Assembly: GCA_003139095.1 (NCBI GenBank)
Contig: PLHW01000008.1
Location: forward strand, 313,652-377,651
Length of the DNA: 64,000 nt
Source of the DNA: Acidobacteriaceae bacterium
Lineage (GTDB): Bacteria > Acidobacteriota > Terriglobia > Terriglobales > Acidobacteriaceae
Reading direction: 5' to 3'
The notes under the pieces are model-generated. The model was not told where the DNA came from. It saw only the letters and a list, made by a program, of their open reading frames with translations, and searched no databases. The position numbers and the translations under genes are program-made. Positions within the stretch are counted from its first letter, which is position 1, and every line of letters begins with the position of its first letter. Below are positions 1 through 64,000 of the stretch, one piece after another.

Positions 1-2772
1 GGGACATGCAGACAACTGTCTGACGAGTGCGAATGTTATGTACCGCAAAGCACGCCGGGTGAGTGTGGACCGCAGCCCCTCATACCTTGCACCAACTACC
101 AGTGTGTGAATAGCGAGTGGAAGACATCTTTCAAAGCAGGGGCGTGCACGGTCGGAGGCCAGAATGGGGAGTGCGCGGCTTGTGGGCTGGCTCCGAGCCA
201 GGCGTTTTATTGCGCCGGACCCTACACGATTCACGCTGAGGTGTCTGGTCTTAACAGCGGCAACACGCTGGTGTTAGGAGAAGCGAGCGACGCCGGCTGT
301 CGGGTTACAGTTTCCGTTACAACCAACGGAACTTTTGTTTTCCCGGTTCGCCCGTTGAATGGTGAGCCCTACGGTGTGAGCGTGCTAACGCAGCCGGCTG
401 GACAGAGTTGCGCGGTAGGGAGCAACGGCAGCGGCACCATGAATGGGGCAAGCGTGACCGTTCCGGTGATGTGTTTATCGACTTCCAGTTGGGTGCCAAT
501 TGGGCCCGCGCCCGTGGCGAACCCAGGCCCGGGTGAAGGCGGCAATGCCGGGCGTGTGAATGTAGCGGTTGCCGATCCCAGCAACACAGCGGTGATTTAT
601 GTGGGAACCGCCGGAGGCGGTATTTGGAAAACTTCGAATGCCAGTTCCGGGGCAACGCCCACGTGGCAACCGCTAACCGATAACATTTCCGCGCCCTCCG
701 CCCCGCCGACGAATCAGGCAAGTCTACAGGTTGGCCCCAGCCCGCACGCCATGTTGCTGAATCCTGCAAACGCGAATCCGATTGAGGCGGGGCTGTACGG
801 CTCGGGCGCGGGCATATTGGTCTTCAGTGCAGCGGGGGCTTCGGGAAGCTGGAGCCTGCAGGCCAATACGCAATCTGCGAACGGTTGTGGGCCGTTCGAT
901 GATCATTCGATCTACTCGATTGCCGTTGATCCGACCAATCAGCAGGTTGAATACGCAGCGACCGATATGGGTCTGTGCGAAACAACCAACGGCGGCCAAT
1001 CGTGGACGCTGGTGACGGCTCTTCCGACCTCGAACGTTTATGACGTGATGTTCGCGCGCTTCGATTCGACGGGTAAGACTATCTATGTTTCGGTGGCCGG
1101 TAACGGCGGAACGGGCGCGAGTCAAAACGGTGTATATCGAACCAAAGACGGAGGCGCAAGATGGAAACAGTTGAAAACTCTGCCGAATTCGGCGCAGGCC
1201 TGCGGGATCCAGATGGATACGGGGTCGAGCGGAGCCCTGTACGTTTCGCTGCTTACGGCGGCGACGCCGTGCCAGCAGGTGACCGCCGTCCAGCGCTACG
1301 AATCCCTGGATAAGGGCGAGACGTGGACTGCACTTGCGGCGACCCCTGGCGGGCTGGAAAACCGCGCGATGTGGCACCAGATCATGGCGGTCGATCCGAG
1401 CAACGATAAACACGTGTACGTGAACGACTCGTACGCCCTCTTTGAAAGCTGGAACAGCGGCCAAGCGTGGGCTCAACCTCAGGGAAATCTCGGCTTCGAC
1501 TGGGGAACCATCAGTTTCGATGCCAGCGGAAAAGTCCTGGCTACAGCGGACCAAGGACTATTTCGATACGATCCGCTAGCAAAGACGTGGGAGTCCCTGA
1601 TCGGCAATCTGGAGTTGACGAGCTTCTACACGGTTACGCTCGACGGCCTGACGGTCGCGGGCACAGCGCAAGACCAGTATGCGGCGATGGTCGTTAATAG
1701 CGTTCAGCCCAATGCCGTGTGGCAGTACGCCGGCAAGGGAAACGAGACGGGTAAGGTTCTGCTGCCTCCGGCGGGCAGTAACTACGCGTACCTCTACAGC
1801 ACGCTTTATGACAGCAACAACGACCTGGTTTGGCGCGCCCAGATAACGCCGCAGTCAGGGTTGCAGCCGAGCACTCAGTGGACGTCGATCCTGATACAGA
1901 ATGTTTACGGGCTGGGTAACTACGGCAATTACGGCCTAGCTTATAACTCGCAAAAGGCGTTCGTGATGGATCCATACAATGCAAGGCGGTTGTTGATTGG
2001 CTCGGATCAGGTATACGAAACGACGGACGCCGACTACGCTTCCCCGGCACCGACGTGGAATGCCATCGGGCCGCAGCCGCCCGCGGTGCAGGCGGGTAAA
2101 GCGGGACGGTACGTCACGGCGATTGCGATTGCGCCATCCGACCCGGTTTACATCTACGCAGCGACGAGCGATCAACATGTGTGGGTGACCAGTAACGATG
2201 GAAGAACATGGACCGAGAATGACAATGGCATGTACAACGTTGCGGGCGGTGCTGTTCTTGCGATGAGCGTCGATCCGAATAATTCTGAACACGTCTTCGC
2301 CGTCACGGGTACCTGGGGCGGGACCTGGGAATTGGAGCCATCGGCCTCCGGGCAACCGAGCTGGCAAAATCGATCCGGACCAAGGAAGCTAAATGTGAAT
2401 ACCATCTTCGTCGATTGGCAATACTCAGGGCCCAATCTGTACATTGGCACCGACCGCGGTGTGTTCAGCGCCAACAACCCTTCGAGTCCCGCCAGTTGGG
2501 CGCCATTCGGGTCAGGACTTCCCAATGTGGCTGTACTCGATCTTCAATCGATTCCCTGGGCTACCTCGCCCCCCACGAGCGCGTTAGTTGCAGGTACATA
2601 CGGTCGCAGCGCTTTTGAGACTGTGCTCACGGAGCCAGCGTCAACGCCTGGCTCGCCACCAAAAGCACCGCCCGGACCTGCGCCAGCGTGGATTACACCG
2701 CTGCGGCCGCCTTGGGGAGAAGACAGGCAGGGCATACCTCCGCGACCACCCGCGCCACCGCCTAAGCCCTAA
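1..2772 (+). CDS. BNR/sortilin-like beta-propeller secreted protein (5' truncated)
   Basis: The frame is open from base 1, so the true start lies outside the window; the first in-frame GTG is at 106 but the Cys-rich frame continues upstream of it. About 923 codons are visible. The first ~150 residues are Cys-rich. After the WVPIGPAPV segment comes a long series of BNR/VPS10-like repeats, with motifs such as VIYVGTAGGGIWKTSN, GLCETTNGGQSW, GVYRTKDGGARW and HVWVTSNDGRTW, typical of sialidase/sortilin/Ycf48-type beta-propellers. The C-terminal ~45 residues are a Pro-rich tail without a membrane segment. It is probably extracellular or surface-exposed; no catalytic signature was seen, so an enzymatic role is not claimed. 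Confidence is high for the fold and low for the function. Confidence 0.8.
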   Translation, partial: GTCRQLSDECECYVPQSTPGECGPQPLIPCTNYQCVNSEWKTSFKAGACTVGGQNGECAACGLAPSQAFYCAGPYTIHAEVSGLNSGNTLVLGEASDAGCRVTVSVTTNGTFVFPVRPLNGEPYGVSVLTQPAGQSCAVGSNGSGTMNGASVTVPVMCLSTSSWVPIGPAPVANPGPGEGGNAGRVNVAVADPSNTAVIYVGTAGGGIWKTSNASSGATPTWQPLTDNISAPSAPPTNQASLQVGPSPHAMLLNPANANPIEAGLYGSGAGILVFSAAGASGSWSLQANTQSANGCGPFDDHSIYSIAVDPTNQQVEYAATDMGLCETTNGGQSWTLVTALPTSNVYDVMFARFDSTGKTIYVSVAGNGGTGASQNGVYRTKDGGARWKQLKTLPNSAQACGIQMDTGSSGALYVSLLTAATPCQQVTAVQRYESLDKGETWTALAATPGGLENRAMWHQIMAVDPSNDKHVYVNDSYALFESWNSGQAWAQPQGNLGFDWGTISFDASGKVLATADQGLFRYDPLAKTWESLIGNLELTSFYTVTLDGLTVAGTAQDQYAAMVVNSVQPNAVWQYAGKGNETGKVLLPPAGSNYAYLYSTLYDSNNDLVWRAQITPQSGLQPSTQWTSILIQNVYGLGNYGNYGLAYNSQKAFVMDPYNARRLLIGSDQVYETTDADYASPAPTWNAIGPQPPAVQAGKAGRYVTAIAIAPSDPVYIYAATSDQHVWVTSNDGRTWTENDNGMYNVAGGAVLAMSVDPNNSEHVFAVTGTWGGTWELEPSASGQPSWQNRSGPRKLNVNTIFVDWQYSGPNLYIGTDRGVFSANNPSSPASWAPFGSGLPNVAVLDLQSIPWATSPPTSALVAGTYGRSAFETVLTEPASTPGSPPKAPPGPAPAWITPLRPPWGEDRQGIPPRPPAPPPKP

Positions 2773-2907
2773 AAGTATGGAGGCGTCCACAACGCGGCAA
2801 ACTGCCGAACGTGTCTGTTGAAGTTCATCTGGGGTTCTCGCGTCCGTGCCGTGCGGCCGGGTGCCCACCCATCCTCAAACTTGGTTCTTGTCTTCCAATA
2901 ATAAAAG

Positions 2908-2948
2908 TGGGTGCCCCATCCTTCGCGCACATTGCGAAGGGGCTGCCC
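2908..2948. repeat. Palindromic dispersed repeat, copy a
   Basis: A GGGTGCCCCATCC-type sequence is followed by the hairpin CCTTCGC-7 nt-GCGAAGG and a GGGGCTGCCC closing segment. A partial copy (GGGTGCCCACCCATCC) lies just upstream at about 2859. It sits between two convergent genes (stops at 2772 and 3023). Related palindromes occur at 7754, 42411 and 51693. A bidirectional terminator or REP-like role is inference. Confidence 0.5.
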
Positions 2949-3022
2949 AGAGCGGAGCCAGCCCTACACGCCAAAAATCCGCGCGCAAATCCGTGTGCGT
3001 CCGCGGAGAAGAAGTTGCCCTA

Positions 3023-3721
3023 CTACTCCTCCGCATCCTCCTCATCACTCACCACATCCACCACCCGGTTCCGAATCGAAAACACCACCTTCTTATCGTC
3101 GTCCGGCACAAACGTCACTCGCATCGGACTCCGCTCCCACATCGGCGCCGGGCACTCCGAATCGGGGTCCGCATCTCCTCCCGCCTCGCCCACATCTTTC
3201 TTCAAAATCGGCTTCCTCCGCCCCACCTGCGCCACCACCGCATACAACTTCTTTCCATCTTCCGACACCCCGCAATACGCTATGTAATCCCGATACCAGC
3301 TCGCCGTCGAATAAAACGCGTCGAACTCCGGCAAATTCAGCTGCGCCACCCGCCCCGTCACCCGATCCACCAGCAGCCATCCTCCGCGCTGCCACTGCCA
3401 CCGCGCCGCGCTCTCGTTCGGCAGCGCGTCGTTCATGCGAAACGCCCGCCGCACCACAAACAGCCGGTCCGTCACGTCATGCGGAGCCCCCGTCGTGTAC
3501 TCTTTCACCCGCGTGTCCACCAGCAGTGCGCGCACCTTCAGGTCCAGCGCCTTCTCTCCCGTCGCGTTCATCCATTTCGCCGAAATCCACTTCCCAAACA
3601 CGATCACGTGCGGCTTCGTCGTCGCCTCGCACGCGCCCGCGCCCAGCCACAGCGCCAGCCCGCATCCCACCACCCACGCCAAAACTTTGCGCAGCTTTAT
3701 ACAGTTCATTTTGCTGGTCAT
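3023..3721 (-). CDS. Secreted protein of unknown function
   Basis: 232 residues starting at ATG 3721 (a second ATG lies four codons later at 3709). The N-terminus has basic residues followed by a hydrophobic stretch (VLAWVVGCGLALWLGAGA) and a likely signal-peptidase site near residue 32. The rest is mixed alpha/beta, with many Trp and Tyr residues and an acidic C-terminus (VVSDEEDAEE). No catalytic motif or known domain was recognised. The strong third-position GC bias in this frame, the length and the signal peptide make it a real gene. It is convergent with the upstream beta-propeller gene, and its promoter would lie at 3722-3880, divergent from the HD-GYP gene. Confidence 0.65.
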   Translation of the reverse strand: MTSKMNCIKLRKVLAWVVGCGLALWLGAGACEATTKPHVIVFGKWISAKWMNATGEKALDLKVRALLVDTRVKEYTTGAPHDVTDRLFVVRRAFRMNDALPNESAARWQWQRGGWLLVDRVTGRVAQLNLPEFDAFYSTASWYRDYIAYCGVSEDGKKLYAVVAQVGRRKPILKKDVGEAGGDADPDSECPAPMWERSPMRVTFVPDDDKKVVFSIRNRVVDVVSDEEDAEE

Positions 3722-3909
3722 GAATTAACACTGCACAATCCCCATCTTTCCCGCCATGATCCCCGACACACTCAAAATGTTCGGTTTCCGCCCACCCGCC
3801 CTCCGAATATCAGATAGAATTTGTCTTTTCTGAGGGCCCTCCGAGACTGCGGTGGACCATCTCGTTCATTTCTGTACAACTTTTGTTCCGCGCCTCGGTT
3901 CATATCTTT

Positions 3910-4893
3910 ATGGGTGATTTGATTTCAACCCGTCGTAAGCAATCGATCCTCATCGTCGACGACCATCGCCTCAACGCCGAGCTCCTGCGCGAAATGCTCA
4001 TCATGCGCGGCTATCACGCCTCCGTCGTCGCCAGCGCCGGCGCCGCCGAGGATCGCATCCGCGCCGAAGCCCCCGACCTCATTCTCCTCGACGTCATCAT
4101 GCCCGGCAAAACCGGCTACGAACTCTGCCACGAACTCAAAGAAAATCCCGCCACCCGCCTCATCCCCGTCGTCATGATCACCGGCCTCAACGCTCATGAA
4201 GACCGTCTCAAATCGATCGAGGCCGGCGCCGACGACTTCCTCACCAAGCCCATCAGCCCCGAAGAGCTTTTCGCCCGCGTCAAATCTCTTTTAAAGTTGA
4301 AGGAATTTACCGACGAGCTCGAGACCGCCGAGTCCGTCCTCTGCACCCTCGGCCTCAGCGTCGAGGCCCGCGATCCCTACACCGAAGGCCACTGCGAGCG
4401 CCTCGCCCGCAACGCCAGCGATCTCGGCCGCTTTCTCAATCTCGACGAAGAGTCCATCGTCGCCCTCCGCCGCGGCGGCTATCTCCACGACCTCGGCAAA
4501 ATTCGCGTCCCCGACGAAATTCTAAAAAAGGGCAGCGATCTCACGCCCGCCGAGTGGGACATCATGAAGCTTCATCCCGTCACCGGCGAAGCCATCTGCC
4601 GCCCGCTCAAATCCCTCCGCCTCGTACTCCCCATCATTCGCCATCACCACGAGCACTCCGACGGCAGCGGCTATCCCGACGGCCTCAAAGACGGCGACAT
4701 CCCGCTCCTGCCGCGCGTTTTGCAGGTCGTCGATATCTACGACGCCCTCCGCACCGCCCGTCCCTACAAGCCCGCTCTCTCCCACGACCAGACCGCCCTT
4801 ACCATGCGCGACGAGGCTCGCGCCGGCCTCTGGGACGAAGAATTAGTAGACGTTTTCTTCAACATGCTAGCCAAACGCCGCCAGGTAGCGTGA
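3910..4893 (+). CDS. Response regulator with HD-GYP phosphodiesterase domain
   Basis: 327 residues from ATG 3910 (an upstream TTG-type start at 3883 is possible; neither has a clear ribosome site). Residues 10-130 form a CheY receiver domain: acidic pair IVDDH near 17, phospho-acceptor Asp61 in LLDVIMPG, Lys113 in TKPIS. Residues ~145-325 form an HD-GYP domain with YLHDLGKI (HD at 193-194) and HHEHSDGSGYPDGL (GYP at 254-256). Family knowledge: such RpfG-like proteins degrade cyclic di-GMP when phosphorylated. All metal and substrate motifs appear intact. No cognate kinase is adjacent. It is followed by a 200-bp gap full of GATCGGGCCATCG-type repeats. Confidence 0.9.
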   Translation: MGDLISTRRKQSILIVDDHRLNAELLREMLIMRGYHASVVASAGAAEDRIRAEAPDLILLDVIMPGKTGYELCHELKENPATRLIPVVMITGLNAHEDRLKSIEAGADDFLTKPISPEELFARVKSLLKLKEFTDELETAESVLCTLGLSVEARDPYTEGHCERLARNASDLGRFLNLDEESIVALRRGGYLHDLGKIRVPDEILKKGSDLTPAEWDIMKLHPVTGEAICRPLKSLRLVLPIIRHHHEHSDGSGYPDGLKDGDIPLLPRVLQVVDIYDALRTARPYKPALSHDQTALTMRDEARAGLWDEELVDVFFNMLAKRRQVA

Positions 4894-4896
4894 ACC

Positions 4897-5133
4897 ATCG
4901 GACCATCGGGCGATCTGGTGATCGGGCCATCGGATGATCTCAGAACACACTCGCCGCAATTTTCGTAGGCGCTCTGCTGATAATCTGGGTTCTGAACTTT
5001 CTGGCTTCTGGTCGATCGGGGGCAGTCGGTCTCTTTAGTCGGTCGGGATTTTGGTAGGCTAGATTTTAGATCATTCGATGGCCAGATCTCCAGATGACCC
5101 GATCACCCGATCACCCGATCCCTTTGATTTCCA
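4897..5133. repeat. GATGACCCGATC-type repeat cluster
   Basis: Two blocks, about 4897-4940 and 5068-5125, carry variants of GATCGGGCCATCGGATGATC in opposite orientations, plus a 9-bp unit (GATCACCCG) repeated in tandem at 5098-5124. The second block runs into the start of the following glycosyltransferase gene and encodes its first residues. Related sequences occur at 23926-23953 and 27211-27226. The stretch between the blocks (4941-5067) shows no gene. Confidence 0.6.
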
Positions 5134-5858
5134 TCGTCATCCCGGCCTACAACGAGAGCGCCCGCCTCCGCCCCACGCTCGACGAACTTCTCCACTTCTC
5201 CCGCCTGCAAAACTGGGACATTGAAATCCTCGTTGTCGACGACGGCTCCCGCGACGATACCTCCGAAATCGTCCGCCAATACGGCCAGTCCCACCCGCAA
5301 ATCCTTCTCGTCCAGAATCCCGGCAACCGCGGCAAAGGCTTCAGCGTCCGCAACGGAATGCTCCACGCTCGCGGCGACATCTGCCTCTTCACCGACGCCG
5401 ATCTCTCCTCCCCTATCGCCGAGGCGCAAAAACTTTTCGCCGCCATCGCCGCCGGCGCCGACGTCGCCATCGGCTCCCGCTGGCTTCGCGCCGACCTGCA
5501 AACCCAGCGCCAGCCCCTCTACCGCCAGTTCCTCGGGCGCATCTTCAATCTCGCCCTGCGCCTTTTTCTCGGCCTCAATTTCGCCGACACGCAATGTGGA
5601 TTCAAAGCCTTCCGCCGCTCGGCTGCTCAGCGCATCTTCCCGCTTCAGCGCATCGAGCGCTGGGGCTTCGATCCGGAAATTCTCTTCCTCGCCCGCCGCC
5701 TCGGTTTCACCGTCAAAGAAGTTCCGGTCGTCTGGTCGCACAGCGAAGGCACGCGCCTCCACCCCTTCCGCGACGGCCTGCGCATGTTCGCCGACGTCCT
5801 CCGCATCCGCGCGAATTCCCTGACCGGCAACTACACCATTCCCTCCCCACAAACGTAG
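5094..5858 (+). CDS. GT2 family glycosyltransferase, dolichyl-phosphate glucosyltransferase-like
   Basis: 254 residues. A GT-A fold is evident: ISIVIPAYNES at residue ~12, ILVVDDGSRDDT, then FTDADLSSP as the DXD-type metal/nucleotide site (residue ~100), GSRWL and QCGFKAFRR. This pattern is typical of the ALG5/DpgS-like branch that transfers hexose from a nucleotide sugar to a polyprenyl phosphate at the cytoplasmic membrane; the exact donor cannot be read from sequence. No C-terminal membrane segments are present, so it is the short soluble form. Oddity: the start ATG and the first ~10 codons (encoding MTRSPDHP) lie inside a dispersed GATGACCCGATC repeat, so this start was probably recruited from the repeat. 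Confidence 0.85.
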   Translation: MTRSPDHPIPLISIVIPAYNESARLRPTLDELLHFSRLQNWDIEILVVDDGSRDDTSEIVRQYGQSHPQILLVQNPGNRGKGFSVRNGMLHARGDICLFTDADLSSPIAEAQKLFAAIAAGADVAIGSRWLRADLQTQRQPLYRQFLGRIFNLALRLFLGLNFADTQCGFKAFRRSAAQRIFPLQRIERWGFDPEILFLARRLGFTVKEVPVVWSHSEGTRLHPFRDGLRMFADVLRIRANSLTGNYTIPSPQT

Positions 5859-5938
5859 TGCCGACGCCGATGTTGCAGTTGATGTTGCAGGGCTATGCTT
5901 TTGCTTTTCTCCGCCGCGCGGCCCGCTCAAATAAAGCC

Positions 5939-6217
5939 CTACGCACCAGCCCCAGCCGCCACAGCCCGCGTCCGCGCAACCGCCGGCGCCCGTTCCTTCA
6001 CCGGAGCCAGTTCCACGCAATTTGCCACGCTCCGCACCAGCGTGTATTTTGCCGCGCATTCTTCGCACAGCCAGAAAAATTCCGCCTCGCTCACGCGCCC
6101 CGTGCCATACGTCCGCTCATCGGCACTCAAATGTCGTTTTTCAAACTGAAAGAGTCTGCCCACATGGAGAAATCGGAAAGAAGCCGTGCATGAAGCGTTC
6201 GAACACTTCGCAAGCAT
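5939..6217 (-). CDS. Small zinc-ribbon-like protein
   Basis: 92 residues from ATG 6217. It opens with a CSNASC motif (Cys5, Cys10) followed by FRFLHVGRLFQFE, then EFFWLCEECAAKYTL with a second CxxC pair at about residues 51-54. Two spaced Cys pairs around a short beta-rich core suggest one zinc-ribbon. The last ~25 residues are a low-complexity Ala/Arg tail. Similar small proteins with a C-terminal WLC..C pattern are common in acidobacteria as far as I recall; no function is known to me. It is transcribed opposite to the upstream glycosyltransferase gene and convergent with it. Confidence 0.65.
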   Translation of the reverse strand: MLAKCSNASCTASFRFLHVGRLFQFEKRHLSADERTYGTGRVSEAEFFWLCEECAAKYTLVRSVANCVELAPVKERAPAVARTRAVAAGAGA

Positions 6218-6375
6218 TTGGATTCAAAGCCTCGTTCCCATTGTTCTGCGGAACACTCTCGAGCGGAAGGTTACGACAGTAACCTGTAGTGCGGACACTC
6301 CGGTCCGTCGTTGCGTTTGCTCTTGCCTTTGCTCTCGGGGACTTTGAAACTCTGAAACCTTGAAACCTGAAACCC

Positions 6376-7617
6376 CTACCCCACCCCGCTCCCCACGCAC
6401 GCCAATATCTCCGCCTCGCTCAGCGTGTGGTCGCTCGCCTTCGCCCGCGCGAAAATTCGGTCGACCACCTCCTCCGTCGCCGCCACTCCGTGCCTCTCCA
6501 GCCAGAACAGCACATTCGACTTCCCGCTCATCGGCCCCACGTCGATAATCTGCTCCAGCCCAAACGCGTGCGACGGCACGCCCGAATACACCGTGTTCGC
6601 CAACTCCACATTCTTCTTCTTATAGGCCTTGATCACCGCCGCCGCGTGCACTCCCGTCGCCGTCCGAAACGCATCGTGCCCCACCACCGGGTAATTCGCC
6701 GGAATCGGTACGCCCGTCGCCTTCGACACCGCGTCGCAGTACCGCTTCAAATTCCTCAAATCCTGCGCGTCCCACGGCGCCACGCCCATCAGTTTCAAAT
6801 TCACCAGCATCTGATCCATCTGCGTATTGCCCACGCGCTCGCCAAGTCCGAGCGCCGTCGCATGCACGCAATTCGCGCCCGCCACCAGCGCCGCCATCGC
6901 ATTCGCCGTGGCCAGCCCGCGATCGCAGTGTCCATGCCAGTCCAGCCGAATCGCCTCGCCCGACGGCTTGATCACCTCTTCGATCACGAATTTCACCAGC
7001 GCCACCGCGCCCATCGGCGTCGCATGCCCCGCCGTGTCGCACAGCACAATCGCCTTCGCCCCGCACCCAATCGCCGTCGCATTCAGCAATTTCACCGTCT
7101 CCGGATCGCACCGCGTCGTATCCTCGGTCACGTACATCACTTCCAGTCCGTGCGAAACCGCGTACCGGACGGCCTTTTCCGTCGTCTCCAGCAGAAAGTC
7201 GATCGACCATCCCTCCGTGTACCGCCGGATCGGACTCGACCCCAAAAACGCCGCCACCTCGATCGCGAGGCCTGTCTTCTGCGTGATCTCCACGATTGGC
7301 CGGATGTCGTTTTCGTGCGTGCGCGCCGCGCAGTACGGCTGAATCTTCATCTTGTGCGCCACAATCTCCCGCGCCAGCGCCGTCACATGTTCCACCGCCC
7401 GCGGCCCCGCTCCCGGCAGCCCCAGGTCCAGCGAATTGATTCCCAGCGACTCCATCAAATGCAGAATCTCAATCTTCTCGTCAATCGATGGATCGCGCAC
7501 CGACGGCGATTGCAGCCCATCGCGCAGGGTTTCATCCGTCAGCCGCACCGGCCCCGTCGGCCGCAGCGACTGCGGATAAATCCGGTTCCAGTCGTAGATA
7601 AGTTCGGAAATCTTCAT
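6376..7617 (-). CDS. DRE-TIM metallolyase: 2-isopropylmalate/homocitrate synthase-like
   Basis: 413 residues from ATG 7617 (a TTG four codons upstream is also possible). The catalytic start is LTDETLRDGLQSPSV, matching the D-x-T-L-R-D-G signature. The metal site is WHGHCDRGLA (HxH), followed by GLGERVGNTQMDQ and TGVHAAAVIKAY. Family knowledge: these enzymes condense acetyl-CoA with a 2-oxo acid. The protein stops right after the helical subdomain and lacks the LeuA C-terminal allosteric domain (classic LeuA is ~520 residues). Leucine feedback is therefore unlikely, and the substrate (2-oxoisovalerate, 2-oxoglutarate, pyruvate or oxaloacetate) is open. No leuBCD genes are adjacent. Confidence 0.8.
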   Translation of the reverse strand: MKISELIYDWNRIYPQSLRPTGPVRLTDETLRDGLQSPSVRDPSIDEKIEILHLMESLGINSLDLGLPGAGPRAVEHVTALAREIVAHKMKIQPYCAARTHENDIRPIVEITQKTGLAIEVAAFLGSSPIRRYTEGWSIDFLLETTEKAVRYAVSHGLEVMYVTEDTTRCDPETVKLLNATAIGCGAKAIVLCDTAGHATPMGAVALVKFVIEEVIKPSGEAIRLDWHGHCDRGLATANAMAALVAGANCVHATALGLGERVGNTQMDQMLVNLKLMGVAPWDAQDLRNLKRYCDAVSKATGVPIPANYPVVGHDAFRTATGVHAAAVIKAYKKKNVELANTVYSGVPSHAFGLEQIIDVGPMSGKSNVLFWLERHGVAATEEVVDRIFARAKASDHTLSEAEILACVGSGVG

Positions 7618-7690
7618 GCTCTGACGCAAAATGTACTTACGATATTGTAACTACGTAATTCTCACAACATCGGCGTTACGACTTCCATGG

Positions 7691-7732
7691 CCTGACGTCA
7701 ATGTCCTGACGTTAACGTCCTGATGTTCCTGT
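7691..7732. repeat. 14-bp tandem repeat with ACGT cores
   Basis: Three 14-bp units beginning CCTGACGT (7691), CCTGACGT (7705) and CCTGATGT (7719) lie about 75-115 bp upstream of the start of the DRE-TIM enzyme gene, which is on the minus strand. The units contain ACGT half-palindromes. They could be operator sites for that gene, but this is inference only. Confidence 0.55.
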
Positions 7733-7753
7733 TGTGACTTGTGTCCCGTTCGC

Positions 7754-7793
7754 GGGTGCCCCACACCATCGCGCTCGGTGCGATTGTGTGGGC
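7754..7793. repeat. Palindromic dispersed repeat, copy b
   Basis: GGGTGCCCCACACCATCGC, a 7-nt loop (GCTCGGT), then GCGATTGTGTGGG: a hairpin with about 12 paired positions. It abuts the stop codon (7794) of the minus-strand gene to its right, so in that orientation it directly follows the coding region. It belongs to the same family as the palindromes at 2908, 42411 and 51693. Confidence 0.55.
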
Positions 7794-8156
7794 CTACGCC
7801 TTCTTCTCTTCCTTCGGCTGAATCGTAATCCCGAAAATCGACAACTGCCCCACGCCGCCCACGTTCACCCCGCGCGGCTCCTCCGGGTTCGGCAAATACA
7901 GCGTCTTGCAGAACTCGCACCGGTAGACTTCCGCCCCCGTCCCCCAGGCCTTCTCCACGCACCCGCACTCCTGCTCCACCACGTCATCGACGTAAAACCA
8001 GCGCTTCAAATGCCCGCCGCAGAACTTCCCCTTCGCGTCTTTTTCGTTGCACGCGCGCTGCCCCAACTTTTTCACTTTCACTTTATGGTTAGGAAGTTGC
8101 GGAATCTCGGATGCCGGAGCGGATTGCGGAGCAACAACGACTTCGTCGGAGGCCAC
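7794..8156 (-). CDS. Small Cys-rich protein, possible zinc-binding
   Basis: 120 residues if translation starts at GTG 8156, which has a good ribosome site (GAGGGAG on the minus strand at about 8162-8168); a TTG at 8171 would add five residues. Cysteines occur in ACNEKD, FCGGHLKR, QECGCVEK and RCEFCKTLYLPN. The last resembles a rubredoxin/zinc-ribbon knuckle. The C-terminus (IFGITIQPKEEKKA) is basic/acidic low complexity. No signal peptide was seen, and I do not recognise a named family. Transcribed in the same direction as the DRE-TIM enzyme gene, about 175 bp upstream of it. Confidence 0.6.
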   Translation of the reverse strand: MASDEVVVAPQSAPASEIPQLPNHKVKVKKLGQRACNEKDAKGKFCGGHLKRWFYVDDVVEQECGCVEKAWGTGAEVYRCEFCKTLYLPNPEEPRGVNVGGVGQLSIFGITIQPKEEKKA

Positions 8157-8324
8157 AGGATTCTCCCTCAAACGCAGAATTGACCAACGCCTATTTTAAC
8201 AGCGCCCACTCTCGTCCGCCGCCGTTGCGGTTGCCCTTGATATCACAAAACAACCACCCGAAGTGTTAATTAAATAGGCAACAATCAAGAAAAATAAGTT
8301 ATCTACTAAATAACGACTTCTGAC

Positions 8325-8798
8325 CTAGAACGGTTTCCGCGGCGCCGCCTGGTCCGCCCCCACCCGCCCCACCGTGATCTCTGCCGCAAAGTAATTCTCG
8401 CCCTGAATCGGCGCGCCCGCCATTCTGCGCAGCATGGCCAACTGCCCTACGTGCGTAAGCGCGTCGGCAATCGGCCCCTGAAACAGCTTCTCCGCCGTCG
8501 CCTGGAGCGGCTGATCCGAAGCCAGGTAGTCGTCGAACCTCTTGACACATGCAAAAAACCGCTCTCCCTCCGCGTCCCACGCGAGCGGTGTCGAATCGTG
8601 CCACTTCCGGCTCCCATCCGCCATTGAGAGCGCCCAATCCATCAGATCCCCCATGTGCGCCAATATCTTCGCCGGAATGCGCCCGCTCTCCGGCGCCCCA
8701 TATTCGGCAAACCCCGCAGGCGCGTTGCGAATCGTCTTCCCGCCGCGATAAGCTAGCGTAGCCAGTGTATGTCTCAGCAAAGTCCGTGAATCGTCCAT
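8325..8798 (-). CDS. DinB-like superfamily protein
   Basis: 157 residues from ATG 8798. The pattern is that of a DinB/YfiT-like four-helix bundle: LRHTLATLAYR at the N-terminus, KILAHMGDLMDWAL in helix 2, DALTHVGQLAMLRRMAGAP near the C-terminus. Candidate metal-binding histidines are in LAHMGD and LTHVGQ; the first of the usual three His positions is not certain. Members of this fold include thiol-dependent transferases, but the substrate cannot be inferred. No signal peptide. A 150-bp AT-rich spacer (to 8172) separates it from the Cys-rich gene. Confidence 0.7.
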   Translation of the reverse strand: MDDSRTLLRHTLATLAYRGGKTIRNAPAGFAEYGAPESGRIPAKILAHMGDLMDWALSMADGSRKWHDSTPLAWDAEGERFFACVKRFDDYLASDQPLQATAEKLFQGPIADALTHVGQLAMLRRMAGAPIQGENYFAAEITVGRVGADQAAPRKPF

Positions 8799-8888
8799 AG
8801 GTCTGTTCTCAGTTATCAGTCATCTTTCTAAATTTGTGGCTCTAGCTCGTACCTCAAGCTGATATTCCGCCCGGCCCACTAAGTCCGG

Positions 8889-8925
8889 GGAGCTTGGAGC
8901 TGAGAGCTTGCAGCTTGGAGCTGGC
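8889..8925. repeat. GCTTGGAGCT-type phased repeat
   Basis: Imperfect 7-8 bp units of the type AGCTTGGAGCTGAGAGCTTGC are reiterated in the gap between two genes. A related heptameric array lies at 27236-27270 and a related fragment at 27299-27320. No gene is seen in this spacer (8799-8929). Confidence 0.45.
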
Positions 8926-8929
8926 GCCT

Positions 8930-10501
8930 TCACAGCTTCCTCCTCCACAGCGCACCCGATGCCCGCATCGCAGCCCGCATCCGATGCCGCAACGGCCGCG
9001 CGAACAGCACATCCAGAAAGCTTTCCGCCTCCAACGAAAATTCCCGCCCATACCCAAACCACCATACTTTCTTCATCTTCGGCACCAGGTCGACGTCGAC
9101 ATATTTTAGACGCACCATTTCTTCCAGGCCCCAGCGCCCGTGCATCCGCCCCAGCCCGCTCGCCTTCATTCCACCATGCGGCGCCTCGCTGATGCTGAAG
9201 CACGAAATCGCATCGTTCACCATCACCGTTCCCGCCTGAATCTGCCGCGCCAGCCGCTGACCCCGAGCATGGTTCCCCGTCCACACGCTCGCCCCAAGCC
9301 CATACTCCGAATCATTGGCCAGCCGCACTGCTTCCGCGTCATCGTCAAACGCCATGATCGGCAGCACCGGCCCGAACGTCTCCTCCCGCATGATCCGCAT
9401 GCTGTGATCGACGCCGGCCAGAATGGTAGGGGCAAAATACGTGGGCCCTAGTTCACGCAGCCGCGCGCCCCCCTCCAGCACCTGAGCCCCGCGCTGCCGC
9501 GCATCTTCCACATGCGCCTCCACAATTCGCACCTGCCGCTCGTGAATCATCGGCCCAATTTCGGTCGCCGGGTCCAGTCCATTCCCCACCCGCAGCTTTC
9601 GCGTCTTAGTGACACAGGCATCAATGAAGTCCGACTGCACGCTCCGATGAACATAACAGCGCTCTATGGAAAGGCAGGTCTGACCGGCATTGACGAACGC
9701 GCCCCATATCGCGCCGCTGGAGGCGGAGTCGACATCGGCGTCGTCGAGCACCAGCATGGGGTCTTTGCCGCCCAGTTCGAGGACGACCGGAAGCAGGCGC
9801 TCGGCCGCCATGTGCGCGATGCGGCGTCCGGTGCCGACGCTGCCTGTAAATACAATTTTGTCAATATCGCTTTGCATCAGAGCGGCGCCGGTCGCCCCAT
9901 CCCCGGGCAACACCTGGAAAACTTCGTTCGGAACGCCAGCCTCGCGCATCAGTCTTTGGAGTTCCAGCGCAATCAACGGCGCCAGTTCCGAGGGCTTGAG
10001 GACGACGGCGTTTCCCGCAACGAGCGCGGCCAGCACTTCGGTCGCCGGAGTCGAAAACGGATAATTCCACGGCGAAATGATTCCGATAACGCCGTACGGT
10101 TCCCGGAGGATGTGGCCGAGCTTGGTTTTGACCGCGAGATTGCCGTGCGCCAGTGGCTCGTCGCGCAGCAGGGCAAAACCGTGCTCGATGAGAAAGCGCG
10201 CGGCGTCGAGCACCACCAGCACTTCCGTGATCAGCGCCTCCACCTGCGGCTTGCCGGATTCCTGCGTGATGCGGCGCGCGACGTCAGTCTTGCGCCTGAG
10301 AATAAGCTGCTGGAATCGACGCACCACCGAAATGCGGTTGCGCACTCCCCAGGCAACCCAATCGGGCTGCGCTGCACGCGCCCGAGCGACTGCCGCGCGG
10401 ACTTCAGCCGGCCCGGCGCTATCCAGCTCGCCGAGAACCTCGCCCGTCGCCGGATTGATGGAGGCGATTCTCGAGACCGCGAATTGAACGTCGGTCGCCA
10501 T
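8930..10501 (-). CDS. Aldehyde dehydrogenase family protein
   Basis: 523 residues from ATG 10501. It has the full NAD(P)-dependent aldehyde dehydrogenase scaffold: IISPWNYPFSTP, FTGSVGTGRRIA (cofactor loop), LELGGKDPMLVLDDAD with the general-base Glu, and NAGQTCLSIERCYV with the catalytic Cys, then EETFGPVLPIM. The best fit is the succinate-semialdehyde/broad-specificity branch, but the substrate is not certain. The C-terminus carries an extra ~50 residues beyond the core (VPKMKKVWWFGYG onward), as in fatty-aldehyde-type members that associate with membranes. It lies 45 bp downstream of truA on the same strand, probably in the same transcript. Confidence 0.88.
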   Translation of the reverse strand: MATDVQFAVSRIASINPATGEVLGELDSAGPAEVRAAVARARAAQPDWVAWGVRNRISVVRRFQQLILRRKTDVARRITQESGKPQVEALITEVLVVLDAARFLIEHGFALLRDEPLAHGNLAVKTKLGHILREPYGVIGIISPWNYPFSTPATEVLAALVAGNAVVLKPSELAPLIALELQRLMREAGVPNEVFQVLPGDGATGAALMQSDIDKIVFTGSVGTGRRIAHMAAERLLPVVLELGGKDPMLVLDDADVDSASSGAIWGAFVNAGQTCLSIERCYVHRSVQSDFIDACVTKTRKLRVGNGLDPATEIGPMIHERQVRIVEAHVEDARQRGAQVLEGGARLRELGPTYFAPTILAGVDHSMRIMREETFGPVLPIMAFDDDAEAVRLANDSEYGLGASVWTGNHARGQRLARQIQAGTVMVNDAISCFSISEAPHGGMKASGLGRMHGRWGLEEMVRLKYVDVDLVPKMKKVWWFGYGREFSLEAESFLDVLFARPLRHRMRAAMRASGALWRRKL

Positions 10502-10546
10502 CTCGCAAGCAGTGTACGCGGGCCGGGACGCGCGCGCCAGAGGCTC

Positions 10547-11368
10547 TCAATATTCCACGCTCACCAGGAACAACCCGGTCGCCGGCGCGGTCGGCCCCGC
10601 CGCCGAGCGATCGCAGGCCGACAGGATGCGCCGAAAATCCTCAAGACTGACGCTTTTCTTTCCCGCCAGCACAAACGTCCCCACCAGGTTGCGCACCATG
10701 TGGTGCAGAAAGCCATTGCCGCGCACGGTGTAGACGAGTTCCTCCCCCTCGCGCGCCCACGTGGACGAAAAAATCGTCCGCACATTCATTGGCTTCACAT
10801 GGTTTGGCTTCACATTCGTGGGCTTCACGCCCTCAAATCTATCCGGGCAGTCCTCCGCATCGGCCGCCATTCGCTCGACGCGCTCCGGATCGACCGCCAC
10901 GAACGACGTGAAATCGTGCGCGCCCACGATGATTCCAGCCGCGGCCACCATGGTCGCTTCGTCAAGTGGAAAAGGATAGTGCCATACGTATCGCGCCAAA
11001 AACGGCGGGCAAGTCGATCCGCGATACATTCGATAGCGATACGTTTTCGCGGTCGCGGACTTGCGCGCATGAAAACTGTCGGCAGCTTCGCCCACCTCCA
11101 GCACGCGAATGGAAGGCGGCAGAATGTGGTTCAGGGCGAGCGCCCAGTTTTCGAGCGGAATGGTCGAGGCGGTCTGAAAGGTCGCAACCTGCGCCAATGC
11201 GTGCACTCCGGCGTCGGTGCGGCCCGACCCCTGGGGCAGTACATTTTCGCCGCTCAGCCGTCCAATAGCCGAGGCGAGCGCGCCTTGCACGGTCGCGCGG
11301 CCGGACTGCACCTGCCAGCCCGCAAAATCGGTTCCATCATAAGAAAGGATGAGTTTGAGGTTGCGCAC
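10547..11368 (-). CDS. truA: tRNA pseudouridine synthase A
   Basis: 273 residues from ATG 11368. The N-terminus LKLILSYDGTDFAGWQVQ and the catalytic segment GSGRTDAGVHALAQVA, with the nucleophilic Asp, are diagnostic of TruA, which modifies U38-U40 in the tRNA anticodon arm. ALNHILPPSIRV and GNGFLHHMVRNLVGTF are also conserved. Oddity: between DFTSFVAVD and TIFSSTW there is an insertion of roughly 35 residues that includes a repeated KPxxV pentapeptide, encoded by a 15-bp tandem repeat at 10791-10831. The reading frame is kept. It heads a probable two-gene transcript with the aldehyde dehydrogenase. Confidence 0.93.
   Translation of the reverse strand: MRNLKLILSYDGTDFAGWQVQSGRATVQGALASAIGRLSGENVLPQGSGRTDAGVHALAQVATFQTASTIPLENWALALNHILPPSIRVLEVGEAADSFHARKSATAKTYRYRMYRGSTCPPFLARYVWHYPFPLDEATMVAAAGIIVGAHDFTSFVAVDPERVERMAADAEDCPDRFEGVKPTNVKPNHVKPMNVRTIFSSTWAREGEELVYTVRGNGFLHHMVRNLVGTFVLAGKKSVSLEDFRRILSACDRSAAGPTAPATGLFLVSVEY
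10791..10831. repeat. 15-bp in-frame minisatellite within truA
   Basis: Units starting GGCTTCACAT at 10791, GGCTTCACAT at 10806 and GGCTTCACG at 10821 give nearly three copies of a 15-bp tandem repeat. On the coding (minus) strand they encode a repeated five-residue motif containing VKP. Its length is a multiple of three, so copy-number change would not break truA. Confidence 0.7.
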
Positions 11369-11611
11369 GCGTTTTCAGGGTCCAGCAATGGTTTGAGCAC
11401 CCGCGTTTTTGCCCGGTTCCCGCCCCGGCCACAAAACGCGCAGCGCCGCGTCAGCTATACTATTTCACTTACGGCTCATTTACTTGCATCCAAGCGCAAA
11501 TTTCCTTGTCTAAGGGAATTGCAAGGAACTCCTGTGTGGGGTTCTACGTAATCTAACAGTGTGGTCGACCGCTTCCGTTCTTCTCAAGCCTGACTGATGG
11601 AGATGATGCGA

Positions 11612-13669
11612 ATGCAACGTTCCAGTTCCGCTTTTCGAGCACTTTTTATTTTTCAACTCGCCGCCGCAGCGGCATTGCTATCGGCGGCCGTTTTTGCGCA
11701 GGATACTTCTTCCGTTCCCGCCGCTCCGTCCGCGCAGACGCAGGGTTCCACGGCGACCGGCTCGCAGCCATTCCAGGTGAAGGAATATTCCAAGCCGCGC
11801 TCGCATTTTCCCGATCCCCTCGCGCCCTACACGCCGCGGCACGTCGAGCCGCCCAACCTCGCGAACACGCCGCGCATCGATCAGTTCATGCGCGACGGCA
11901 AGCTCTACATTTCCATGGACGATGCCGTCGCCCTCGCCCTCGAAAACAACCTCGATATCGCCATCGCCCGCTATAACCTGAATATTGCCGACACCGATAC
12001 TTGGCGCGCCAAAGCGGGCTCGACCATTCTCGGCGTAAACAGCGGCGTCGTGCAAAATACTCCGGGCGGCGGCGTGGGCGGACTCGGAGGACTGGTCGGT
12101 TCGGGACAGGGCGGAACCTCGGTGGCCGCGGGCGGCGCGGGCGCCGGCGCGGGCGGACTGGTCGTTTCCACTCTGGGCAGCGGGCCCGTCATCGCCAGCT
12201 TCGATCCAACCATCACCGGCACCTTTCAGGTTGATCACCTCGGCATCGATTGCACTTCACTTTTCTGCGGCCCCCATCAAAACACGACCACGGGGAATTT
12301 TGCTTATAACCAGGGATTCACGTGGGGCACCAATATGACGGTCGGCTTCAACAACACACGCGTCACTTCCGACAATCCGTTCAATGCCTTCACGCCGGTT
12401 CTGAATTCGAGTTTCCAGCTTCGTTTGTCCCAGCACCTGTTGCAGGGCTTTGGCTTCTCTCCCAACGAGCGCTACATCCGCATCGCCAAGAACAATCGCG
12501 AGCTTTCGGATGTCGCTTTCCGCCTGCAAACGATCACCACGGTCGACCAGATCGAAAACATGTATTGGGATCTGGTCTACGCCTACGAAAATGTGCGCGT
12601 GCAACAGGAGTCGTTGGCCTTCGCGCAGAAGACGTTCTCCGATACCAAAAAGCAGGTCGAGATCGGAACCCTCGCGCCCATCGAAGTGGTTCGCGCGCAG
12701 AGCACCGTGGCGAGCGATCAGCAAACGCTGACCCTTGCGCTCACCAATCTTCAGCTTCAGCAACTGCTCATGAAGAATGCGCTCAGCCGCACGCTGGTTG
12801 ACCCACGCTTGGCCGACGCGGAAGTAATTCCGACGTCGACCATGGAAATTCCGGCTCAGGAGCCGATCACACCCACCGAAGAACTCGTCAATGCCGCCTT
12901 TACCCACCGGCCCGATCTGGCGGAGCAACGGATCAATCTCGCAAATACCGAGATCAGCAACAAGGCAATCCGCAACGCAATGTTGCCCTCGCTCGATCTG
13001 TTTGCCTACTACGGCGGTTCCGGCGTGGGCGGCAATGGCAATCCGAACTACATTTGCGCAACCGACCCGGCGTTCTGCGGACTGAGTGGTCCGCCGCCTA
13101 CTGCGGCGCCGGTCTCGTACGAAGACACTTTGCACCAACTGGTCAACTCGACGGCGCCCGACAAAGGCGTGGGCATCCAGCTCACAATTCCCCTGCGCAA
13201 TCGGGTCGCGCAGGCGCTGCAGGTGCGATCGCAATTCGAATACCGGCAAGCGCAGCTTCGGATTCAGCAGATCGAGAACCAGATTCGCATCGAGGTGCGC
13301 AACGCGCAGTTCGGCGTGCAGCAAAATCGCGCCAGCGTTGCCTCGGCGCAGGCGGCCGTTGACCTGGCCAAACAGTCGCTGGACGCCGAGCAGAAGAAGT
13401 ACACGCTTGGCGCCTCGACCTCGACGCTGGTGCTTCAGTATCAGTCGGGCATGACCGGGGCCGAGGTCACGCTTGTTTCCGCCAAGGCGGCCTACGAAAA
13501 AGCGCAGGTTGAACTTGACCGCGCAACTGGCCTTTTGCTCGATCATGCCAACATCCAGATTGCGGATGCGGAGCGCGGCGAGGTCACGCACAGCCCGAAA
13601 ATTCCCTACGTGGCCCCGCGTTCCACCGATCAGGCGCTCCCGTCGAATTCGCCGCAGCCGCCGCAATAA
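11612..13669 (+). CDS. TolC-like outer-membrane efflux protein
   Basis: 685 residues from ATG 11612, preceded by TGGAGA at 11598-11603; an ATG at 11597 would add five residues. A signal peptide is present (FRALFIFQLAAAAALLSAAVFA). There are two outer-membrane-efflux repeats: one from LYISMDDAVALALENNLDIAIARYN through the YWDLVYAYENVRVQQ helices, the second around FTHRPDLAEQRINL and the long helix near QIENQIRIEVRNAQFGVQQN. Family knowledge: trimeric channel-tunnels serving RND, ABC or MFS pumps. Oddity: a Gly/Ala-rich insert of about 60 residues follows residue ~145. No pump genes are adjacent. Confidence 0.85.
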   Translation: MQRSSSAFRALFIFQLAAAAALLSAAVFAQDTSSVPAAPSAQTQGSTATGSQPFQVKEYSKPRSHFPDPLAPYTPRHVEPPNLANTPRIDQFMRDGKLYISMDDAVALALENNLDIAIARYNLNIADTDTWRAKAGSTILGVNSGVVQNTPGGGVGGLGGLVGSGQGGTSVAAGGAGAGAGGLVVSTLGSGPVIASFDPTITGTFQVDHLGIDCTSLFCGPHQNTTTGNFAYNQGFTWGTNMTVGFNNTRVTSDNPFNAFTPVLNSSFQLRLSQHLLQGFGFSPNERYIRIAKNNRELSDVAFRLQTITTVDQIENMYWDLVYAYENVRVQQESLAFAQKTFSDTKKQVEIGTLAPIEVVRAQSTVASDQQTLTLALTNLQLQQLLMKNALSRTLVDPRLADAEVIPTSTMEIPAQEPITPTEELVNAAFTHRPDLAEQRINLANTEISNKAIRNAMLPSLDLFAYYGGSGVGGNGNPNYICATDPAFCGLSGPPPTAAPVSYEDTLHQLVNSTAPDKGVGIQLTIPLRNRVAQALQVRSQFEYRQAQLRIQQIENQIRIEVRNAQFGVQQNRASVASAQAAVDLAKQSLDAEQKKYTLGASTSTLVLQYQSGMTGAEVTLVSAKAAYEKAQVELDRATGLLLDHANIQIADAERGEVTHSPKIPYVAPRSTDQALPSNSPQPPQ

Positions 13670-13807
13670 CCACATCCTCTGACTTGGAGCGCCGGGCGTC
13701 CGAACCGGCGTTTCTGAGTTTAACGGTTCATTAAGAACGCACTTGGAACTGCGGCGCATTTCCAATTCCTCGACCCGGTGCTTTAAGATAGTCTCAGTGG
13801 AGGCCGC

Positions 13808-13912
13808 ATGTACGAGCAAGATAAAGCTCAAAAAGCACGTTACATCGGGTGGGGAATCGGTTTGGTCGTAGTCGCCGTGGCCGTCATCGCCAAGCTTGTG
13901 TTCAAGTTCTAA
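13808..13912 (+). CDS. 34-residue single-pass membrane protein
   Basis: A short frame with a good ribosome site: GTGGAGG at 13797-13803, then ATG 13808, stop TAA at 13910-13912. The product has a charged N-terminus (MYEQDKAQKAR) followed by one hydrophobic helix (GLVVVAVAVIAKLVF), ending in KF. This is a plausible tail-anchored or bitopic microprotein. It lies between the tolC-like gene and a glycosyltransferase. It overlaps the upstream, probably untranslated part of the glycosyltransferase frame, which supports the downstream start chosen for that gene. No family recognised. Confidence 0.6.
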   Translation: MYEQDKAQKARYIGWGIGLVVVAVAVIAKLVFKF

Positions 13913-13992
13913 CCATCGGTCTTCTAACCATCGATCGCACGGCACCTGATTCGCAACTGGCACCGCGCGCGCTCGCTGAGTATCCTTCCTTC

Positions 13993-14805
13993 GTGACGCT
14001 CTCGGTCGTCATCATCACTCACAACGAAGAGTCGAACCTCGCGCGCACTCTTGCGAGTGTGCAGTCGCTTGTCGTCGATGGCCGGGGAGAGATCGTCGTT
14101 GTCGATTCCGGCTCAACCGATCGCACCGTCGAGATCGCAAAGTCGCACGGCGCGAAGGTCTTCGTCGAAGAGTGGAAGGGATATGCCGCTCAGAAGAATT
14201 CGGCGATTGCGAAGGCAGCGGGCGATTGGATTTTGAGCCTGGATGCGGATGAGGAAATGGATCGCGATTTAGCCTCAGAAATAGCGGCGCGCATCCCAAC
14301 CGGTGCGAACTCAGTTGGGCACGAAAAAGAAACCGGCTACTGGATCGCGCGCAAGAATTATTTTCTCGGCCGCCGGATCCGGCACGGCGGTTATTGGCCC
14401 GATCCCAAACTGCGCCTGTTTCGCCGCGGCATGGCCAGGTTCGAAGAGCGCGCCGTCCATGAAGACGCACATCTGACCGAAGGTGTTGCCGGGCAACTGA
14501 AAGGCGCACTCCTCCACCATTCCTACCCCACCCTCGCCGACTATCTCGATCACATGAATCGCTACTCTTCGCTGGGCGCGGAGATGGTTGTGGCCAAAGG
14601 GCACGTGCGCTTTAGCCTGTTCAATATCGTCGTGAGGCCGGCAGCCACCTTCCTCTACAACTACTTTTTCCGGCTTGGATTTCTTGACGGCCGCGAAGGC
14701 CTGCTGCTTCATCTCAACCACGCAGTTTATGTGTCGTGGAAATACGCGAAGGCGTGGGAACTGGGAGGGCAGAAGGAAAACAGTGGCTCATCGCGCCTAT
14801 CCTGA
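13993..14805 (+). CDS. GT2 glycosyltransferase, lipooligosaccharide type (WaaE/KdtX-like)
   Basis: 270 residues from GTG 13993. The frame is open further upstream but that part overlaps the 34-residue gene and has no homology pattern. Motifs: LSVVIITHNEESNLARTL, IVVVDSGSTDRTVEIA, GDWILSLDADEEMD (DXD-type site), then YFLGRRIRHGGYWPDPKLRLFRRG and LLHHSYPTLADYL. Those central motifs are typical of beta-1,4-glucosyltransferases that build the inner core of lipooligosaccharide. The C-terminus carries a hydrophobic region (VVRPAATFLYNYFFRLGFL) that would hold it at the membrane. Confidence 0.85.
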   Translation: MTLSVVIITHNEESNLARTLASVQSLVVDGRGEIVVVDSGSTDRTVEIAKSHGAKVFVEEWKGYAAQKNSAIAKAAGDWILSLDADEEMDRDLASEIAARIPTGANSVGHEKETGYWIARKNYFLGRRIRHGGYWPDPKLRLFRRGMARFEERAVHEDAHLTEGVAGQLKGALLHHSYPTLADYLDHMNRYSSLGAEMVVAKGHVRFSLFNIVVRPAATFLYNYFFRLGFLDGREGLLLHLNHAVYVSWKYAKAWELGGQKENSGSSRLS

Positions 14806-14820
14806 CCGAGGTTCCTAACT

Positions 14821-15017
14821 CCTTATTCCTCAAAGACCTGGCAGGAAATTCGCACTGGATCCAACGTAACTAATTGATATCCAGTGTTTTACGAGTAAGT
14901 CCTTATTCCTCAAAGACCTGGCGGGAAATTTACGTCCGATCAAACGTAACTGATTGATTTTGAAATACTTTACAAGTAAGTCCTTATTTCTCAAAGACCT
15001 GGAGAGGGAAATATCCC
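14821..15017. repeat. ~80-bp direct tandem repeat (2.4 copies) at left end of a transposon-like cassette
   Basis: Units begin CCTTATTCCTCAAAGACC at 14821 and 14901, and CCTTATTTCTCAAAGACC at 14982, spaced 80 and 81 bp. Copies 1 and 2 also share AACGTAACTRATTGAT further in. Copy 1 contains a perfect inverted repeat, CACTGGAT (14853-14860) and ATCCAGTG (14879-14886). The third, truncated unit runs directly into the promoter of the transposase gene. An imperfect inverted copy of the core is present at about 17428-17469. Confidence 0.75.
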
Positions 15018-15046
15018 TTGACATCAAGTACGGATTGTGGCATGAT
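15018..15046 (+). promoter_or_regulatory. Candidate promoter of the transposase gene
   Basis: A perfect TTGACA at 15018-15023 is followed after 17 bp by CATGAT at 15041-15046 (4 of 6 matches to the -10 consensus). Transcription would begin near 15053, which would leave the ATG at 15054 with almost no leader. The promoter abuts the third tandem repeat. Prediction from consensus only. Confidence 0.4.
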
Positions 15047-16031
15047 TGTTCCCATGAGCCGCCAATCCAGTGTTAAACAAAGCATTCCAAAAGAGTTGCG
15101 GTTTACTGTCCAGCAATTTAACGACAGGTTCCCTACCGAGGACGCCTGCCTTGAGCACCTGAAAGAAAAGCGGATGCCCGGAGGCGTCACCTATTGCCAG
15201 AAATGCCAACAGGAGCGGAAGCACCACCGCGTCACCGGACGCCCCGCTTATGCGTGCGACTACTGCGGGAGCATGATTTCCCCGATGGCCGGAACGATCT
15301 TTGAGAAGTCCAGCACGCCGCTGCGCCTGTGGTTCTATGCCATGTACTTGATGGGCTCGACGCGCTGCGGAATTTCGGCAAAGCAGATTCAGCGGGAAAC
15401 CGGAGTCACCTATAAGACGGCATGGCGGATGTTCCGCCAGATTCGCACGTTGCTCTCGGAGGACGTGCAACTGGAGGGGGACGGCGTTGAGATCGACGAA
15501 ACTGGAGTTGGAGGAAACACGAGGCGGTTGGGACGTGAGCCTAAGCCCAAGAAAACCGTGTTCGGGATGGTAGAGCGCAAGGGGCGCGTCAAGGCCGTGG
15601 TCGCCGCTGACCGTAAGAAAGACACGTTGCTCCCGATCATCAAGAAATACGTCTTGCCCAAGAGCGTGATCTTCAGCGACGATTATTCCTCTTACGATGA
15701 CCTGACGCGTCATCGCAACGAGTACGAGCACCGCCGCATCAATCACAGCGCCGGGGTGTACGTGATGGCCGATGGGACGCACACGAATACCATCGAGGGA
15801 TTCTGGTCGCTGATTAAGCGTGGAATCGGAGGCGTTTATCACAGTGTTAGCGAGAAATATTTGCAGAGCTACTTAGACGAATACAGCTTTCGTTACAACC
15901 GTCGCCACTCTGGGAACCTTATTTTTCATTCGATTTTGGAAAAGGTTTCCGAGAGAGCGGAGGTGCGGCCCGCTCCAAAAGGCGATCAAAAGTCTGTCGA
16001 GACATCGGCTTCATCAGAGGTTCCGTTTTAG
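15042..16031 (+). CDS. IS1595-type transposase (ISXO2-like DDE)
   Basis: About 329 residues from ATG 15042; ATG 15054 is an alternative that fits the predicted transcription start. The N-terminal zinc-ribbon has CQKCQQERKH and YACDYCGSMISPMAGTIFE, followed by an HTH region (GISAKQIQRETGVTYKTAWRM). The ISXO2-like catalytic core is next: VEIDETGVGG (first Asp), VIFSDDYSSY (second Asp), NTIEGFWSLIKRGIGG (Glu in place of the third position, with Asn preceding), and YLDEYSFRYNRR. The length matches IS1595-family transposases. It appears intact. It lies in a lower-GC island with repeat ends, so the element was probably acquired. Confidence 0.9.
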   Translation: MIVPMSRQSSVKQSIPKELRFTVQQFNDRFPTEDACLEHLKEKRMPGGVTYCQKCQQERKHHRVTGRPAYACDYCGSMISPMAGTIFEKSSTPLRLWFYAMYLMGSTRCGISAKQIQRETGVTYKTAWRMFRQIRTLLSEDVQLEGDGVEIDETGVGGNTRRLGREPKPKKTVFGMVERKGRVKAVVAADRKKDTLLPIIKKYVLPKSVIFSDDYSSYDDLTRHRNEYEHRRINHSAGVYVMADGTHTNTIEGFWSLIKRGIGGVYHSVSEKYLQSYLDEYSFRYNRRHSGNLIFHSILEKVSERAEVRPAPKGDQKSVETSASSEVPF

Positions 16032-16087
16032 GGAGTGGTTGTAGGTATCCAGTCCGGTGCTGATTACCGCCATCTGATTTAGACTTC

Positions 16088-16834
16088 ATGGGTCTGATCA
16101 TACTCCCTATGTCAAAGCCCTTCGCTGGAATCGAAGAGAAGCTAAAGCGGACCAGCGAGAACATCGTCAATCTTAATGGAGAGATTGAGAGGTTTTTCCA
16201 AGAATGCAAGTATCCCACGCTTCCCAAGGACGATGACGAGGCTCTTCTTGAGGCAATCCAATACCATAAGGGGCTGATTATCCCACCCCGATTCAGCGTT
16301 CTCGTTGGAGAGATCATCCATCACCTGCGCTCCTGCCTCGACCATATCGCGTGGCAGTTTTCCGTCGAATCGTACCGTCGAGATTACCCTAAGCGAATCG
16401 GATTTCCCGTCTTTGAGGAAGAGCCGCTGGATAAAGACAAACTTACCAGTTACGAAAGACAGGTAAAGGGGATTACCAGCACAACCGTTCTTGAACTCAT
16501 TAGGGCTCTTCAGCCGTATAACGCTCCTGACCCTCTCGATGCTCCTATCTTCATCATCCACCAGATGGACGTTGTCGATAAGCACAGAGAGCTTATCTTG
16601 TGCTCCGGTACTGGACGCATCGACATCCCTAGCAACTTCGCGCTTTATGCTCGCCAAGAAAGAAGCAGCGTCCCGTCGCACATTGAGGATGACCTTTATC
16701 AAAACCTCAAAGTCGTTCCGCAAATATCTTTCCTGAATTTTGGCAGGCGGAAAATCGTGCATGTAGTCACAGCTTTGAACTTTCTTCAAGAAGTTGTCTC
16801 GGAGATCGTTGCACGGTTCGATAGTTTGCGTTAG
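16088..16834 (+). CDS. Uncharacterised protein in the transposon-like cassette
   Basis: 248 residues from ATG 16088; ATG 16109 (MSKPFAGIEEK) is an alternative and neither has a clear ribosome site. It is mostly helical with no signal peptide or membrane segment. A recognisable motif is VLVGEIIHHLRSCLDHIAWQ at about residue 75, with an Arg and an Asp-His pair. I recall similar G-x-x-x-H-x-L-R-S-x-L-D-H motifs in uncharacterised bacterial proteins, but I cannot name a family. A second conserved-looking stretch is IFIIHQMDVVDKHRELI. It starts 57 bp after the transposase stop in the same direction, as expected for a passenger gene. Confidence 0.6.
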   Translation: MGLIILPMSKPFAGIEEKLKRTSENIVNLNGEIERFFQECKYPTLPKDDDEALLEAIQYHKGLIIPPRFSVLVGEIIHHLRSCLDHIAWQFSVESYRRDYPKRIGFPVFEEEPLDKDKLTSYERQVKGITSTTVLELIRALQPYNAPDPLDAPIFIIHQMDVVDKHRELILCSGTGRIDIPSNFALYARQERSSVPSHIEDDLYQNLKVVPQISFLNFGRRKIVHVVTALNFLQEVVSEIVARFDSLR

Positions 16835-16851
16835 TTGCATAGGAGTATAAT
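16822..16851 (+). promoter_or_regulatory. Candidate promoter with consensus -10 box
   Basis: A perfect TATAAT at 16846-16851 lies just after the stop of the 248-residue gene. The -35 region (TAGTTT at 16822-16827 with an 18-bp spacer) is weak. Transcription would begin near 16858, four bases before the ATG of the 50-residue gene, suggesting a nearly leaderless message. Confidence 0.35.
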
Positions 16852-16861
16852 TTGCGGCGTT

Positions 16862-17014
16862 ATGAGTGAGTCAGAAGAAAAAGTCACGATTCGCGGCCTT
16901 CTCAACGCTTTCAAAGAACTCTGGCAGGAAGAGCGCAAGAAACATCCGCATTTGTTCTGGGTCATTATAGTTATCGGCTTCGTGTACGCATTCTTCGCAG
17001 TCTTTGCGAGGTAA
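16862..17014 (+). CDS. 50-residue membrane protein
   Basis: A short frame from ATG 16862 to TAA 17012-17014. The N-terminal ~30 residues are charged and helical (MSESEEKVTIRGLLNAFKEL), followed by a hydrophobic helix (LFWVIIVIGFVYAFFAVFA) and a terminal Arg. The topology suggests a cytoplasmic N-terminus and one membrane pass. The stop is followed after one base by the ATG of the next gene, so the two are probably translated together. No family recognised. It is part of the transposon-like cassette. Confidence 0.5.
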   Translation: MSESEEKVTIRGLLNAFKELWQEERKKHPHLFWVIIVIGFVYAFFAVFAR

Positions 17015-17015
17015 C

Positions 17016-17312
17016 ATGGAACCTACAATCTCTCATCGTTGGTGGGCCGTAGATTGCAAAACTAAAGATTGCAAAACGACGCTGCTACTGGATTACATCG
17101 GAGCGGTAACAGAGGCGCGAGTATATAGATTCCATTTGGTGCCTCAGTGCGTCCCATTTACAACGACCTGTCCCGATTGCCACGAAACCCACGAGTATCA
17201 TGCGATTGATTTTCAGGAGGTTGAAGCCGATCCACCGCCGCTCGACTATCAACCGAACGCGGCGTTTCGGAGTGCTCTACGAAGTCACGAGCCGCCCAAA
17301 TCTTCCGAGTAA
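17016..17312 (+). CDS. Small Cys-rich protein, putative zinc finger
   Basis: 98 residues from ATG 17016, one base after the stop of the 50-residue membrane-protein gene. It contains CKTKDC near residue 14-19 and a CPDCHETHEYH segment near residue 53, giving two Cys pairs and nearby His residues that could form one zinc site. It begins with HRWWAVDCKTKDCKTTLLLD; no signal peptide. The tail is Pro-rich. Function unknown. The tight spacing argues for an operon with the preceding gene. Likely passenger of the IS1595-like cassette. Confidence 0.55.
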   Translation: MEPTISHRWWAVDCKTKDCKTTLLLDYIGAVTEARVYRFHLVPQCVPFTTTCPDCHETHEYHAIDFQEVEADPPPLDYQPNAAFRSALRSHEPPKSSE

Positions 17313-17427
17313 GAGAAGTCGGGACGCCATAGACCTTATGCGCCCCGAGATCGAGAACGAGGAAGTTTCCGATGCGTTCTGTTTTTAACTGACCTGTCAC
17401 GGCAGTTTTGATTATACTTGACGCCAT

Positions 17428-17500
17428 GGGATATTACCCCCTGGAGAAATTCTCCCTCTAAGTCTTTGATTCCAAAAGATCGCACCAGTGGGGGTATTAT
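17428..17500. repeat. Right-end inverted repeat and adjoining palindrome of the cassette
   Basis: The sequence from GGGATATTACCCCC (17428) to AGTCTTTGA (17469) resembles, in inverse orientation, the left-end core at 14991-15017. A second palindrome, ATATTACCCCCTGG (17430-17443) with CCAGTGGGGGTATTAT (17485-17500), spans the presumed right end. Further right, a CTGGCAACTGG-type short repeat occupies about 17548-17575. No gene is visible in 17313-17576. Confidence 0.45.
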
Positions 17501-17576
17501 TACCACTCAGTAAACAAAGGGTCCCAAGAAGGCATGCGAACTTCAAACTGGCAACTGGCAGCTGGCAACTGGGACC

Positions 17577-18251
17577 TTACGTGACCCGCAGAATGTCGTA
17601 CTGCACCTCGACCTTCCGCGTCGGAAACTTCGCCTCAATATGCTCTTTCACGTCGCGCACGGAGGGAATTCCATCGCGCCCAGTCAGGCCGCGCGCATCG
17701 TCAAGCAGAATAATGTGCGCGAACCGATGGCCGAGGATCATTTCCAATTCGGCCGAAAGCCGCTGCTGGTCGCCCTGTTTCCCAACCCATCCGTAATAAC
17801 CCGCATCGAGCCAGAAAAGCGCCGGCGTGTCGAGCAGAGCTAGAACTTCCGGCATTACGACGCGGCTGTCACCGCAGAAGATTCTTATGTGCGTATCGCG
17901 GGCAAATTTGCGCTGCGCTCGCTCGGCCAACTCCGGCACAAACTCGATGGAATAAATGCGCTCGAACTCGCGCCGCATGGCCGCAACCATTTCGCCATAG
18001 TAGGTTCCGGTCTCGACCAGCGTGCGCAGCCCAAAGCGCTCGCCGTATTCGCGCACCACTTTCTGCTTGAGCAGATGAGGCGATCGCTCCGGACGCCCAC
18101 GCAGAACCCAGTACCAGTAATCGGGATGATGACCAGCCGCCTTGTACGCGCCATAAAAAGGCGTGCGCTTCAGTAAACGACGAAAAGCCTTCAGAGTGTC
18201 CTCCGCGATGCAGCAAGAAGAAGCAGGAAGAAGAAGGATAGGTGCGCGCAA
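17577..18251 (-). CDS. Class I methyltransferase-like protein
   Basis: Up to 224 residues on the minus strand. The furthest start is a TTG at 18251; the real start may be closer to the KAFRRLLKRTPFYG segment, because GGAGG lies at about 18199-18203 before a CTG codon at 18194. The core has a SAM-binding-like motif (TLVETGTYYGEMVAAM), IYSIEFVPELAE, FCGDSRVVMPEVL and PALFWLDAGYYGW, then HIILLDDARGLTG. This resembles the O-methyltransferase/surface polysaccharide-associated Rossmann proteins in which Asp and His/Asp residues follow strand 4. The substrate is unknown. Confidence 0.65.
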   Translation of the reverse strand: MRAPILLLPASSCCIAEDTLKAFRRLLKRTPFYGAYKAAGHHPDYWYWVLRGRPERSPHLLKQKVVREYGERFGLRTLVETGTYYGEMVAAMRREFERIYSIEFVPELAERAQRKFARDTHIRIFCGDSRVVMPEVLALLDTPALFWLDAGYYGWVGKQGDQQRLSAELEMILGHRFAHIILLDDARGLTGRDGIPSVRDVKEHIEAKFPTRKVEVQYDILRVT

Positions 18252-18400
18252 AAAGAACAGTCAAGCAGAGCCGCGAGTCGAACTAAGCGCACAACTGGCA
18301 GACTTATCTCCGGCCATATCCGCCTCCAAACTCGGCTCGTCCAAACCCCTTGTCCCACGCCAGCCGCTCCTCTATCATCAAACATGCTGTGGGGAGCCGA

Positions 18401-20212
18401 ATGGCCGACAAGAAATCAAGAATCGATGCCCGCAAACCGTTAGTGGCCGAGAGCCCGATCTCGGACGTCTTCGAAGACCGCAAGCCATCGCAACTGGAAA
18501 CGGCGTGGGCGGAACAAACCCTCGCATCCACGCTGGAGAAAGCTCCGGAAAAGCCCATCGGCGCCGCGACCGGCACCAACCTCGACGAGCACGGCAACGC
18601 GCGCTTCAGCACGATCTCGAACGTGCCCATTCGCCGCCTCTACACGCCAGCCGACCTGCCCGCCGACTGGGACTACGATCAATATCTCGGCTATCCCGGC
18701 GAACCGCCCTACACGCGCGGCATTCACGCCACCGGCTATCGCGGCAAACTCTGGACCATGCGCATGTTCTCGGGTTTCGCCTCCCCCGAAGAGACCAACC
18801 AGCGCTACAAGTATCTCCTCGAGCATGGGGGCGGCGGGCTCTCGGTGGCCTTCGACCTGCCCACGCTCATGGGCTATGACTCCGATCATGCGGCCAGCGA
18901 AGGCGAAGTCGGAAAGTGCGGCGTCGCCATCGATTCGCTCGAAGATATGGAAATTCTTTTCGACGGCATCGACCTCGAAAAAATTACCACCTCGATGACC
19001 ATCAATTCTCCCGCGAGCGCGCTGTGGGCGATGTATCTCGTAGTCGCCGAGAAGCAGGGCGCCGACTGGAAGAAAATCTCCGGCACGATTCAGAACGACA
19101 TCCTGAAGGAATACATCGCGCAGAAGGAATATATTTATCCGCCGGCGCCGAGCATGCGCCTGGTGATCGACACGTTTGAGTTCGGATCGAAGTTCACGCC
19201 GCGTTTTAACACGATTTCAATCTCGGGCTATCACATTCGCGAGGCCGGCTCGACGGCGCTCCAGGAGTTGGCTTTCACCATCTACGACGGCGTCGAATAC
19301 GTCGAGTGGGCGCGCCGCCGCGGCCTCGATGTGGACGAATTCGGTCCGCGCCTCAGCTTCTTCTTCAACGCGCATAACGATTTCTTCGAGGAGATCGCAA
19401 AATACCGCGCGGCTCGCAAGATCTGGTACCGGCTGATGAAAGACCGCTTCGGCGCGAAGAACGACCGCACGCGTCTGATGCGCTTCCACACGCAGACCGC
19501 GGGCGTTTCGCTGCCGGCGCAGCAACCGAGAAACAACATTGCGCGCGTCGCCTTACAGGCGCTCGCGGCCGTGCTCGGAGGCACGCAGTCGCTGCATACC
19601 GACTCCTACGATGAGGCGCTCGCCCTGCCGACCGAAGAAGCGGCGCGCATTGCGCTGCGCACGCAGCAAATCATCGCGTATGAATCGGGAGTGGCGCAAA
19701 CCGTCGATCCGCTCGGCGGCAGCTACTTTGTGGAGAAGTTCACGCTCGACATGGAAAAGGGCGCGTTCGATTATTTCGAAAAGCTCGACCAGATGGGCGG
19801 AATGGTGAAGGCCATCGAGCGCGGCTATCCGCAGAAGGAAATTGCCGAGGCCAGTTATCAGTACCAGCGCGCCGTTGAAGCAAACGAAAAGATCACGGTA
19901 GGCGTGAACGATTTCGTCATCGACGAGGAGTCGCCAAAAATTCTCTATATCGGTGAATCGGTAGCGCGCTCTCAAACCGCAAAGCTAAAAGCGCTGCGCG
20001 CCCGGCGCTCGAACGAAGAGGTCACGCGCAGGCTTGACGCCTTGAAGCAAGCGGCCGCAAAAACGCCAACCGCGGGCACCAATGGCGCGATCTCCGATGC
20101 GAACACCATGCCATACATCGTCGATGCCGTGCGCGCCTACGCCACCGTCGGCGAAATCTGCGAAGCGCTGCGCCAAGTGTATGGAACCTACACGGAAGTG
20201 AGTATCACGTAG
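18401..20212 (+). CDS. Acyl-CoA mutase large subunit, isobutyryl-CoA mutase-like
   Basis: 603 residues from ATG 18401, which has a good ribosome site (GGGGA at 18391-18395). The methylmalonyl-CoA mutase TIM-barrel domain is complete ([77 protein letters not shown]). There is no C-terminal cobalamin-binding domain, so it needs a separate small subunit. Substrate-specifying residues: Phe123 (TMRMFSGF) stands where MCM has Tyr89, and Gln241 ([12 protein letters not shown]) where MCM has Arg207, with the same 118-residue spacing. Family knowledge: Phe/Gln at these sites mark isobutyryl-CoA mutase. No small subunit or MeaB-type chaperone gene is in the window. Confidence 0.85.
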
Positions 20213-20257
20213 CGAACGCGGCCGGATCCGCGGCGCTGGAATGCACGCTCGCGTCTC

Positions 20258-21121
20258 TCACTCCACCACGATTCCCGCGTAGCCCACGACTGTTTCCCGC
20301 TCGCCGGAAACATCGCCCGAAGTCGCGTAACGTACCAGCGTAGTCCGAGTCGCGCCCAGGATCTTGGCCGCCGTCAGCATCACGATGGTCGGCCCAAAGC
20401 CGCACATGCTGATGCCTTCGGTCATCACGACTTCCCACAATCCCCGCGCATCCATCGCCAGTACGCGCTCAATCGCCTTGTGATCCTTCACGCGAGTCAC
20501 GGCGTCAGATTCGTAATGGTTCATGTCGCTCGATGCGATGATCAGGACTTTCCGCTCGCCTTCTTGCTCACGTTCGCCGAGCGCTGAGAACGAGCCGACC
20601 ACTTCCGCGACCGCCTCTCCCAATCCGCGCAGCACTCCAAAATCGCTGGTACCAATCGCAATGGGAACAATATGCAATTCACGCTGCCGCGCCTGCAAGA
20701 ACGGCAATTGCACCTCAATCGCATGTTCGCTGCGGTGCGCCGCGCTATCCTCCTCCAATGCCGGGAACAGGCGCAGCAACTGCGTCGCGAGCTCCGGGTC
20801 CGGCGCGACCTCACCCAGCGGAGTCTGCCAGCGCGTCGCGCTCATGATCGCCAGCGGCGATCCGCGTCCGGTGTGGTTCGGACAGAGAATGATGCAATGC
20901 TCCGGAATCTCCAGCCGCGCAAACACCGCGCCCGCAACATGTCCCGAGTACATATATCCCGCGTGCGGGACAACGCATCCAATCGCCGAAATGCGCGCAG
21001 CCTCACTCGCACCTCGCGGTTCGTGATTCGAAGTGTACTCGCGGATCTCGCGCAGCAGTTCTTCAGACTTCCCGGGATAAAATCTGCCCGCAACCGCCGC
21101 CGGTCGTAAGTTGGAGGTCAT
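20258..21121 (-). CDS. MEMO-family protein (AmmeMemoRadiSam system protein B)
   Basis: 287 residues from ATG 21121; the frame extends upstream but MTSNLRPAAVAGRFYPG is the usual start of this family. The conserved histidine/cysteine motifs are present: CVVPHAGYMYSG, CPNHTGRGSPLA, SEHAIEVQLPFLQ and IASSDMNHYES. In the family these line a dioxygenase-like metal site. In many bacteria the gene is clustered with an AMMECR1 gene and a radical SAM gene; neither partner is seen here. It is convergent with the mutase gene, only 45 bp away. Confidence 0.88.
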   Translation of the reverse strand: MTSNLRPAAVAGRFYPGKSEELLREIREYTSNHEPRGASEAARISAIGCVVPHAGYMYSGHVAGAVFARLEIPEHCIILCPNHTGRGSPLAIMSATRWQTPLGEVAPDPELATQLLRLFPALEEDSAAHRSEHAIEVQLPFLQARQRELHIVPIAIGTSDFGVLRGLGEAVAEVVGSFSALGEREQEGERKVLIIASSDMNHYESDAVTRVKDHKAIERVLAMDARGLWEVVMTEGISMCGFGPTIVMLTAAKILGATRTTLVRYATSGDVSGERETVVGYAGIVVE

Positions 21122-21247
21122 AAGCAGCAACTTCCTGGCGAGGGCCAGTTTAGAAGGCGACGATTGAGACGCCGCCAACTCCCGCCACGCCGCAAACCGC
21201 GGCAAGATTCAATCCATTGCCGCCAGTAACGGAGTTTGCTTGCCAGA

Positions 21248-22099
21248 TCAGGGCCCGTCCCGCAGCGCCCGAAAGACGGCCGCGCTCTTTTCCAGCCCCA
21301 GCGCTTCCGCCCGAATCGCCGGCTTGACGCCGCTTTTCGCCAGCGCAGCGCGCAGCACACCTTCATCATACTGCGTCTTCAAATTATTCCACAGCGTCTT
21401 ACGCTTCTGCCCAAAGCTCAATTTCAAAAAAGCAATAAACTCCGCCTCCGCGACTCCCAACGCCTCCAATTGCGGCTTGATCGTGATCCGCACCACGCTC
21501 GAGTGCACCTTGGGCGGTGGAGCAAACGCCGCCGGCGGCAGCGTGAACAGCTTCTCGACTCGGCCATACAACTGCGCCGTCGCCGAAAGCAAGCCATAGT
21601 CGCTGCTTCCGGCCTTGGCCGCCAAGCGGTCCGCCACTTCTTTTTGCACCATAATTACGATCGTCGAAAAATATCGGTGATATTCAAAGAGCCGCAGCAA
21701 AATGTCGGATGTAATGTAGTAAGGCAGATTGCCCACCACGCGCGCCTTTTCCGGCGCAAACGTCAGACCCGGCCGCAACGTGCCCGGCTTCGGCCCAAAC
21801 ACCGTGTCCAACTCAATCTTCAGAATGTCGCCTTCGATAATCTCGACGTTCTGATAGAGCCCGAACTTCAACCGCAACTGCGCTGAGAGCACACGATCCA
21901 ACTCCACCGCAATCAGTCGCTGCGCCTTCTGCGCAAGAATTTCGGTGATCGCGCCGCGTCCCGGCCCAATTTCAAGTACCGTCGCGCCTTTCACGTCACC
22001 CAAAGCTTCCACAATGCGCACTCCTGCCGCATCGTCGACTAGAAAATGTTGCCCCAGCTTCGGCGTCGGCACTCTCTTTTGAGCGGCGCTCTTCGGCAC
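21248..22099 (-). CDS. rsmA: 16S rRNA dimethyladenosine transferase
   Basis: 283 residues from GTG 22099. Motifs: LGQHFLVDD, VLEIGPGRGAITEIL (SAM motif I), LIAVELDR, and VVGNLPYYITSDILL with the catalytic NLPY of N6-adenine methyltransferases. The C-terminal helical domain includes FGQKRKTLWNNLK. It dimethylates A1518 and A1519 in the 3' end of 16S rRNA during ribosome assembly. The length and motifs are normal. It is followed on the same strand by the MEMO gene after a 126-bp spacer (21122-21247) that shows no gene. Confidence 0.94.
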   Translation of the reverse strand: MPKSAAQKRVPTPKLGQHFLVDDAAGVRIVEALGDVKGATVLEIGPGRGAITEILAQKAQRLIAVELDRVLSAQLRLKFGLYQNVEIIEGDILKIELDTVFGPKPGTLRPGLTFAPEKARVVGNLPYYITSDILLRLFEYHRYFSTIVIMVQKEVADRLAAKAGSSDYGLLSATAQLYGRVEKLFTLPPAAFAPPPKVHSSVVRITIKPQLEALGVAEAEFIAFLKLSFGQKRKTLWNNLKTQYDEGVLRAALAKSGVKPAIRAEALGLEKSAAVFRALRDGP

Positions 22100-22279
22100 G
22101 TTTGACCCCCTCTCTTCCCCGCTTTAGACTGAAATGCGATTTGTAATTTCCTAATTTGTGATTGAAAACCTATGCCACCGCGATTTTTAATTACCAATCG
22201 CAAATTGGCAATTACAAGTGCCCGAATCATCATAGCTTGAGCGAAGCCAATGTTGTTTCGCTCAGGAGGCTTATTCGTA

Positions 22280-23779
22280 ATGCATATCGCCTTCGCAGCA
22301 TCCGAGTGCGTCCCATATTCCAAGACCGGCGGCCTTGCCGACGTGGTCGGCGCCCTCCCGCACGCCCTCGCCGCTCTCGGACACCAGGTGAGCGTCTACC
22401 TCCCGCGCTACCGTCAAACCAAACTCTCCGATGCCGACACTGTTGTTGCCAGCGTCACCGTGCCCTTCGACGATAAATACCGCTTCTGCTCTGTGGTTGC
22501 CGCGGGCTCGAAGGCCGGCGTCAAATTCTACTTCGTCGATTATCCGCCCTACTTCGATCGCGAATCGCTCTACGGAACTTCCGCCGCCGACTATCCAGAC
22601 AATGCGGAGCGCTTCGCTCTCTTCTCTCGTGCCGTTCTCGAAGCCTCCAAAATTCTCGGCGTCCCAAACATCTTCCACTGCCATGACTGGCAAACTGCGC
22701 TCGTGCCCATTATGTTGCGCACGTTTTACACCGAAGACCCTGCCTTCGCTCAGACCGGCACCGTCTTCACTATCCACAATATGGGCTACCAGGGCCTGTT
22801 TCTGCCGGAAACTCTGCCGCTGCTCATGCTTCCATGGGATCTGTTCACCATCTCGAAGATGGAATTTTTCGGCCAGGTGAATTTCCTGAAAGGTGCGCTC
22901 GTCTACTCCGATTTCGTGACCACGGTCAGCAAGAAGTACAGCCAGGAAATTCAGACGACCGAATATGGATTCGGCCTCGAAGGCGTCCTGCGCAACCGTG
23001 CCGCCACCGTCACCGGCATTCTCAACGGCGTCGATTACGACGAGTGGAGTCCGCAGACTGACAAGTTCATCGCCGCGAAATATTCACCGCAAGACCTGAG
23101 CGGCAAACCGAAGTGCAAACAGGACCTGCTCAACGCGTTCGGCGTCACCAGCGCCAGCCCCGAAATTCCTGTGATCGGCATCGTCTCCCGCTTCGCCGCG
23201 CAAAAAGGCTTCGACCTGATCGCGCAGATCATGGATCGCCTCGCCCGCGAAGACATGATCGTCGTCACCCTCGGCACCGGAGACAAGCTCTACGAAGAAA
23301 TGTTTCAGCGCCTCAACAAACAGTTCCCCAACAAAATTGCCATCAAGGTCGCGTACGACAACACCATCGCGCACAAGATCGAAGCCGGCGCTGACATGTT
23401 CCTCATGCCTTCGCGCTACGAACCTTGCGGTCTCAACCAGATCTACAGCCTGAAGTATGGAACTGTGCCAATCGTGCGCGCGACCGGCGGATTGGACGAC
23501 ACGATTGAACCGTGGGACGCGCGCAGCGGAAAAGGAACAGGCTTCAAGTTCACCGACTACACTGGCGAGTCATTGTTGCTGACCATCAAGCAAGCTTTGT
23601 CGGCCTATCACGATCAAACTTCCTGGCAGACGCTGATGCGCAACGGCATGGCGCGCGATTTCTCCTGGGGCGCTTCCGCGCGCGAGTACGGCAAAATCTA
23701 CGAGAAGGTCCGGCAAATGCGAGCCAGTTCCGAAGCAACTTCAGCCGCGAGCCCGAAAAAGGATGCGGTGCTCTCATAG
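22280..23779 (+). CDS. glgA: Glycogen synthase
   Basis: 499 residues from ATG 22280, with a ribosome site AGGAGG at 22264-22269. The N-terminal ADP-glucose-binding segment is canonical (HIAFAASECVPYSKTGGLADVVG). HCHDWQTALVPIM, TIHNMGYQGLF, TVSKKYSQEI and ILNGVDYDEWSP follow. The C-terminal GT-B half has GIVSRFAAQKGFDLI, then MFLMPSRYEPCGLNQIYSLKYGT with the catalytic E-x7-E region. It elongates alpha-1,4-glucan from ADP-glucose. It is divergent from rsmA. The 180-bp spacer holds inverted AATTTGTAATT-like repeats at about 22140-22220. Confidence 0.95.
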   Translation: MHIAFAASECVPYSKTGGLADVVGALPHALAALGHQVSVYLPRYRQTKLSDADTVVASVTVPFDDKYRFCSVVAAGSKAGVKFYFVDYPPYFDRESLYGTSAADYPDNAERFALFSRAVLEASKILGVPNIFHCHDWQTALVPIMLRTFYTEDPAFAQTGTVFTIHNMGYQGLFLPETLPLLMLPWDLFTISKMEFFGQVNFLKGALVYSDFVTTVSKKYSQEIQTTEYGFGLEGVLRNRAATVTGILNGVDYDEWSPQTDKFIAAKYSPQDLSGKPKCKQDLLNAFGVTSASPEIPVIGIVSRFAAQKGFDLIAQIMDRLAREDMIVVTLGTGDKLYEEMFQRLNKQFPNKIAIKVAYDNTIAHKIEAGADMFLMPSRYEPCGLNQIYSLKYGTVPIVRATGGLDDTIEPWDARSGKGTGFKFTDYTGESLLLTIKQALSAYHDQTSWQTLMRNGMARDFSWGASAREYGKIYEKVRQMRASSEATSAASPKKDAVLS

Positions 23780-23923
23780 TTGGCGATTCCAACCTTTCCA
23801 CCAAACGCCGCGCTTTTCCCTACAACTCGTTTGCCAGGGCATTTGCTGCACCTCGTCGGTTAGAATCGTGTGGGCGAATGTCCGGCGAACGCTCCGCTGC
23901 ATTGCGCCTGTATAGATCCGCCG

Positions 23924-25261
23924 ATGAACCAATCTTCCGATGACCCGATTCACCGCACCATCTTTCATGTAGATATGGATGCGTTCTTTGTGTCGGTGGA
24001 AGAGCTGTTCGATCCTTCGCTCGTAGGCAAACCTGTTGTTGTCGGCGGACAGCGCGAGGAACGCGGAGTTGTTTCGGCGGCTTCTTATGCGGCGCGCAAG
24101 TTTGGCGTGCATTCTGCGATGCCTTTGAGGACTGCGGCGAAGCTTTGTCCACAGGCGATTTTCGTCGATGGTCATCCAGAACGTTATCGCGAGTACTCGC
24201 ACAAGGTGCATGAAGTTCTGGGGCACTTTTCGCCGCTCGTCGAGATGGCTTCGGTTGACGAAGCATATCTCGACATGACTGGGACTGAGCGTCTTCACGG
24301 ACCTGCCATGCGCTGCGCTGAGCGGTTACACGCGGAGATGAAGTCTTCGACGCAACTCAACTGCTCGATCGGGATTGGAACTTCGCGGCTGATCGCCAAA
24401 GTCTCGTCGGCCAAAGCGAAACCGAATGGCGTGCTTTGGGTTTTGCCGGGACAGGAAGCCAGGTTTCTTGCGCCTCTCAACGTCGGAGATATTCCTGGCG
24501 TTGGCAAGGTGATGGAGAAGAATCTCGCGGAGATGGGAATTCTTCGTGTACGCGATCTTGCCAAACTTGACGACGGCGAACTGGAGCGGCGCTTCGGAAA
24601 ATGGGGACTTGCGCTCGCGGGAAAATCGCGCGGCGAAGATGCGGGAGGTTGGTTCGATGCCGCTGTTGGCGAGCATTCTGACCCGAAATCGATTAGCCAC
24701 GAACACACGTTTAATGAAGATACTGCGGATCGCGAGCGAATCGAATCGACGCTGATGCGGCTGAGCGAAATGGTAGGAAGGCGATTGCGCGAAGGCGGAT
24801 ATTTTGCGCGAACGATTCAGCTCAAATTGCGCTACAAGGATTTCACGACGATTACACGCGCGCATTCGCTGGAGCAACCGACACAAATGGATCACGAAAT
24901 TTTCGAAAATTCGCGGCGGCTTTTTTTGCGCAACTGGAAGCAGGGGGCGCCGGTGCGGCTGCTGGGAGTGCAGACTTCAAACTTCGAGGCGGGGCCCGCG
25001 CAGCTCGATCTGCTGGAACCGGCGCGCGACGGGCTTCCAAGGAATGACCGCTGGCAGAAAGTTCTGGCGGCGGCGGATCATCTGCGCGACAAATACGGCG
25101 AGTCCACGATTGGCCTCGCGACCGGCATGAAGGGCACCTTCCGCGAGCGGACCCACGAAAATCCGGCTAGCCTGCCGGGGCGAGGGCCGGAGAAAAAATC
25201 TCGGAAGGATGAGCGTACCGGCTCACCACAGAGTCACAGAGACACAGAGAATTCGGAATGA
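23924..25261 (+). CDS. dinB: DNA polymerase IV (Y family)
   Basis: 445 residues from ATG 23924. Catalytic motifs are IFHVDMDAFFVSVEE (first metal Asp), VVVGGQREERGVVSAASYAARKFGVHSAMP, and EMASVDEAYLDMTG (catalytic Asp-Glu). The helix-hairpin-helix segment (VGDIPGVGKVMEKNL) and little-finger domain (FENSRRLFLRNWKQGAPVRLLGV) follow. It performs error-prone translesion synthesis. Oddities: the first codons overlap a dispersed GATGACCCGATT repeat, and the last ~12 residues (GSPQSHRDTENSE) are encoded by a CACAGAGTCACAGAGACAC-type intergenic repeat, so both termini appear altered by repeat insertion. No beta-clamp-binding motif was seen at the very end. Confidence 0.92.
   Translation: MNQSSDDPIHRTIFHVDMDAFFVSVEELFDPSLVGKPVVVGGQREERGVVSAASYAARKFGVHSAMPLRTAAKLCPQAIFVDGHPERYREYSHKVHEVLGHFSPLVEMASVDEAYLDMTGTERLHGPAMRCAERLHAEMKSSTQLNCSIGIGTSRLIAKVSSAKAKPNGVLWVLPGQEARFLAPLNVGDIPGVGKVMEKNLAEMGILRVRDLAKLDDGELERRFGKWGLALAGKSRGEDAGGWFDAAVGEHSDPKSISHEHTFNEDTADRERIESTLMRLSEMVGRRLREGGYFARTIQLKLRYKDFTTITRAHSLEQPTQMDHEIFENSRRLFLRNWKQGAPVRLLGVQTSNFEAGPAQLDLLEPARDGLPRNDRWQKVLAAADHLRDKYGESTIGLATGMKGTFRERTHENPASLPGRGPEKKSRKDERTGSPQSHRDTENSE
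25224..25253. repeat. CACAGAG-type dispersed repeat, copy 1
   Basis: CACCACAGAGTCACAGAGAC and following bases form a tandem of CACAGAG-like units. It encodes the extreme C-terminus of the DNA polymerase IV gene. A copy in the opposite orientation lies at about 46745-46778 between two genes. Confidence 0.5.
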
Positions 25262-25345
25262 ACGACTGTGCGCGGAGTTGAAACTGGGCCGCCGGGGGCC
25301 CTTCGACTCCGCAGAGACGTCACTGCGTGAAGTCTCTGCTGCGCT

Positions 25346-25452
25346 CAGGATGACAGAAAGAAGAAATGACATCCTCTCAGGATGACAACGGAAAAGGTCA
25401 CAAGCGCTCAGGATGATAACGGAAAAAGGTCACAAGCTCTCAGGATGACAAT
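25346..25452. repeat. CTCAGGATGACA tandem repeat array
   Basis: The motif CTCAGGATGA(C/T)A occurs at about 25346, 25377, 25409 and 25439, spaced 30-32 bp. Copies 2 and 3 are followed by ACGGAAAAGGTCACAAGC-like sequence. The array fills most of the gap between dinB and the ABC transporter genes (25262-25508), in which no gene is seen. Confidence 0.6.
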
Positions 25453-25508
25453 TCGACTTATGGCGCGAACGCGGATAAGAGTTGGGGCGCGGTTTCTGGC
25501 TCAGGACT

Positions 25509-26354
25509 CTACGAGATGTATTCGCGGATGTATTCGTCTCTGGAGGCGGCTAGTTGCTGGGCGTCGCCGTCGAAGATTACTTTGCCGTCTTTGAGGATTA
25601 AGAAGCTCATGGGGACTTCGCCGCGCTGGCCTTTGGGGATGGCGACCATTTCGTTTTTCTTTTTGTCGAATTCGTGGCTGGCCATGGTGAAGGCGTCCTG
25701 CAGGCGGTGCGTAACCATTAACGCGCTGGTTTTGTAGACGTCGCGCTGCTTCATGATGAGCTCGACGATTGTGTTCGAGGTGACCGGATCGAGGCCGCCG
25801 GTGGGCGAATCGTAGAGTAGAACCTCGGGGTGGGAGACGATGGCGCGGGCGATGGCGACGCGGCGGCGCATGCCTCCGGAGAGTTCGGAGGGGAACATAT
25901 CGTAGGTCTGCTCCAGCTCCACAAACTTAAGCGACTCGCGCACGCGGCGCTCAATCTCGTCGGGGGCGATTTTGTTTTCCATCAGGCGGAAGGCGACGTT
26001 CTCCCAGACCTTGAGCGAATCGAACAGAGCGCTCTCCTGAAAGACGATACCGACGCGGCCGCGCAGCTCGAAGAGTTCCCGCTCGGTCATGCGGGTGACT
26101 TCTTCGCCCAGCATGATGATGCGGCCGCTGTCGGGGCGAATCAGGCCCATGGCGAGTTTGAGCAGAACGCTCTTTCCCGAGCCGGCGACGCCGAATAAGG
26201 CTTTGGTCTCTGCGCAGGGGAGCTTGAAGGAAATGCCGTCGAGGACGACTTTTTCGTCGAAGGCGATGGAGACGTTGTCGAACTCGATGGCATAGCCGGA
26301 ACTGTGGGCGGTGGCGGCTACCTGTTGTTCACCGGGCAAGGCGGGAGTGGACAT
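25509..26354 (-). CDS. MlaF-like lipid-transport ABC ATPase
   Basis: 281 residues from ATG 26354. Walker A is GVAGSGKS (55-62), the Q-loop is VFQESALFDSL, the signature is LSGGMRRR, the H-loop His is in MVTHRLQDA. Family knowledge: MlaF drives retrograde or anterograde phospholipid movement with the MlaE permease and an MCE protein. Oddity: in Walker B (VLLYDSPTGGLDP) the residue after the Asp is Ser183, where nearly all ABC ATPases have the catalytic Glu. The residues ending MlaE-like gene and starting this one are three bases apart, an evident operon. No MCE/MlaD gene is in the window. Confidence 0.88.
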   Translation of the reverse strand: MSTPALPGEQQVAATAHSSGYAIEFDNVSIAFDEKVVLDGISFKLPCAETKALFGVAGSGKSVLLKLAMGLIRPDSGRIIMLGEEVTRMTERELFELRGRVGIVFQESALFDSLKVWENVAFRLMENKIAPDEIERRVRESLKFVELEQTYDMFPSELSGGMRRRVAIARAIVSHPEVLLYDSPTGGLDPVTSNTIVELIMKQRDVYKTSALMVTHRLQDAFTMASHEFDKKKNEMVAIPKGQRGEVPMSFLILKDGKVIFDGDAQQLAASRDEYIREYIS

Positions 26355-26357
26355 GCG

Positions 26358-27152
26358 TCACCGCACACCGAATACGGCAAAGATAAGTTTGGTAACGAAG
26401 AAATCGACGATGAGAATGAGCACGGAGGAAGCGACGACGGCCTGGGTGGTGGAGCGGCCGACACCCTGCGTGCCGCCGGTGGTGGACATGCCGTAGTAGC
26501 AGCCGACGGTGGAGATGATGAAGCCGAAAAGCACGGGCTTGACGAGGCCGGTGAAGACGTCGCGGAAAACTAGGATCTGCCAGGCGCTGGTCCAATACTG
26601 ATTGGTGTCGAGGCCGAAGAGAAGATGGGCGACGGCCCAGCCGCCGACGAGGCCGAGGAGGTCGGCGATGATGGTGAGGAAAAACAGCATGAAGGCGGTG
26701 GCACCGACGCGCGGGGTGATGAGTTTTTTGCTGGGGTCGGTGCCGAGCGCGCGCATGGCGTCGATTTGCTCGGTGACGATCATGGAGCCGAGTTCGCTGG
26801 CCATGCCGGAGGCGTTGCGGCCGGCGACCATGAGGCCGGTGATGAGCGGGCCGAGTTCGGTGACCATGCCGAGGGAGACAAGCTGGCCGATGAGCGTGAT
26901 GCCGCCGAAGCGCTGCAAGGTGCTGGCGGAGTTGAGGGCGAGCAGAGCGCCGACGGAGAGGCCGGTGAGGATAACGATGGGGAGCGAGCCGAAGCCGATG
27001 AGGTCGGCCTGTTGCAGCATGTCGCCCATGTAGATGGGAGGGCGAAAAAAGTTGCCGACGGACTGCGCCGAGAGCCTGACGTAGTCCTGCACCGATGCCA
27101 CCGCGTTTTTGGCGACATCAATGGGGGAAGTCAGTTCGAGTTCAAGCGCCAT
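26358..27152 (-). CDS. MlaE-like lipid-transport permease
   Basis: 264 residues from ATG 27152. It has the MlaE/YrbE fold: a hydrophobic protein with five or six membrane helices. Conserved stretches are LPIVILTGLSVGALLALNSA, ELGPLITGLMVAGRNASGMASELG, MIVTEQIDAMRALGTDP and KPVLFGFIISTVGCYYGM. It is the first gene of the pair with the ATPase, which starts three bases downstream. The function in phospholipid transport between membranes is inferred from the family. Confidence 0.9.
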   Translation of the reverse strand: MALELELTSPIDVAKNAVASVQDYVRLSAQSVGNFFRPPIYMGDMLQQADLIGFGSLPIVILTGLSVGALLALNSASTLQRFGGITLIGQLVSLGMVTELGPLITGLMVAGRNASGMASELGSMIVTEQIDAMRALGTDPSKKLITPRVGATAFMLFFLTIIADLLGLVGGWAVAHLLFGLDTNQYWTSAWQILVFRDVFTGLVKPVLFGFIISTVGCYYGMSTTGGTQGVGRSTTQAVVASSVLILIVDFFVTKLIFAVFGVR

Positions 27153-27235
27153 GTGCGATTCGGAGTCCAGTCGACGCGAAAAGTTCTCAGGGAACTATAG
27201 CAGAGAGGAGTGATCGGGTCATCGGGGGGCTTAGG

Positions 27236-27270
27236 TCTCAGCTCTTAGCTCTTAGCTCTCAGCTCTCAGC
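27236..27270. repeat. Heptameric repeat (TCTYAGC)5
   Basis: Five perfect 7-bp units, TCTCAGC, TCTTAGC, TCTTAGC, TCTCAGC and TCTCAGC, lie between the NtrC-type regulator gene and mlaE. A related degenerate array is at 8889-8925. A GATCGGGTCATCG element (27211-27224) adjoins it. The spacer 27153-27324 holds no gene. Confidence 0.65.
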
Positions 27271-27324
27271 ATGAGTTTTTTTAGGTTTGCCTTGGGGCTG
27301 AGAGCTGGATGCTTGGAGCTACGA

Positions 27325-28779
27325 TCAGATTGGGCGGTCGTCCTTATGGTTGTTCTTTTTTTTGATCTCGATGCTGAGGCGCTTGATTTTTTGATTCAGG
27401 GTCGAGAGCGGAACGCGGAAACGTTCGGCGGCTTCGGTCTGGTTCCAGCCGCACTTTTCGAGCATCTCGACAATAGTGCGGCGCTCGCAGTCTTCCATAA
27501 TGGCGAAGAGGGTCGCGCCTGAGCTGGCCTCGAGTCGCGGAACGGCGCTGCCTCGGCCGACGATGTGATCGGGCAACAGGTCGATGCCGATCATCGAGTC
27601 CGAAGAGAGCACGACGGCGCGCTCGATGGTGTTCTCGAGTTCGCGCACGTTTCCGGGCCAGGAGTAGGTGACGAGGGGGCGCAGAGATTCGGTGCCGAGG
27701 TGGCGCGGCGGGAGGTCGTTCTCCGCGGAATATTTTTTGAGGAAGTGCTCGACGAGGAGCGGAATGTCTTCGCGGCGCTGGCGGAGAGGCGGCAGGTCGA
27801 GCGTGATAACGTTGAGGCGATAGAAGAGGTCTTCGCGGAATCTTCCGTCGCGGACCATCTGGCGGAGGTCCACGTTGGTGGCGGCGATGATGCGGACGTC
27901 GACCTGGATTTCCTGGACGCCGCCAAGGTGCATAAATTTCCTGTCCTGGAGCACGCGCAGGATTTTGGACTGCGTATCCATGCTCATGGTGCCGATCTCG
28001 TCGAGGAACAAAGTGCCGTGATCGGCAACTTCGAAGAGGCCTTTTTTGGAGGCGACGGCACTGGTGAATGCGCCTTTGACGTGGCCGAACAATGTCGATT
28101 CGAGCAGGTCGGGCGGAGTCGATCCCGAATTCACCGGCACAAACGAGCGATCGCGGCGCGGTGAATGCAGGTGAATGGCTTTGGCGATGAGCTCCTTGCC
28201 GGTACCGCTCTCGCCCTGAAGCAGGACGGTGGAGCGGCTGGGCGCGACCTGGGCAACCAGGTCGAAAATTTTGAGCATCGGCTCACTTTTGCCGACGATA
28301 TTTTCGAAGTTGTAGCGTTGCTTGAGGGCGCGCTTGAGTTGAATATTTTCTTCTTCGGCCCTCTGGCGGGCGACCGCGCTGCGGACGTCGGCGAGCAGCT
28401 TTTCGTTATCCCAGGGCTTCTGAATAAAATTTGTGGCGCCCGACTGCATGGCGCGGACGGCGTTCTCGACCGTACCGTAGGCGGTGATCATGATGATCGC
28501 CTGGTCGGGATGCAGGGAGCGAATGTCGGCGAGAACCTCCATGCCGTTTTTGTCGGGGAGAGCGAGATCGAGGAGGACGACGTCGAAGCTGCGCTCGCCG
28601 ATCTCGGCCATGCCTTCGCGGGCGGTGCCGGCGATCGCAATTTCATAGCCTTCGAGTTCGAGCAGGGTCTGCAACGATTCGCGGATCGCCAGTTCGTCGT
28701 CGATGATCAGAATTCTTCCCGCGCTTTGTGCCATACCTTCGGGTGCGCTCCGACGCGGCAGTACCGCAACTTCAGACAT
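27325..28779 (-). CDS. NtrC-family response regulator with AAA+ and Fis domains
   Basis: 484 residues from ATG 28779. Receiver domain: IIDDE (~26), Asp71 in LLDLALPD, Lys in QKPWD. AAA+ domain: Walker A GESGTGKE (189-196), Walker B GTLFLDEIG (255-263), arginine-finger region RFREDLFYRLNV. C-terminal Fis helix-turn-helix: CGWNQTEAAERFRVPLSTL. Oddity: the sigma54-contacting loop reads GAFTSA (236-241) where the canonical form is GAFTGA. The start codon lies inside the 3' end of the upstream histidine kinase gene (8-bp overlap), so translation is coupled and the two form a two-component pair. Confidence 0.92.
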   Translation of the reverse strand: MSEVAVLPRRSAPEGMAQSAGRILIIDDELAIRESLQTLLELEGYEIAIAGTAREGMAEIGERSFDVVLLDLALPDKNGMEVLADIRSLHPDQAIIMITAYGTVENAVRAMQSGATNFIQKPWDNEKLLADVRSAVARQRAEEENIQLKRALKQRYNFENIVGKSEPMLKIFDLVAQVAPSRSTVLLQGESGTGKELIAKAIHLHSPRRDRSFVPVNSGSTPPDLLESTLFGHVKGAFTSAVASKKGLFEVADHGTLFLDEIGTMSMDTQSKILRVLQDRKFMHLGGVQEIQVDVRIIAATNVDLRQMVRDGRFREDLFYRLNVITLDLPPLRQRREDIPLLVEHFLKKYSAENDLPPRHLGTESLRPLVTYSWPGNVRELENTIERAVVLSSDSMIGIDLLPDHIVGRGSAVPRLEASSGATLFAIMEDCERRTIVEMLEKCGWNQTEAAERFRVPLSTLNQKIKRLSIEIKKKNNHKDDRPI

Positions 28780-31594
28780 GAGCAGCCTTTCTAACCATGG
28801 GGAAATCCAGAGTGAAGGTGGTGCCTTCGCCGGGGCGGCTCTCGACGCGAATATTTCCGGCATGCTCCTGGATGATGCCATAGGAAACGGAGAGGCCGAG
28901 ACCGGTGCCGCGATTCTGGCCTTCGCCGGGCGCGGTCTTAGTGGTGAAGAAAGGATCGTAGATGCGATGAATGTGTTCCTGCGCAATGCCGGAACCGGTA
29001 TCGGCGACGCGCACGCTGACGGACTCGCCGTTCTGCGTAGCGACATTCAGCACGCCGCCGCCGGACATGGCGTCCTTCGCGTTCAGGAATAGATTCAAGA
29101 ATACCTGCTGCAAGCGGCCAGCGTTGCCTTGAATCGAGGGCAGTTGTTCATTCAGTTCCGTCTGCACCTGGACGTGGGCGACCTTGAATTGATGATCGAG
29201 GAGGGCGAGCGTATCGGCGATGACTTTGTTGAGGCTGATTTCGGTAAATTCGGTTCCGGTGGTGCGCGAAAAATTCAGCAGGTTGTTGACGATTTCCGAC
29301 GCGCGGAAGGTTTGGCGCGTAATTTTGTCGAGGAGCGCGGCTTTGGGCGCATCGGACTGCAACTGTTTCGCGAGCATCTGAGTGTAGGACGAGATGACGG
29401 CGAGCGGCGTGTTGACCTCATGGGCAACGCCGGCCGCCAGTAGGCCGATGGAGGAAAGCTTATCGGCCTGGGTGAGCTGCACCTCGAGCTCGATGCGCTC
29501 GGTGATGTCGTCCATGATGACGAGGCGGCCGACGACGTTAAATTTGCGCGTCACCAGCGGCGCGATGGCGACGTTGACGATGCGCGACTCGCCGGTGGGC
29601 GTGGCGAGGCGGAACTTATACAGATTGTGGATGCCCGGGTTCTGGCGAACGCGATAAAACTCTTCGGCAAACGCCGGCGGCAGCACCTCACTGATGGATC
29701 GACCGACTACCTGCCAGCGCGGCTTGGCGTACATCACTTCCATCTGCGAATTCCAGGACTCGATGCGGTCCTGCAAATCGACGGCCAGCACGCCGACGTT
29801 GATTGACTCGACGATATTTTCGTTGAAGTCTTTCAGGCGCTCGTACTCGGTTACTTTTTGTTCGAGCGATGCATACAGGCGCGCATTCTGGATGGCAATC
29901 GCGATATATCCGGCGAGGGTTTGCAGCAGTTCGACGTCTTCGCTGGAGAGGAAGTCTCCGGCCATGGTTTTGCCGAGGCCAAGGAACGCAATCGTCTTCT
30001 GGCGCGCGTGGCAGGGGATGTAGTAATTCAAATCCAGCCGCGAGATCGCTTCCTGGGCTTCGGCCGTTTCGCGCGGCAACTGGCGCGTGTTTTCGAAGAA
30101 GATATGGCCCGCGGCATCCTCGGCGCGCGACTTAGTAAGGAAGGATAAGTCCACGCCACCGACCGCGCCGAGGCCGAAGGATTCCGACAACTCAAATCGC
30201 GAGGAATCGCCATTGCCGAGAAAAATCGCAATGCGATCGACCATGAGGGTGTGCGCCAGCCGGTCGGTGAGCGACGATAGCATCTTGTCGAGGTCCGTCT
30301 CCGAACTGAGTTCGCGGCCAAACTCGACGAGCGTGCGCCGGTAGTCATAGCGCGTGCGATAGAAGAAGACGTCCATCTTCTCCTGGATCCACTTGCGGAC
30401 GGGATCGAAGAGGAGCGCGGTGACCATGATGGCAACCATCAATCCGAGCGGGCCGGCGCTGGGGACGCGGGTGTGCACGAGTTCGGCGATCGCGGCCACG
30501 ACCGCAAAGTAGCCGCCGGCAATCGCGGCTGCCGCCAGCGTGTAAGCCATGCCGCGCTTGAAAATCAAGTCGACGTCCATCAAGCGGTAGCGGACGATGG
30601 CATAGCCGAAGGTCAGCGGCAACAATCCGAGCGAGAGCACGCTGACCTTCATGGCCGGAGTCGGCATGGCGCCGAACAAATACGGCAGCACGTAGCAGGT
30701 GGTAAACGGAGTAATTGCGAGCACCGTGCCGCGCCAAATCCACTTCAACTGTTGCCGCAGAATGGGCGTTTGCGCCTGGCGGTAATTGCTCCACAAAACC
30801 GTTGCCGCCGAAACAAAGAAGATGGTCAGGTAAGCCCAGTGAATGCGGTTGAGGTTCCATAACAGGCGCGCGCTCGCGGCGAAAAATTGCAGCGTCACAA
30901 CTTGCCCGCCGAGCAGGATCGCTCCCGGCACATAGAGCAGCGGAATCGACCAGCCGTGTTTGCTGACAAACGGGCGCCGCTCCGGAAAGGTGAGCACGAA
31001 ATGCAGGAAGAGCGCGGGCTGGAGAAGCCATGCCACCTCGTTGGCCCACAATACGGTCCAGTCGAAGGTGTTCAGTTTTCCGGTGAAGTGCAGCGAATAA
31101 AAAATGAATGAAACGAGGCAGAAGATATAGAAGTGCAGCGAGCCCACAGCCGTCCAGCGCCGCAACAGCACGTAGAGGCCAATTCCCAAGTAAATCAGCG
31201 CGATGATCCGCAGCCAGTCGTTCATGGAGCGCTCGGCCGGCGCCAGCACCACTTCAACATCAAGAGGCACGCCGCCGCGGATCAGGGAGTAAGTCGCCTT
31301 CGACCAGACGCCCGAGTAATAAAGCTGCCGCTCAACGCCCGCCGAGCTGTTCACGGCGCGGCCGTTGATGCTCACCGCGATGTCGCCGTCGCGGATGCCG
31401 GCCAGCGCAGCCGGCCCATTCGGATCCAGGCGGTCGGCAACCAACTGTCCGTGCCGTTCCAGCCACCACACGCCGTCGTCGGGAATGGCGGACTGATGTT
31501 CCTGCTTGTAATTGAGGACCGCGAAGACAATGGCCGTAACCGTCAACAGGCCCAGCACGAGGACGGTAAAGCGGGCCTGAAATTCGCGGTTCAT
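28772..31594 (-). CDS. Multi-domain membrane histidine kinase
   Basis: 940 residues from ATG 31594; the frame extends upstream but the preceding 35 codons look non-coding. Order: membrane helix (8-28); an extracytoplasmic PDZ-like domain (about 45-120, with PNGPAALAGIRDGDIAVSING); a bundle of membrane helices (130-390); GAF domain (about 430-575); PAS domain (590-700); HisKA with His725 in AAGVAHEVNTPLAVIS; HATPase with NLFLNAKDAM, VADTGSGI and GTGLGLSVSYGI. It should sense a periplasmic or membrane signal and phosphorylate the regulator encoded next. The stop codon overlaps the start of that gene. Confidence 0.9.
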   Translation of the reverse strand: MNREFQARFTVLVLGLLTVTAIVFAVLNYKQEHQSAIPDDGVWWLERHGQLVADRLDPNGPAALAGIRDGDIAVSINGRAVNSSAGVERQLYYSGVWSKATYSLIRGGVPLDVEVVLAPAERSMNDWLRIIALIYLGIGLYVLLRRWTAVGSLHFYIFCLVSFIFYSLHFTGKLNTFDWTVLWANEVAWLLQPALFLHFVLTFPERRPFVSKHGWSIPLLYVPGAILLGGQVVTLQFFAASARLLWNLNRIHWAYLTIFFVSAATVLWSNYRQAQTPILRQQLKWIWRGTVLAITPFTTCYVLPYLFGAMPTPAMKVSVLSLGLLPLTFGYAIVRYRLMDVDLIFKRGMAYTLAAAAIAGGYFAVVAAIAELVHTRVPSAGPLGLMVAIMVTALLFDPVRKWIQEKMDVFFYRTRYDYRRTLVEFGRELSSETDLDKMLSSLTDRLAHTLMVDRIAIFLGNGDSSRFELSESFGLGAVGGVDLSFLTKSRAEDAAGHIFFENTRQLPRETAEAQEAISRLDLNYYIPCHARQKTIAFLGLGKTMAGDFLSSEDVELLQTLAGYIAIAIQNARLYASLEQKVTEYERLKDFNENIVESINVGVLAVDLQDRIESWNSQMEVMYAKPRWQVVGRSISEVLPPAFAEEFYRVRQNPGIHNLYKFRLATPTGESRIVNVAIAPLVTRKFNVVGRLVIMDDITERIELEVQLTQADKLSSIGLLAAGVAHEVNTPLAVISSYTQMLAKQLQSDAPKAALLDKITRQTFRASEIVNNLLNFSRTTGTEFTEISLNKVIADTLALLDHQFKVAHVQVQTELNEQLPSIQGNAGRLQQVFLNLFLNAKDAMSGGGVLNVATQNGESVSVRVADTGSGIAQEHIHRIYDPFFTTKTAPGEGQNRGTGLGLSVSYGIIQEHAGNIRVESRPGEGTTFTLDFPMVRKAAHV

Positions 31595-32100
31595 AGGCTG
31601 GTAAGGCGGAGCCGCAGTGGTATGCCCCGGTGGCAGCGCTCGCGCGCGCGAAGGCACGCCACTGTCGGCAACTCTCCGGAAATATGAAAGCATTTTCACT
31701 GCCAGCGCGATGCGTTGTTCGGCAAACGTAAATTACGGCGAATAAACGGCTTTTCCGATTATACGAATTTCAATGCCCCGCCCCTATGGATATTGGAATG
31801 CATTCTTCCGATTTATGGATGCCTGCCAGCCGGCGATTGATGGCTATTTCGCTAATCCTGCGAATGGGTTAGGGATTTGATGGGCGATTTTGGAGGAAAC
31901 AAGCGAGGATTTTTGGCAGGCGCGAACTGCAGATAAACGAGGATCCCAAAACCCATTCTTAGAATTGGGAGGTTCCGAGGCCTTCCCCGTCCCCAAAACC
32001 TCCCACTTACAGGTCTCATCGGACTCAACCAGGAGCCGTTGAGCAAACCTGAGCAAGTGAGGACATGATGCCCCGACTCGAAAAAAAGGTCCATGGAGAG
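31595..32100. other. Intergenic region without recognised gene
   Basis: This gap of about 500 bp separates the divergent kinase and winged-helix genes. Short open frames on the minus strand at 31844-32094 lack ribosome sites, codon bias and recognisable motifs, so I do not call a gene. A short palindrome GGAATGCATTC lies at about 31795. Promoters for both flanking genes should lie here or just to the right. Confidence 0.5.
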
Positions 32101-32130
32101 GGTCTGAATCGGTCTGAATTGATCTGAAGG
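32101..32130. promoter_or_regulatory. Three 10-bp direct repeats, possible operator
   Basis: GGTCTGAATC, GGTCTGAATT and GATCTGAAGG follow one another without gaps. They end 19 bp upstream of a consensus -35 box (32150) and precede the gene of an OmpR/PhoB-type winged-helix protein, a fold known to bind tandem direct repeats of about 10-11 bp. Autoregulation is an inference. Confidence 0.5.
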
Positions 32131-32149
32131 ACTTGGCGCCGCTCCGCGC

Positions 32150-32178
32150 TTGACACTATTCTCGCGCCGGCCCAGAAT
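32150..32178 (+). promoter_or_regulatory. Candidate promoter of the winged-helix gene
   Basis: TTGACA at 32150-32155, a 17-bp spacer, then CAGAAT at 32173-32178 (4 of 6 to consensus). Placing the promoter here decides against the TTG at 32150 as start codon and favours the GTG at 32204. Confidence 0.45.
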
Positions 32179-32203
32179 TTCATCATTGCCCGGGAGCGAC
32201 CAG

Positions 32204-32686
32204 GTGCCGCAGCACGCCCAAAATAAGAAGTTTCGCTTTGACGAATTCGAGCTCGACTTTGCGCGTTTTCAGCTCCTGCGCAAAGGCAAGCCGCTGCGCC
32301 TGGAAGGACTGCCTCTTCAGCTCCTTATGTTTCTGGTCGAAAATCGGGGCCAGTTGGTGACGCGGGAGCAGATCTCCGCCGCGCTGTGGAGCAAGGACGT
32401 TTTTGTGGACGTCGATCAGGGGATTAACACTGCGATCCGCAAAATTCGCCGCGCGCTCGGCGACGATGCCGACGTGCCCCACTATCTGCAAACCGTGGTC
32501 GGGCGCGGATATCGTTTCGTGGCTGCGAATGTGGAAGAGGAGCCAGCCAGCCAATTGGCGCAGTCAGCGTCCGCTTCCGGCTTCATGGTCTCGCCCGAAG
32601 AACTGGGCCGCGCCATCATGACTGCGGCCGGCCTCGATCCCGAAAATCCCAAAGCCGTCCCGCCCAAGCTCACGGACGAATCCTGA
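32204..32686 (+). CDS. OmpR/PhoB-type winged-helix DNA-binding protein without receiver domain
   Basis: 160 residues from GTG 32204, with GGGAG at 32192-32196 as ribosome site. Residues ~10-105 form a Trans_reg_C winged helix: FRFDEFELDFARFQLLRKGK, LPLQLLMFLVENRGQLVTREQIS, VFVDVDQGINTAIRKIRRALGD, and TVVGRGYRFVA, the wing. There is no receiver, membrane or TPR region; the C-terminal ~50 residues are a Pro/Ala-rich tail. This is the stand-alone form of the CadC-like regulators common in acidobacteria. Its target could be its own promoter (10-bp repeats at 32101-32130). Confidence 0.85.
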   Translation: MPQHAQNKKFRFDEFELDFARFQLLRKGKPLRLEGLPLQLLMFLVENRGQLVTREQISAALWSKDVFVDVDQGINTAIRKIRRALGDDADVPHYLQTVVGRGYRFVAANVEEEPASQLAQSASASGFMVSPEELGRAIMTAAGLDPENPKAVPPKLTDES

Positions 32687-32798
32687 AACCGCCCCGCGCA
32701 CCGCGCCTCTTGGAGTAAGAAAGTAAGTCAGCCCAAGCCGATTATTTAAGCCCGGCAAATTGCGGTGATATGCTTCCCGCATCGGAGAGATTGACCTG

Positions 32799-34166
32799 AT
32801 GCCCATACCTTACCGCGGTTCAAGAAGTAAATGTTTTCTACGGCGGCGAAATGCGCAGGTTGCTTTTTTCGCGGCGATTCTCATCACGACTTTGGTGTGC
32901 AGCACGGCAATAGCCTGGTCCCAGTCCGCGCCCGCGGTCCAGCCGTCATCGCCTCCCTCGCTCGGCGAATCGATTAAACGAGCCAACCTCGAAAAAAGGC
33001 AGCTTCACATTTTTTACGTCCATGGAATGGCGGCCGACGGGCCCGGCGCATCCGCCTCCGCCGGCCTGAGAAAAAGCATTTGCAAGTTTCTCCGCGATTG
33101 CACACCGCCGGGAGGCGTGTTTGATGGAACCGATTACGCGGACCGAAAAGACTTCGCTCTGAACACGCCGCCTCCTGACTTGAAGTACTTGGGGCGGCCG
33201 CTTTGGAACAGCGGCGCGGGTGGGGCATCGGAAGATTGGAACGCTTCGGCGCCCTACGTCGATCACTACAAGATCATCCGCCGAGGCGCGCCACCCATCT
33301 ATCTCGACGAAATCAACTGGTGGCCGCTGGTGTTCGCCGCCAAATGCCGGCAGATTTTGGCCGCAGACGCGGCGCTCGCCGGTCCGGTAAAAACTTACAT
33401 CCACACCTGCTCTTTGCCGGCGACGCCCGATCCCGACGCGCAGAAAAATCCCGGCAGGTTTCGCTCGTATCCGTTTCTCACCGACGCGCAGCGACTCAAC
33501 GCCCTTCCCACTAAGGGCGCAAAGATCAATCGCTATCTCAAAACCTTTGTGCTTGACTGGGGCTTTGCCGACGCGGTCATGGCGGTGGGCCCGATGCGCC
33601 GCCTTTTTCTCGAGGGCATTGGAGAACTGATTCTGAAGTCGGTTAGAGTAGGCGACGACGGTTCGCGCGGCGAGTCCGTCACTCCCGCCACAGATCAGGA
33701 ATTCGTGATCGTTGCGCATAGCCTCGGCAGCTACCTGATGTTTTCCGCGCTCGACATTCCGCCCAATCCGGCTACGCCCCCAAAATGGAGAACGGAATTC
33801 GATCGGGTTCTCACAAACACTGCCTCTGCCTACTTTCTCGCCAACCAAGTGCGGTTGCTCGAACTGGCGGACCTCGACGCCTCGAAGAACCTGAATACGC
33901 ATCTGAAAACCTGGAGCGATCTCCGCGCCGCCGCGCATAAGCCTACGCCGCAAATCGTCGCCTGGAGCGATCCGAGCGATCTGCTCACTTGGAGCGTGCC
34001 GGAACTCGATCCGCAATCGGCGACAGTAAAAAATGACAACGTAAAAAATGCCCCGCACTGGTTCTGGCTGGTCGAAAATCCGAGCAAAGCCCACACCACC
34101 TACGACCAGAACAAGCGCGTGATCGGCGTCCTGCTGCCGAAAAATGAAAGGGAGCCGAAGCAATAA
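32799..34166 (+). CDS. Secreted alpha/beta-hydrolase-like protein
   Basis: 455 residues from ATG 32799, with GGAGAG at 32784-32789. There is a signal peptide or N-terminal anchor (AQVAFFAAILITTLVCSTAIAWS). The oxyanion-hole region HIFYVHGMAADGPG and the nucleophile elbow FVIVAHSLGSYLMFSAL (Ser in HSLGS) suggest an alpha/beta hydrolase. The catalytic Asp and His cannot be assigned with confidence. Several Cys residues in FLRDCTPPGG and YIHTCSLPA could form disulfides. Its stop codon TAA overlaps an ATG (34166) that opens a frame continuing into the aromatic leader peptide downstream. Confidence 0.65.
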   Translation: MPIPYRGSRSKCFLRRRNAQVAFFAAILITTLVCSTAIAWSQSAPAVQPSSPPSLGESIKRANLEKRQLHIFYVHGMAADGPGASASAGLRKSICKFLRDCTPPGGVFDGTDYADRKDFALNTPPPDLKYLGRPLWNSGAGGASEDWNASAPYVDHYKIIRRGAPPIYLDEINWWPLVFAAKCRQILAADAALAGPVKTYIHTCSLPATPDPDAQKNPGRFRSYPFLTDAQRLNALPTKGAKINRYLKTFVLDWGFADAVMAVGPMRRLFLEGIGELILKSVRVGDDGSRGESVTPATDQEFVIVAHSLGSYLMFSALDIPPNPATPPKWRTEFDRVLTNTASAYFLANQVRLLELADLDASKNLNTHLKTWSDLRAAAHKPTPQIVAWSDPSDLLTWSVPELDPQSATVKNDNVKNAPHWFWLVENPSKAHTTYDQNKRVIGVLLPKNEREPKQ

Positions 34167-34261
34167 TGCGCAATTTTTTTCAGTGCGCTGGCGGCCGGGA
34201 AAAAATCTTGCGATCCGACAAATTGTGTGGCAGAGTAAGCGTGGCACAGCAAACGCCAATG

Positions 34262-34363
34262 ATGCGCAATTTTCGATTTACGGATTCGCTGTTTACCTAC
34301 CGCTACTTCCCTTACGGAGTAGCGGCGACGGCGGATCGTGTGTGTGATTCAATTTCGCCTTAG
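34262..34363 (+). CDS. Aromatic-rich leader peptide of the DAHP synthase gene
   Basis: A 33-codon frame from ATG 34262 (a second ATG directly precedes it at 34259) to TAG 34361-34363. Phe or Tyr occupy positions 4, 6, 11, 13, 15, 16 and 18: four Phe and three Tyr in the first 18 residues, with the cluster LFTYRYFPY. The last 15 residues contain none. No ribosome site of good quality is seen directly upstream; the same frame is open from ATG 34166, which is coupled to the hydrolase stop, so a 65-residue version is possible. The aromatic cluster lies over the 5' arm of a hairpin, and the next gene makes the first intermediate of aromatic synthesis. Confidence 0.6.
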
Positions 34364-34417
34364 ACGCATACGAGTTCAGCCCACGCCGCGATCTCCAAAT
34401 CGCGGCTTTTGTTTTTT
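34300..34417 (+). promoter_or_regulatory. Proposed transcription attenuator upstream of DAHP synthase gene
   Basis: Three alternative RNA structures are visible. (1) A perfect 8-bp hairpin, CCGCTACT (34300-34307) with AGTAGCGG (34318-34325), lies over the Tyr/Phe codons. (2) GCGGCG (34322-34327) can pair with CGCCGC (34384-34389); also GGATCGTG (34333-34340) with the overlapping segment at 34387-34394. (3) The terminator, GCCGCGAT (34385-34392) with ATCGCGGC (34399-34406), is followed by TTTTGTTTTTT. Structure 2 uses the 5' arm of structure 3, so they exclude each other. A ribosome stalled on aromatic codons would block 1 and favour 2, giving read-through. Confidence 0.65.
34385..34417 (+). 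terminator. Intrinsic terminator hairpin in the leader of the DAHP synthase gene
   Basis: Perfect 8-bp GC-rich stem (34385-34392 with 34399-34406), 6-nt loop CTCCAA, then a T-rich tail with ten T in eleven bases (34407-34417). It lies 45 bp upstream of the start of the DAHP synthase gene, which is an unusual place unless termination is conditional. Confidence 0.8.
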
Positions 34418-34461
34418 GCGCAACACTCGACAAAGAAGCTCAGGGTCAAAAGGAGACGGCA

Positions 34462-35481
34462 GTGATTATCAACATGATGTACGGGGCGTCAGACGAGCAG
34501 ATCGCGCACGTGATTGCGGTCGTAGAGCACGCCGGGTACCAGCCACACACCATTCGCGGTACCGAGCGCACGATTGTGGCGGCGGTGGGCAGCGGCGGAA
34601 ATCGCATCGCGCTGGAAGCCTTGCAGGCCGCGCCTGGCGTGGAAGAGGTGGTCGCCATCACGCACCCGTTTAAGCTGGTCAGCCGCCAGGTTAAGTCGGA
34701 GCCCACGGTGGTGAATGTGCGGGGAGTGCCCATTGGCGGCGAAGAATTTGTGGTCATCGCCGGGCCCTGCTCGGTCGAGTCGCGCGAGCAATTGCTGGCG
34801 GCGGCGAGGGCGGTCAAGTCCGCCGGGGCGCGCCTGTTGCGCGGCGGCGCGTACAAGCCCCGCACATCTCCCTATGATTTTCAGGGCCTGGGCGAGGAGG
34901 CGTTGCGACTGCTGGCCGAAGCGCGCGACGAAACCGGGCTGCCCATCGTGACCGAAGTGATGAGCACGGAAGATGTCGCGCGCATTTCCGAATACGCCGA
35001 CCTGCTGCAAGTGGGAGCGCGCAACATGCAGAACTTCGCGCTGCTGCGGGCGCTGGCGCGTGTGGATCGTCCGATTCTGCTCAAACGCGGGCCGTCGGCG
35101 ACGGTGAAGGAGTGGCTGCTGGCGGCGGAATACCTGCTCGCGGGCGGGAATCCGAATGTGATTTTGTGCGAGCGCGGCATTCGCACGTTCGAGACCGATA
35201 CGCGTAACACGCTGGACCTGGCAGCGATTGCGCTGGCCAAGGAACTGTCGCACCTGCCCGTGATCGCCGATCCCTCGCACGGAACGGGACGCCGCAGTTT
35301 GATCCCAGCGCTCTCCAGCGCTGCGCTCGCGGTTGGCGCCGACGGTCTCATGATCGAGGTACACCCGTGTCCGGAGCGCGCGCTATCGGATGGGCCGCAG
35401 TCGCTTGATCCGGAAGGCTTCCGGAAGCTGATGCGGAATCTGGCGATGCCATCGCGGACAATGAAGCCGGTAAGCGCGTAG
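34462..35481 (+). CDS. aroF: 3-deoxy-7-phosphoheptulonate synthase (AroAI-beta/AroF type)
   Basis: 339 residues. The start GTG/ATT region follows AGGAGACGGCAG (34450-34461), so translation begins at about 34462. Residues 1-~70 form a ferredoxin-like regulatory domain ([27 protein letters not shown]), and the rest a TIM barrel with the type I-beta motifs: [63 protein letters not shown], and [19 protein letters not shown]. It condenses phosphoenolpyruvate and erythrose 4-phosphate, the first step of the shikimate pathway. Expression may be set by the attenuator directly upstream, in addition to any allosteric control by the N-terminal domain. Confidence 0.94.
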
Positions 35482-35484
35482 ATT

Positions 35485-35508
35485 CCTCCGCTCCGCGCGG
35501 CGCGGAGG
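35485..35508. terminator. GC-rich hairpin after the DAHP synthase gene
   Basis: CCTCCGC (35485-35491) pairs perfectly with GCGGAGG (35502-35508), four bases after the stop codon. No T-run follows, so it may protect the 3' end or only slow the polymerase. Confidence 0.35.
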
Positions 35509-35548
35509 CGTAGAATGCTGGCGTTGTGGGAAGTTGTGGAGGCATGAA

Positions 35549-36520
35549 ATGACTGGAATGAAACTGCGTACCTCAAGACGGCGGACGATTGCCGCAGCGG
35601 TGCTGTTCGTCTGCGTAATAGCGATTCCGCTTGCTCAGGCCCAAAAGCTGGCGGGACCGAACCGGCCTTCGGCGGTGCCAGAGGGCTACGTAATTACTCC
35701 CTTCGGTTACTTTCACCCGTCATGTGTGCGCGGCGTGGGCAGTGGAGAAACTGTGCTGGCGGACGGACGTGTCCAACATGCGGATGGCACGGTGGACGCC
35801 ACCGCTCCTGTTTGCAGTTATCCGCATTACACGGCGCGCGGAGAGGTTGTAACTCGAGGCGGCTCCGAGGCGGGCCCGCTCACGATTACCCATAGCTGGA
35901 TCGAAGATGGCGCCACTACGACCACTACTGCGTACGGCAAACTTACTGCGGACTGGCCCGTGCCCTCTGCGCCTACTACTTATCACGGCCAGACGGTGTA
36001 TTTATTTCCGGGTCTGGTGGACTACCAGACCGACCAGACCATTATTCAGCCCGTGTTGGGGTGGAATTCGTTCTTTGGCGAAGTGTGGAGTATCGCGAGT
36101 TGGAACTGCTGTCCGAGCGGAACCTCGCAATATAGCTCGCCCGTGCAGGTCAGCACCGGCGACACGATCTTTGGACAAATCAAGTCTATGTGCAAGGCAG
36201 GGGTGGAGTCCTGCGCGAAGTGGAAGATTACTACGCAGGATAAGACCACACATAAGAGCACAATCCTAAGTAAAACACCGAGCGAAGGACAGACGTTCAA
36301 TTGGGCGCAGTCGGGCGCGCTGGAAGTGTATGAGATCGTCGAATGCAGCGACTACCCGCCGGACGACGCGACCACGTTCTCCAAGGTCGTGCTGTATGAC
36401 TATAACTATCAGAAGATCGCGAACCCGGGATGGTCGTTCACGGATTACTATAACGGCCTCGATCCGCAATGTAACTACGGTGGACAAGTAAGTGCAACTG
36501 CGGTGACCCTCGATTACTGA
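35549..36520 (+). CDS. Secreted protein of unknown function
   Basis: 323 residues from ATG 35549, with GGAGG at 35538-35542. A signal peptide is present ([22 protein letters not shown]). The mature region is rich in aromatic residues, Thr and Gly: [78 protein letters not shown]. This alternation is compatible with a jelly-roll or lectin-like beta-sandwich. Several Cys residues may pair. No catalytic motif was assigned and I cannot name the family. It follows the DAHP synthase gene by 67 bp, but probably as a separate unit. Confidence 0.65.
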
Positions 36521-36765
36521 TTAAGAACACGCGGGCGAGAACGACGGACTGTGGTTGAAACTCAAGGCTCGCAGCAGTTGGTAGTAAGTCCAGCACGCTC
36601 GCAATGCTGGTTTTGAGCCCTCGGTCCGATCACTGATTCACCGGTAGAAAATCGCAGGAGCAACTGCTAAAGAATCCCGATCTCGCTCATTGGCCCCATC
36701 GCCAAGGAGGTTTTGGCTGCGAGGGGCGAACAAACAGCGCACGCTTACGCAAACGACTGACGATG

Positions 36766-37647
36766 TCAATTGACAACGCAGGCGGGCCCGCCGGAATCGC
36801 TTGCCCGGCCAGGGTCCACTTGACCCCTTCCTTTCCATGCCATCCAGGCGCAGAAGATAACAAGCGGCAACATCGCGCAGCCAAACTCACCGACAAAGTA
36901 CATGGTCCGCCCCCGGTCGACGGTCAGGGGGTCAAGATATCCCTGGATGATTGCGTTGTGCGAGGCATGCAGTAGCACGGCAGGCCACACGCTTCCTGAT
37001 TTTAACCTTATCCACGCGAATACGAAGCTGGCGGAAACCGTCATCGTGGCGAAGCAAGTGACGGCGTACCAAGTTGGCGTGCCCGAGTTATAGCCGCTCC
37101 AGATAATCAACGGGGCATGCCAGGCACTCCAGATCACACCACTGATTACGGCGGTCCGCGTGAACGAGTTGAACTTCATAAGCTCCGGGACCAGAAAGCC
37201 GCGCCAGCCAATCTCCTCGCCCGCCGTCCAAAGACAACCGAACAGGACCGCACCGATGGAACCAAGCAAATAGAAAATCGTCAGCAGAAGCCATGTTGGT
37301 TCCGAAGACATATGCAGTAGGCTCCGTATTCTCTCCACGGTTTGCTCTTTGGGAAAACCGCCTAGACCCGTTACCCAAACCAGCAAATAGGCTGGCCATA
37401 TATAGATCATCGGAATCGCCCAGCCTGCCAGCAGATACCTCGCCTTTCCCAAACCCCATCCGAACTCAAGCAACGGTCTTTTCGTCAAGAAACCAGTCAA
37501 AATTCCAGCGGCAGCGGGACACCACATAAGTCCGAAGATGTAGGACGTTTTCATCCCATGGCGGAGGCAGAGCACATAAAAAACAGAACTGAGTGAGAAA
37601 ACGAGAACCAGGTAAGTGAGGACACGAACACGAGGACTCGGAGCCAT
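36766..37647 (-). CDS. CPBP family intramembrane metalloprotease
   Basis: 293 residues from ATG 37647; the upstream frame is not supported. Multi-pass membrane protein with the CPBP/CAAX-protease motifs: WTAGEEIGWRGFLVPEL (Glu-Glu plus Arg), IWSAWHAPLII (His of motif 2), and LLHASHNAI (motif 3 His and Asn). Family knowledge: such enzymes process prenylated or membrane peptides, often in immunity to bacteriocins. No bacteriocin genes are adjacent, so the substrate is unknown. The C-terminal tail is cytoplasmic and polar. The gap 36521-36765 contains no gene that I can see. Confidence 0.87.
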   Translation of the reverse strand: MAPSPRVRVLTYLVLVFSLSSVFYVLCLRHGMKTSYIFGLMWCPAAAGILTGFLTKRPLLEFGWGLGKARYLLAGWAIPMIYIWPAYLLVWVTGLGGFPKEQTVERIRSLLHMSSEPTWLLLTIFYLLGSIGAVLFGCLWTAGEEIGWRGFLVPELMKFNSFTRTAVISGVIWSAWHAPLIIWSGYNSGTPTWYAVTCFATMTVSASFVFAWIRLKSGSVWPAVLLHASHNAIIQGYLDPLTVDRGRTMYFVGEFGCAMLPLVIFCAWMAWKGRGQVDPGRASDSGGPACVVN

Positions 37648-37793
37648 CGAGCACTTCTCCCAGAAGGATCGAGGATAGAATACTCTGCTCCTGTTGGGAA
37701 AGCAGTCGGGCTCAATGATGCTCAATGATATGGACCGCCGGTGAGAAATCGCGATAACGTTCATCGGCCAGGTTGGAGTCCGTGCGCTGCGGT

Positions 37794-39377
37794 TCAGCGG
37801 GCTGGGGGCAGGCCTACTTCGGCGGCTAGTTTCTGGAAGGCGGGTTCGGCGTGCAGGGTGTCGAAGGCAGGATTGGACTCGATCTCCACCAAGCCATCCG
37901 CCCGCTCATCGTGTGCGATTCGCAGATAACGCAACGCCTCTAGCGGGTTGCCGACAATCGAGTAAGTGGTAGCGAGGATATAAGGTGAGATCAGTCCGCG
38001 CTCGTAGAGCTTTCTCTGCTCGCGGGCGAGAGTCGCACGCAGACCTTTTTCACCGTCGGCAGCGAAGGCTTTCTCGCTCGCATCCGCAATCGCCAACGCC
38101 GAACTGTCATGCATCAGTTCCGCTTCCTTGCGCGCCTCCAGAAGGTAATGCGGATAATCTCCCGTGATGAGGTAAATGAATTTCAAATAGCGGTGCGGGG
38201 AAATAAAGTCAGGCTCGTTCTCTTCCATCTGCTTGAGCAGGGCAGTCGACTCGTCGCGGCGGCCGGCGCTAAAAAGCAGCGAACCCTCGTCGGCCAACAC
38301 CGACTTCGAGGCGGGATCGAGAGAGCGCGCGCGTTCGATCTCCGCCAGCGCTTCCGGATAGCGCCGCAGGCACGCCAGGTAAGTCGCATACCAGTGATGG
38401 GCAGCGCCATTACTGGGATTCAATTCGATCGCGCGCCGGAATTCCCGATCCGCCGTCGCCGAGTCCCACATGCCGTAGAAAGACGCGAACGCCAGCGAGG
38501 CATGCGCCTCCGAGGATTGCGGATCCAGTTCCACCGCTTTCTTCGCCGCCGCCAGCGCCCGAGGATATGCCTCCGCGGCGGGCATCACGGTGTATTCGCG
38601 CAACAGGTTATAACAATCCGCGAGGCCCACATAAGCGGGCGCGTAACTGGGGTCGTGCACGATGGCCTGCGTGAATAAGTCGACGGCTTTGCCCAGGCTC
38701 TCCGGCGTGCGCTTCTCCCAGTAATAACGGCCCTTCAGATAAAACTCCTCCGCCTCACGATTCGCCGAAGGCCGCGGATAACCCACGCCCGTCGGCGGCG
38801 CCACCAGTTCGCTTACGCTAGCCGAGTTCTTCAGCCACGGATGTCGAGCCAATAAGATCGCAGTCAAGACCAGCACTGCCAAAATCGGCGGCGCCAACCA
38901 ATACATCCACGTTCGCCAGGGCGCGCGCGTTTCCGTATCTCGGGCCGCCCGCTTAACGTCCGCCGGGCGCGGCTCGTGCAACGTCGCCGGATCGACTTGC
39001 ACGGGCGCGATCCACCGGTAGCCGCGCCGCTCCAGCGTTTCGACAAACCGCGGATTCGAAGCCGAATCGTCGAGCGCCTCGCGCAACCGATTGATCGCGG
39101 TCGTAATCCCATGATCGAAATCGACAAACACGTCGTCCGGCCAAAGCGCCTGCCGGAAGTCCTCCCGGCTTAGCACCTCATTCGGCCTTGACAGCAGCAG
39201 CGTGAGCGCTTTGAAAGGAAGTTCCTGGACCTTGACCCTGGTCCCACTGCGCCGCAGTTCGCCCGAGCGCAGGTCGGCCTCAAAGATGCCAAATCGCACC
39301 ACCGGCGCGCTCACAGCATCGAGCGCGGCGTCGGGTCTGGCGGGGGGAGACGGATCGGATGGGACCGTCGAATGCAC
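37794..39377 (-). CDS. CadC-like winged-helix regulator with TPR domain
   Basis: 527 residues from ATG 39377. Residues ~28-125: Trans_reg_C winged helix (FGIFEADLRSGELRRSG, LSREDFRQALWPDDVFVDFDHGI, TLERRGYRWIAPV). One membrane helix follows (WLAPPILAVLVLTAILLA, about 160-178). The C-terminal ~340 residues are tetratricopeptide repeats (AVDLFTQAIVHDPSYAPAYVGLADCY, AKKAVELDPQSSEAHASLAFA, FRRAIELNPSNGAAHHWYATY, and more), placed outside the cytoplasm. The membrane-bound transcription factor would sense through its TPR part. It is divergent from the FG-GAP gene across 294 bp that contain no gene I can see. Confidence 0.9.
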   Translation of the reverse strand: MHSTVPSDPSPPARPDAALDAVSAPVVRFGIFEADLRSGELRRSGTRVKVQELPFKALTLLLSRPNEVLSREDFRQALWPDDVFVDFDHGITTAINRLREALDDSASNPRFVETLERRGYRWIAPVQVDPATLHEPRPADVKRAARDTETRAPWRTWMYWLAPPILAVLVLTAILLARHPWLKNSASVSELVAPPTGVGYPRPSANREAEEFYLKGRYYWEKRTPESLGKAVDLFTQAIVHDPSYAPAYVGLADCYNLLREYTVMPAAEAYPRALAAAKKAVELDPQSSEAHASLAFASFYGMWDSATADREFRRAIELNPSNGAAHHWYATYLACLRRYPEALAEIERARSLDPASKSVLADEGSLLFSAGRRDESTALLKQMEENEPDFISPHRYLKFIYLITGDYPHYLLEARKEAELMHDSSALAIADASEKAFAADGEKGLRATLAREQRKLYERGLISPYILATTYSIVGNPLEALRYLRIAHDERADGLVEIESNPAFDTLHAEPAFQKLAAEVGLPPAR

Positions 39378-39671
39378 AGTATTGTGCCTTGTGGGGGAGA
39401 ACTAATTCTACACCCGCGCGAGCGTCCCGGTTACCACTTATTTGCCCGAAAAAGTGGACCCCGGGCGGCAAACCGGACTAAGTCACTCTTGTTATCTCCG
39501 TTTCCATCTCTCTGAAGAAAGAGCATTTCGCTCGTGACATAACGCTGATGCAAGTTTGATGAGCCGTCCATTGACCGCGCCCGGACTGCGGTTCAAAGTC
39601 ATCGCGCACGGGAACGACCGATTCCAACAGAAGTGCGCAAGCCGCTTTATTCACTCTCAGGAGACATAAAA

Positions 39672-42404
39672 ATGAATTTCATACGTCGGCTACTTAAGGA
39701 TTCGAGCACGCTCGCTATTGTGTTCGCCACGATTGCTCTACTCATCGCGACTGCGATCCCCGCGCAGGCGCAAGACCATCCACCGGCTTTTTTTCCGTAT
39801 CCCTCAACTTTTGTTGTGAACAACGATGTCAGCGGTTCCATCTCGCCCATCAACGCGGCCGTGGTGGGCGACTTCAACGGCGACGGCAAACTCGATGTCG
39901 TCTCGATAAACAGCGGCGGCTCGGAATATGAGCTCGACGTCGCGATCGGCAATGGAGATGGCACGTTCCAATCTACGGTGATCCAGAACATTTATTCCAT
40001 TAGCCAGCCAACGCCCTATGCGATGGCAGTGGGAGACTTTAATGGCGACGGCAGGCTCGACGTTGCCCTATGGGGCGTCAGTGGCGCGGACAACGCCAGC
40101 GAAGTGGTCATCTTCCTGGGCAATGGCAACGGCACCTTCACCTACAGCAGCACCTATGCAGCCCCCAACAGCACCGACTTCAATCCCGGCTCTAACAGCC
40201 TTTACGTGGCCGACTTCAACGGCGACGGCAAGCTGGACCTAGCCGCGCTCACTCCCTATAACGGCGTCTTTATCTTCCTAGGCAAAGGCGACGGCACCTT
40301 CCAGACTGCGGTTGGCTACTCCACCGTCGATCCCAATCACCCGAACGATTACACCGCCTACGGCTTGGCGGTGGGCGATCTCAACGGCGATGGCAAGATG
40401 GATATCGCGGTGACGGAGACCTCCGGCATGGCCGTTTTGCTGAACAACGGCAATGGCACGTTTGGAACGGCCACCTATTACGATTCCGGCATCGCTCCCT
40501 TCGAAAGCCAGATGGGCATCGCGCTTGGCGATGTCAACGGGGACAAAAAGAACGACATTGTGATTACGGATTACTACGGCAATGTCGTGCTCTATCTGAA
40601 CCAGGGCAGCGGAAAGTTTGCCGTCAAAGGCGTTATCGCCAAACTGGGGGTATCTTTCCCGTGGCTGGTGTCGATCGCCGACATCAACGGCGATAAGAAA
40701 ATGGACGTCGTACTCACCGACTTCTGGGGAGAGATCTGGACGTTCTATGGCAAGGGCAAAGGCACGTTCACCGCCGGGCCCGTTTACCCGCTGCAGTATT
40801 GGGACTCCGCGCCGAGCAACGTGATTCTCGCCGACTTCAACGGAGACGGAGCGCTCGACATTTTCAAAGCGGGCGACCACTATTGGAAGGGCCAAGTGAC
40901 ATTGGGCCGCGGCGATGGCACTTTCCAGACCAACCAAGCTTACGGCTGGGGCGTCACCGGCTTCGGGAACAATCTTGTCACCGCCGACTTCAACGGCGAC
41001 GGCTTCCCGGATGTGGCGTTTTCGTGGGCGAAGTCCAACGGCATGCCTGCGTTCGGGGTCATGCTGGGCAGTTCGCACGGCGCACTGGCGGCGCCAACCT
41101 ACGTGACGTATCTCTCCAGCACTTGCAGCGCCAGCTACCCGGAGTGGATTGCCACGGGCGACGTGACCGGCGATGGCAAAGCCGACATCGTGGCGACCAT
41201 CCAGAACTACAGCGGCACCGGCTGTCCGATCAACGAAGTGGCTGTCTTTACCGGCAAAGGCACGGGGAAATTCAACAAGCCTGTGTTCTATGCGACGGGC
41301 GCGTCGGTGCAATCGAACGATGTGTTCCTGGCCGATGTGAATGGCGACGGCAAATCGGACATCGTCATTTCCAACGCGGACGGCACCATCAGCCTGCTGC
41401 TCAACAAGGGCAAAGGGACATTCGGCACCGCCAGCCTCATCACCAGCGTGGCCGCGCTCAGCCCCCATCTGAATGCGCTAGCCATTGCCGATTTCAACGG
41501 CGATGGGAAGCTTGACATCGCGGCCGCATCCTATTATCCGGGCTCCTATAGCAACAATGTGTATATCCTGCTGGGCAAAGGCGACGGCACGTTCCAGGCG
41601 CCGATCACCGTTGCTGCCGCGCCGCCGAACGTAGACACCGCCACGCTCGCGGCGGGCGACTTCAACAAGGACGGCAAGACAGATTTGCTCGTCACGCTCG
41701 AAGGGAGTACTGGTTGCTCAGGTTACACCGGCGCTGCCGCCTATGTCGTTCTTCTAGGAAAAGGCGACGGCACGTTTACTCCTGGCTCCCTCAACTGCAC
41801 GGGCGATGACTATCCCGTCTATCCGGTGGTCGGCGACTTCAATGGAGACGGGACGCTGGACGCGTTCATCCCCATGCTAGAGGAGTACGGCGTGACCTCC
41901 GGTCCGGTGTTGCTGCAAGGCAAGGGAGATGGCACATTTAACCGCCTCGGTGAGTTCTATGTCGGGTCGACCAGCCGCGCGGCGGTGGTTGCCGACTTCA
42001 ACGGCGACGGCATGCCGGACATCGCTGTACTAAATGATGACGATTTTGCCATCGCCACTTTGATCAGCTTCGTCACCGTCATGCAAAACAACACACTGCC
42101 GGTGAGCGTCTCGCCGTTGAACATGGTCTTCAAGGCGCAAGCTGTGGGCACGAGCAAGACCGCGACCGTCGTCGTCACCAACGACCAGACCACCGCGCTG
42201 ACCATCAACAGCGTAACGGTGGGAGGCACGGACCCAGGCGACTTCGGCGCGACATCGGCTTGCAAGTCGAGCCTGAAAGCCGGGTGGGACTGCATCATCA
42301 CGGTGAAGTTCACACCCGCCGCCACCGGCGCGCGTTCGGCGACTTTGAGTATCAAAGACTCCGCCGGCACGCAGACTGTACAACTCAACGGAACGGGTCA
42401 GTAA
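39672..42404 (+). CDS. Secreted FG-GAP/VCBS repeat protein with C-terminal ASH-like domain
   Basis: 910 residues from ATG 39672, with GGAGA at 39660-39664. Signal peptide: TLAIVFATIALLIATAIPAQAQ. The body consists of at least a dozen FG-GAP/VCBS repeats of the type VADFNGDGKLDLA, GDLNGDGKMDIAV and LLGKGDGTFQ, with Ca-binding DxNxDG loops, forming one or two seven-bladed propellers. The last ~100 residues form an immunoglobulin-like choice-of-anchor/ASH domain (VSPLNMVFKAQAVGTSKTATVVVTN; CIITVKFTPAATGARSATLSI). It is probably an extracellular or surface protein. The signal-peptide region shares a 26-bp identical block with the next gene. Confidence 0.9.
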   Translation: MNFIRRLLKDSSTLAIVFATIALLIATAIPAQAQDHPPAFFPYPSTFVVNNDVSGSISPINAAVVGDFNGDGKLDVVSINSGGSEYELDVAIGNGDGTFQSTVIQNIYSISQPTPYAMAVGDFNGDGRLDVALWGVSGADNASEVVIFLGNGNGTFTYSSTYAAPNSTDFNPGSNSLYVADFNGDGKLDLAALTPYNGVFIFLGKGDGTFQTAVGYSTVDPNHPNDYTAYGLAVGDLNGDGKMDIAVTETSGMAVLLNNGNGTFGTATYYDSGIAPFESQMGIALGDVNGDKKNDIVITDYYGNVVLYLNQGSGKFAVKGVIAKLGVSFPWLVSIADINGDKKMDVVLTDFWGEIWTFYGKGKGTFTAGPVYPLQYWDSAPSNVILADFNGDGALDIFKAGDHYWKGQVTLGRGDGTFQTNQAYGWGVTGFGNNLVTADFNGDGFPDVAFSWAKSNGMPAFGVMLGSSHGALAAPTYVTYLSSTCSASYPEWIATGDVTGDGKADIVATIQNYSGTGCPINEVAVFTGKGTGKFNKPVFYATGASVQSNDVFLADVNGDGKSDIVISNADGTISLLLNKGKGTFGTASLITSVAALSPHLNALAIADFNGDGKLDIAAASYYPGSYSNNVYILLGKGDGTFQAPITVAAAPPNVDTATLAAGDFNKDGKTDLLVTLEGSTGCSGYTGAAAYVVLLGKGDGTFTPGSLNCTGDDYPVYPVVGDFNGDGTLDAFIPMLEEYGVTSGPVLLQGKGDGTFNRLGEFYVGSTSRAAVVADFNGDGMPDIAVLNDDDFAIATLISFVTVMQNNTLPVSVSPLNMVFKAQAVGTSKTATVVVTNDQTTALTINSVTVGGTDPGDFGATSACKSSLKAGWDCIITVKFTPAATGARSATLSIKDSAGTQTVQLNGTGQ

Positions 42405-42410
42405 GAGTTG

Positions 42411-42463
42411 AGGGTACCCCATCCTGACGTCACGCTCTTTGTGGCGTTGGGATGGTGTGGCCC
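42411..42463. repeat. Palindromic dispersed repeat, copy c
   Basis: GGGTACCCCATCCTGACG...CGTTGGGATGGTGTGG forms an imperfect hairpin directly after the stop codon of the FG-GAP gene (42404). It resembles the elements at 2908, 7754 and 51693 in position relative to gene ends and in the GGGT(G/A)CCCCA opening. Confidence 0.45.
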
Positions 42464-42557
42464 GGGGAGTGTCAGGAGCGGCTCGTCTCGGCTCCGGATC
42501 TGCCGTTCGAACGCGCAAGACGGAACAAATCATCTCAGCAATACCAGGAGATGTCGT

Positions 42558-43790
42558 ATGAATTCAATCTATCGGAAAGGAAAGCACTCGGGCGTGGCCG
42601 CAATCGCGCTTGCCATGCTCGCCGCTGTGGTTCTATTGGCTGCGACTGCGATCCCCGCGCAGGCGCAGACCGAAACCGTACTCTATTCATTCCATGGCAG
42701 CCCGAGCGGCGGCCCGGACGGCGCCTATCCCTTGGCAGGCCCGCTTCTGGTGGGCACCACCCTCTACGGCACAACCTCGCAGGGCGGTTCCGCTGGCAAC
42801 GGTACCGTCTGGTCCGTGAGCACGACGACAGGCAAAGAGACGGTTCTGTACAGCTTCCAAGGCGAACCGAATGACGCGTGGGGTCCGTCGGGAGGACTGG
42901 CTTATTACAAGGGCAGCTTCTATGGCACTACCACCTACGGCCCGACCCAACCCCTGGGCGGACCCGGAACGGTTTTCAAGATCAGCAAGAGTGGTAAGAA
43001 ATACGTCGAGACTATTCTCCACGTCTTTACCGACGACCCGGACGGCGCGTATCCCAATTATGTCACTCCCGTTTTCGACAAGCAGGGCAATCTGTACGGC
43101 ACGACTTCCCAGGGCGGCCTGCAAGGAGGCAGCGGCATTGTGTTCAAGCTGGCTCCGGACGGCACGGAAACCGTGCTCTACAGCTTTAACCTCAATAACG
43201 GCGGCGCTTACAACCCGGAGAGCGGCGTGACCTTGGACAAAAAGGGCAACCTCTACGGCACCACGGCTTCGGGCGGCGAATATAGCTACGGCGTTCTGTA
43301 CGAAATCACCGCCGCCGGACAGTACAAGGTTCTCTACAACTTCACTGGTGGAGACGACGGATACCAGCCCTATAGTCCTCCCGTGCTCGATAAGAAAGGA
43401 AATCTCTGGGGCACCTCGGAGAATGGTTTCGGCTTCTACGGCACGGTGTATAAGTTCGACCCGAAGACCAGCCAAATGACCATCGTTCACACCTTCACTA
43501 GTGGCGCGGACGGTGCTTCACCCTGGGCAGGGGCGCTGGTTTTCGACAAAGAGGGCAATCTCTATGGCACAACTGCAGGCGGCGGCAACGGCGATTGCGG
43601 CAGCGGCGGCACTATCTACGAGCTAGCCCCAGAAGGCAACGAGACGATTCTCCACAGATTTAACTGCACACCCGATGGCCAGCAGCCGCTGGGAGGCGTG
43701 GTGTTCGACAAACTGGGCAACCTCTACACCACAACTGCCGCCGGCGGCGCTACCACCAATGGCGCGGTGATTAAGGTGACGCCCGAATGA
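42558..43790 (+). CDS. GloVer-repeat (choice-of-anchor tandem repeat) secreted protein
   Basis: 410 residues from ATG 42558, with GGAG at 42547-42550; an upstream in-frame extension from 42408 is not supported because it covers the dispersed repeat. Signal peptide: LAMLAAVVLLAATAIPAQAQ. The repeats, about 45-50 residues each, carry KKGNLYGTTASGG, KQGNLYGTTSQGG and KEGNLYGTTAGGG, followed by TVLYSF or IVHTFT strands. They form a propeller-like tandem array found mainly in acidobacteria and verrucomicrobia. The role is unknown; surface or cell-envelope placement is inferred. It sits 154 bp after the FG-GAP gene on the same strand. Confidence 0.9.
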   Translation: MNSIYRKGKHSGVAAIALAMLAAVVLLAATAIPAQAQTETVLYSFHGSPSGGPDGAYPLAGPLLVGTTLYGTTSQGGSAGNGTVWSVSTTTGKETVLYSFQGEPNDAWGPSGGLAYYKGSFYGTTTYGPTQPLGGPGTVFKISKSGKKYVETILHVFTDDPDGAYPNYVTPVFDKQGNLYGTTSQGGLQGGSGIVFKLAPDGTETVLYSFNLNNGGAYNPESGVTLDKKGNLYGTTASGGEYSYGVLYEITAAGQYKVLYNFTGGDDGYQPYSPPVLDKKGNLWGTSENGFGFYGTVYKFDPKTSQMTIVHTFTSGADGASPWAGALVFDKEGNLYGTTAGGGNGDCGSGGTIYELAPEGNETILHRFNCTPDGQQPLGGVVFDKLGNLYTTTAAGGATTNGAVIKVTPE

Positions 43791-44310
43791 ATGTAGCACC
43801 CTGAGCAGAACGTCGTGGTCGGGGAGCGAGAGCGGCATTCCGCCGCACTCGTTCCCCGCACCGCGAGATTCGCGTTCCCCTGGGTGAGAACATCGTAAGT
43901 GCAACACGAAACGAAATAGGCTGCGATCCGGTAAGGAAACGCATCCGGCGAATTAGAAGAGAATCGCTCGGCGAGATGAATTCGCCCTGACCACTAACTC
44001 AAGAAACGACTTCACCGCGTGCGGGGTCTCCTGGCGCGCGGTGCCGGAGCGCGGGGCGGGGTTCTCGCGCTCCGGGCTTTCTTCGTCACAATTGTCTCCC
44101 GGCGCGTCGATCGATCATTCATCGCGCGTGCCGCGGGCCGGAACTTGCGGGACGGAACTTCGAGAGAACTCGAAAAACTCGACAAAAGAAGTGGGAGCCA
44201 AACCGCAGCTCCCACCCAAGCGACAGAGGCGATATCACTCGTCTTGTAAGACTCCGTTTGTGGGGCAGAAGTTGCCCGCGTGTTCGATCTCCAGTCCGTA
44301 TCGAACTAGA
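43791..44310. other. 520-bp intergenic region with two perfect hairpins
   Basis: No gene was found here. CCGGAGCGCG (44044-44053) is a perfect partner of CGCGCTCCGG (44066-44075), a 10-bp stem with a 12-nt loop. GTGGGAGC (44191-44198) pairs with GCTCCCAC (44208-44215), an 8-bp stem. Neither is followed by a clear T-run. The region could hold a structured RNA or terminator/REP-like remnants. Confidence 0.45.
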
Positions 44311-45195
44311 ATGGATGCAGTGCCCGTCGCCGCCCAATCCGCGATTGAAGAACTCCACCTTCCTCTTGCCGGAGGCCGCATGCGTTATCTCAAGTGCGGC
44401 TCCGGGCCGCCGCTCATTCTTGTTCACGGTTTGTTGGGCTACGCATTCTCGTGGCGATTCACGATGCCGGCGCTGGCCCCGTATGCCACGGTCTATGCCA
44501 TCGACAACCTCGGGGCTGGCCTTTCGCCGGCAGCGGATTCGCTGGACTACACGATGCGCGCCACAGCCGAGCGACTGCTTCAGTTTGCCGACGCAATGGG
44601 TCTGACCGATTTTGACCTGCTGGGCACCTCGCACGGCGGAGCGGTGGCCATGATGGCGGCCGCGATCTGCGCCGATTCAAAGAAGACGGAACGGCCCGCG
44701 CCGGGCATCAACCGCCTCATCCTGGTCGCGCCCGTGAATCCATGGTCGCCGCACGGCAAGAGCCTGGCGCCGTTTCTCGTTAGTCCGGTCGGTTCGATCA
44801 TATTCCGCAACACTATCGAACGCTATCGCGTACTCGACTACCTGTGGCTGCGGCGATTGTTTGGCGACGGCGGGAAAATTCCTTCCGACTCGCTCGAGGG
44901 CTATCGCATTCCGGTGCGGCAGAATCGGGGCTTCGAGCACGCAGAGCAGATATTGAAGACTTGGACTGCCGATCTCGCCGACCTCGAATCGATCCTGCCG
45001 AAGATCCGCGACTATCGTACGCTGCTGGTTTGGGGAACCAGGGATCGCGCCGTTCACTTTTCCTCCGCCGAGCGCTTGCGGCAGAATTTTCGCGATGCGC
45101 AGCTCGTGGCATTCAAGGGAGTCGGCCATCTTGCCTACGAAGAATGCCCCACAGAATTCAACCGCGCGCTGATCGACTTTCTCACCACACCCTAA
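44311..45195 (+). CDS. Alpha/beta-hydrolase
   Basis: 294 residues from ATG 44311; the frame upstream overlaps the hairpin region and has no homology pattern. Motifs: LILVHGLLGYAFSWRF (oxyanion), LLGTSHGGAVAMM (nucleophile Ser in GTSHGG), LVWGTRDRAVHF (Asp) and FKGVGHLAYEECP (His), so the catalytic triad is complete. The most similar groups are epoxide hydrolase or ester hydrolases of the HGxxG...GxSxG type. No membrane segment or signal peptide. The substrate is unknown. Confidence 0.88.
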   Translation: MDAVPVAAQSAIEELHLPLAGGRMRYLKCGSGPPLILVHGLLGYAFSWRFTMPALAPYATVYAIDNLGAGLSPAADSLDYTMRATAERLLQFADAMGLTDFDLLGTSHGGAVAMMAAAICADSKKTERPAPGINRLILVAPVNPWSPHGKSLAPFLVSPVGSIIFRNTIERYRVLDYLWLRRLFGDGGKIPSDSLEGYRIPVRQNRGFEHAEQILKTWTADLADLESILPKIRDYRTLLVWGTRDRAVHFSSAERLRQNFRDAQLVAFKGVGHLAYEECPTEFNRALIDFLTTP

Positions 45196-45350
45196 ACCCC
45201 GCGCACTCTCTCGAAAATAGAAATTGTCTTGTACGCCCGAGTGCCCGGTGGTTAGAGCCGTTGACCGACAGCCGATCCTGCAACTCTTGCCCAACCTGCT
45301 ACTCTCTACTATCGCGGGCCTGACGCTGTCGGCCCGGCTTTTGCCAAACC

Positions 45351-45953
45351 GTGCACCTTCTTCACCACCTGCGCGACTTCGTCCTCAACTACGGATACTG
45401 GGCCGTCGCCGTGGCCCTGCTCGCCGAGCATGCCGGCATCCCGGTGCCGGGAGAGAGCACGCTTCTCGTGGCCAGCTTCCTCGCCTACTCCGAGCATCGT
45501 CTGCAAGTCGGATGGCTCGTGTTCATCGCCACCTGTGCCTGCGCCCTCGGAGGCGTCTTCGGCTACGCGCTCGGCTACTTTGGCGGACGGCCGCTGGTCG
45601 AGCGCTACCAGAATTTCTTCCGCATTCCGTCGCACGCACTTGATCGCGGCGAGTTGCTCTTCGCCCGATATGGCGCGAGCACAGTTTTTTTCGCGCGCTT
45701 CATCTTCGGAATGCGCGTCGTCATCGGCCCGCTCGCCGGAGTGCTCCACATGCCGCGCCGCCGCTTTGTCGTGTTCAACTTTCTCGGCGCCGCCGCCTGG
45801 GCCGCCCTGATCTCGTCCGCCGGATATTTCTTCGGCCATCACTGGTCAACACTGGTCCGCACGGTTTCGCGAGTCAACGTCGCCGCTGGACTGGTGGCCG
45901 CCGGAGTGGTGGTGTATTTCCTATGGCGGCGCCGGCGCTCCTCGCAAATCTAA
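45351..45953 (+). CDS. DedA family membrane protein
   Basis: 200 residues from GTG 45351. Features are those of the DedA/VTT family: AEHAGIPVPGESTLLVASFLA, GGVFGYALGYFGGRPLVERY, FARFIFGMRVVIGPLAGVLHM and a C-terminal hydrophobic helix. Family knowledge: undecaprenyl-phosphate or lipid translocation and acid/drug tolerance. The conserved Glu in VPGE and the Arg residues in FARF...MRVV are present. It lies in the same direction as the preceding alpha/beta-hydrolase gene after 155 bp. Confidence 0.9.
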   Translation: MHLLHHLRDFVLNYGYWAVAVALLAEHAGIPVPGESTLLVASFLAYSEHRLQVGWLVFIATCACALGGVFGYALGYFGGRPLVERYQNFFRIPSHALDRGELLFARYGASTVFFARFIFGMRVVIGPLAGVLHMPRRRFVVFNFLGAAAWAALISSAGYFFGHHWSTLVRTVSRVNVAAGLVAAGVVVYFLWRRRRSSQI

Positions 45954-45976
45954 AGGCGATAACAGCGCAACGAGGC

Positions 45977-46675
45977 CTACTCCGATCCTTTCACCCAATA
46001 CGCGTCCGGCTCCTTGTACAGCAGGCCGAGTGAAACGCGCTCGTCGCTGTCTTTGGCAAAGTAGTGGCCGCTGTGGGAGAAGCTGCTCTTCGCCACAAGG
46101 TAGTAATGCCCACTAGCCACAAAAAGGTCGGCATACGGCTGCTTGTACGAGAAAACATTTTCGCGGTGATGGTAGGACCGCTTATGACGCTGCGCCGGAT
46201 CGAAATCCACGATCGCAAGAAAGCCGCCGGGCTTTAATACCCGATCAGCTTCGGCAATCGCCGCAAACAGTTTGTCGCGGTCAACGAGGTAAAGGCAGAA
46301 GGCGAAGTACACCAGGTCAAATTCGCCGTCCTTATAGGGGAGCGAATCCGCGGTGCCAACTTGCAGTGCCAGGTTCGTCGCGCCGCTGCGAGACAGCCGC
46401 TCATTCCCATCCCTGACCGCCTTCGAAGATGGGTCAATTCCCTTCCCCGATGCCCCGAAATACTTGCACAGGTATTCGAGTTTCATTCCGCTGGAGCAGC
46501 CAATCTCGAGCACGCCCTTAATTTCGGCGCGGAAGGACGAGAGCGCTTCACACAACAATTTTTCCGCGTGACGTTGCTCTTCGTTCCCGAACGCCGATTT
46601 GTTTCGCTCGTAGTAGTTGTCGCCTTCTCCCGTGACAAAAATCTCGGTTTGACTGCTGCGGTTGGTAATTTTCAT
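45977..46675 (-). CDS. SAM-dependent class I methyltransferase
   Basis: 232 residues from ATG 46675. SAM-binding motif: VLEIGCSSGMKLEYLCKYFG (motif I), then GIDPSSKAVRDGNE (acidic residue binding the ribose), VGTADSLPYKDGEFDLVYFAF (motif II/III), and RVLKPGGFLAIVDFDPAQ. It is a Methyltransf_11/25 type enzyme. It has no signal peptide. The substrate is not evident. It is convergent with the DedA gene, 23 bp away. Confidence 0.88.
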   Translation of the reverse strand: MKITNRSSQTEIFVTGEGDNYYERNKSAFGNEEQRHAEKLLCEALSSFRAEIKGVLEIGCSSGMKLEYLCKYFGASGKGIDPSSKAVRDGNERLSRSGATNLALQVGTADSLPYKDGEFDLVYFAFCLYLVDRDKLFAAIAEADRVLKPGGFLAIVDFDPAQRHKRSYHHRENVFSYKQPYADLFVASGHYYLVAKSSFSHSGHYFAKDSDERVSLGLLYKEPDAYWVKGSE

Positions 46676-46744
46676 TCCGATATCCCCGACTTCTGCCGTC
46701 CTGGCCTCTGATGTCGCTTAATCTTTGTGTTTTTGCGGTTCAAG

Positions 46745-46778
46745 ATTTTCTCCGTGACTCTGCGCCTCTGTGGTGACC
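46745..46778. repeat. CACAGAG-type dispersed repeat, copy 2
   Basis: Read on the minus strand, it contains CACCACAGAGGCGCAGAGTC and then ACGGAGAAAATC. It matches the repeat at 25224-25253 in the opposite orientation. It lies upstream of the methyltransferase gene in a 247-bp spacer that shows no gene. Confidence 0.5.
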
Positions 46779-46922
46779 AAGGCAAATTAGAACACGTCCC
46801 GCGCCCCCTGCGATTGACTTAGCATCGCATCCTGCCTACCATAGCCGGACACATGATGTTGAGCGGTTTTCCGGGGATAGCCGGCTGTGTCGGCCGATAC
46901 GCGATGCAAAGGAGCCTGCGCC

Positions 46923-47261
46923 ATGATGGAAATTCAAACCAGAAATGTTGATCCCGACATCGTCATTCTGGCGATCACGGGAAGACTCACCATGGGACGC
47001 AATTGCAAACAACTGGAGTGGTCGACCGATTCGCTCGTCCGTGAGAAAAAGACGAAAGTCGTGTTCGATCTCAGCGGCGTCACCCACATAGACAGCACCG
47101 GCATCGGCATCATCGTGATGTCGGCTGGACAACTCAAAAAAGCCGGCGGCGACCTCCGCGTCTGCGCCCAGGGCCACGTCGAAGAGATCCTGAAAATGAC
47201 GAATGTCGACAAAGTCGTCGGTCTGCATCCAAACATCGACGCGGCGTCGAACTGGAGTTAG
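46923..47261 (+). CDS. STAS-domain anti-sigma factor antagonist
   Basis: 112 residues from ATG 46923, with AAGGAG at 46909-46914; a second ATG follows at once. Single STAS domain with MEIQTRNVDPDIVILAITGRL, VFDLSGVTHIDSTGIGIIVM and LRVCAQGHVEEILKM. The Ser in HIDSTGIG is the predicted phosphorylation site controlling binding to an anti-sigma kinase of the RsbW/SpoIIAB type. No partner kinase or sigma factor lies next to it. Confidence 0.88.
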   Translation: MMEIQTRNVDPDIVILAITGRLTMGRNCKQLEWSTDSLVREKKTKVVFDLSGVTHIDSTGIGIIVMSAGQLKKAGGDLRVCAQGHVEEILKMTNVDKVVGLHPNIDAASNWS

Positions 47262-47306
47262 ACCACGGCGCGCGGAAATATGGATTGATTTCAAACGACT
47301 ACGGCC

Positions 47307-48509
47307 CTAGTCCGCCGCGTGCGCCTGCTCCCGCCCGCCCAGCACCGCCAGGCCTTTGTCGAGATCGGCGATGAGATCCTCGACATTCTCAATTCCCACC
47401 GACAGCCGGATCATCTGCTCCGTCACGCCCATTTTCTGCCGCAGTTCCGGCGCGATCATGGCATGCGAGGTCAGCACGGGAATTGACACCAGCGACTCCA
47501 CTCCGCCCAGGCTCGGTGCCAGCGTGAATAGCGTCAGCGCCTCGGCCACGCGGCAACCGTCGGCGCCGCTACCGGCGACTTCGAAGCTCAGCACTCCGCC
47601 CGCCCCCGCCATCTGCTTCTTCGCCAGTTCGTACTGCGGATGTCCCAGCAGCATCGGATAGTGTACGCGCGCCACCTTGGGATGCTTGCTCAGATACTCT
47701 GCGATCCGCAGCGCGCTCTGGTTCTGCCGTTCCACGCGCACGGCCAGCGTCTTCACGCCGCGCAGCAGCAAAAAGGCCGCGTGCGGGTCCATGCAGCACC
47801 CCAGCGTCGTGCGCACCGCGTGTATTTCTTCGATCAACTCGCGGCTGCCCGCCACAATGCCGCAGATCAAATCCGCGTGTCCGCCAAAATATTTCGTCCC
47901 CGAGTGCAGCACCAAATCGATGCCCCACTCCGCCGGCCGGCAATTGATGGGCGTGCTGAAGGTCGAGTCAATCGTGGAAGTCAGCTTGTGTGTGCGCGCC
48001 AGCGCGGCAATTTTTTCCAGGTCCACCACGCGCACCATCGGGTTGGTTGGCGACTCCACGTGCAAAATTCGCGTATTTGGCCGGATCGCGCGTTCGTGCT
48101 GCTCGATGTCGTTCGTATCCACGAACGTCGTTTCCACTCCCATCTTCGGCAGCCACTGCGACAAAAATTTCGTGACCCCGCCATAAATGTCGCGCTGCGC
48201 CACGATGTGGTCTCCCGCCTTCACCAGCGCCAGCACCGTGCTCGTAATCGCCGCCATGCCCGACGAAAATACCAGCGCCGCATCCGTCCCCTCCAATTCG
48301 GCAATCGCGTTTTCGACCACGGTGTGGGTGGGATTGCCGTAGCGCGTGTAGAAGTGGTCGGTCGGAGTCACCCGCAGTTGTTCCTGGTTGTCCGTGACCT
48401 CGAAGGTCGAGGTCTGGTAAATGGGCGTCGCCAGCGGTCCGCTCTTTTTGTGCAGGTCGGTGCCCGCGCGCACAGCTTCGGTTTCCTGACGGAATTGGTG
48501 CTTCTTCAT
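47307..48509 (-). CDS. PLP-dependent trans-sulfuration enzyme, cystathionine gamma-synthase-like
   Basis: 400 residues from ATG 48509, with GAGGAT upstream as ribosome site. Cys/Met-metabolism PLP family: TSTFEV, TRYGNPTHTVVENAIAELEG, VFSSGMAAITS, ESPTNPMVRVVDL, and LVLHSGTKYFGGHADLICG with the PLP lysine. SLGGVESLVSIPVLTSHAMI closes the active site. It could act as cystathionine gamma-synthase, O-acylhomoserine sulfhydrylase or lyase. Because threonine synthase and homoserine kinase genes lie 700-2,200 bp away on the other strand, a role at the methionine branch from homoserine is likely but not proven. Confidence 0.88.
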   Translation of the reverse strand: MKKHQFRQETEAVRAGTDLHKKSGPLATPIYQTSTFEVTDNQEQLRVTPTDHFYTRYGNPTHTVVENAIAELEGTDAALVFSSGMAAITSTVLALVKAGDHIVAQRDIYGGVTKFLSQWLPKMGVETTFVDTNDIEQHERAIRPNTRILHVESPTNPMVRVVDLEKIAALARTHKLTSTIDSTFSTPINCRPAEWGIDLVLHSGTKYFGGHADLICGIVAGSRELIEEIHAVRTTLGCCMDPHAAFLLLRGVKTLAVRVERQNQSALRIAEYLSKHPKVARVHYPMLLGHPQYELAKKQMAGAGGVLSFEVAGSGADGCRVAEALTLFTLAPSLGGVESLVSIPVLTSHAMIAPELRQKMGVTEQMIRLSVGIENVEDLIADLDKGLAVLGGREQAHAAD

Positions 48510-48704
48510 ACCATCCTCTTCAATACGATGATTCTTCAAACGACCACTTTTTATTCGATCTTCCCGGGGTGAAACTCGAACCGTCCAAGCTCTAGGGTAT
48601 ATGGCGTCGCAAGCTCGAGGCAATGAGCAGGAACGCAGTCGGATCGGCCTGCACCGCGTGTAGACTGAGGGAGACCTAGATTTTCTCATCTTCCTCCAAA
48701 TTTT

Positions 48705-49178
48705 ATGAAAGACTCGAAAACCAGTTCGCGCTCCCGAAAGAAATCCAAGCCCAAGCCCGCACCTAAGCGGACAAGCAAACTCGGCAAAGTTGCCCTCACC
48801 GGCACCGTGGCAAAACGGCGGCGCAAAGGCGAACTCCGTCACATTCTCTGGAGTTCCATTCCCGTCGAACCTCTGAACTCTCTGCTCGGCCGCCAGTTAA
48901 TCGTAGGTCAAGATCTCATGCTGGCGCGCGTTCTGCTCAAGAAAGGATGCGTTGTGCCCGAGCACAGCCATCCCAACGAGCAGATCACCTACATTCTTGA
49001 GGGCGCTCTGAAGTTTTGGATTGGCGGGGAAATCATCGTCGTGAATGCGGGTGAGGTTTTAACCATCCCGCCCAATCTGCCGCACAAAGCCGAGGCGCTC
49101 GCCGATACCGTCGATCTCGATGTCTTCCATCCGCCGCGCGCCGACTGGATGAGCGGCAGCGACGCGTATTTGCGGTAA
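48705..49178 (+). CDS. Cupin domain protein with basic N-terminus
   Basis: 157 residues from ATG 48705. Residues 1-45 are unusually rich in Lys, Arg, Ser and Pro (SRSRKKSKPKPAPKRTSK). Residues ~60-150 form a cupin: ARVLLKKGCVVPEHSHPNEQ (metal-binding His, His, Glu) and LTIPPNLPHKAEAL with the second-motif His. Such single-domain cupins bind a metal or small molecule; no reaction can be given. It is followed after 18 bp by the threonine synthase gene, so the pair may form an operon. No ribosome site of good quality. Confidence 0.8.
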   Translation: MKDSKTSSRSRKKSKPKPAPKRTSKLGKVALTGTVAKRRRKGELRHILWSSIPVEPLNSLLGRQLIVGQDLMLARVLLKKGCVVPEHSHPNEQITYILEGALKFWIGGEIIVVNAGEVLTIPPNLPHKAEALADTVDLDVFHPPRADWMSGSDAYLR

Positions 49179-49196
49179 ACTCATAGCGACTTGACC

Positions 49197-50567
49197 GTGC
49201 CTGTCGTCGAAACTTCCGCCCGTCTCCGCTGCATCGCGTGCGGCGCAACGCCCCACTCGGCCGCCGCGGACTTTCGCTGCACGGCATGCGGCGATCTTTT
49301 GGAATTTCACCTCGCACCGCCGCCCGTCTCCAACCCCGAGGACCTCAAAGCTCTGTGGCTGGGCCGCCGCACATCGCCCGGCACAGCACTGCCCAATTCC
49401 CTTGACCAGAGCGGCGTCTGGCGCTTTCGCGAACTCCTGCCAGTCATCGGCGCTGAGAACGTTATCACGCTCGCTGAGGGCAATACTCCGCTCTATCACC
49501 TGCGCCGCTGCGCGCAAGCCGTGGGAGTCGATCATCTCTATGCGAAGCACCAGGGCATGAATCCCACGGCATCGTTCAAAGACACTGGCATGACCGTTGC
49601 CGCCTCCGCCGCGCTGGAAGCGGGTTTCCGCTGGGTCGCGTGCGCCTCTACCGGCAACACCTCGGCCTCCATGGCCGCCTACGCCTCGCGCGGAAATATG
49701 CGGAGCCTGGTGCTCATTCCGGACGGGAAAATTTCCTGGGGCAAGCTCTCGCAATCCCTCGACTACGGCGCGCTCACCTGCCAACTCCGCACCGACTTCG
49801 ACGGCTGCGTGCGCATTCTCAACGAACTCGTTCGGCAGAAGCCCGTCTACCTGCTCAACTCCGTCAATCCCTATCGCATCGAAGGCCAGAAAACCGCCGC
49901 CATCGAATTGCTCGAACAACTCGCCTGGCAGCCGCCCGACCACATCATCGTGCCCGGCGGCAATCTGGGCAACAGTTCCGCCATCGGCAAAGCGCTGGTG
50001 GAATTGCGCGATCTCAACCTGATCCTGCGCCTGCCGAGGCTCTCTATCATTCAGGCCGAAGGGGCGAACCCGTTTTATCGCTGCGTGTGCGAATTGGGTG
50101 ACGGCGAACTTGAATCGGCGAAGCTGGAGCCGGTCAGTGCCGATACCCTCGCAACGGCAATTCGCATCGGCAATCCCGCATCCTGGAAAAAAGCGCTGCG
50201 CGTGCTTCGCGCCACCGGCGGCGAAGTCGAGCAGGTAACCGACGTGGAGATCGCCGAGGCTAAAGCCGAAATTGGCGCCGACGGCATTGGCTGCGAACCC
50301 GCCTCCGCCGTCACTCTCGCCGGCCTGAAGAAACTGCGCGCCCGCGGCTTCGTCAAGCCCGGCGAATTCGTAGTCCTCATCCTGACCGGCCATTTGCTCA
50401 AAGACCCCGACTTCACAATAAAATTCCACCGCGGCGATTTATTTGAGGGAACCTCGGAGGAGCGCCATGCCATCCAGACAAAATCGCTCCAGCGTGCCCC
50501 GATCGTCCTCGACGCCACTCTGAGCGCGGTCGTCGGCGCTCTCGACGCCGCCGAGACTACCCCATAG
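49197..50567 (+). CDS. thrC: Threonine synthase
   Basis: 456 residues from GTG 49197 (TTG 49191 is an alternative). The N-terminus has a zinc-ribbon with CIAC and CTAC pairs (Cys12, 15, 28, 31), as found in many threonine synthases of this type. PLP enzyme core: GNTPLYHLR, GMNPTASFKDTGMT (PLP Lys), STGNTSASMAAYASRG, and VPGGNLGNSSAIGKAL (phosphate-binding loop). It converts O-phosphohomoserine to threonine. The gene for homoserine kinase follows after 157 bp, which supports the assignment. Confidence 0.93.
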   Translation: MPVVETSARLRCIACGATPHSAAADFRCTACGDLLEFHLAPPPVSNPEDLKALWLGRRTSPGTALPNSLDQSGVWRFRELLPVIGAENVITLAEGNTPLYHLRRCAQAVGVDHLYAKHQGMNPTASFKDTGMTVAASAALEAGFRWVACASTGNTSASMAAYASRGNMRSLVLIPDGKISWGKLSQSLDYGALTCQLRTDFDGCVRILNELVRQKPVYLLNSVNPYRIEGQKTAAIELLEQLAWQPPDHIIVPGGNLGNSSAIGKALVELRDLNLILRLPRLSIIQAEGANPFYRCVCELGDGELESAKLEPVSADTLATAIRIGNPASWKKALRVLRATGGEVEQVTDVEIAEAKAEIGADGIGCEPASAVTLAGLKKLRARGFVKPGEFVVLILTGHLLKDPDFTIKFHRGDLFEGTSEERHAIQTKSLQRAPIVLDATLSAVVGALDAAETTP

Positions 50568-50724
50568 CAATTCTCCGCGTATTCGTGTATAAGACACAGT
50601 TTCAATGTGTTGGCGACCCGAGAGCGCGCCGCGGCCCTCAAAACCAGTAAAAAAATGCTGGTAAATCCCTTAGTTTCAAGATATTGACCCGGCCTCGCCG
50701 CCAACGCTTGATCGCCAATTCACT

Positions 50725-51687
50725 ATGCCATCACGTCCCATTTCGGCTGGCCGCTCCATACGCCTGGCATTGCCGGCGACTTCGGCCAACCTCGGCCCCG
50801 CCTTCGATGCCGCGGCCCTCGCGCTCGATTTCTATCTCCGTCTTCGGGCCGAGCGCGCCCCCGATTTCTTCGTTACCGCCGAGGGCCGCGACGCTCAGAT
50901 TTGCAGCCGCATGGAAAATCACCTCATCGTCACAACCTATTGTGAGGTGCTGGACTCGGAGAATCGCAAGGTTGCGCCCTTGCGCATTCACATCGAAAAC
51001 GAGATTCCCATTGGCCGAGGCTGTGGCTCCTCGGCCGCCGCGCGTCTTGCCGGCATCGCGCTGGCCGTGCACTTCGGCCATCTGCGCTGGAAGGATGATC
51101 GCATCGTCGGCGAGGCCTCGATGCGCGAGCACCACCCCGACAACGCCGCCGCCTGCTGGATGGGCGCACTGACCGTGGCCCGCATGGCGAACCAGGTTCA
51201 AGCGCAAGTGTTTGAGGTGAAGCCGAAAGGCAAATGGCCGCTACTGCTGGCCGTGCCAGAGAATCCGCTCTCCACCGAGCAAGCCCGCCGCGCGCTGCCT
51301 TTTCAGTATTCGCGCGCCGATGCCGTCACCAACATTCAGAATTCCATGCTGCTACTCTCGGCGCTCGCCAACGGACGCCCGGATCTGCTGCCATCGGCGC
51401 TCGAAGACCGCCTGCACCAGCCCTATCGCGCGCCGCTCTGCCCGCTGCTGCCCGCGCTCAAAGAGTTGACCGGCGAGACCGGCATATTCGGCGCCGCGCT
51501 GAGTGGTGCCGGTCCTTCGGTGCTCGTCTTTCTCGATCCCAAAGTTTCACCGGCGAAAACAAAACAGCGCATCGCTGCCCACCTGGTCAAGCGGCGCCTG
51601 CAAGCCGAACTTCATCTCACGACGATCGCCACCCACGGCGGCCGCGACGGCGGCGACTGGCGCAAATATCACGGCAGCAAGAAGTAA
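50725..51687 (+). CDS. thrB: Homoserine kinase
   Basis: 320 residues from ATG 50725. GHMP-kinase fold: LALPATSANLGPAFDAAALAL at the N-terminus, EIPIGRGCGSSAAARLAGIA as the ATP-binding loop, HHPDNAAACWMGAL, and FGAALSGAGPSVLVFL near the C-terminus. It phosphorylates homoserine to give the substrate of the threonine synthase encoded just upstream. The 157-bp spacer between them (50568-50724) contains a small CCAGTAAAAAAATGCTGG-like symmetry and no gene. A palindromic repeat follows directly after the stop codon. Confidence 0.93.
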   Translation: MPSRPISAGRSIRLALPATSANLGPAFDAAALALDFYLRLRAERAPDFFVTAEGRDAQICSRMENHLIVTTYCEVLDSENRKVAPLRIHIENEIPIGRGCGSSAAARLAGIALAVHFGHLRWKDDRIVGEASMREHHPDNAAACWMGALTVARMANQVQAQVFEVKPKGKWPLLLAVPENPLSTEQARRALPFQYSRADAVTNIQNSMLLLSALANGRPDLLPSALEDRLHQPYRAPLCPLLPALKELTGETGIFGAALSGAGPSVLVFLDPKVSPAKTKQRIAAHLVKRRLQAELHLTTIATHGGRDGGDWRKYHGSKK

Positions 51688-51692
51688 GCTTG

Positions 51693-51740
51693 CGGGTGCC
51701 GCACCCTAAAATCGCGTTCGCTGCGATTTCAGGGCGGGCA
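51693..51740. repeat. Palindromic dispersed repeat, copy d
   Basis: GGGTGCCGCACCCTAAAATCGC, a 7-nt loop (GTTCGCT), then GCGATTTCAGGGCGGGCA. The stem has about 12 paired positions. It begins five bases after the homoserine kinase stop (51687) and lies before the convergent DinB-protein gene (stop 51763), suggesting a bidirectional terminator. Same family as the elements at 2908, 7754 and 42411. Confidence 0.6.
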
Positions 51741-51762
51741 CTTTTCTAAATCCCGAAAAGAG

Positions 51763-52344
51763 CTACTGACCCCGGCTCGCCGGCGGGACAATGCCGTTCA
51801 TCCGCAGATACTCCACCATCTGCCCGTAGTGATCGAACGAGTGTGCCGTAATCAGAATCGCCAGACCCATCCGCGTAGATTTTCCTCGTCCAAACGGGCT
51901 CGGCACTTCGCCGATGAGATTATCCGGCGTAATCGTGCCCACCGCCTTGTGCGCATAGGCATACGAGTCCTTCAGAAACTTCACCACGTCAGCCTTCGAC
52001 TTGATGCCGTCCGGCCCATTCTCGCCGCCCAACTCCACCGGCGGTTTCTCCTGGAGAATCGCCGCCCCCAACATGTAGTTCACCGCCGCTACATGCTTCA
52101 CCTGCTGCGCAAACGTCCGCACGCCCTTGAACTCGCCGCCCGTGGGCGCGAAGCCGTATTTGTCCTCGGGCATGGCCTCGGCCGCCGGAACAAACTCGCC
52201 TTCGACACCTTTCACTCCGGCATCCAGGACCGAAGTAACGGTCTTCGGCGCATCCTTCGCCGCCGCCGAAACCTGCGCCCCACATACACCGCAAAGCGCC
52301 ATTGTCATCGCCAACAAACCGAGCGTCCCAAACATCTTCTTCAT
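51763..52344 (-). CDS. Secreted DinB-fold protein
   Basis: 193 residues from ATG 52344. Signal peptide: LGLLAMTMALCGVCGAQ. The mature part matches DinB-type four-helix proteins: YGFAPTGGEFKGVRTFAQQVKHVAAVNYMLG (His in QVKHV), and AHSFDHYGQMVEYLRMNGIVPPAS with two His residues, so the three-His metal site is complete. Family members act as thiol-dependent transferases or isomerases in the cytoplasm; this one is exported, so its role is unclear. Confidence 0.85.
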   Translation of the reverse strand: MKKMFGTLGLLAMTMALCGVCGAQVSAAAKDAPKTVTSVLDAGVKGVEGEFVPAAEAMPEDKYGFAPTGGEFKGVRTFAQQVKHVAAVNYMLGAAILQEKPPVELGGENGPDGIKSKADVVKFLKDSYAYAHKAVGTITPDNLIGEVPSPFGRGKSTRMGLAILITAHSFDHYGQMVEYLRMNGIVPPASRGQ

Positions 52345-52508
52345 ATCGCCTCCGGAAAATCAGATTGCAATTCAAAGTTAGAGAAGCCCACTCATCGAGC
52401 GCGTTGTGAGGCCACGGCTCAAAGCCTGCCCGGCGCGAAGCCTCGTCGCCCAATCCTGCAAAAAAGCGCGGCATGAGCCGCCGACGGAAATCGCGCGCCC
52501 ACCCGGCC

Positions 52509-52793
52509 TCAGTGCGGCTGCTTGTAATGCGCCTTATCCTGATCGTGCCGCCACTTGAAATACTGATCCTGCTCGTCCGCATGAAGCTTCGCAAAATCGA
52601 TGCGCGGGTCGCGATGCGTCTCGCGACACCAGCGGTCGTAGTAATCCATCTCCCGGTCATTCCACTTGTGGTAATCGTTGTAATACGAGTCGTAGTACCG
52701 CGGCGTCCGATGGATACAAGCTGTTCCCAGCAGCGTGGAGGCCAGCGCCGCCGCCAGACAGAATGAGCGAAGAATTCCAGATTTGTTAAGCAT
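52509..52793 (-). CDS. Small lipoprotein rich in Tyr, Asp and His
   Basis: 94 residues from ATG 52793 (MLNKSGILRS). A lipoprotein signal is visible (AAALASTLLGTAC, lipobox LGTAC), with the modified Cys at residue ~26. The mature part is highly polar and aromatic: RYYDSYYNDYHKWNDREMDYYDRW. It ends with YFKWRHDQDKAHYKQPH. The composition suggests a metal- or cell-wall-binding surface, but the function is unknown. Confidence 0.65.
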   Translation of the reverse strand: MLNKSGILRSFCLAAALASTLLGTACIHRTPRYYDSYYNDYHKWNDREMDYYDRWCRETHRDPRIDFAKLHADEQDQYFKWRHDQDKAHYKQPH

Positions 52794-52898
52794 GTTATTG
52801 TCCCCCAAAAAAAGACGATGCGATGGTAATCGAAAATCCGCTTACGCACCACCAGCATCTCCGAATAACGACGACCGAAAACCACGCCCACCCAACGA

Positions 52899-54383
52899 CT
52901 ATCGACCAACGACCAACGACCGACCCCACGGCCACTCCCCATGCCGCCACGCCCGCACCAGGTAAATGGCGAGGCCCACCACCAGAATCACTCCCGCATA
53001 CCGCACTTCGCGCAGAAAATTCTTTCGCGAAACCAGAATAAAAATAAAACTCGCCGCCGCGATCAGAGCCGGGAGCGGATACAGCCACATGCGAAACGGC
53101 CGCGGCATCTCCGGCCGCCGAATCCGCAGCACGATCACGCCAATGCTCTGTACCAGAAATTGCAGCACGATCCGAATCACAATCAGCGACGCGATCAAGT
53201 CCGCCAGCCGCAAAAAGCAAAACAGCGCCGCCACGCCCGCCATCGCCAGCACCGAAACATACGGAATGCGGTGCTCCGGATGCACCTTCGCAAACACCCG
53301 AAAATAATTTCCGTCCAGCGCCGCGGCATAGGGCACACGCGAGTATCCGAGCGTCAGCGAAAACACCGACGCAAACGCTGTCCACATCACGAGCACCGAA
53401 ATCACCGACGCCGCGCCCTGCCCATACACGCGCTGCATCATCGTCGAAACCACGTAGAGCTTGCTGTTCGCCGCGCCCGCCTGCGCCAGTTCGCGCCACG
53501 GGATCACGCCCAGAATGCTGATGTTCATCACGATGTACAGCACCGCCACCGCCAGAATCGACAGAAACAGCGCCCGCGGAATATTTTTCGTTGGATCCTT
53601 CACCTCATCGCCGAGAAAGCAAACGTTGTAATACCCGCCGATGTCGTAAGCGGCAATCAGCATCGCGCCGCCCAGTCCGTGAAAAAAATCGCTCGAAAAC
53701 GAAAACGCTCCTGGCGGCAAATCGAACGCCTGATGCGCATTGAAGTGCGTGAGCCCGGTAAAAATAATCCACCCAATCGTCCCCATCACGCCCAGCCAGA
53801 GCACTTTCGTCAATCGCGAAATCGCCGTGATGCGCCGGTAAAGCAAAAACGCGGTCAGCGCGCAAACCCCGATGGCCAGCAACGTCGCCGGCATCGCGAC
53901 CCAAGTGAGTTGCAAAGCTCCGACCAGCGGCATCTTGAGAGTGCCCGTGTGCGTCGACCACACTCGCTCCAGCCCCGGCCAGAAAAACGCCGCATACTGC
54001 GAAAGCCCAATCGCTCCCGACGCGATTGAGAGCGGCGCACTGAACGAAAGCTGCCAGATGAACAAAAAAGAAATGAGCCTCCCTAATTTTCGCGGCCCAT
54101 AAATTTCTTTCAAGTACCGGTACGACCCGCCCGACCCCGGCATCGCCGCGCCCAGCTCCGCCCAAACCAGCCCATCGCAAATCGCCAAGAACGCGCCGAG
54201 CACCCACCCGAGCATCGCCTGCGGTCCGCCCATCGCCGACACAATCAGCGGGATCGTAATAAACGGGCCCACGCCAATCATGTCAATCATGTTGAGCGCG
54301 GTCGCGGAGCTGAGGCTGATTCCGCGTACGAGTTGGCTATCGGCGTTTTTGTTATCCGTCTCGGTGGTGGGAGGAATTGTCAC
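52899..54383 (-). CDS. APC-family amino acid permease
   Basis: 494 residues from GTG 54383. Twelve or more membrane helices, with the APC hallmark GVGPFITIPLIVSAMGGPQAMLGWVLG, AMPGSGGSYRYLKEIYG, and YDIGGYYNVCFLGDEVKDPTKNIPRAL. The substrate-binding helix 1 unwound region (GVGPF) is present; the substrate is unknown. The C-terminus is cytoplasmic. The upstream gap 54384-54546 contains a few repeats of AACGACCAACAAC-type and no gene. Confidence 0.88.
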   Translation of the reverse strand: MTIPPTTETDNKNADSQLVRGISLSSATALNMIDMIGVGPFITIPLIVSAMGGPQAMLGWVLGAFLAICDGLVWAELGAAMPGSGGSYRYLKEIYGPRKLGRLISFLFIWQLSFSAPLSIASGAIGLSQYAAFFWPGLERVWSTHTGTLKMPLVGALQLTWVAMPATLLAIGVCALTAFLLYRRITAISRLTKVLWLGVMGTIGWIIFTGLTHFNAHQAFDLPPGAFSFSSDFFHGLGGAMLIAAYDIGGYYNVCFLGDEVKDPTKNIPRALFLSILAVAVLYIVMNISILGVIPWRELAQAGAANSKLYVVSTMMQRVYGQGAASVISVLVMWTAFASVFSLTLGYSRVPYAAALDGNYFRVFAKVHPEHRIPYVSVLAMAGVAALFCFLRLADLIASLIVIRIVLQFLVQSIGVIVLRIRRPEMPRPFRMWLYPLPALIAAASFIFILVSRKNFLREVRYAGVILVVGLAIYLVRAWRHGEWPWGRSLVVGR

Positions 54384-54546
54384 GAAGCTTGTAGGAGGTA
54401 GTTAGTCGTTAGTCGTTCGGAAAGCACATAAGATTGCAATGGCCGGTATCGGGGGTCAGGATAAACCCGCCAATCATAGGTGCATCGAACAGTTGTGGAG
54501 CGAACGGCCGCGGTCGAAAAATCCCCGAACGACCAACAACTAACAA

Positions 54547-57504
54547 CTAACGACCAGCTACGAGATTCACAAACAGCCGCACCGCCCCCGGAACTCCCGC
54601 CGGCAACTGCCGGAAGAAATCATACGCGCAGTAGATATAAGTCCCCTTGCCATACTTAGCCACCAGCAGCCCGCCCTTCTGCTCCGGCTCGCCCGGGTCG
54701 TGCGACTCTAACAGCGGCGTAAACTCCGGCGCCCATGACGACATAAAATAAAGCCCGCGCTCCTGCACCCACCCGTCAAAATCCTTCTGCATAATCTCGT
54801 TCGGATAATGAAAAATCTCATTCGTCGGCTCAAGTATCTTAACCGGAGCCTCCTCCACCGAAACCCGCGCCCGGCTGAGCGTTGCCGCATACGGCGTGTA
54901 CTTCCCCGAATTGAAATCTCCCGCCGACGGCCCAAACCCAAGCGTGTTGTACTGCACCACAAGTCGCCCGCCCGCCTCCACATAATCCAGCAGTCGTTTG
55001 TTATTCGCGATCACATCTTTCTGCGTGTCATATGCACGAATGCCCAGCACGATCGTCTGGTACTTACTCAAATCCTCCGTCGCCAGCTTCTCCGCCGCAA
55101 TCATCTCCACATTCATTCCGATCTGCTGCAGCACCGTCGGAATCTCATCGCCCGCTCCCATCACATATCCAACCTTCAAGTCGCGCGGCACCTTCACATC
55201 CACAATCGAAACCCGCTGCACCGCCGGCTGGTAGTAATACGCCGCGCCCAAATCCTCCCGCGTCACCAGTGTGTATCCATCGCGATAGCTTTTGCCGGCC
55301 GCATCCAGCACCGCATGAATTTCAACCCGCGCCTCCTGCAAACGCGCCGGCGATACCTTAAACAAAAAGTCCTGCCGCTCGCCCCGTTTCGCCAACGCGA
55401 CCGTCAAGCGCTCCGGTTCCACTCTCCAGCCCGCGGGCACTTCCAGCCGCAGCGTCCCCTCCGACGCTCCCGTCAGATTCGAACTCACTCCCACCGTCAC
55501 CGCGATTTCTTTTTCGCCCTGCGCCGGAAGCACATGCTCACCCGGCTCCAGGCTCAGCGAAAAGGCCGGCGCAACCGCCAGCGGAGTTCGATCGCGGCTC
55601 CCATCCGCATTTACAAAAGGCACAAACACCGTGGCCGCAATTTCTCCCTTCGCGGCCTCGGTTTCGCCTCGCCGATTGCGGAACGCGTCCGGCGCGGGCG
55701 AATGCAGCCGGCTGTGTTCGAGTACTTCATATTGCATGCGCACCCGCAACGCCGCCGGAGGAAACGGCAGCGTGCGATACCTCTCATCATCGATCGTATT
55801 CAGCGCTTCCGTCTCTGGATTATCGCGATGCCAGTACGGCCTCGTCATCGCCGCATCCGCCGGAACCTTCAACGCATAGTTGGCGTAATAATCCTGGCCC
55901 GGCTTGATCGTCATCTCCCCCGCATCCGCCCGTTGAATCCACTCCTCGCCGCCTTCCAGATCTGCCTTATCCACCAGCAGCCACTTGTCCGACCCATTAT
56001 GCAGGCGCGCCCTCACCTGAAAAGTCTGTCCCGGAGAAACCACCGTCAGCGCGTCTTTTAACGGCCCGGCGCTTTTGCTCGGATTCGGCCCCGCACCCAC
56101 TACCGCGTCGAAATGCAGGCTCATCGCGATGTTTTCCGCTCTCTGCACCGCTTCTTGTTCTTTCTGCAAAACCGCCCGCACGTCTTCCTCAGCCGCGTCG
56201 CGCATTCCACTCGCCTTCAATCGGTCGACGGCCGCATTCAAATCCCCGACTGCCGTCGAAAGTGGCTCGGCCGAACCCGCTGGATCCGACTCGCTCTTGT
56301 CGATGGCGCGCTTGATCTCAGCCGCGCTCGATTGCAACTCTCCCCGCAGCCACGGAACTTTCTTCTCCTCTTCTCCCAGTCGCGCCGCGAGTCCCGGCAG
56401 CGTTGTGTCGATCCCGTCGAAAAAATCCGCCTCGTGCCCATCTTTATCCTTGGGAGAATCCACCACTGCGTCGACCAGCTTATAAAACGTAAACCGATCT
56501 CCATCCGGGACCGACACGGCCGCCAGCCCCTGTGACTGCTGATGCCGCAGCCCCTTCAGCGCAAACTGTACGTACGACATTCCCAGCACGGGATCGGCCT
56601 TGCCCGTATTCAGTTTCAGCGTGTACTTATCGGCATCGCAGGCCTGCGCACCAAAGCTGCACACATTTCCGATGTACAGCTTCCTCGGCTGCCAGGGGTG
56701 CAAGCCCGCCGCAATCTGCTCCGGAAACTTCGTAGGATCGGCCGCGGCCCGAAACGCCTCCCGCGTCAAAATCGCCGACGCCTGATGATGTCCATGCCCA
56801 TCCCGATCCGTCCCCGAAAACCGCGCCACCAGCACATCCGGACGAAACTCGCGAATCACGCGCACAATATCGCCCAGCGCCACATCGTGCCCGCCCCATT
56901 TCTGAAAAGTCTCCTCCGGAGTTTTCGAATATCCAAAATCCGCGACGCGCGAAAAGCGCTGCTCCACACCGTAATACCGGTCGGCGGCGAGCAACTCCAA
57001 AGTCCGCAGCACGCCCAGCACGTCAAACAGATTGCTGCCCAGCTTATTCTGCCCGCCTTCGCCGCGGGTCAGCGTCATCAGCAGCGTGTCCACGCCCTTG
57101 CCGCGCGCCTCCAGCGTGAGCATCCCGCCGTCCTCATCATCCGGATGCGCCACCACCTGCATCAACCGCCCGGTGGTCGCCAGTTTCCGCAGCTCGAGCT
57201 TCAACCCGGCCTCGCCCGTCTCCTGCGGCAGCAGGGCATAATAATGATCCGCTGCGGATTGATCCGAAGCAGAATGATCCGCCGCGCTCTGATCTTTGTT
57301 GTGATCCTTGCTCTGATCCTTGGGCTCATCCGCGCCGTGATTGACAGAAGGCTTGTCCTCGCTCAGCGCAGCGGTTGAGTGCTGCGCGACGACCGGAATC
57401 GCCGCCGCCGACAAAACAACGATGCACAAGATCGCAGCAGCGATCGGCGACCGGCGCCGCCGGTCGCGCAAAAACTCTTGATCGGCCCGAAAAAGTGAAA
57501 GCAT
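54547..57504 (-). CDS. Large PIG-L (LmbE-like) deacetylase with amidotransferase-like C-terminal region
   Basis: 985 residues from ATG 57504. An N-terminal hydrophobic signal (AAAILCIVVLSAAAIPVVAQ) is followed by a low-complexity linker made of Asp/Lys/Ser/His repeats (DQSKDHNKDQSAADHSAS). PIG-L domain (~110-330): VVAHPDDEDGGML with the zinc-binding HPDDE, TRGEGGQNKLG, and SGTDRDGHGHHQAS with further His ligands. A middle beta-sandwich region with NEW3-like strands follows. The C-terminal ~200 residues look like a class I glutamine-amidotransferase-type fold (VLGIRAYDTQKDVIANNKRLLDYVEAGGRLVVQYNT). It probably de-N-acetylates a sugar or glycoconjugate outside the cytoplasm. Confidence 0.87.
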   Translation of the reverse strand: MLSLFRADQEFLRDRRRRSPIAAAILCIVVLSAAAIPVVAQHSTAALSEDKPSVNHGADEPKDQSKDHNKDQSAADHSASDQSAADHYYALLPQETGEAGLKLELRKLATTGRLMQVVAHPDDEDGGMLTLEARGKGVDTLLMTLTRGEGGQNKLGSNLFDVLGVLRTLELLAADRYYGVEQRFSRVADFGYSKTPEETFQKWGGHDVALGDIVRVIREFRPDVLVARFSGTDRDGHGHHQASAILTREAFRAAADPTKFPEQIAAGLHPWQPRKLYIGNVCSFGAQACDADKYTLKLNTGKADPVLGMSYVQFALKGLRHQQSQGLAAVSVPDGDRFTFYKLVDAVVDSPKDKDGHEADFFDGIDTTLPGLAARLGEEEKKVPWLRGELQSSAAEIKRAIDKSESDPAGSAEPLSTAVGDLNAAVDRLKASGMRDAAEEDVRAVLQKEQEAVQRAENIAMSLHFDAVVGAGPNPSKSAGPLKDALTVVSPGQTFQVRARLHNGSDKWLLVDKADLEGGEEWIQRADAGEMTIKPGQDYYANYALKVPADAAMTRPYWHRDNPETEALNTIDDERYRTLPFPPAALRVRMQYEVLEHSRLHSPAPDAFRNRRGETEAAKGEIAATVFVPFVNADGSRDRTPLAVAPAFSLSLEPGEHVLPAQGEKEIAVTVGVSSNLTGASEGTLRLEVPAGWRVEPERLTVALAKRGERQDFLFKVSPARLQEARVEIHAVLDAAGKSYRDGYTLVTREDLGAAYYYQPAVQRVSIVDVKVPRDLKVGYVMGAGDEIPTVLQQIGMNVEMIAAEKLATEDLSKYQTIVLGIRAYDTQKDVIANNKRLLDYVEAGGRLVVQYNTLGFGPSAGDFNSGKYTPYAATLSRARVSVEEAPVKILEPTNEIFHYPNEIMQKDFDGWVQERGLYFMSSWAPEFTPLLESHDPGEPEQKGGLLVAKYGKGTYIYCAYDFFRQLPAGVPGAVRLFVNLVAGR

Positions 57505-57639
57505 TCCCATAAGATGGAATTTACACGAAGAAGGGATCAAACGTGTGGCGCGGGCGCCCTCGTCAACGAGTCCTGAAATTTGCCTTCACCTCGCCAATAA
57601 GCGCGCCCGCGGACCCGCCATTCGCTGCGACACAGCAAC

Positions 57640-60078
57640 TCATTTCACTCCGCGCACTTTCCCCTGGCACGCCGCCGCCTCCTGCACGATCCCCGCAAAC
57701 TCCGCATCCCCGCGCACGTCCGCCAGCAGAGGATCCTCCAGCAGCGCGTCGTGAGCGCAATATCTTCCCTGCACTGCCGTGCGCAGAAATTCGTACGCGA
57801 TCTGCTTTTCGCCGCACGACGCCAGCACCGCGCCTTCGTAGTATTTCAACGCCGAATTGTGTATCGCCATCAGCTCTTTCTCCGCCGCCTCAGCGGCGCG
57901 ATGCACCTCCGGCGCCGGCGCTTTATTCAGGCACACCTGGAGAAAACCCCGCATCCAAAGAGGATTCTCCGTCATCGGCTGCACCGCCCGCTGCGCCTCC
58001 GTCAGCTTCCCCTCGCGCATCAACACCGTAACCTTCACCGCGTTCGACCACTCCGAGCCTGCGTCCAGCTTCAGATACTCCATCGCCCGCGCTTCTTTCC
58101 CACCCTCAAAAAACGCGAACGCGCACGAGCGCCAGTTGTAATTCGTCGGATCGAACCTCAGCGCCTTGTCGCACTCCGCCTGCGCCTCGCCCAGCAGGCC
58201 CGCATAGCGCAGCACATACGCCAGCGAAAAATGCGCAAACGCGCTGTCCGGGCTCCGCTTCACCGTTTCCCGCGCGCTTTCCAGTCCCTTCTCCAGATTT
58301 CCCGTGTCCGCCAGATTGATGGCCAGCGATCCCGCCGCATTCGTCCGCCCCGGCTCAATCGCCAGCGCCTTCCGGTACGCCGCCGTCGAGCGCTCGTATC
58401 CCTGCTCGTATCCCTCCGCTCCGCCCCCCGAATACACCGCGTCATAGTAATAACGATGTCCCAGCGCCTCCCATGCCGGCGCGTAATTCTCGTCGATCTT
58501 CACCGCCTTCTCCAGCATGGCGATCGCGTCCTTGTTCGGTCCGGCGTCGTGCGGAATTGCCTTGCTCCGCATGTATAAGTCATAGGCCTCAGGATTCGCC
58601 GGCACGCTGCTCTCCTCCATCGTTCCGCCCACGCCCAGCGCCGGCAGCAAGCCTTCCCGCACTTTCTTCGACATCTCCCGCCGCAGCGCAATCAAGTTTT
58701 CCGCCGGCGCACTCAGCGTCCCCGTCCACACCAGCCGGTCGTCCTTCACCTCCACGGCCTCCAGCGTCACCATCACGGTATTCGCGCGCTTCAAAAAATG
58801 TCCCGCGATTACCGTCCCCACTCCCAGTTCGCGCCCGATCTTCGCCGAATCCGCCTCCTCGTTCTCGCTATACTTTTGCGTCGATGTCGACGGCCGGATC
58901 TCCAGCGCGCGCGAATACGTCAGCGCGTTCGCAATCTCGTCCGCCAGCGCAATCCCCAAGAATTCGTTCTCCGGACTCTTATCGAAATTCTCCAGCGGCA
59001 GCACCGCAATCGTCCGCCGCCCTCCCGCCGCCGCGTGCCGGCGCTTCATCCACCACATCCCCGCCACGCCCAGCGACACCAGCAGCGCAATCATCGCCAG
59101 CGCCAGCGTCCCCAGTACCCATCTGCGATTCCCGTCCGCCCTCTGAAATGCGCTGGTCGCAATGCGCGGCCCCGGCATCACCCGCAGCCCGCTCGGCTGC
59201 GTCGGATCGGTCTCTTTCCGCAGCCGCGCCAGGTCCGCCTTCATCTCCGCCGCGTTCTTGTAACGCTGCTCGCGGTCCTTCTCCATCGCCTTTCCGATGA
59301 TCGCTTCCAGCTCCTTCGGTATCGCCGGATTCAACGTCCGCGGTCCCGCCGGCTTCTGATTGATCACCGCATGCAGCGTGGTCACCACGTTCGTGCCTGT
59401 AAACGGCTTCTTCCCCGTCGCCATCTCGTACAGCACCACGCCAAAGGAAAAAATATCGCTGCGCACATCCAGGTCTTCCGACCGCGCCTGTTCCGGCGAC
59501 ATATACACCGCCGTTCCCGGAATCACTCCCACCTGCGTCAGGGACTCTTCCAGCGACGAGTCCGTCGCCGTCCCCACCTTGCCATCCTTCATCAGCTTCG
59601 CCAGACCAAAGTCCAGAATCTTCACCTGCCCGCCCGGCGTCAAAAAAATATTCGCCGGCTTGATGTCGCGATGCACAATCCCCTTGGCATGCGATGCCGC
59701 CAGCGCGTCCGCCACCTGCATCGCGATGTCCACGAGCTCCTCCGTGTCCATCGCCTGCCGCTCGGTCGCCTGCTCGCGAATGCGCTGCTTCAGGCTCTCG
59801 CCCTCCAACTTCTCCATCACGATGAAGGGCTGGCCTTCGTTATTGTCGATGTCGTGGATCGTGCAGATATTCGGATGGGTCAGTTGCGACGCCGCCCGCG
59901 CCTCGCGCGTAAAGCGCTCCAGCGAGCGCGGGTCCTTCACCAGGTGATCGGGAATAAACTTGAGCGCGACGAGCCGCCCCAGGCGCAAGTCCTCCGCCTC
60001 ATACACCACTCCCATCCCCCCGCCGCCCAGTTTCCCAAGCACGCGGTAATGGGACACAGTTTGGCCCACCATGTCCAT
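57640..60078 (-). CDS. Serine/threonine protein kinase with TolB/FlgO-like and TPR domains
   Basis: 812 residues from ATG 60078 (ATG 60072 is an alternative). PknB-type kinase domain (10-275): [50 protein letters not shown], all catalytic residues intact. Then a membrane helix ([21 protein letters not shown], ~325-345). Next a TolB/FlgO-like domain ([20 protein letters not shown]... [17 protein letters not shown]), then tetratricopeptide repeats to the end ([57 protein letters not shown]). The architecture is common in acidobacteria. Signals sensed outside the membrane could tune the kinase. No partner is adjacent. Confidence 0.92.
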
Positions 60079-60238
60079 GCAGTAAATCAGGCGGGCACCC
60101 TCACCCGCAGAGGGACAATGTTAGAGTGTCCCCGCAAGTGGGTCAACCGCCGGCTCGCGATTGCGGCCGACCCGCGGCGACGTCCTCGCCCACCAACGTC
60201 CATTGCCTCGGCCACACACGGGCAGCAACTCGACCCGC

Positions 60239-60286
60239 AAAAAAAACCGCAGGGCCAAAGCGCTGGTTGGCGCCTTGGTCCTGCGG
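60239..60286 (-). terminator. Strong intrinsic terminator
   Basis: On the minus strand a stem of about 16 pairs, CCGCAGGACCAAGGCGCC with GCGCTTTGGCCCTGCGG (60286 down to 60247), has a short loop and is followed by eight T residues (60246-60239). It serves the secreted-protein gene that ends at 60339. Two G-T pairs and a mismatch interrupt the stem. Confidence 0.85.
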
Positions 60287-60338
60287 TGTTGGATTAAGAC
60301 CGCTCTGATACCGCGTCCTCGGGGGCCGCTCGATTCCG

Positions 60339-60827
60339 CTACTCGGTCCAGTTGATGTTCGCAATGCCACCGCCCGGCGGCACGTTCCAGCAAATCAACT
60401 GAATGCTCCAGGCGCCTTGCAGGAAGCCCGAGAGTTGCAAGGAATAGTCTGGCCCGGGGAAGTTGATCTGCCCCCAATATGCGTAGTCGGCCGGATACGC
60501 GGATCCGGCGCCTGAATACGCATATGCCTGGCACGAAAAGGTACCAGAGGCTTCGGTCCCCTTCCAGTAATTCTGGACGGTAATCCCCTTTTCTCCCGGG
60601 CTGTCGGTGGGCAGGTCGAATTCGAGGCTTACCGCGTACGAGCAATTGTTCACCACAGCCCCAAAACTCTCCCCGAGGCAGGTATACGGATTGGTGCCCA
60701 ACGTGCCCTGGTTCTCGACATGGAAGGCGCTGAACCCGGTCGTTGATCGCGCATACGCGGGACTGGCCGCGACGGCCAACATGGCGAGGCAGAGTCCCAG
60801 GATAAGTGTGCTTGCTTTGAGTTTCAT
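60339..60827 (-). CDS. Small secreted protein of unknown function
   Basis: 162 residues from ATG 60827, with AAGGAGA directly upstream on the minus strand, an excellent ribosome site. Signal peptide: TLILGLCLAMLAVAASPAYA. The mature part has two or more Cys pairs (NPYTCLGES, NNCSYAVSL, TFSCQAYAY, LICWNVPPG) and a beta-rich pattern. No family recognised. A strong terminator 53 bp after the stop suggests a monocistronic, well-expressed message. It is divergent from the ECF sigma gene. Confidence 0.7.
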   Translation of the reverse strand: MKLKASTLILGLCLAMLAVAASPAYARSTTGFSAFHVENQGTLGTNPYTCLGESFGAVVNNCSYAVSLEFDLPTDSPGEKGITVQNYWKGTEASGTFSCQAYAYSGAGSAYPADYAYWGQINFPGPDYSLQLSGFLQGAWSIQLICWNVPPGGGIANINWTE

Positions 60828-61177
60828 GGTAGTTCTCCTTTTTTTTCGGCAGCTTTGTGCCGATGTTTTTTTTGACTCGCCCTCACTCCTGGGGAAGAGT
60901 GCCAAACAAGCAGTTCAGGCCTCGTCATCTGGTAAAGCGAAATTTTCGCGAGAACTGGTCGCGGGCAAACAAATTTTCTTTCGCGGCCTGAATTTTGCCG
61001 GCAACGCCGGGGGCCATCTTTCCGTGAAACGCTAGTCGTTCTTTCTGCACTATCCAAAAGGGAGACCCTCGCTTAGAACCAACGAAGTATCGCTGGGGTT
61101 CAATCGCTTGACATCGGCGATCGGGTGAGGCTACTTTTACTCACCAACAGTTCCGGGGCCCCGCTTGGTGGCTTAGT
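60828..61177. other. 350-bp divergent intergenic region
   Basis: No gene was seen. On the left, two T/A-rich tracts (about 60839-60848 and 60867-60874) flank a small CGGCA/TGCCG symmetry near the start of the secreted-protein gene. On the right lies a candidate promoter (61108-61137) for the sigma factor gene. Confidence 0.5.
61108..61137 (+). promoter_or_regulatory. Candidate promoter of the ECF sigma/kinase operon
   Basis: TTGACA at 61108-61113, an 18-bp spacer, then TACTTT at 61132-61137 (3 of 6 to the consensus). Transcription would start near 61145, about 33 bp upstream of the GTG start of the sigma factor gene. The -35 box is of housekeeping type, so the operon may be transcribed constitutively. 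Confidence 0.4.
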
Positions 61178-61744
61178 GTGTCGCAGCTTCCTCCCAACAC
61201 GGTCACTGAGTTACTGGCGACCTTCCGCGCTGGTGACGAGCAGGCTTTAAAAGCCGCGGTTCCCCTCGTCTATGACGAACTGCGCCGCCTCGCGCACCAC
61301 TACCTCCGCAATGAACGGCCCGGCCACACTCTGCAAAGCACCGCCCTGGTAAACGAGGCCTATCTGCGCCTGGAGAAGCAAGCCGCTGCTCCCATCCAAA
61401 ATCGCGGGCACCTTCTCGCCATCTGCGCCCAGTTGATGCGACAGATTCTGGTCGAGTATGCGCGCGCCCGCAACGCCGGCAAGCGCGATGGCGGAGTCCG
61501 GCTGGAACTCGACGATGCGCTCGCCTTGAAAACTCGCAGCATGGACCTGGTCGCTCTCGACGACGCACTCAACGAACTGGCCAAGCTCAATCCGCAGCAG
61601 AGCCGCATTGTCGAACTGAGATTTTTCGCCGGCCTCTCCATCGAGGAAACTGCGCAAGCGATGGATCTCTCGCCCACCACCGTGAAAAAATATTGGGGCA
61701 TGGCCCGGCTCTGGCTGCATCACCACATGGGCAAGGCTGCTTAG
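61178..61744 (+). CDS. ECF-type RNA polymerase sigma factor (Sig-70_X6-like)
   Basis: 188 residues from GTG 61178. Region 2: AAVPLVYDELRRLAHHYLRNERPGHTLQSTALVNEAYLRL. Between regions: HLLAICAQLMRQILVEYARARNAGKRDGG. Region 4: LNPQQSRIVELRFFAGLSIEETAQAMDLSPTTVKKYWGMARLWL, a clear helix-turn-helix. The pattern matches the TIGR02999 family, which usually lies beside a serine/threonine kinase gene. It is followed after 2 bp by such a kinase gene, so the kinase is presumably its regulator. No anti-sigma gene is visible. Confidence 0.92.
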   Translation: MSQLPPNTVTELLATFRAGDEQALKAAVPLVYDELRRLAHHYLRNERPGHTLQSTALVNEAYLRLEKQAAAPIQNRGHLLAICAQLMRQILVEYARARNAGKRDGGVRLELDDALALKTRSMDLVALDDALNELAKLNPQQSRIVELRFFAGLSIEETAQAMDLSPTTVKKYWGMARLWLHHHMGKAA

Positions 61745-61746
61745 CC

Positions 61747-64000
61747 ATGACTCCCGAACGCTGGCAACAAGTTCAGGATGTGCTGGAGAAAGTGCTGGAG
61801 TTGCCGCCCGCCGAGCGCTCCGCCTTCCTCGATTACGCCTGTTCCTCCGATCCCACTCTGCGTCGCGAAGTCGAAACCCTTCTCGCGTCCAGCGACGACG
61901 TGCGCTCCAGCTTTTTGCAATCCTCTTCTCCGCCGCACGTCCCGCTCGCTTCCGGAACCCGGCTCGGCGACTACGAAGTGAAATCCCTCGTCGGCTCTGG
62001 CGGTATGGGTGAAGTCTATCGCGCCCGCGATTCGCGGCTCGGTCGCGATGTCGCCATCAAAGTCTTGCCCCCGGCGCTGGTCTCCGATTCCGGCCGTTTG
62101 CTCCGCTTCGAGCAGGAAGCCCGCGCCGCCGCCGCCCTCAACCATCCCAATATTTTGGCGGTATTTCAGATGGGCACGCATGACGGCGCGCCTTATCTCG
62201 TCTCCGAGTTGCTCGAAGGCGAGACGCTGCGCGACCGCCTCAAGCGCGGCCCTCTGTCCGTGCGAAAAGCGATCGACTATGCAGTGCAGATCGCTCGCGG
62301 CCTGGCCGCAGCCCAGGAGAAAGGCATTGTCCATCGCGACCTCAAGCCCGAAAATCTGTTCCTCACCAAAGACGGACGGGTGAAGATTCTGGACTTCGGG
62401 CTCGCCAAGCTGACCCTCCTCCCGTCTGACTCCGGGCGCCGCCCCCACGCGGTCGACAAGGGAACCGAGCCCGGCGTCGTGATGGGCACGGCCGGCTACA
62501 TGTCGCCGGAGCAGGTGCGCGGACAAACCGTCGACCATCGCACCGACATCTTTTCGTTCGGCGCGATCCTCTACGAAATGCTGACCGGCAAACGCGCCTT
62601 CCACAAGTCCACCCCGGCCGACACGATGAGCGCGATTCTGAACGAAGAGCCACCCAGCATTTCAGAGGTTACGGCAAACACTCCTGCCCGATTGCCGCGT
62701 GTCGTGCATCGCTGTCTGGAGAAAAATCCCGAGCAGCGCTTCCAGTCCGCATCGGATCTGGCGTTTGCCCTGGTAGCGCTATCGGAATCGAAGGAGTCGA
62801 CAAACCTGGCAGCGGCGGCCAAAAGCGGGACTGGTGCCAGGAAACGATGGAAGGCAATCATTCCTGCGGCCGTCGTTACGCTGGCCTTGTCGCTCGGTGC
62901 TTACTTCTATCTTCACCGTAAGCCCAAGCTCACCGACACGGACACCATTGTTCTCGCTGATTTTGCCAACAGCACCGGCGATGCCCTGTTCGACGACACG
63001 CTCAAGGCCGCGCTCAGTATTTCCCTGCGCCAATCGCCCTTCCTCAACGTGCTTTCCGACAGCCAGGTCTCGAAAACCCTGAACCTGATGACCCGGCCCG
63101 CCAATACAAAACTCACTCCCGAAGTGGCTGCCGAGCTTTGTCAACGCGCCGCCAGCAACGCCTACATTGCTGGGTCGATTGGTAATCTCGGGAACGAATA
63201 CGTGGTGGGATTGAAGGCCGTCAACTGCCAGACCGGAGATACCCTGGCCGAAGAGCAGGCAACGGCCAAGTCTAAGGAGAAGGTGCTCGATGCTCTCGGC
63301 CAGGCCGCATCCAGGCTGCGCGGCGAACTCGGCGAATCGCTCGCCACTGTCCAGAAGTTTGACGTTCCGCTGGCGCAGGCCACCACCTCTTCGCTCGAAG
63401 CTCTCAAGGCATACAGCCTCGGCCAAAAGGCCGATAACGAGAATGGCGCATTCGCCGCCCTGCCTTACCACCAACAGGCCGTCGATCTCGATCCGAATTT
63501 TGCCATCGCTCACGAGGCCGTAGGCAATGACTACTACAACCTCGGCCAGTTGGCATGGGCCAGCCAATTTTTCACCCGGGCGTTTCAGTTACGCGAACAT
63601 TCGAGCGAGCAGGAAAAGCTGGCGATTACCGCCGCTTACTACCGCGAAGTCACCGGCGAACTCGATAAAGCCGCCCAATCCTATCGCGAGTTGACTGAGA
63701 ATTATCCGCGAGCCGGCTCTGCCTACATCGATCTGGGCCTTGTCTTCGCCTTTCAGGGACAGTACCAGGAGGCCGCCGAGATCACCGCCCACGCCCTGCG
63801 CCTTCAGCCGGCACATGTTGGCTGGTATGAGAATCTCTCCCTCTACAACCTTGCCTTGCAGAATTTTGACGGAACCCGCCAGGTGGTTCGCGAGGCGCAA
63901 ACCCATAACATGGGTGATTTCGTTCTCCACGACGCCCTCTACGCTCTCGCTTTTTTCGGCGCTGACTCCCCCGGAATGGCGGAACAGCAGCACTGGCTCG
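61747..64000 (+). CDS. Serine/threonine protein kinase with TPR domain (3' truncated)
   Basis: 751 codons are visible from ATG 61747; the gene runs off the right end. A ~65-residue N-terminal segment (RWQQVQDVLEKVLELPPAER) with a Leu-rich helix precedes the kinase domain (~75-340): [58 protein letters not shown], all catalytic residues intact. After a membrane helix (AIIPAAVVTLALSLGAYFYL, ~375-395) comes a TolB-like region (VLADFANSTGDALFDDTL) and TPR-like repeats (YHQQAVDLDPNFAIAHEAVGNDYYN). It lies 2 bp after the ECF sigma gene, in one operon with it. Confidence 0.9.
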   Translation, partial: MTPERWQQVQDVLEKVLELPPAERSAFLDYACSSDPTLRREVETLLASSDDVRSSFLQSSSPPHVPLASGTRLGDYEVKSLVGSGGMGEVYRARDSRLGRDVAIKVLPPALVSDSGRLLRFEQEARAAAALNHPNILAVFQMGTHDGAPYLVSELLEGETLRDRLKRGPLSVRKAIDYAVQIARGLAAAQEKGIVHRDLKPENLFLTKDGRVKILDFGLAKLTLLPSDSGRRPHAVDKGTEPGVVMGTAGYMSPEQVRGQTVDHRTDIFSFGAILYEMLTGKRAFHKSTPADTMSAILNEEPPSISEVTANTPARLPRVVHRCLEKNPEQRFQSASDLAFALVALSESKESTNLAAAAKSGTGARKRWKAIIPAAVVTLALSLGAYFYLHRKPKLTDTDTIVLADFANSTGDALFDDTLKAALSISLRQSPFLNVLSDSQVSKTLNLMTRPANTKLTPEVAAELCQRAASNAYIAGSIGNLGNEYVVGLKAVNCQTGDTLAEEQATAKSKEKVLDALGQAASRLRGELGESLATVQKFDVPLAQATTSSLEALKAYSLGQKADNENGAFAALPYHQQAVDLDPNFAIAHEAVGNDYYNLGQLAWASQFFTRAFQLREHSSEQEKLAITAAYYREVTGELDKAAQSYRELTENYPRAGSAYIDLGLVFAFQGQYQEAAEITAHALRLQPAHVGWYENLSLYNLALQNFDGTRQVVREAQTHNMGDFVLHDALYALAFFGADSPGMAEQQHWL

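Follow-up and report, generated by a model that had tools for sequence, protein, structure and literature searches.

The stretch of DNA analysed here (the window, 64,000 nucleotides from the genome of an Acidobacteriaceae bacterium) very probably carries a ribosome-mediated transcription attenuator upstream of a gene for DAHP synthase. The reading was put forward in a first-pass annotation of the window and is upheld by sequence comparison with related genomes, namely by the short aromatic frame, the 2:3 antiterminator pairing, the terminator, the conservation of codons and the folds computed with a masked ribosome. As judged from the same genomes, the element reaches wider than that annotation had supposed, being class-wide at DAHP synthase and present at other aromatic genes in sister genera. 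The parts of the locus, all on the plus strand and numbered along the window, are the following:

34208 to 34236, plus strand: weak candidate for a sigma-70-like promoter (TTGCGA at 34208-34213, 17 nt, CAGAGT at 34231-34236), the top site among the 70 nt upstream of the leader and absent from a stricter scan.
34262 to 34363, plus strand: putative leader peptide frame of 33 codons, from ATG (34262) to TAG (34363), read as an open reading frame; an aromatic leader is kept in orthologues.
34271 to 34315, plus strand: putative control codons, Phe at 4, 6, 11 and 16 and Tyr at 13, 15 and 18, with no Trp, read directly; the aromatic columns bear silent changes in 14 related leaders.
34300 to 34325, plus strand: predicted 1:2 hairpin (anti-antiterminator), 34300-34309 with 34316-34325, from the fold and from pair counts in 33 sequences.
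34316 to 34327, plus strand: strand 2, the putative 5' side of the antiterminator (GGAG, GCGGCG), from the fold of 34316-34396 and the comparison of own and swapped arms in 93 leaders.
34330 to 34381, plus strand: accessory hairpin that would bring strand 2 to strand 3, predicted in the minimum-energy fold of 34316-34396.
34384 to 34396, plus strand: strand 3, the predicted partner of either strand 2 or strand 4, from the folds and the arm comparison; 3:4 is kept in 97.7% of cells.
34385 to 34417, plus strand: predicted intrinsic terminator, stem 34385-34392/34399-34406 and T tract 34407-34417, from reading, fold, pair counts and scan.
34450 to 34455, plus strand: Shine-Dalgarno sequence AAGGAG of the DAHP synthase gene, a 7-nt match, read directly.
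34462 to 35481, plus strand: DAHP synthase (3-deoxy-7-phosphoheptulonate synthase) with an N-terminal ferredoxin-like domain, the putative controlled gene (NF006421 and TIGR01361 over cut-off; PF00793, PF18152).

From these parts, and from the conservation described below, we infer translation, stalling, termination and antitermination in the following order. RNA polymerase would transcribe the leader with a ribosome trailing on the short frame. When Phe-tRNA and Tyr-tRNA are ample, the ribosome would pass the aromatic codons and cover strand 2, so that 3:4 could form and transcription would stop near 34417. Under a shortage of charged Phe- or Tyr-tRNA, the ribosome would stall at codons 4 to 15 and cover strand 1; strand 2 (34316-34327) would then take strand 3 (34384-34396), the terminator would not form and the DAHP synthase gene would be transcribed. 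Most leaders of the class hold Phe, Tyr and Trp codons and could therefore sense each of the three end products where the pathway begins. The window leader is among seven DAHP synthase leaders devoid of Trp and should therefore sense Phe and Tyr. The solved relatives of the window enzyme are 4grs and 1rzm, matching over residues 1-327, the latter presumably the DAHP synthase of Thermotoga maritima. The Thermotoga relative of this type of DAHP synthase is inhibited by Tyr and Phe, and by analogy the sensing of these two amino acids in the window would suit an enzyme of that type.

The 33-codon frame and its seven Phe or Tyr codons (4, 6, 11, 13, 15, 16 and 18) lie where the first-pass annotation had placed them, and its structural description also holds in the folds. 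The perfect 8-bp hairpin 34300-34307/34318-34325 is present and can be lengthened into a 10-pair stem that includes one G-U pair (34300-34309/34316-34325), with an energy of -15.3 kcal/mol and a z of -5.2 against shuffles. The perfect 8-bp terminator stem (34385-34392/34399-34406) is followed by the T-rich TTTTGTTTTTT and has a fold z of -3.9; it is the one terminator-like site in 34100-35600, a count by simple scan that is not above chance (shuffles average 1.8). The mutually exclusive pairing of 34322-34327 with 34384-34389 joins GCGGCG to CGCCGC, and the 2:3 fold (-36.7 kcal/mol, z -3.8) additionally pairs GGAG 34316-34319 with CUCC 34393-34396 across the bridging hairpin 34330-34381. The entire leader stretch has a z of -2.6, two of 200 shuffles folding as well. 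Rfam covariance models, which bear on a T-box or riboswitch reading, gave no match in the window at gathering score, and over 15 loci at E<=1 nothing that covers the leader.

On the upstream side, the neighbouring gene stops at 34166 and encodes 455 aa with no Pfam or NCBIfam match. The leader frame has alternative in-frame starts at 34259 and at GTG 34241 and is open upstream as far as an ATG at 34166. An exact 12-nt repeat, ATGCGCAATTTT, lies at 34166-34177 and 34262-34273; at its first copy, which overlaps the upstream gene's stop (TAATG), a 65-codon frame starts that runs into the leader. Such a pair is not rare by chance, two matches with at most one mismatch being present in 14 of 100 shuffles. 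At most of the loci of the genus that were read (L003-L012, L014-L016, L018-L020) a short Flp-type pilin-like gene containing GQDIAEYAVMLAVILVLVIGTVRLIGGNANN adjoins the leader on its upstream side, and the window has the 455-aa gene there instead.

The regions upstream of orthologous DAHP synthase genes were collected from the genus, the family and the class (114 regions, of which L113 was too short, leaving 113) and scored with a detector that requires at least 5 aromatic residues per 14 codons of a frame, a start codon for that frame and a terminator downstream of its stop. The detector was positive in 84/113 orthologue upstreams versus 1/21 upstreams of paralogues (the 53% paralogues, L030 included), and in 0/113 reverse complements and 0/565 dinucleotide shuffles; stricter settings returned 67/113 and 74/113 orthologues versus 0/21 paralogues. 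Some of the 29 negatives have frames with four aromatic residues, sub-threshold terminators or leaders more than 400 nt off, the last found by covariance model in L002, L120, L121 and L124. Loss of the leader was considered for L120, L121 and L124 and rejected, because the model locates the leader further upstream (L315, L320 and L318, respectively), where it precedes a chorismate mutase gene that in turn precedes DAHP synthase. No leader was seen upstream of DAHP synthase in, for example, L023, L027, L138, L139, L161 and L176. L216 and L217, which belong to another class and have a DAHP synthase 72-74% identical, are also without a leader, and a gene transfer that left the attenuator behind is possible there.

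Aromatic frames are also present upstream of DAHP synthase in other classes of the phylum (MPAFPVGPSFSPFVPSYYWYSWYWFSPRG in L233 and MNSRFYFYYFGAFTTGP in L234), with no terminator by the detector. Outside Acidobacteria, very aromatic short frames with terminators, such as MNKKFYAFAYNYYYYFTNVK and MASTERLNHFFGFYFGYYYWTQ, precede DAHP synthase in L041 (Calditrichota), in L049 and L052 (deltaproteobacteria) and in L083, L093 and L103 (Clostridia). With the strict detector 13 of 80 loci were positive, 6 of them non-acidobacterial, versus 0/80 reverse complements and 0/400 shuffles; attenuation of DAHP synthase may be widespread.

The code of the leader is conserved at its aromatic positions. In 14 close leaders picked for their MTRF type, pS is 0.61 and pN 0.12 over the seven columns with an aromatic share of 60% or more, versus 0.26 and 0.24 in the remaining columns; picking aromatic columns in itself depresses pN, while the high pS is not built in. 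Codons 2-27 taken together give 0.31 silent and 0.21 replacement change, and the two other frames 0.21/0.21 and 0.26/0.20. In these leaders, as anticipated for an alignment of orthologue upstreams, the aromatic codons are kept and their synonymous bases vary. Among the 93 leaders returned by a laxer detector, Phe is present in 93, Tyr in 84, Trp in 86 and all three in 79. As regards codon choice, Phe is written TTT 77 times and TTC 24 times in leaders L001-L029, and 47 and 136 times, respectively, in the DAHP synthase genes that go with these leaders.

Some leader peptides act by arrest, as TnaC does, and it might be the nascent peptide, or a free aromatic amino acid in the ribosome tunnel, that stalls the ribosome, not uncharged tRNA; a loose RF[ST] motif does recur close to the start of many window-clade leaders. 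Yet leaders of different clades have their aromatic content in common and not their sequence or exact positions, replacement outside the aromatic columns is as frequent as silent change in the 14 close leaders, and Trp codons vary with the branch of the pathway (see below), so that arrest by the peptide is very unlikely and a tRNA-sensing attenuator is the reading retained.

As for the structure, the terminator arm differs by clade (GCCGCGA in 35 leaders, CCCACTC in 46, CCCGCC in 7 and others in 5) and strand 2 varies along with it. Over 93 leaders the mean 2:3 duplex is -16.8 kcal/mol with the leader's own arm, -12.3 with the arms of other clades and -11.2 in mononucleotide-shuffled leaders; own and swapped arms differ with a Wilcoxon p of 6e-15, the own arm is the best over all swaps tried in 40/93 leaders, and in 66/93 at most one of 30 shuffles equals the own duplex. 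Pair counts were made on two alignments, A1 with 33 of the 35 leaders of the window clade (L015 and L122 left out) and A2 with 39 of the 48 leaders of its clade (L024, L135, L142, L143, L157, L166, L177, L187 and L194 left out). The 3:4 stem is paired in 97.7% of cells in the window clade, with 9 cells changed on both sides, and in 99.1% in the 39 sequences, with 19 such cells. For the 2:3 stem, 92.0% of cells are paired in the 39 sequences and 18 are changed on both sides, the number of pairs with double changes being matched by 92 of 500 shuffles. The 1:2 stem of the window clade (33 sequences) is paired in 80.3% of cells with 24 double-change cells, and a version slid by 3 columns in 65.4% with 29; since the slid version comes close, 1:2 is the least secure of the stems, and its number of pairs with double changes is matched by 288 of 500 shuffles. 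Compensatory changes, asked for by the annotation in all three stems, are thus borne out for 2:3 and 3:4, which exceed the shuffled or slid controls on most measures, and are less clear for 1:2. RNAalifold run on the alignments predicted the terminator plus at most one 3-bp stem (in one alignment), and not 1:2.

The switch itself was modelled by masking the footprint of the ribosome, folding the transcript downstream of it as far as strand 3 and scoring the sequestration of strand 3. The mean over 93 leaders is 0.75 with the ribosome at the median aromatic codon and 0.29 with the ribosome at the stop, versus 0.51 and 0.41 in shuffled leaders; the difference exceeds 0.2 in 73/93 leaders versus 15/93 shuffled ones, is below 0.1 in 13/93 and is negative in 7. 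Leaders of the CCCACTC clade show a sharp change (0.88 to 0.29). In the window clade it goes from 0.55 to 0.30, versus 0.56 to 0.40 after shuffling, so that the stalled value is not above that of the shuffles and only the drop at the stop differs. The window leader goes from 0.70 to 0.18 and its shuffles from 0.62 to 0.30. Its profile is uneven, strand 3 being held at 0.81-0.99 with the ribosome at codons 19-20, where in the model folds an extra stretch near 34329-34333 would be able to capture it. In folds free of ribosomes most of the leaders examined, 18 in number, still have strand 3 paired (0.17 to 1.00; window 0.67), and termination in the absence of translation is therefore not predicted.

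Such ribosome-free folds, which leave strand 3 unfreed in many leaders, together with the long spacers between terminator and gene in some relatives (L002, L013, L021), would also agree with a leader that acts on DAHP synthase by way of translation or mRNA stability and with a terminator of secondary importance. This is highly improbable, as the terminator stem is kept, with its T tract, at the percentages given above and the alternative pairing that was found uses the terminator arm itself; both speak for attenuation of transcription.

Two weak points that the annotation had named in its own reading, the lack of a strong ribosome site for the short frame and a stop downstream of strand 2, are real in the window. 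No Shine-Dalgarno sequence is present at its leader, and among the 93 leaders a match of at least 4 nt is found in 12, like the shuffles (15/93), versus 86/93 at the start of DAHP synthase. A -10 box lies 6-12 nt upstream of the ATG, mostly 8-9 nt, in 36/46 leaders of the CCCACTC clade; this placement occurs in 51.6% of the 93 leaders versus 6.8% in shuffles, and in 7/35 leaders of the window clade. From the spacing in the CCCACTC clade, the mRNA therefore probably starts at or beside the leader ATG, a leaderless start that would apply to these relatives and not to the window. In the CCCACTC clade the stop ends a median of 13 nt short of the end of strand 2 and is so placed that a ribosome on it would cover strand 2; in the window clade it ends a median of 28 nt beyond the end of that strand.

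The reach of the element beyond DAHP synthase was followed with a covariance model built from 33 DAHP synthase leaders only (model 1) and searched against 200 genomes of the family. At E<=1 a match is present in 132/200 genomes; 98 matches have E<=1e-4, and 92 of them were examined for the genes behind them, sought with eight reference proteins, the first match starting within about 330 nt being taken. An aromatic gene stands behind 91 of the 92: DAHP synthase in 39 cases, which include training sequences, trpB in 21, chorismate mutase in 17, shikimate kinase in 12 and prephenate dehydratase in 2, with none in the remaining one, so that 52 matches precede genes outside the training set. The other 6 of the 98 comprise 4 that precede DAHP synthase by coordinates and 2 at a contig end; two loci, L262 and L265, coincide with L291 and L292, and each place entered the count a single time. 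NCBIfam or Pfam confirmed the identity of representatives of each gene, those of shikimate kinase and prephenate dehydratase scoring above the Pfam but below the NCBIfam cut-offs. The trpB loci continue with trpA, chorismate mutase and a DAHP synthase where the stretch is long enough, and some chorismate mutase loci with prephenate dehydratase or DAHP synthase; in particular, in genera g31, g33 and g35 trpB, trpA and chorismate mutase precede the 53% DAHP synthase paralogue, which lies 2.3-2.5 kb downstream of the leader. Fourteen genomes have two copies at different operons, some second copies with E from 1e-4 to 2e-3. Among matches weaker than E 1e-4, 28 of the 34 examined have no aromatic gene, and the line was therefore drawn at that value. 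Four weak matches (L295, L298, L351 and L346) have in common a small frame whose last residues are GVLLYE or LLYE; no aromatic gene follows it, and it is perhaps the end of some conserved gene plus a terminator.

A second covariance model (model 2), made from the CCCACTC clade and run over 299 genomes of the class, gave 97 full-length matches at E<=2.4e-6, of which 66 are directly before DAHP synthase; 20 of the other 31 were examined, of which 17 likewise precede DAHP synthase, 2 are truncated and 1 has no such gene behind it. From both searches, copies at other operons are therefore seen only in the family of the window.

The codons of these leaders follow the operon behind them. Trp is present in the first 22 codons in 22/22 trpB leaders, 17/17 shikimate kinase leaders and 32/39 DAHP synthase leaders, versus 1/19 leaders of chorismate mutase or prephenate dehydratase (a total of 97 leaders, including 6 taken from matches weaker than 1e-4, the leader being in every class the most aromatic frame); trpB versus chorismate mutase or prephenate dehydratase gives a Fisher p of 9e-11, relatedness not being corrected for. 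The sole Trp-bearing leader of the Phe/Tyr branch, L287, was kept in the count; its frame is probably wrong, and the frame at the start of the model is without Trp. The tracking of the branch by Trp codons is a prediction of tRNA sensing and not of chance or of structure alone.

This also bears on a reading in which an ordinary terminator of the upstream gene meets a chance aromatic frame, with the promoter of DAHP synthase lying downstream of it. The window leader without Shine-Dalgarno sequence, its weak promoter and an upstream gene ending at 34166 would be in keeping with that, but the chance controls, the codon conservation, the match of strand 2 to strand 3 across clades and the branch-matched codons nearly exclude it, and it is the least probable of the alternatives to attenuation.

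It is rather probable that in several sister genera much of aromatic synthesis (DAHP synthase, shikimate kinase, chorismate mutase, prephenate dehydratase and tryptophan synthase) is under one homologous family of attenuators, which would have spread by copying and been retuned by codons, with Phe, Tyr and Trp at the common steps and trpBA, and Phe and Tyr alone at the Phe/Tyr branch; in the window's own genome the DAHP synthase copy alone was found. There, model 1 returned the window leader plus one further match (L295, contig C63, E 0.045), taken as false because no aromatic gene is behind it. The detector found no leader at trpE, trpB, shikimate kinase, prephenate dehydratase and chorismate mutase of this genome (for all but trpE, in the 700 nt before the match), and at these genes and two DAHP synthase paralogues the model run without filters reached a best E of 0.2. 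The window leader, being the sole one found in its genome, is therefore a single-copy member of the switch family.

Among known systems close to the element are the attenuators of trp, pheA and pheST in enteric bacteria (PMC11802643). Their four-strand layout is shared by the element in the 2:3 and 3:4 pairings and in control codons on strand 1, and less securely in 1:2; they differ in that the window clade has strand 2 inside the frame, the stop about 28 nt past it and a leader without Shine-Dalgarno sequence. In Corynebacterium glutamicum the aroR leader stands before aroF, a DAHP synthase gene, and acts by attenuation, so that aromatic leader peptide, mechanism and target are alike; AroR has Phe-Tyr-Phe and responds to Phe and not to Tyr, in another phylum (PMC11802643, PMC3890552), whereas here 79/93 leaders hold Phe, Tyr and Trp and relatives stand at further operons. 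An attenuator 'sensing tyr-tRNA' is given for Shewanella aroF in PMC2659441, with the same target but in gammaproteobacteria and as a prediction. The trpL of Sinorhizobium meliloti, the Trp leader of trpE(G), has an mRNA starting at its own ATG, as PMC7298713 describes; here a leaderless start is suggested by the -10 boxes of the CCCACTC clade (36/46), not of the window. In the literature searched on attenuation and leader peptides in Acidobacteria, mostly openly accessible texts, the element was not found described. The mechanism is classical; new are the phylum, within that literature, the up to three aromatic amino acids read, the position that strand 2 takes in window-clade leaders and the homologous copies across one pathway in sister genera.

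The finding provides a target, a likely signal and a testable mechanism across a class of soil bacteria. The leaders at different operons constitute a natural experiment, in which the codons predict the amino acid shortage that switches on each operon, and the set may reveal how attenuators spread within a pathway. If the family reading is true, aromatic synthesis in these genera would form a protein-free regulon, with every leader naming through its codons the end products that it serves.
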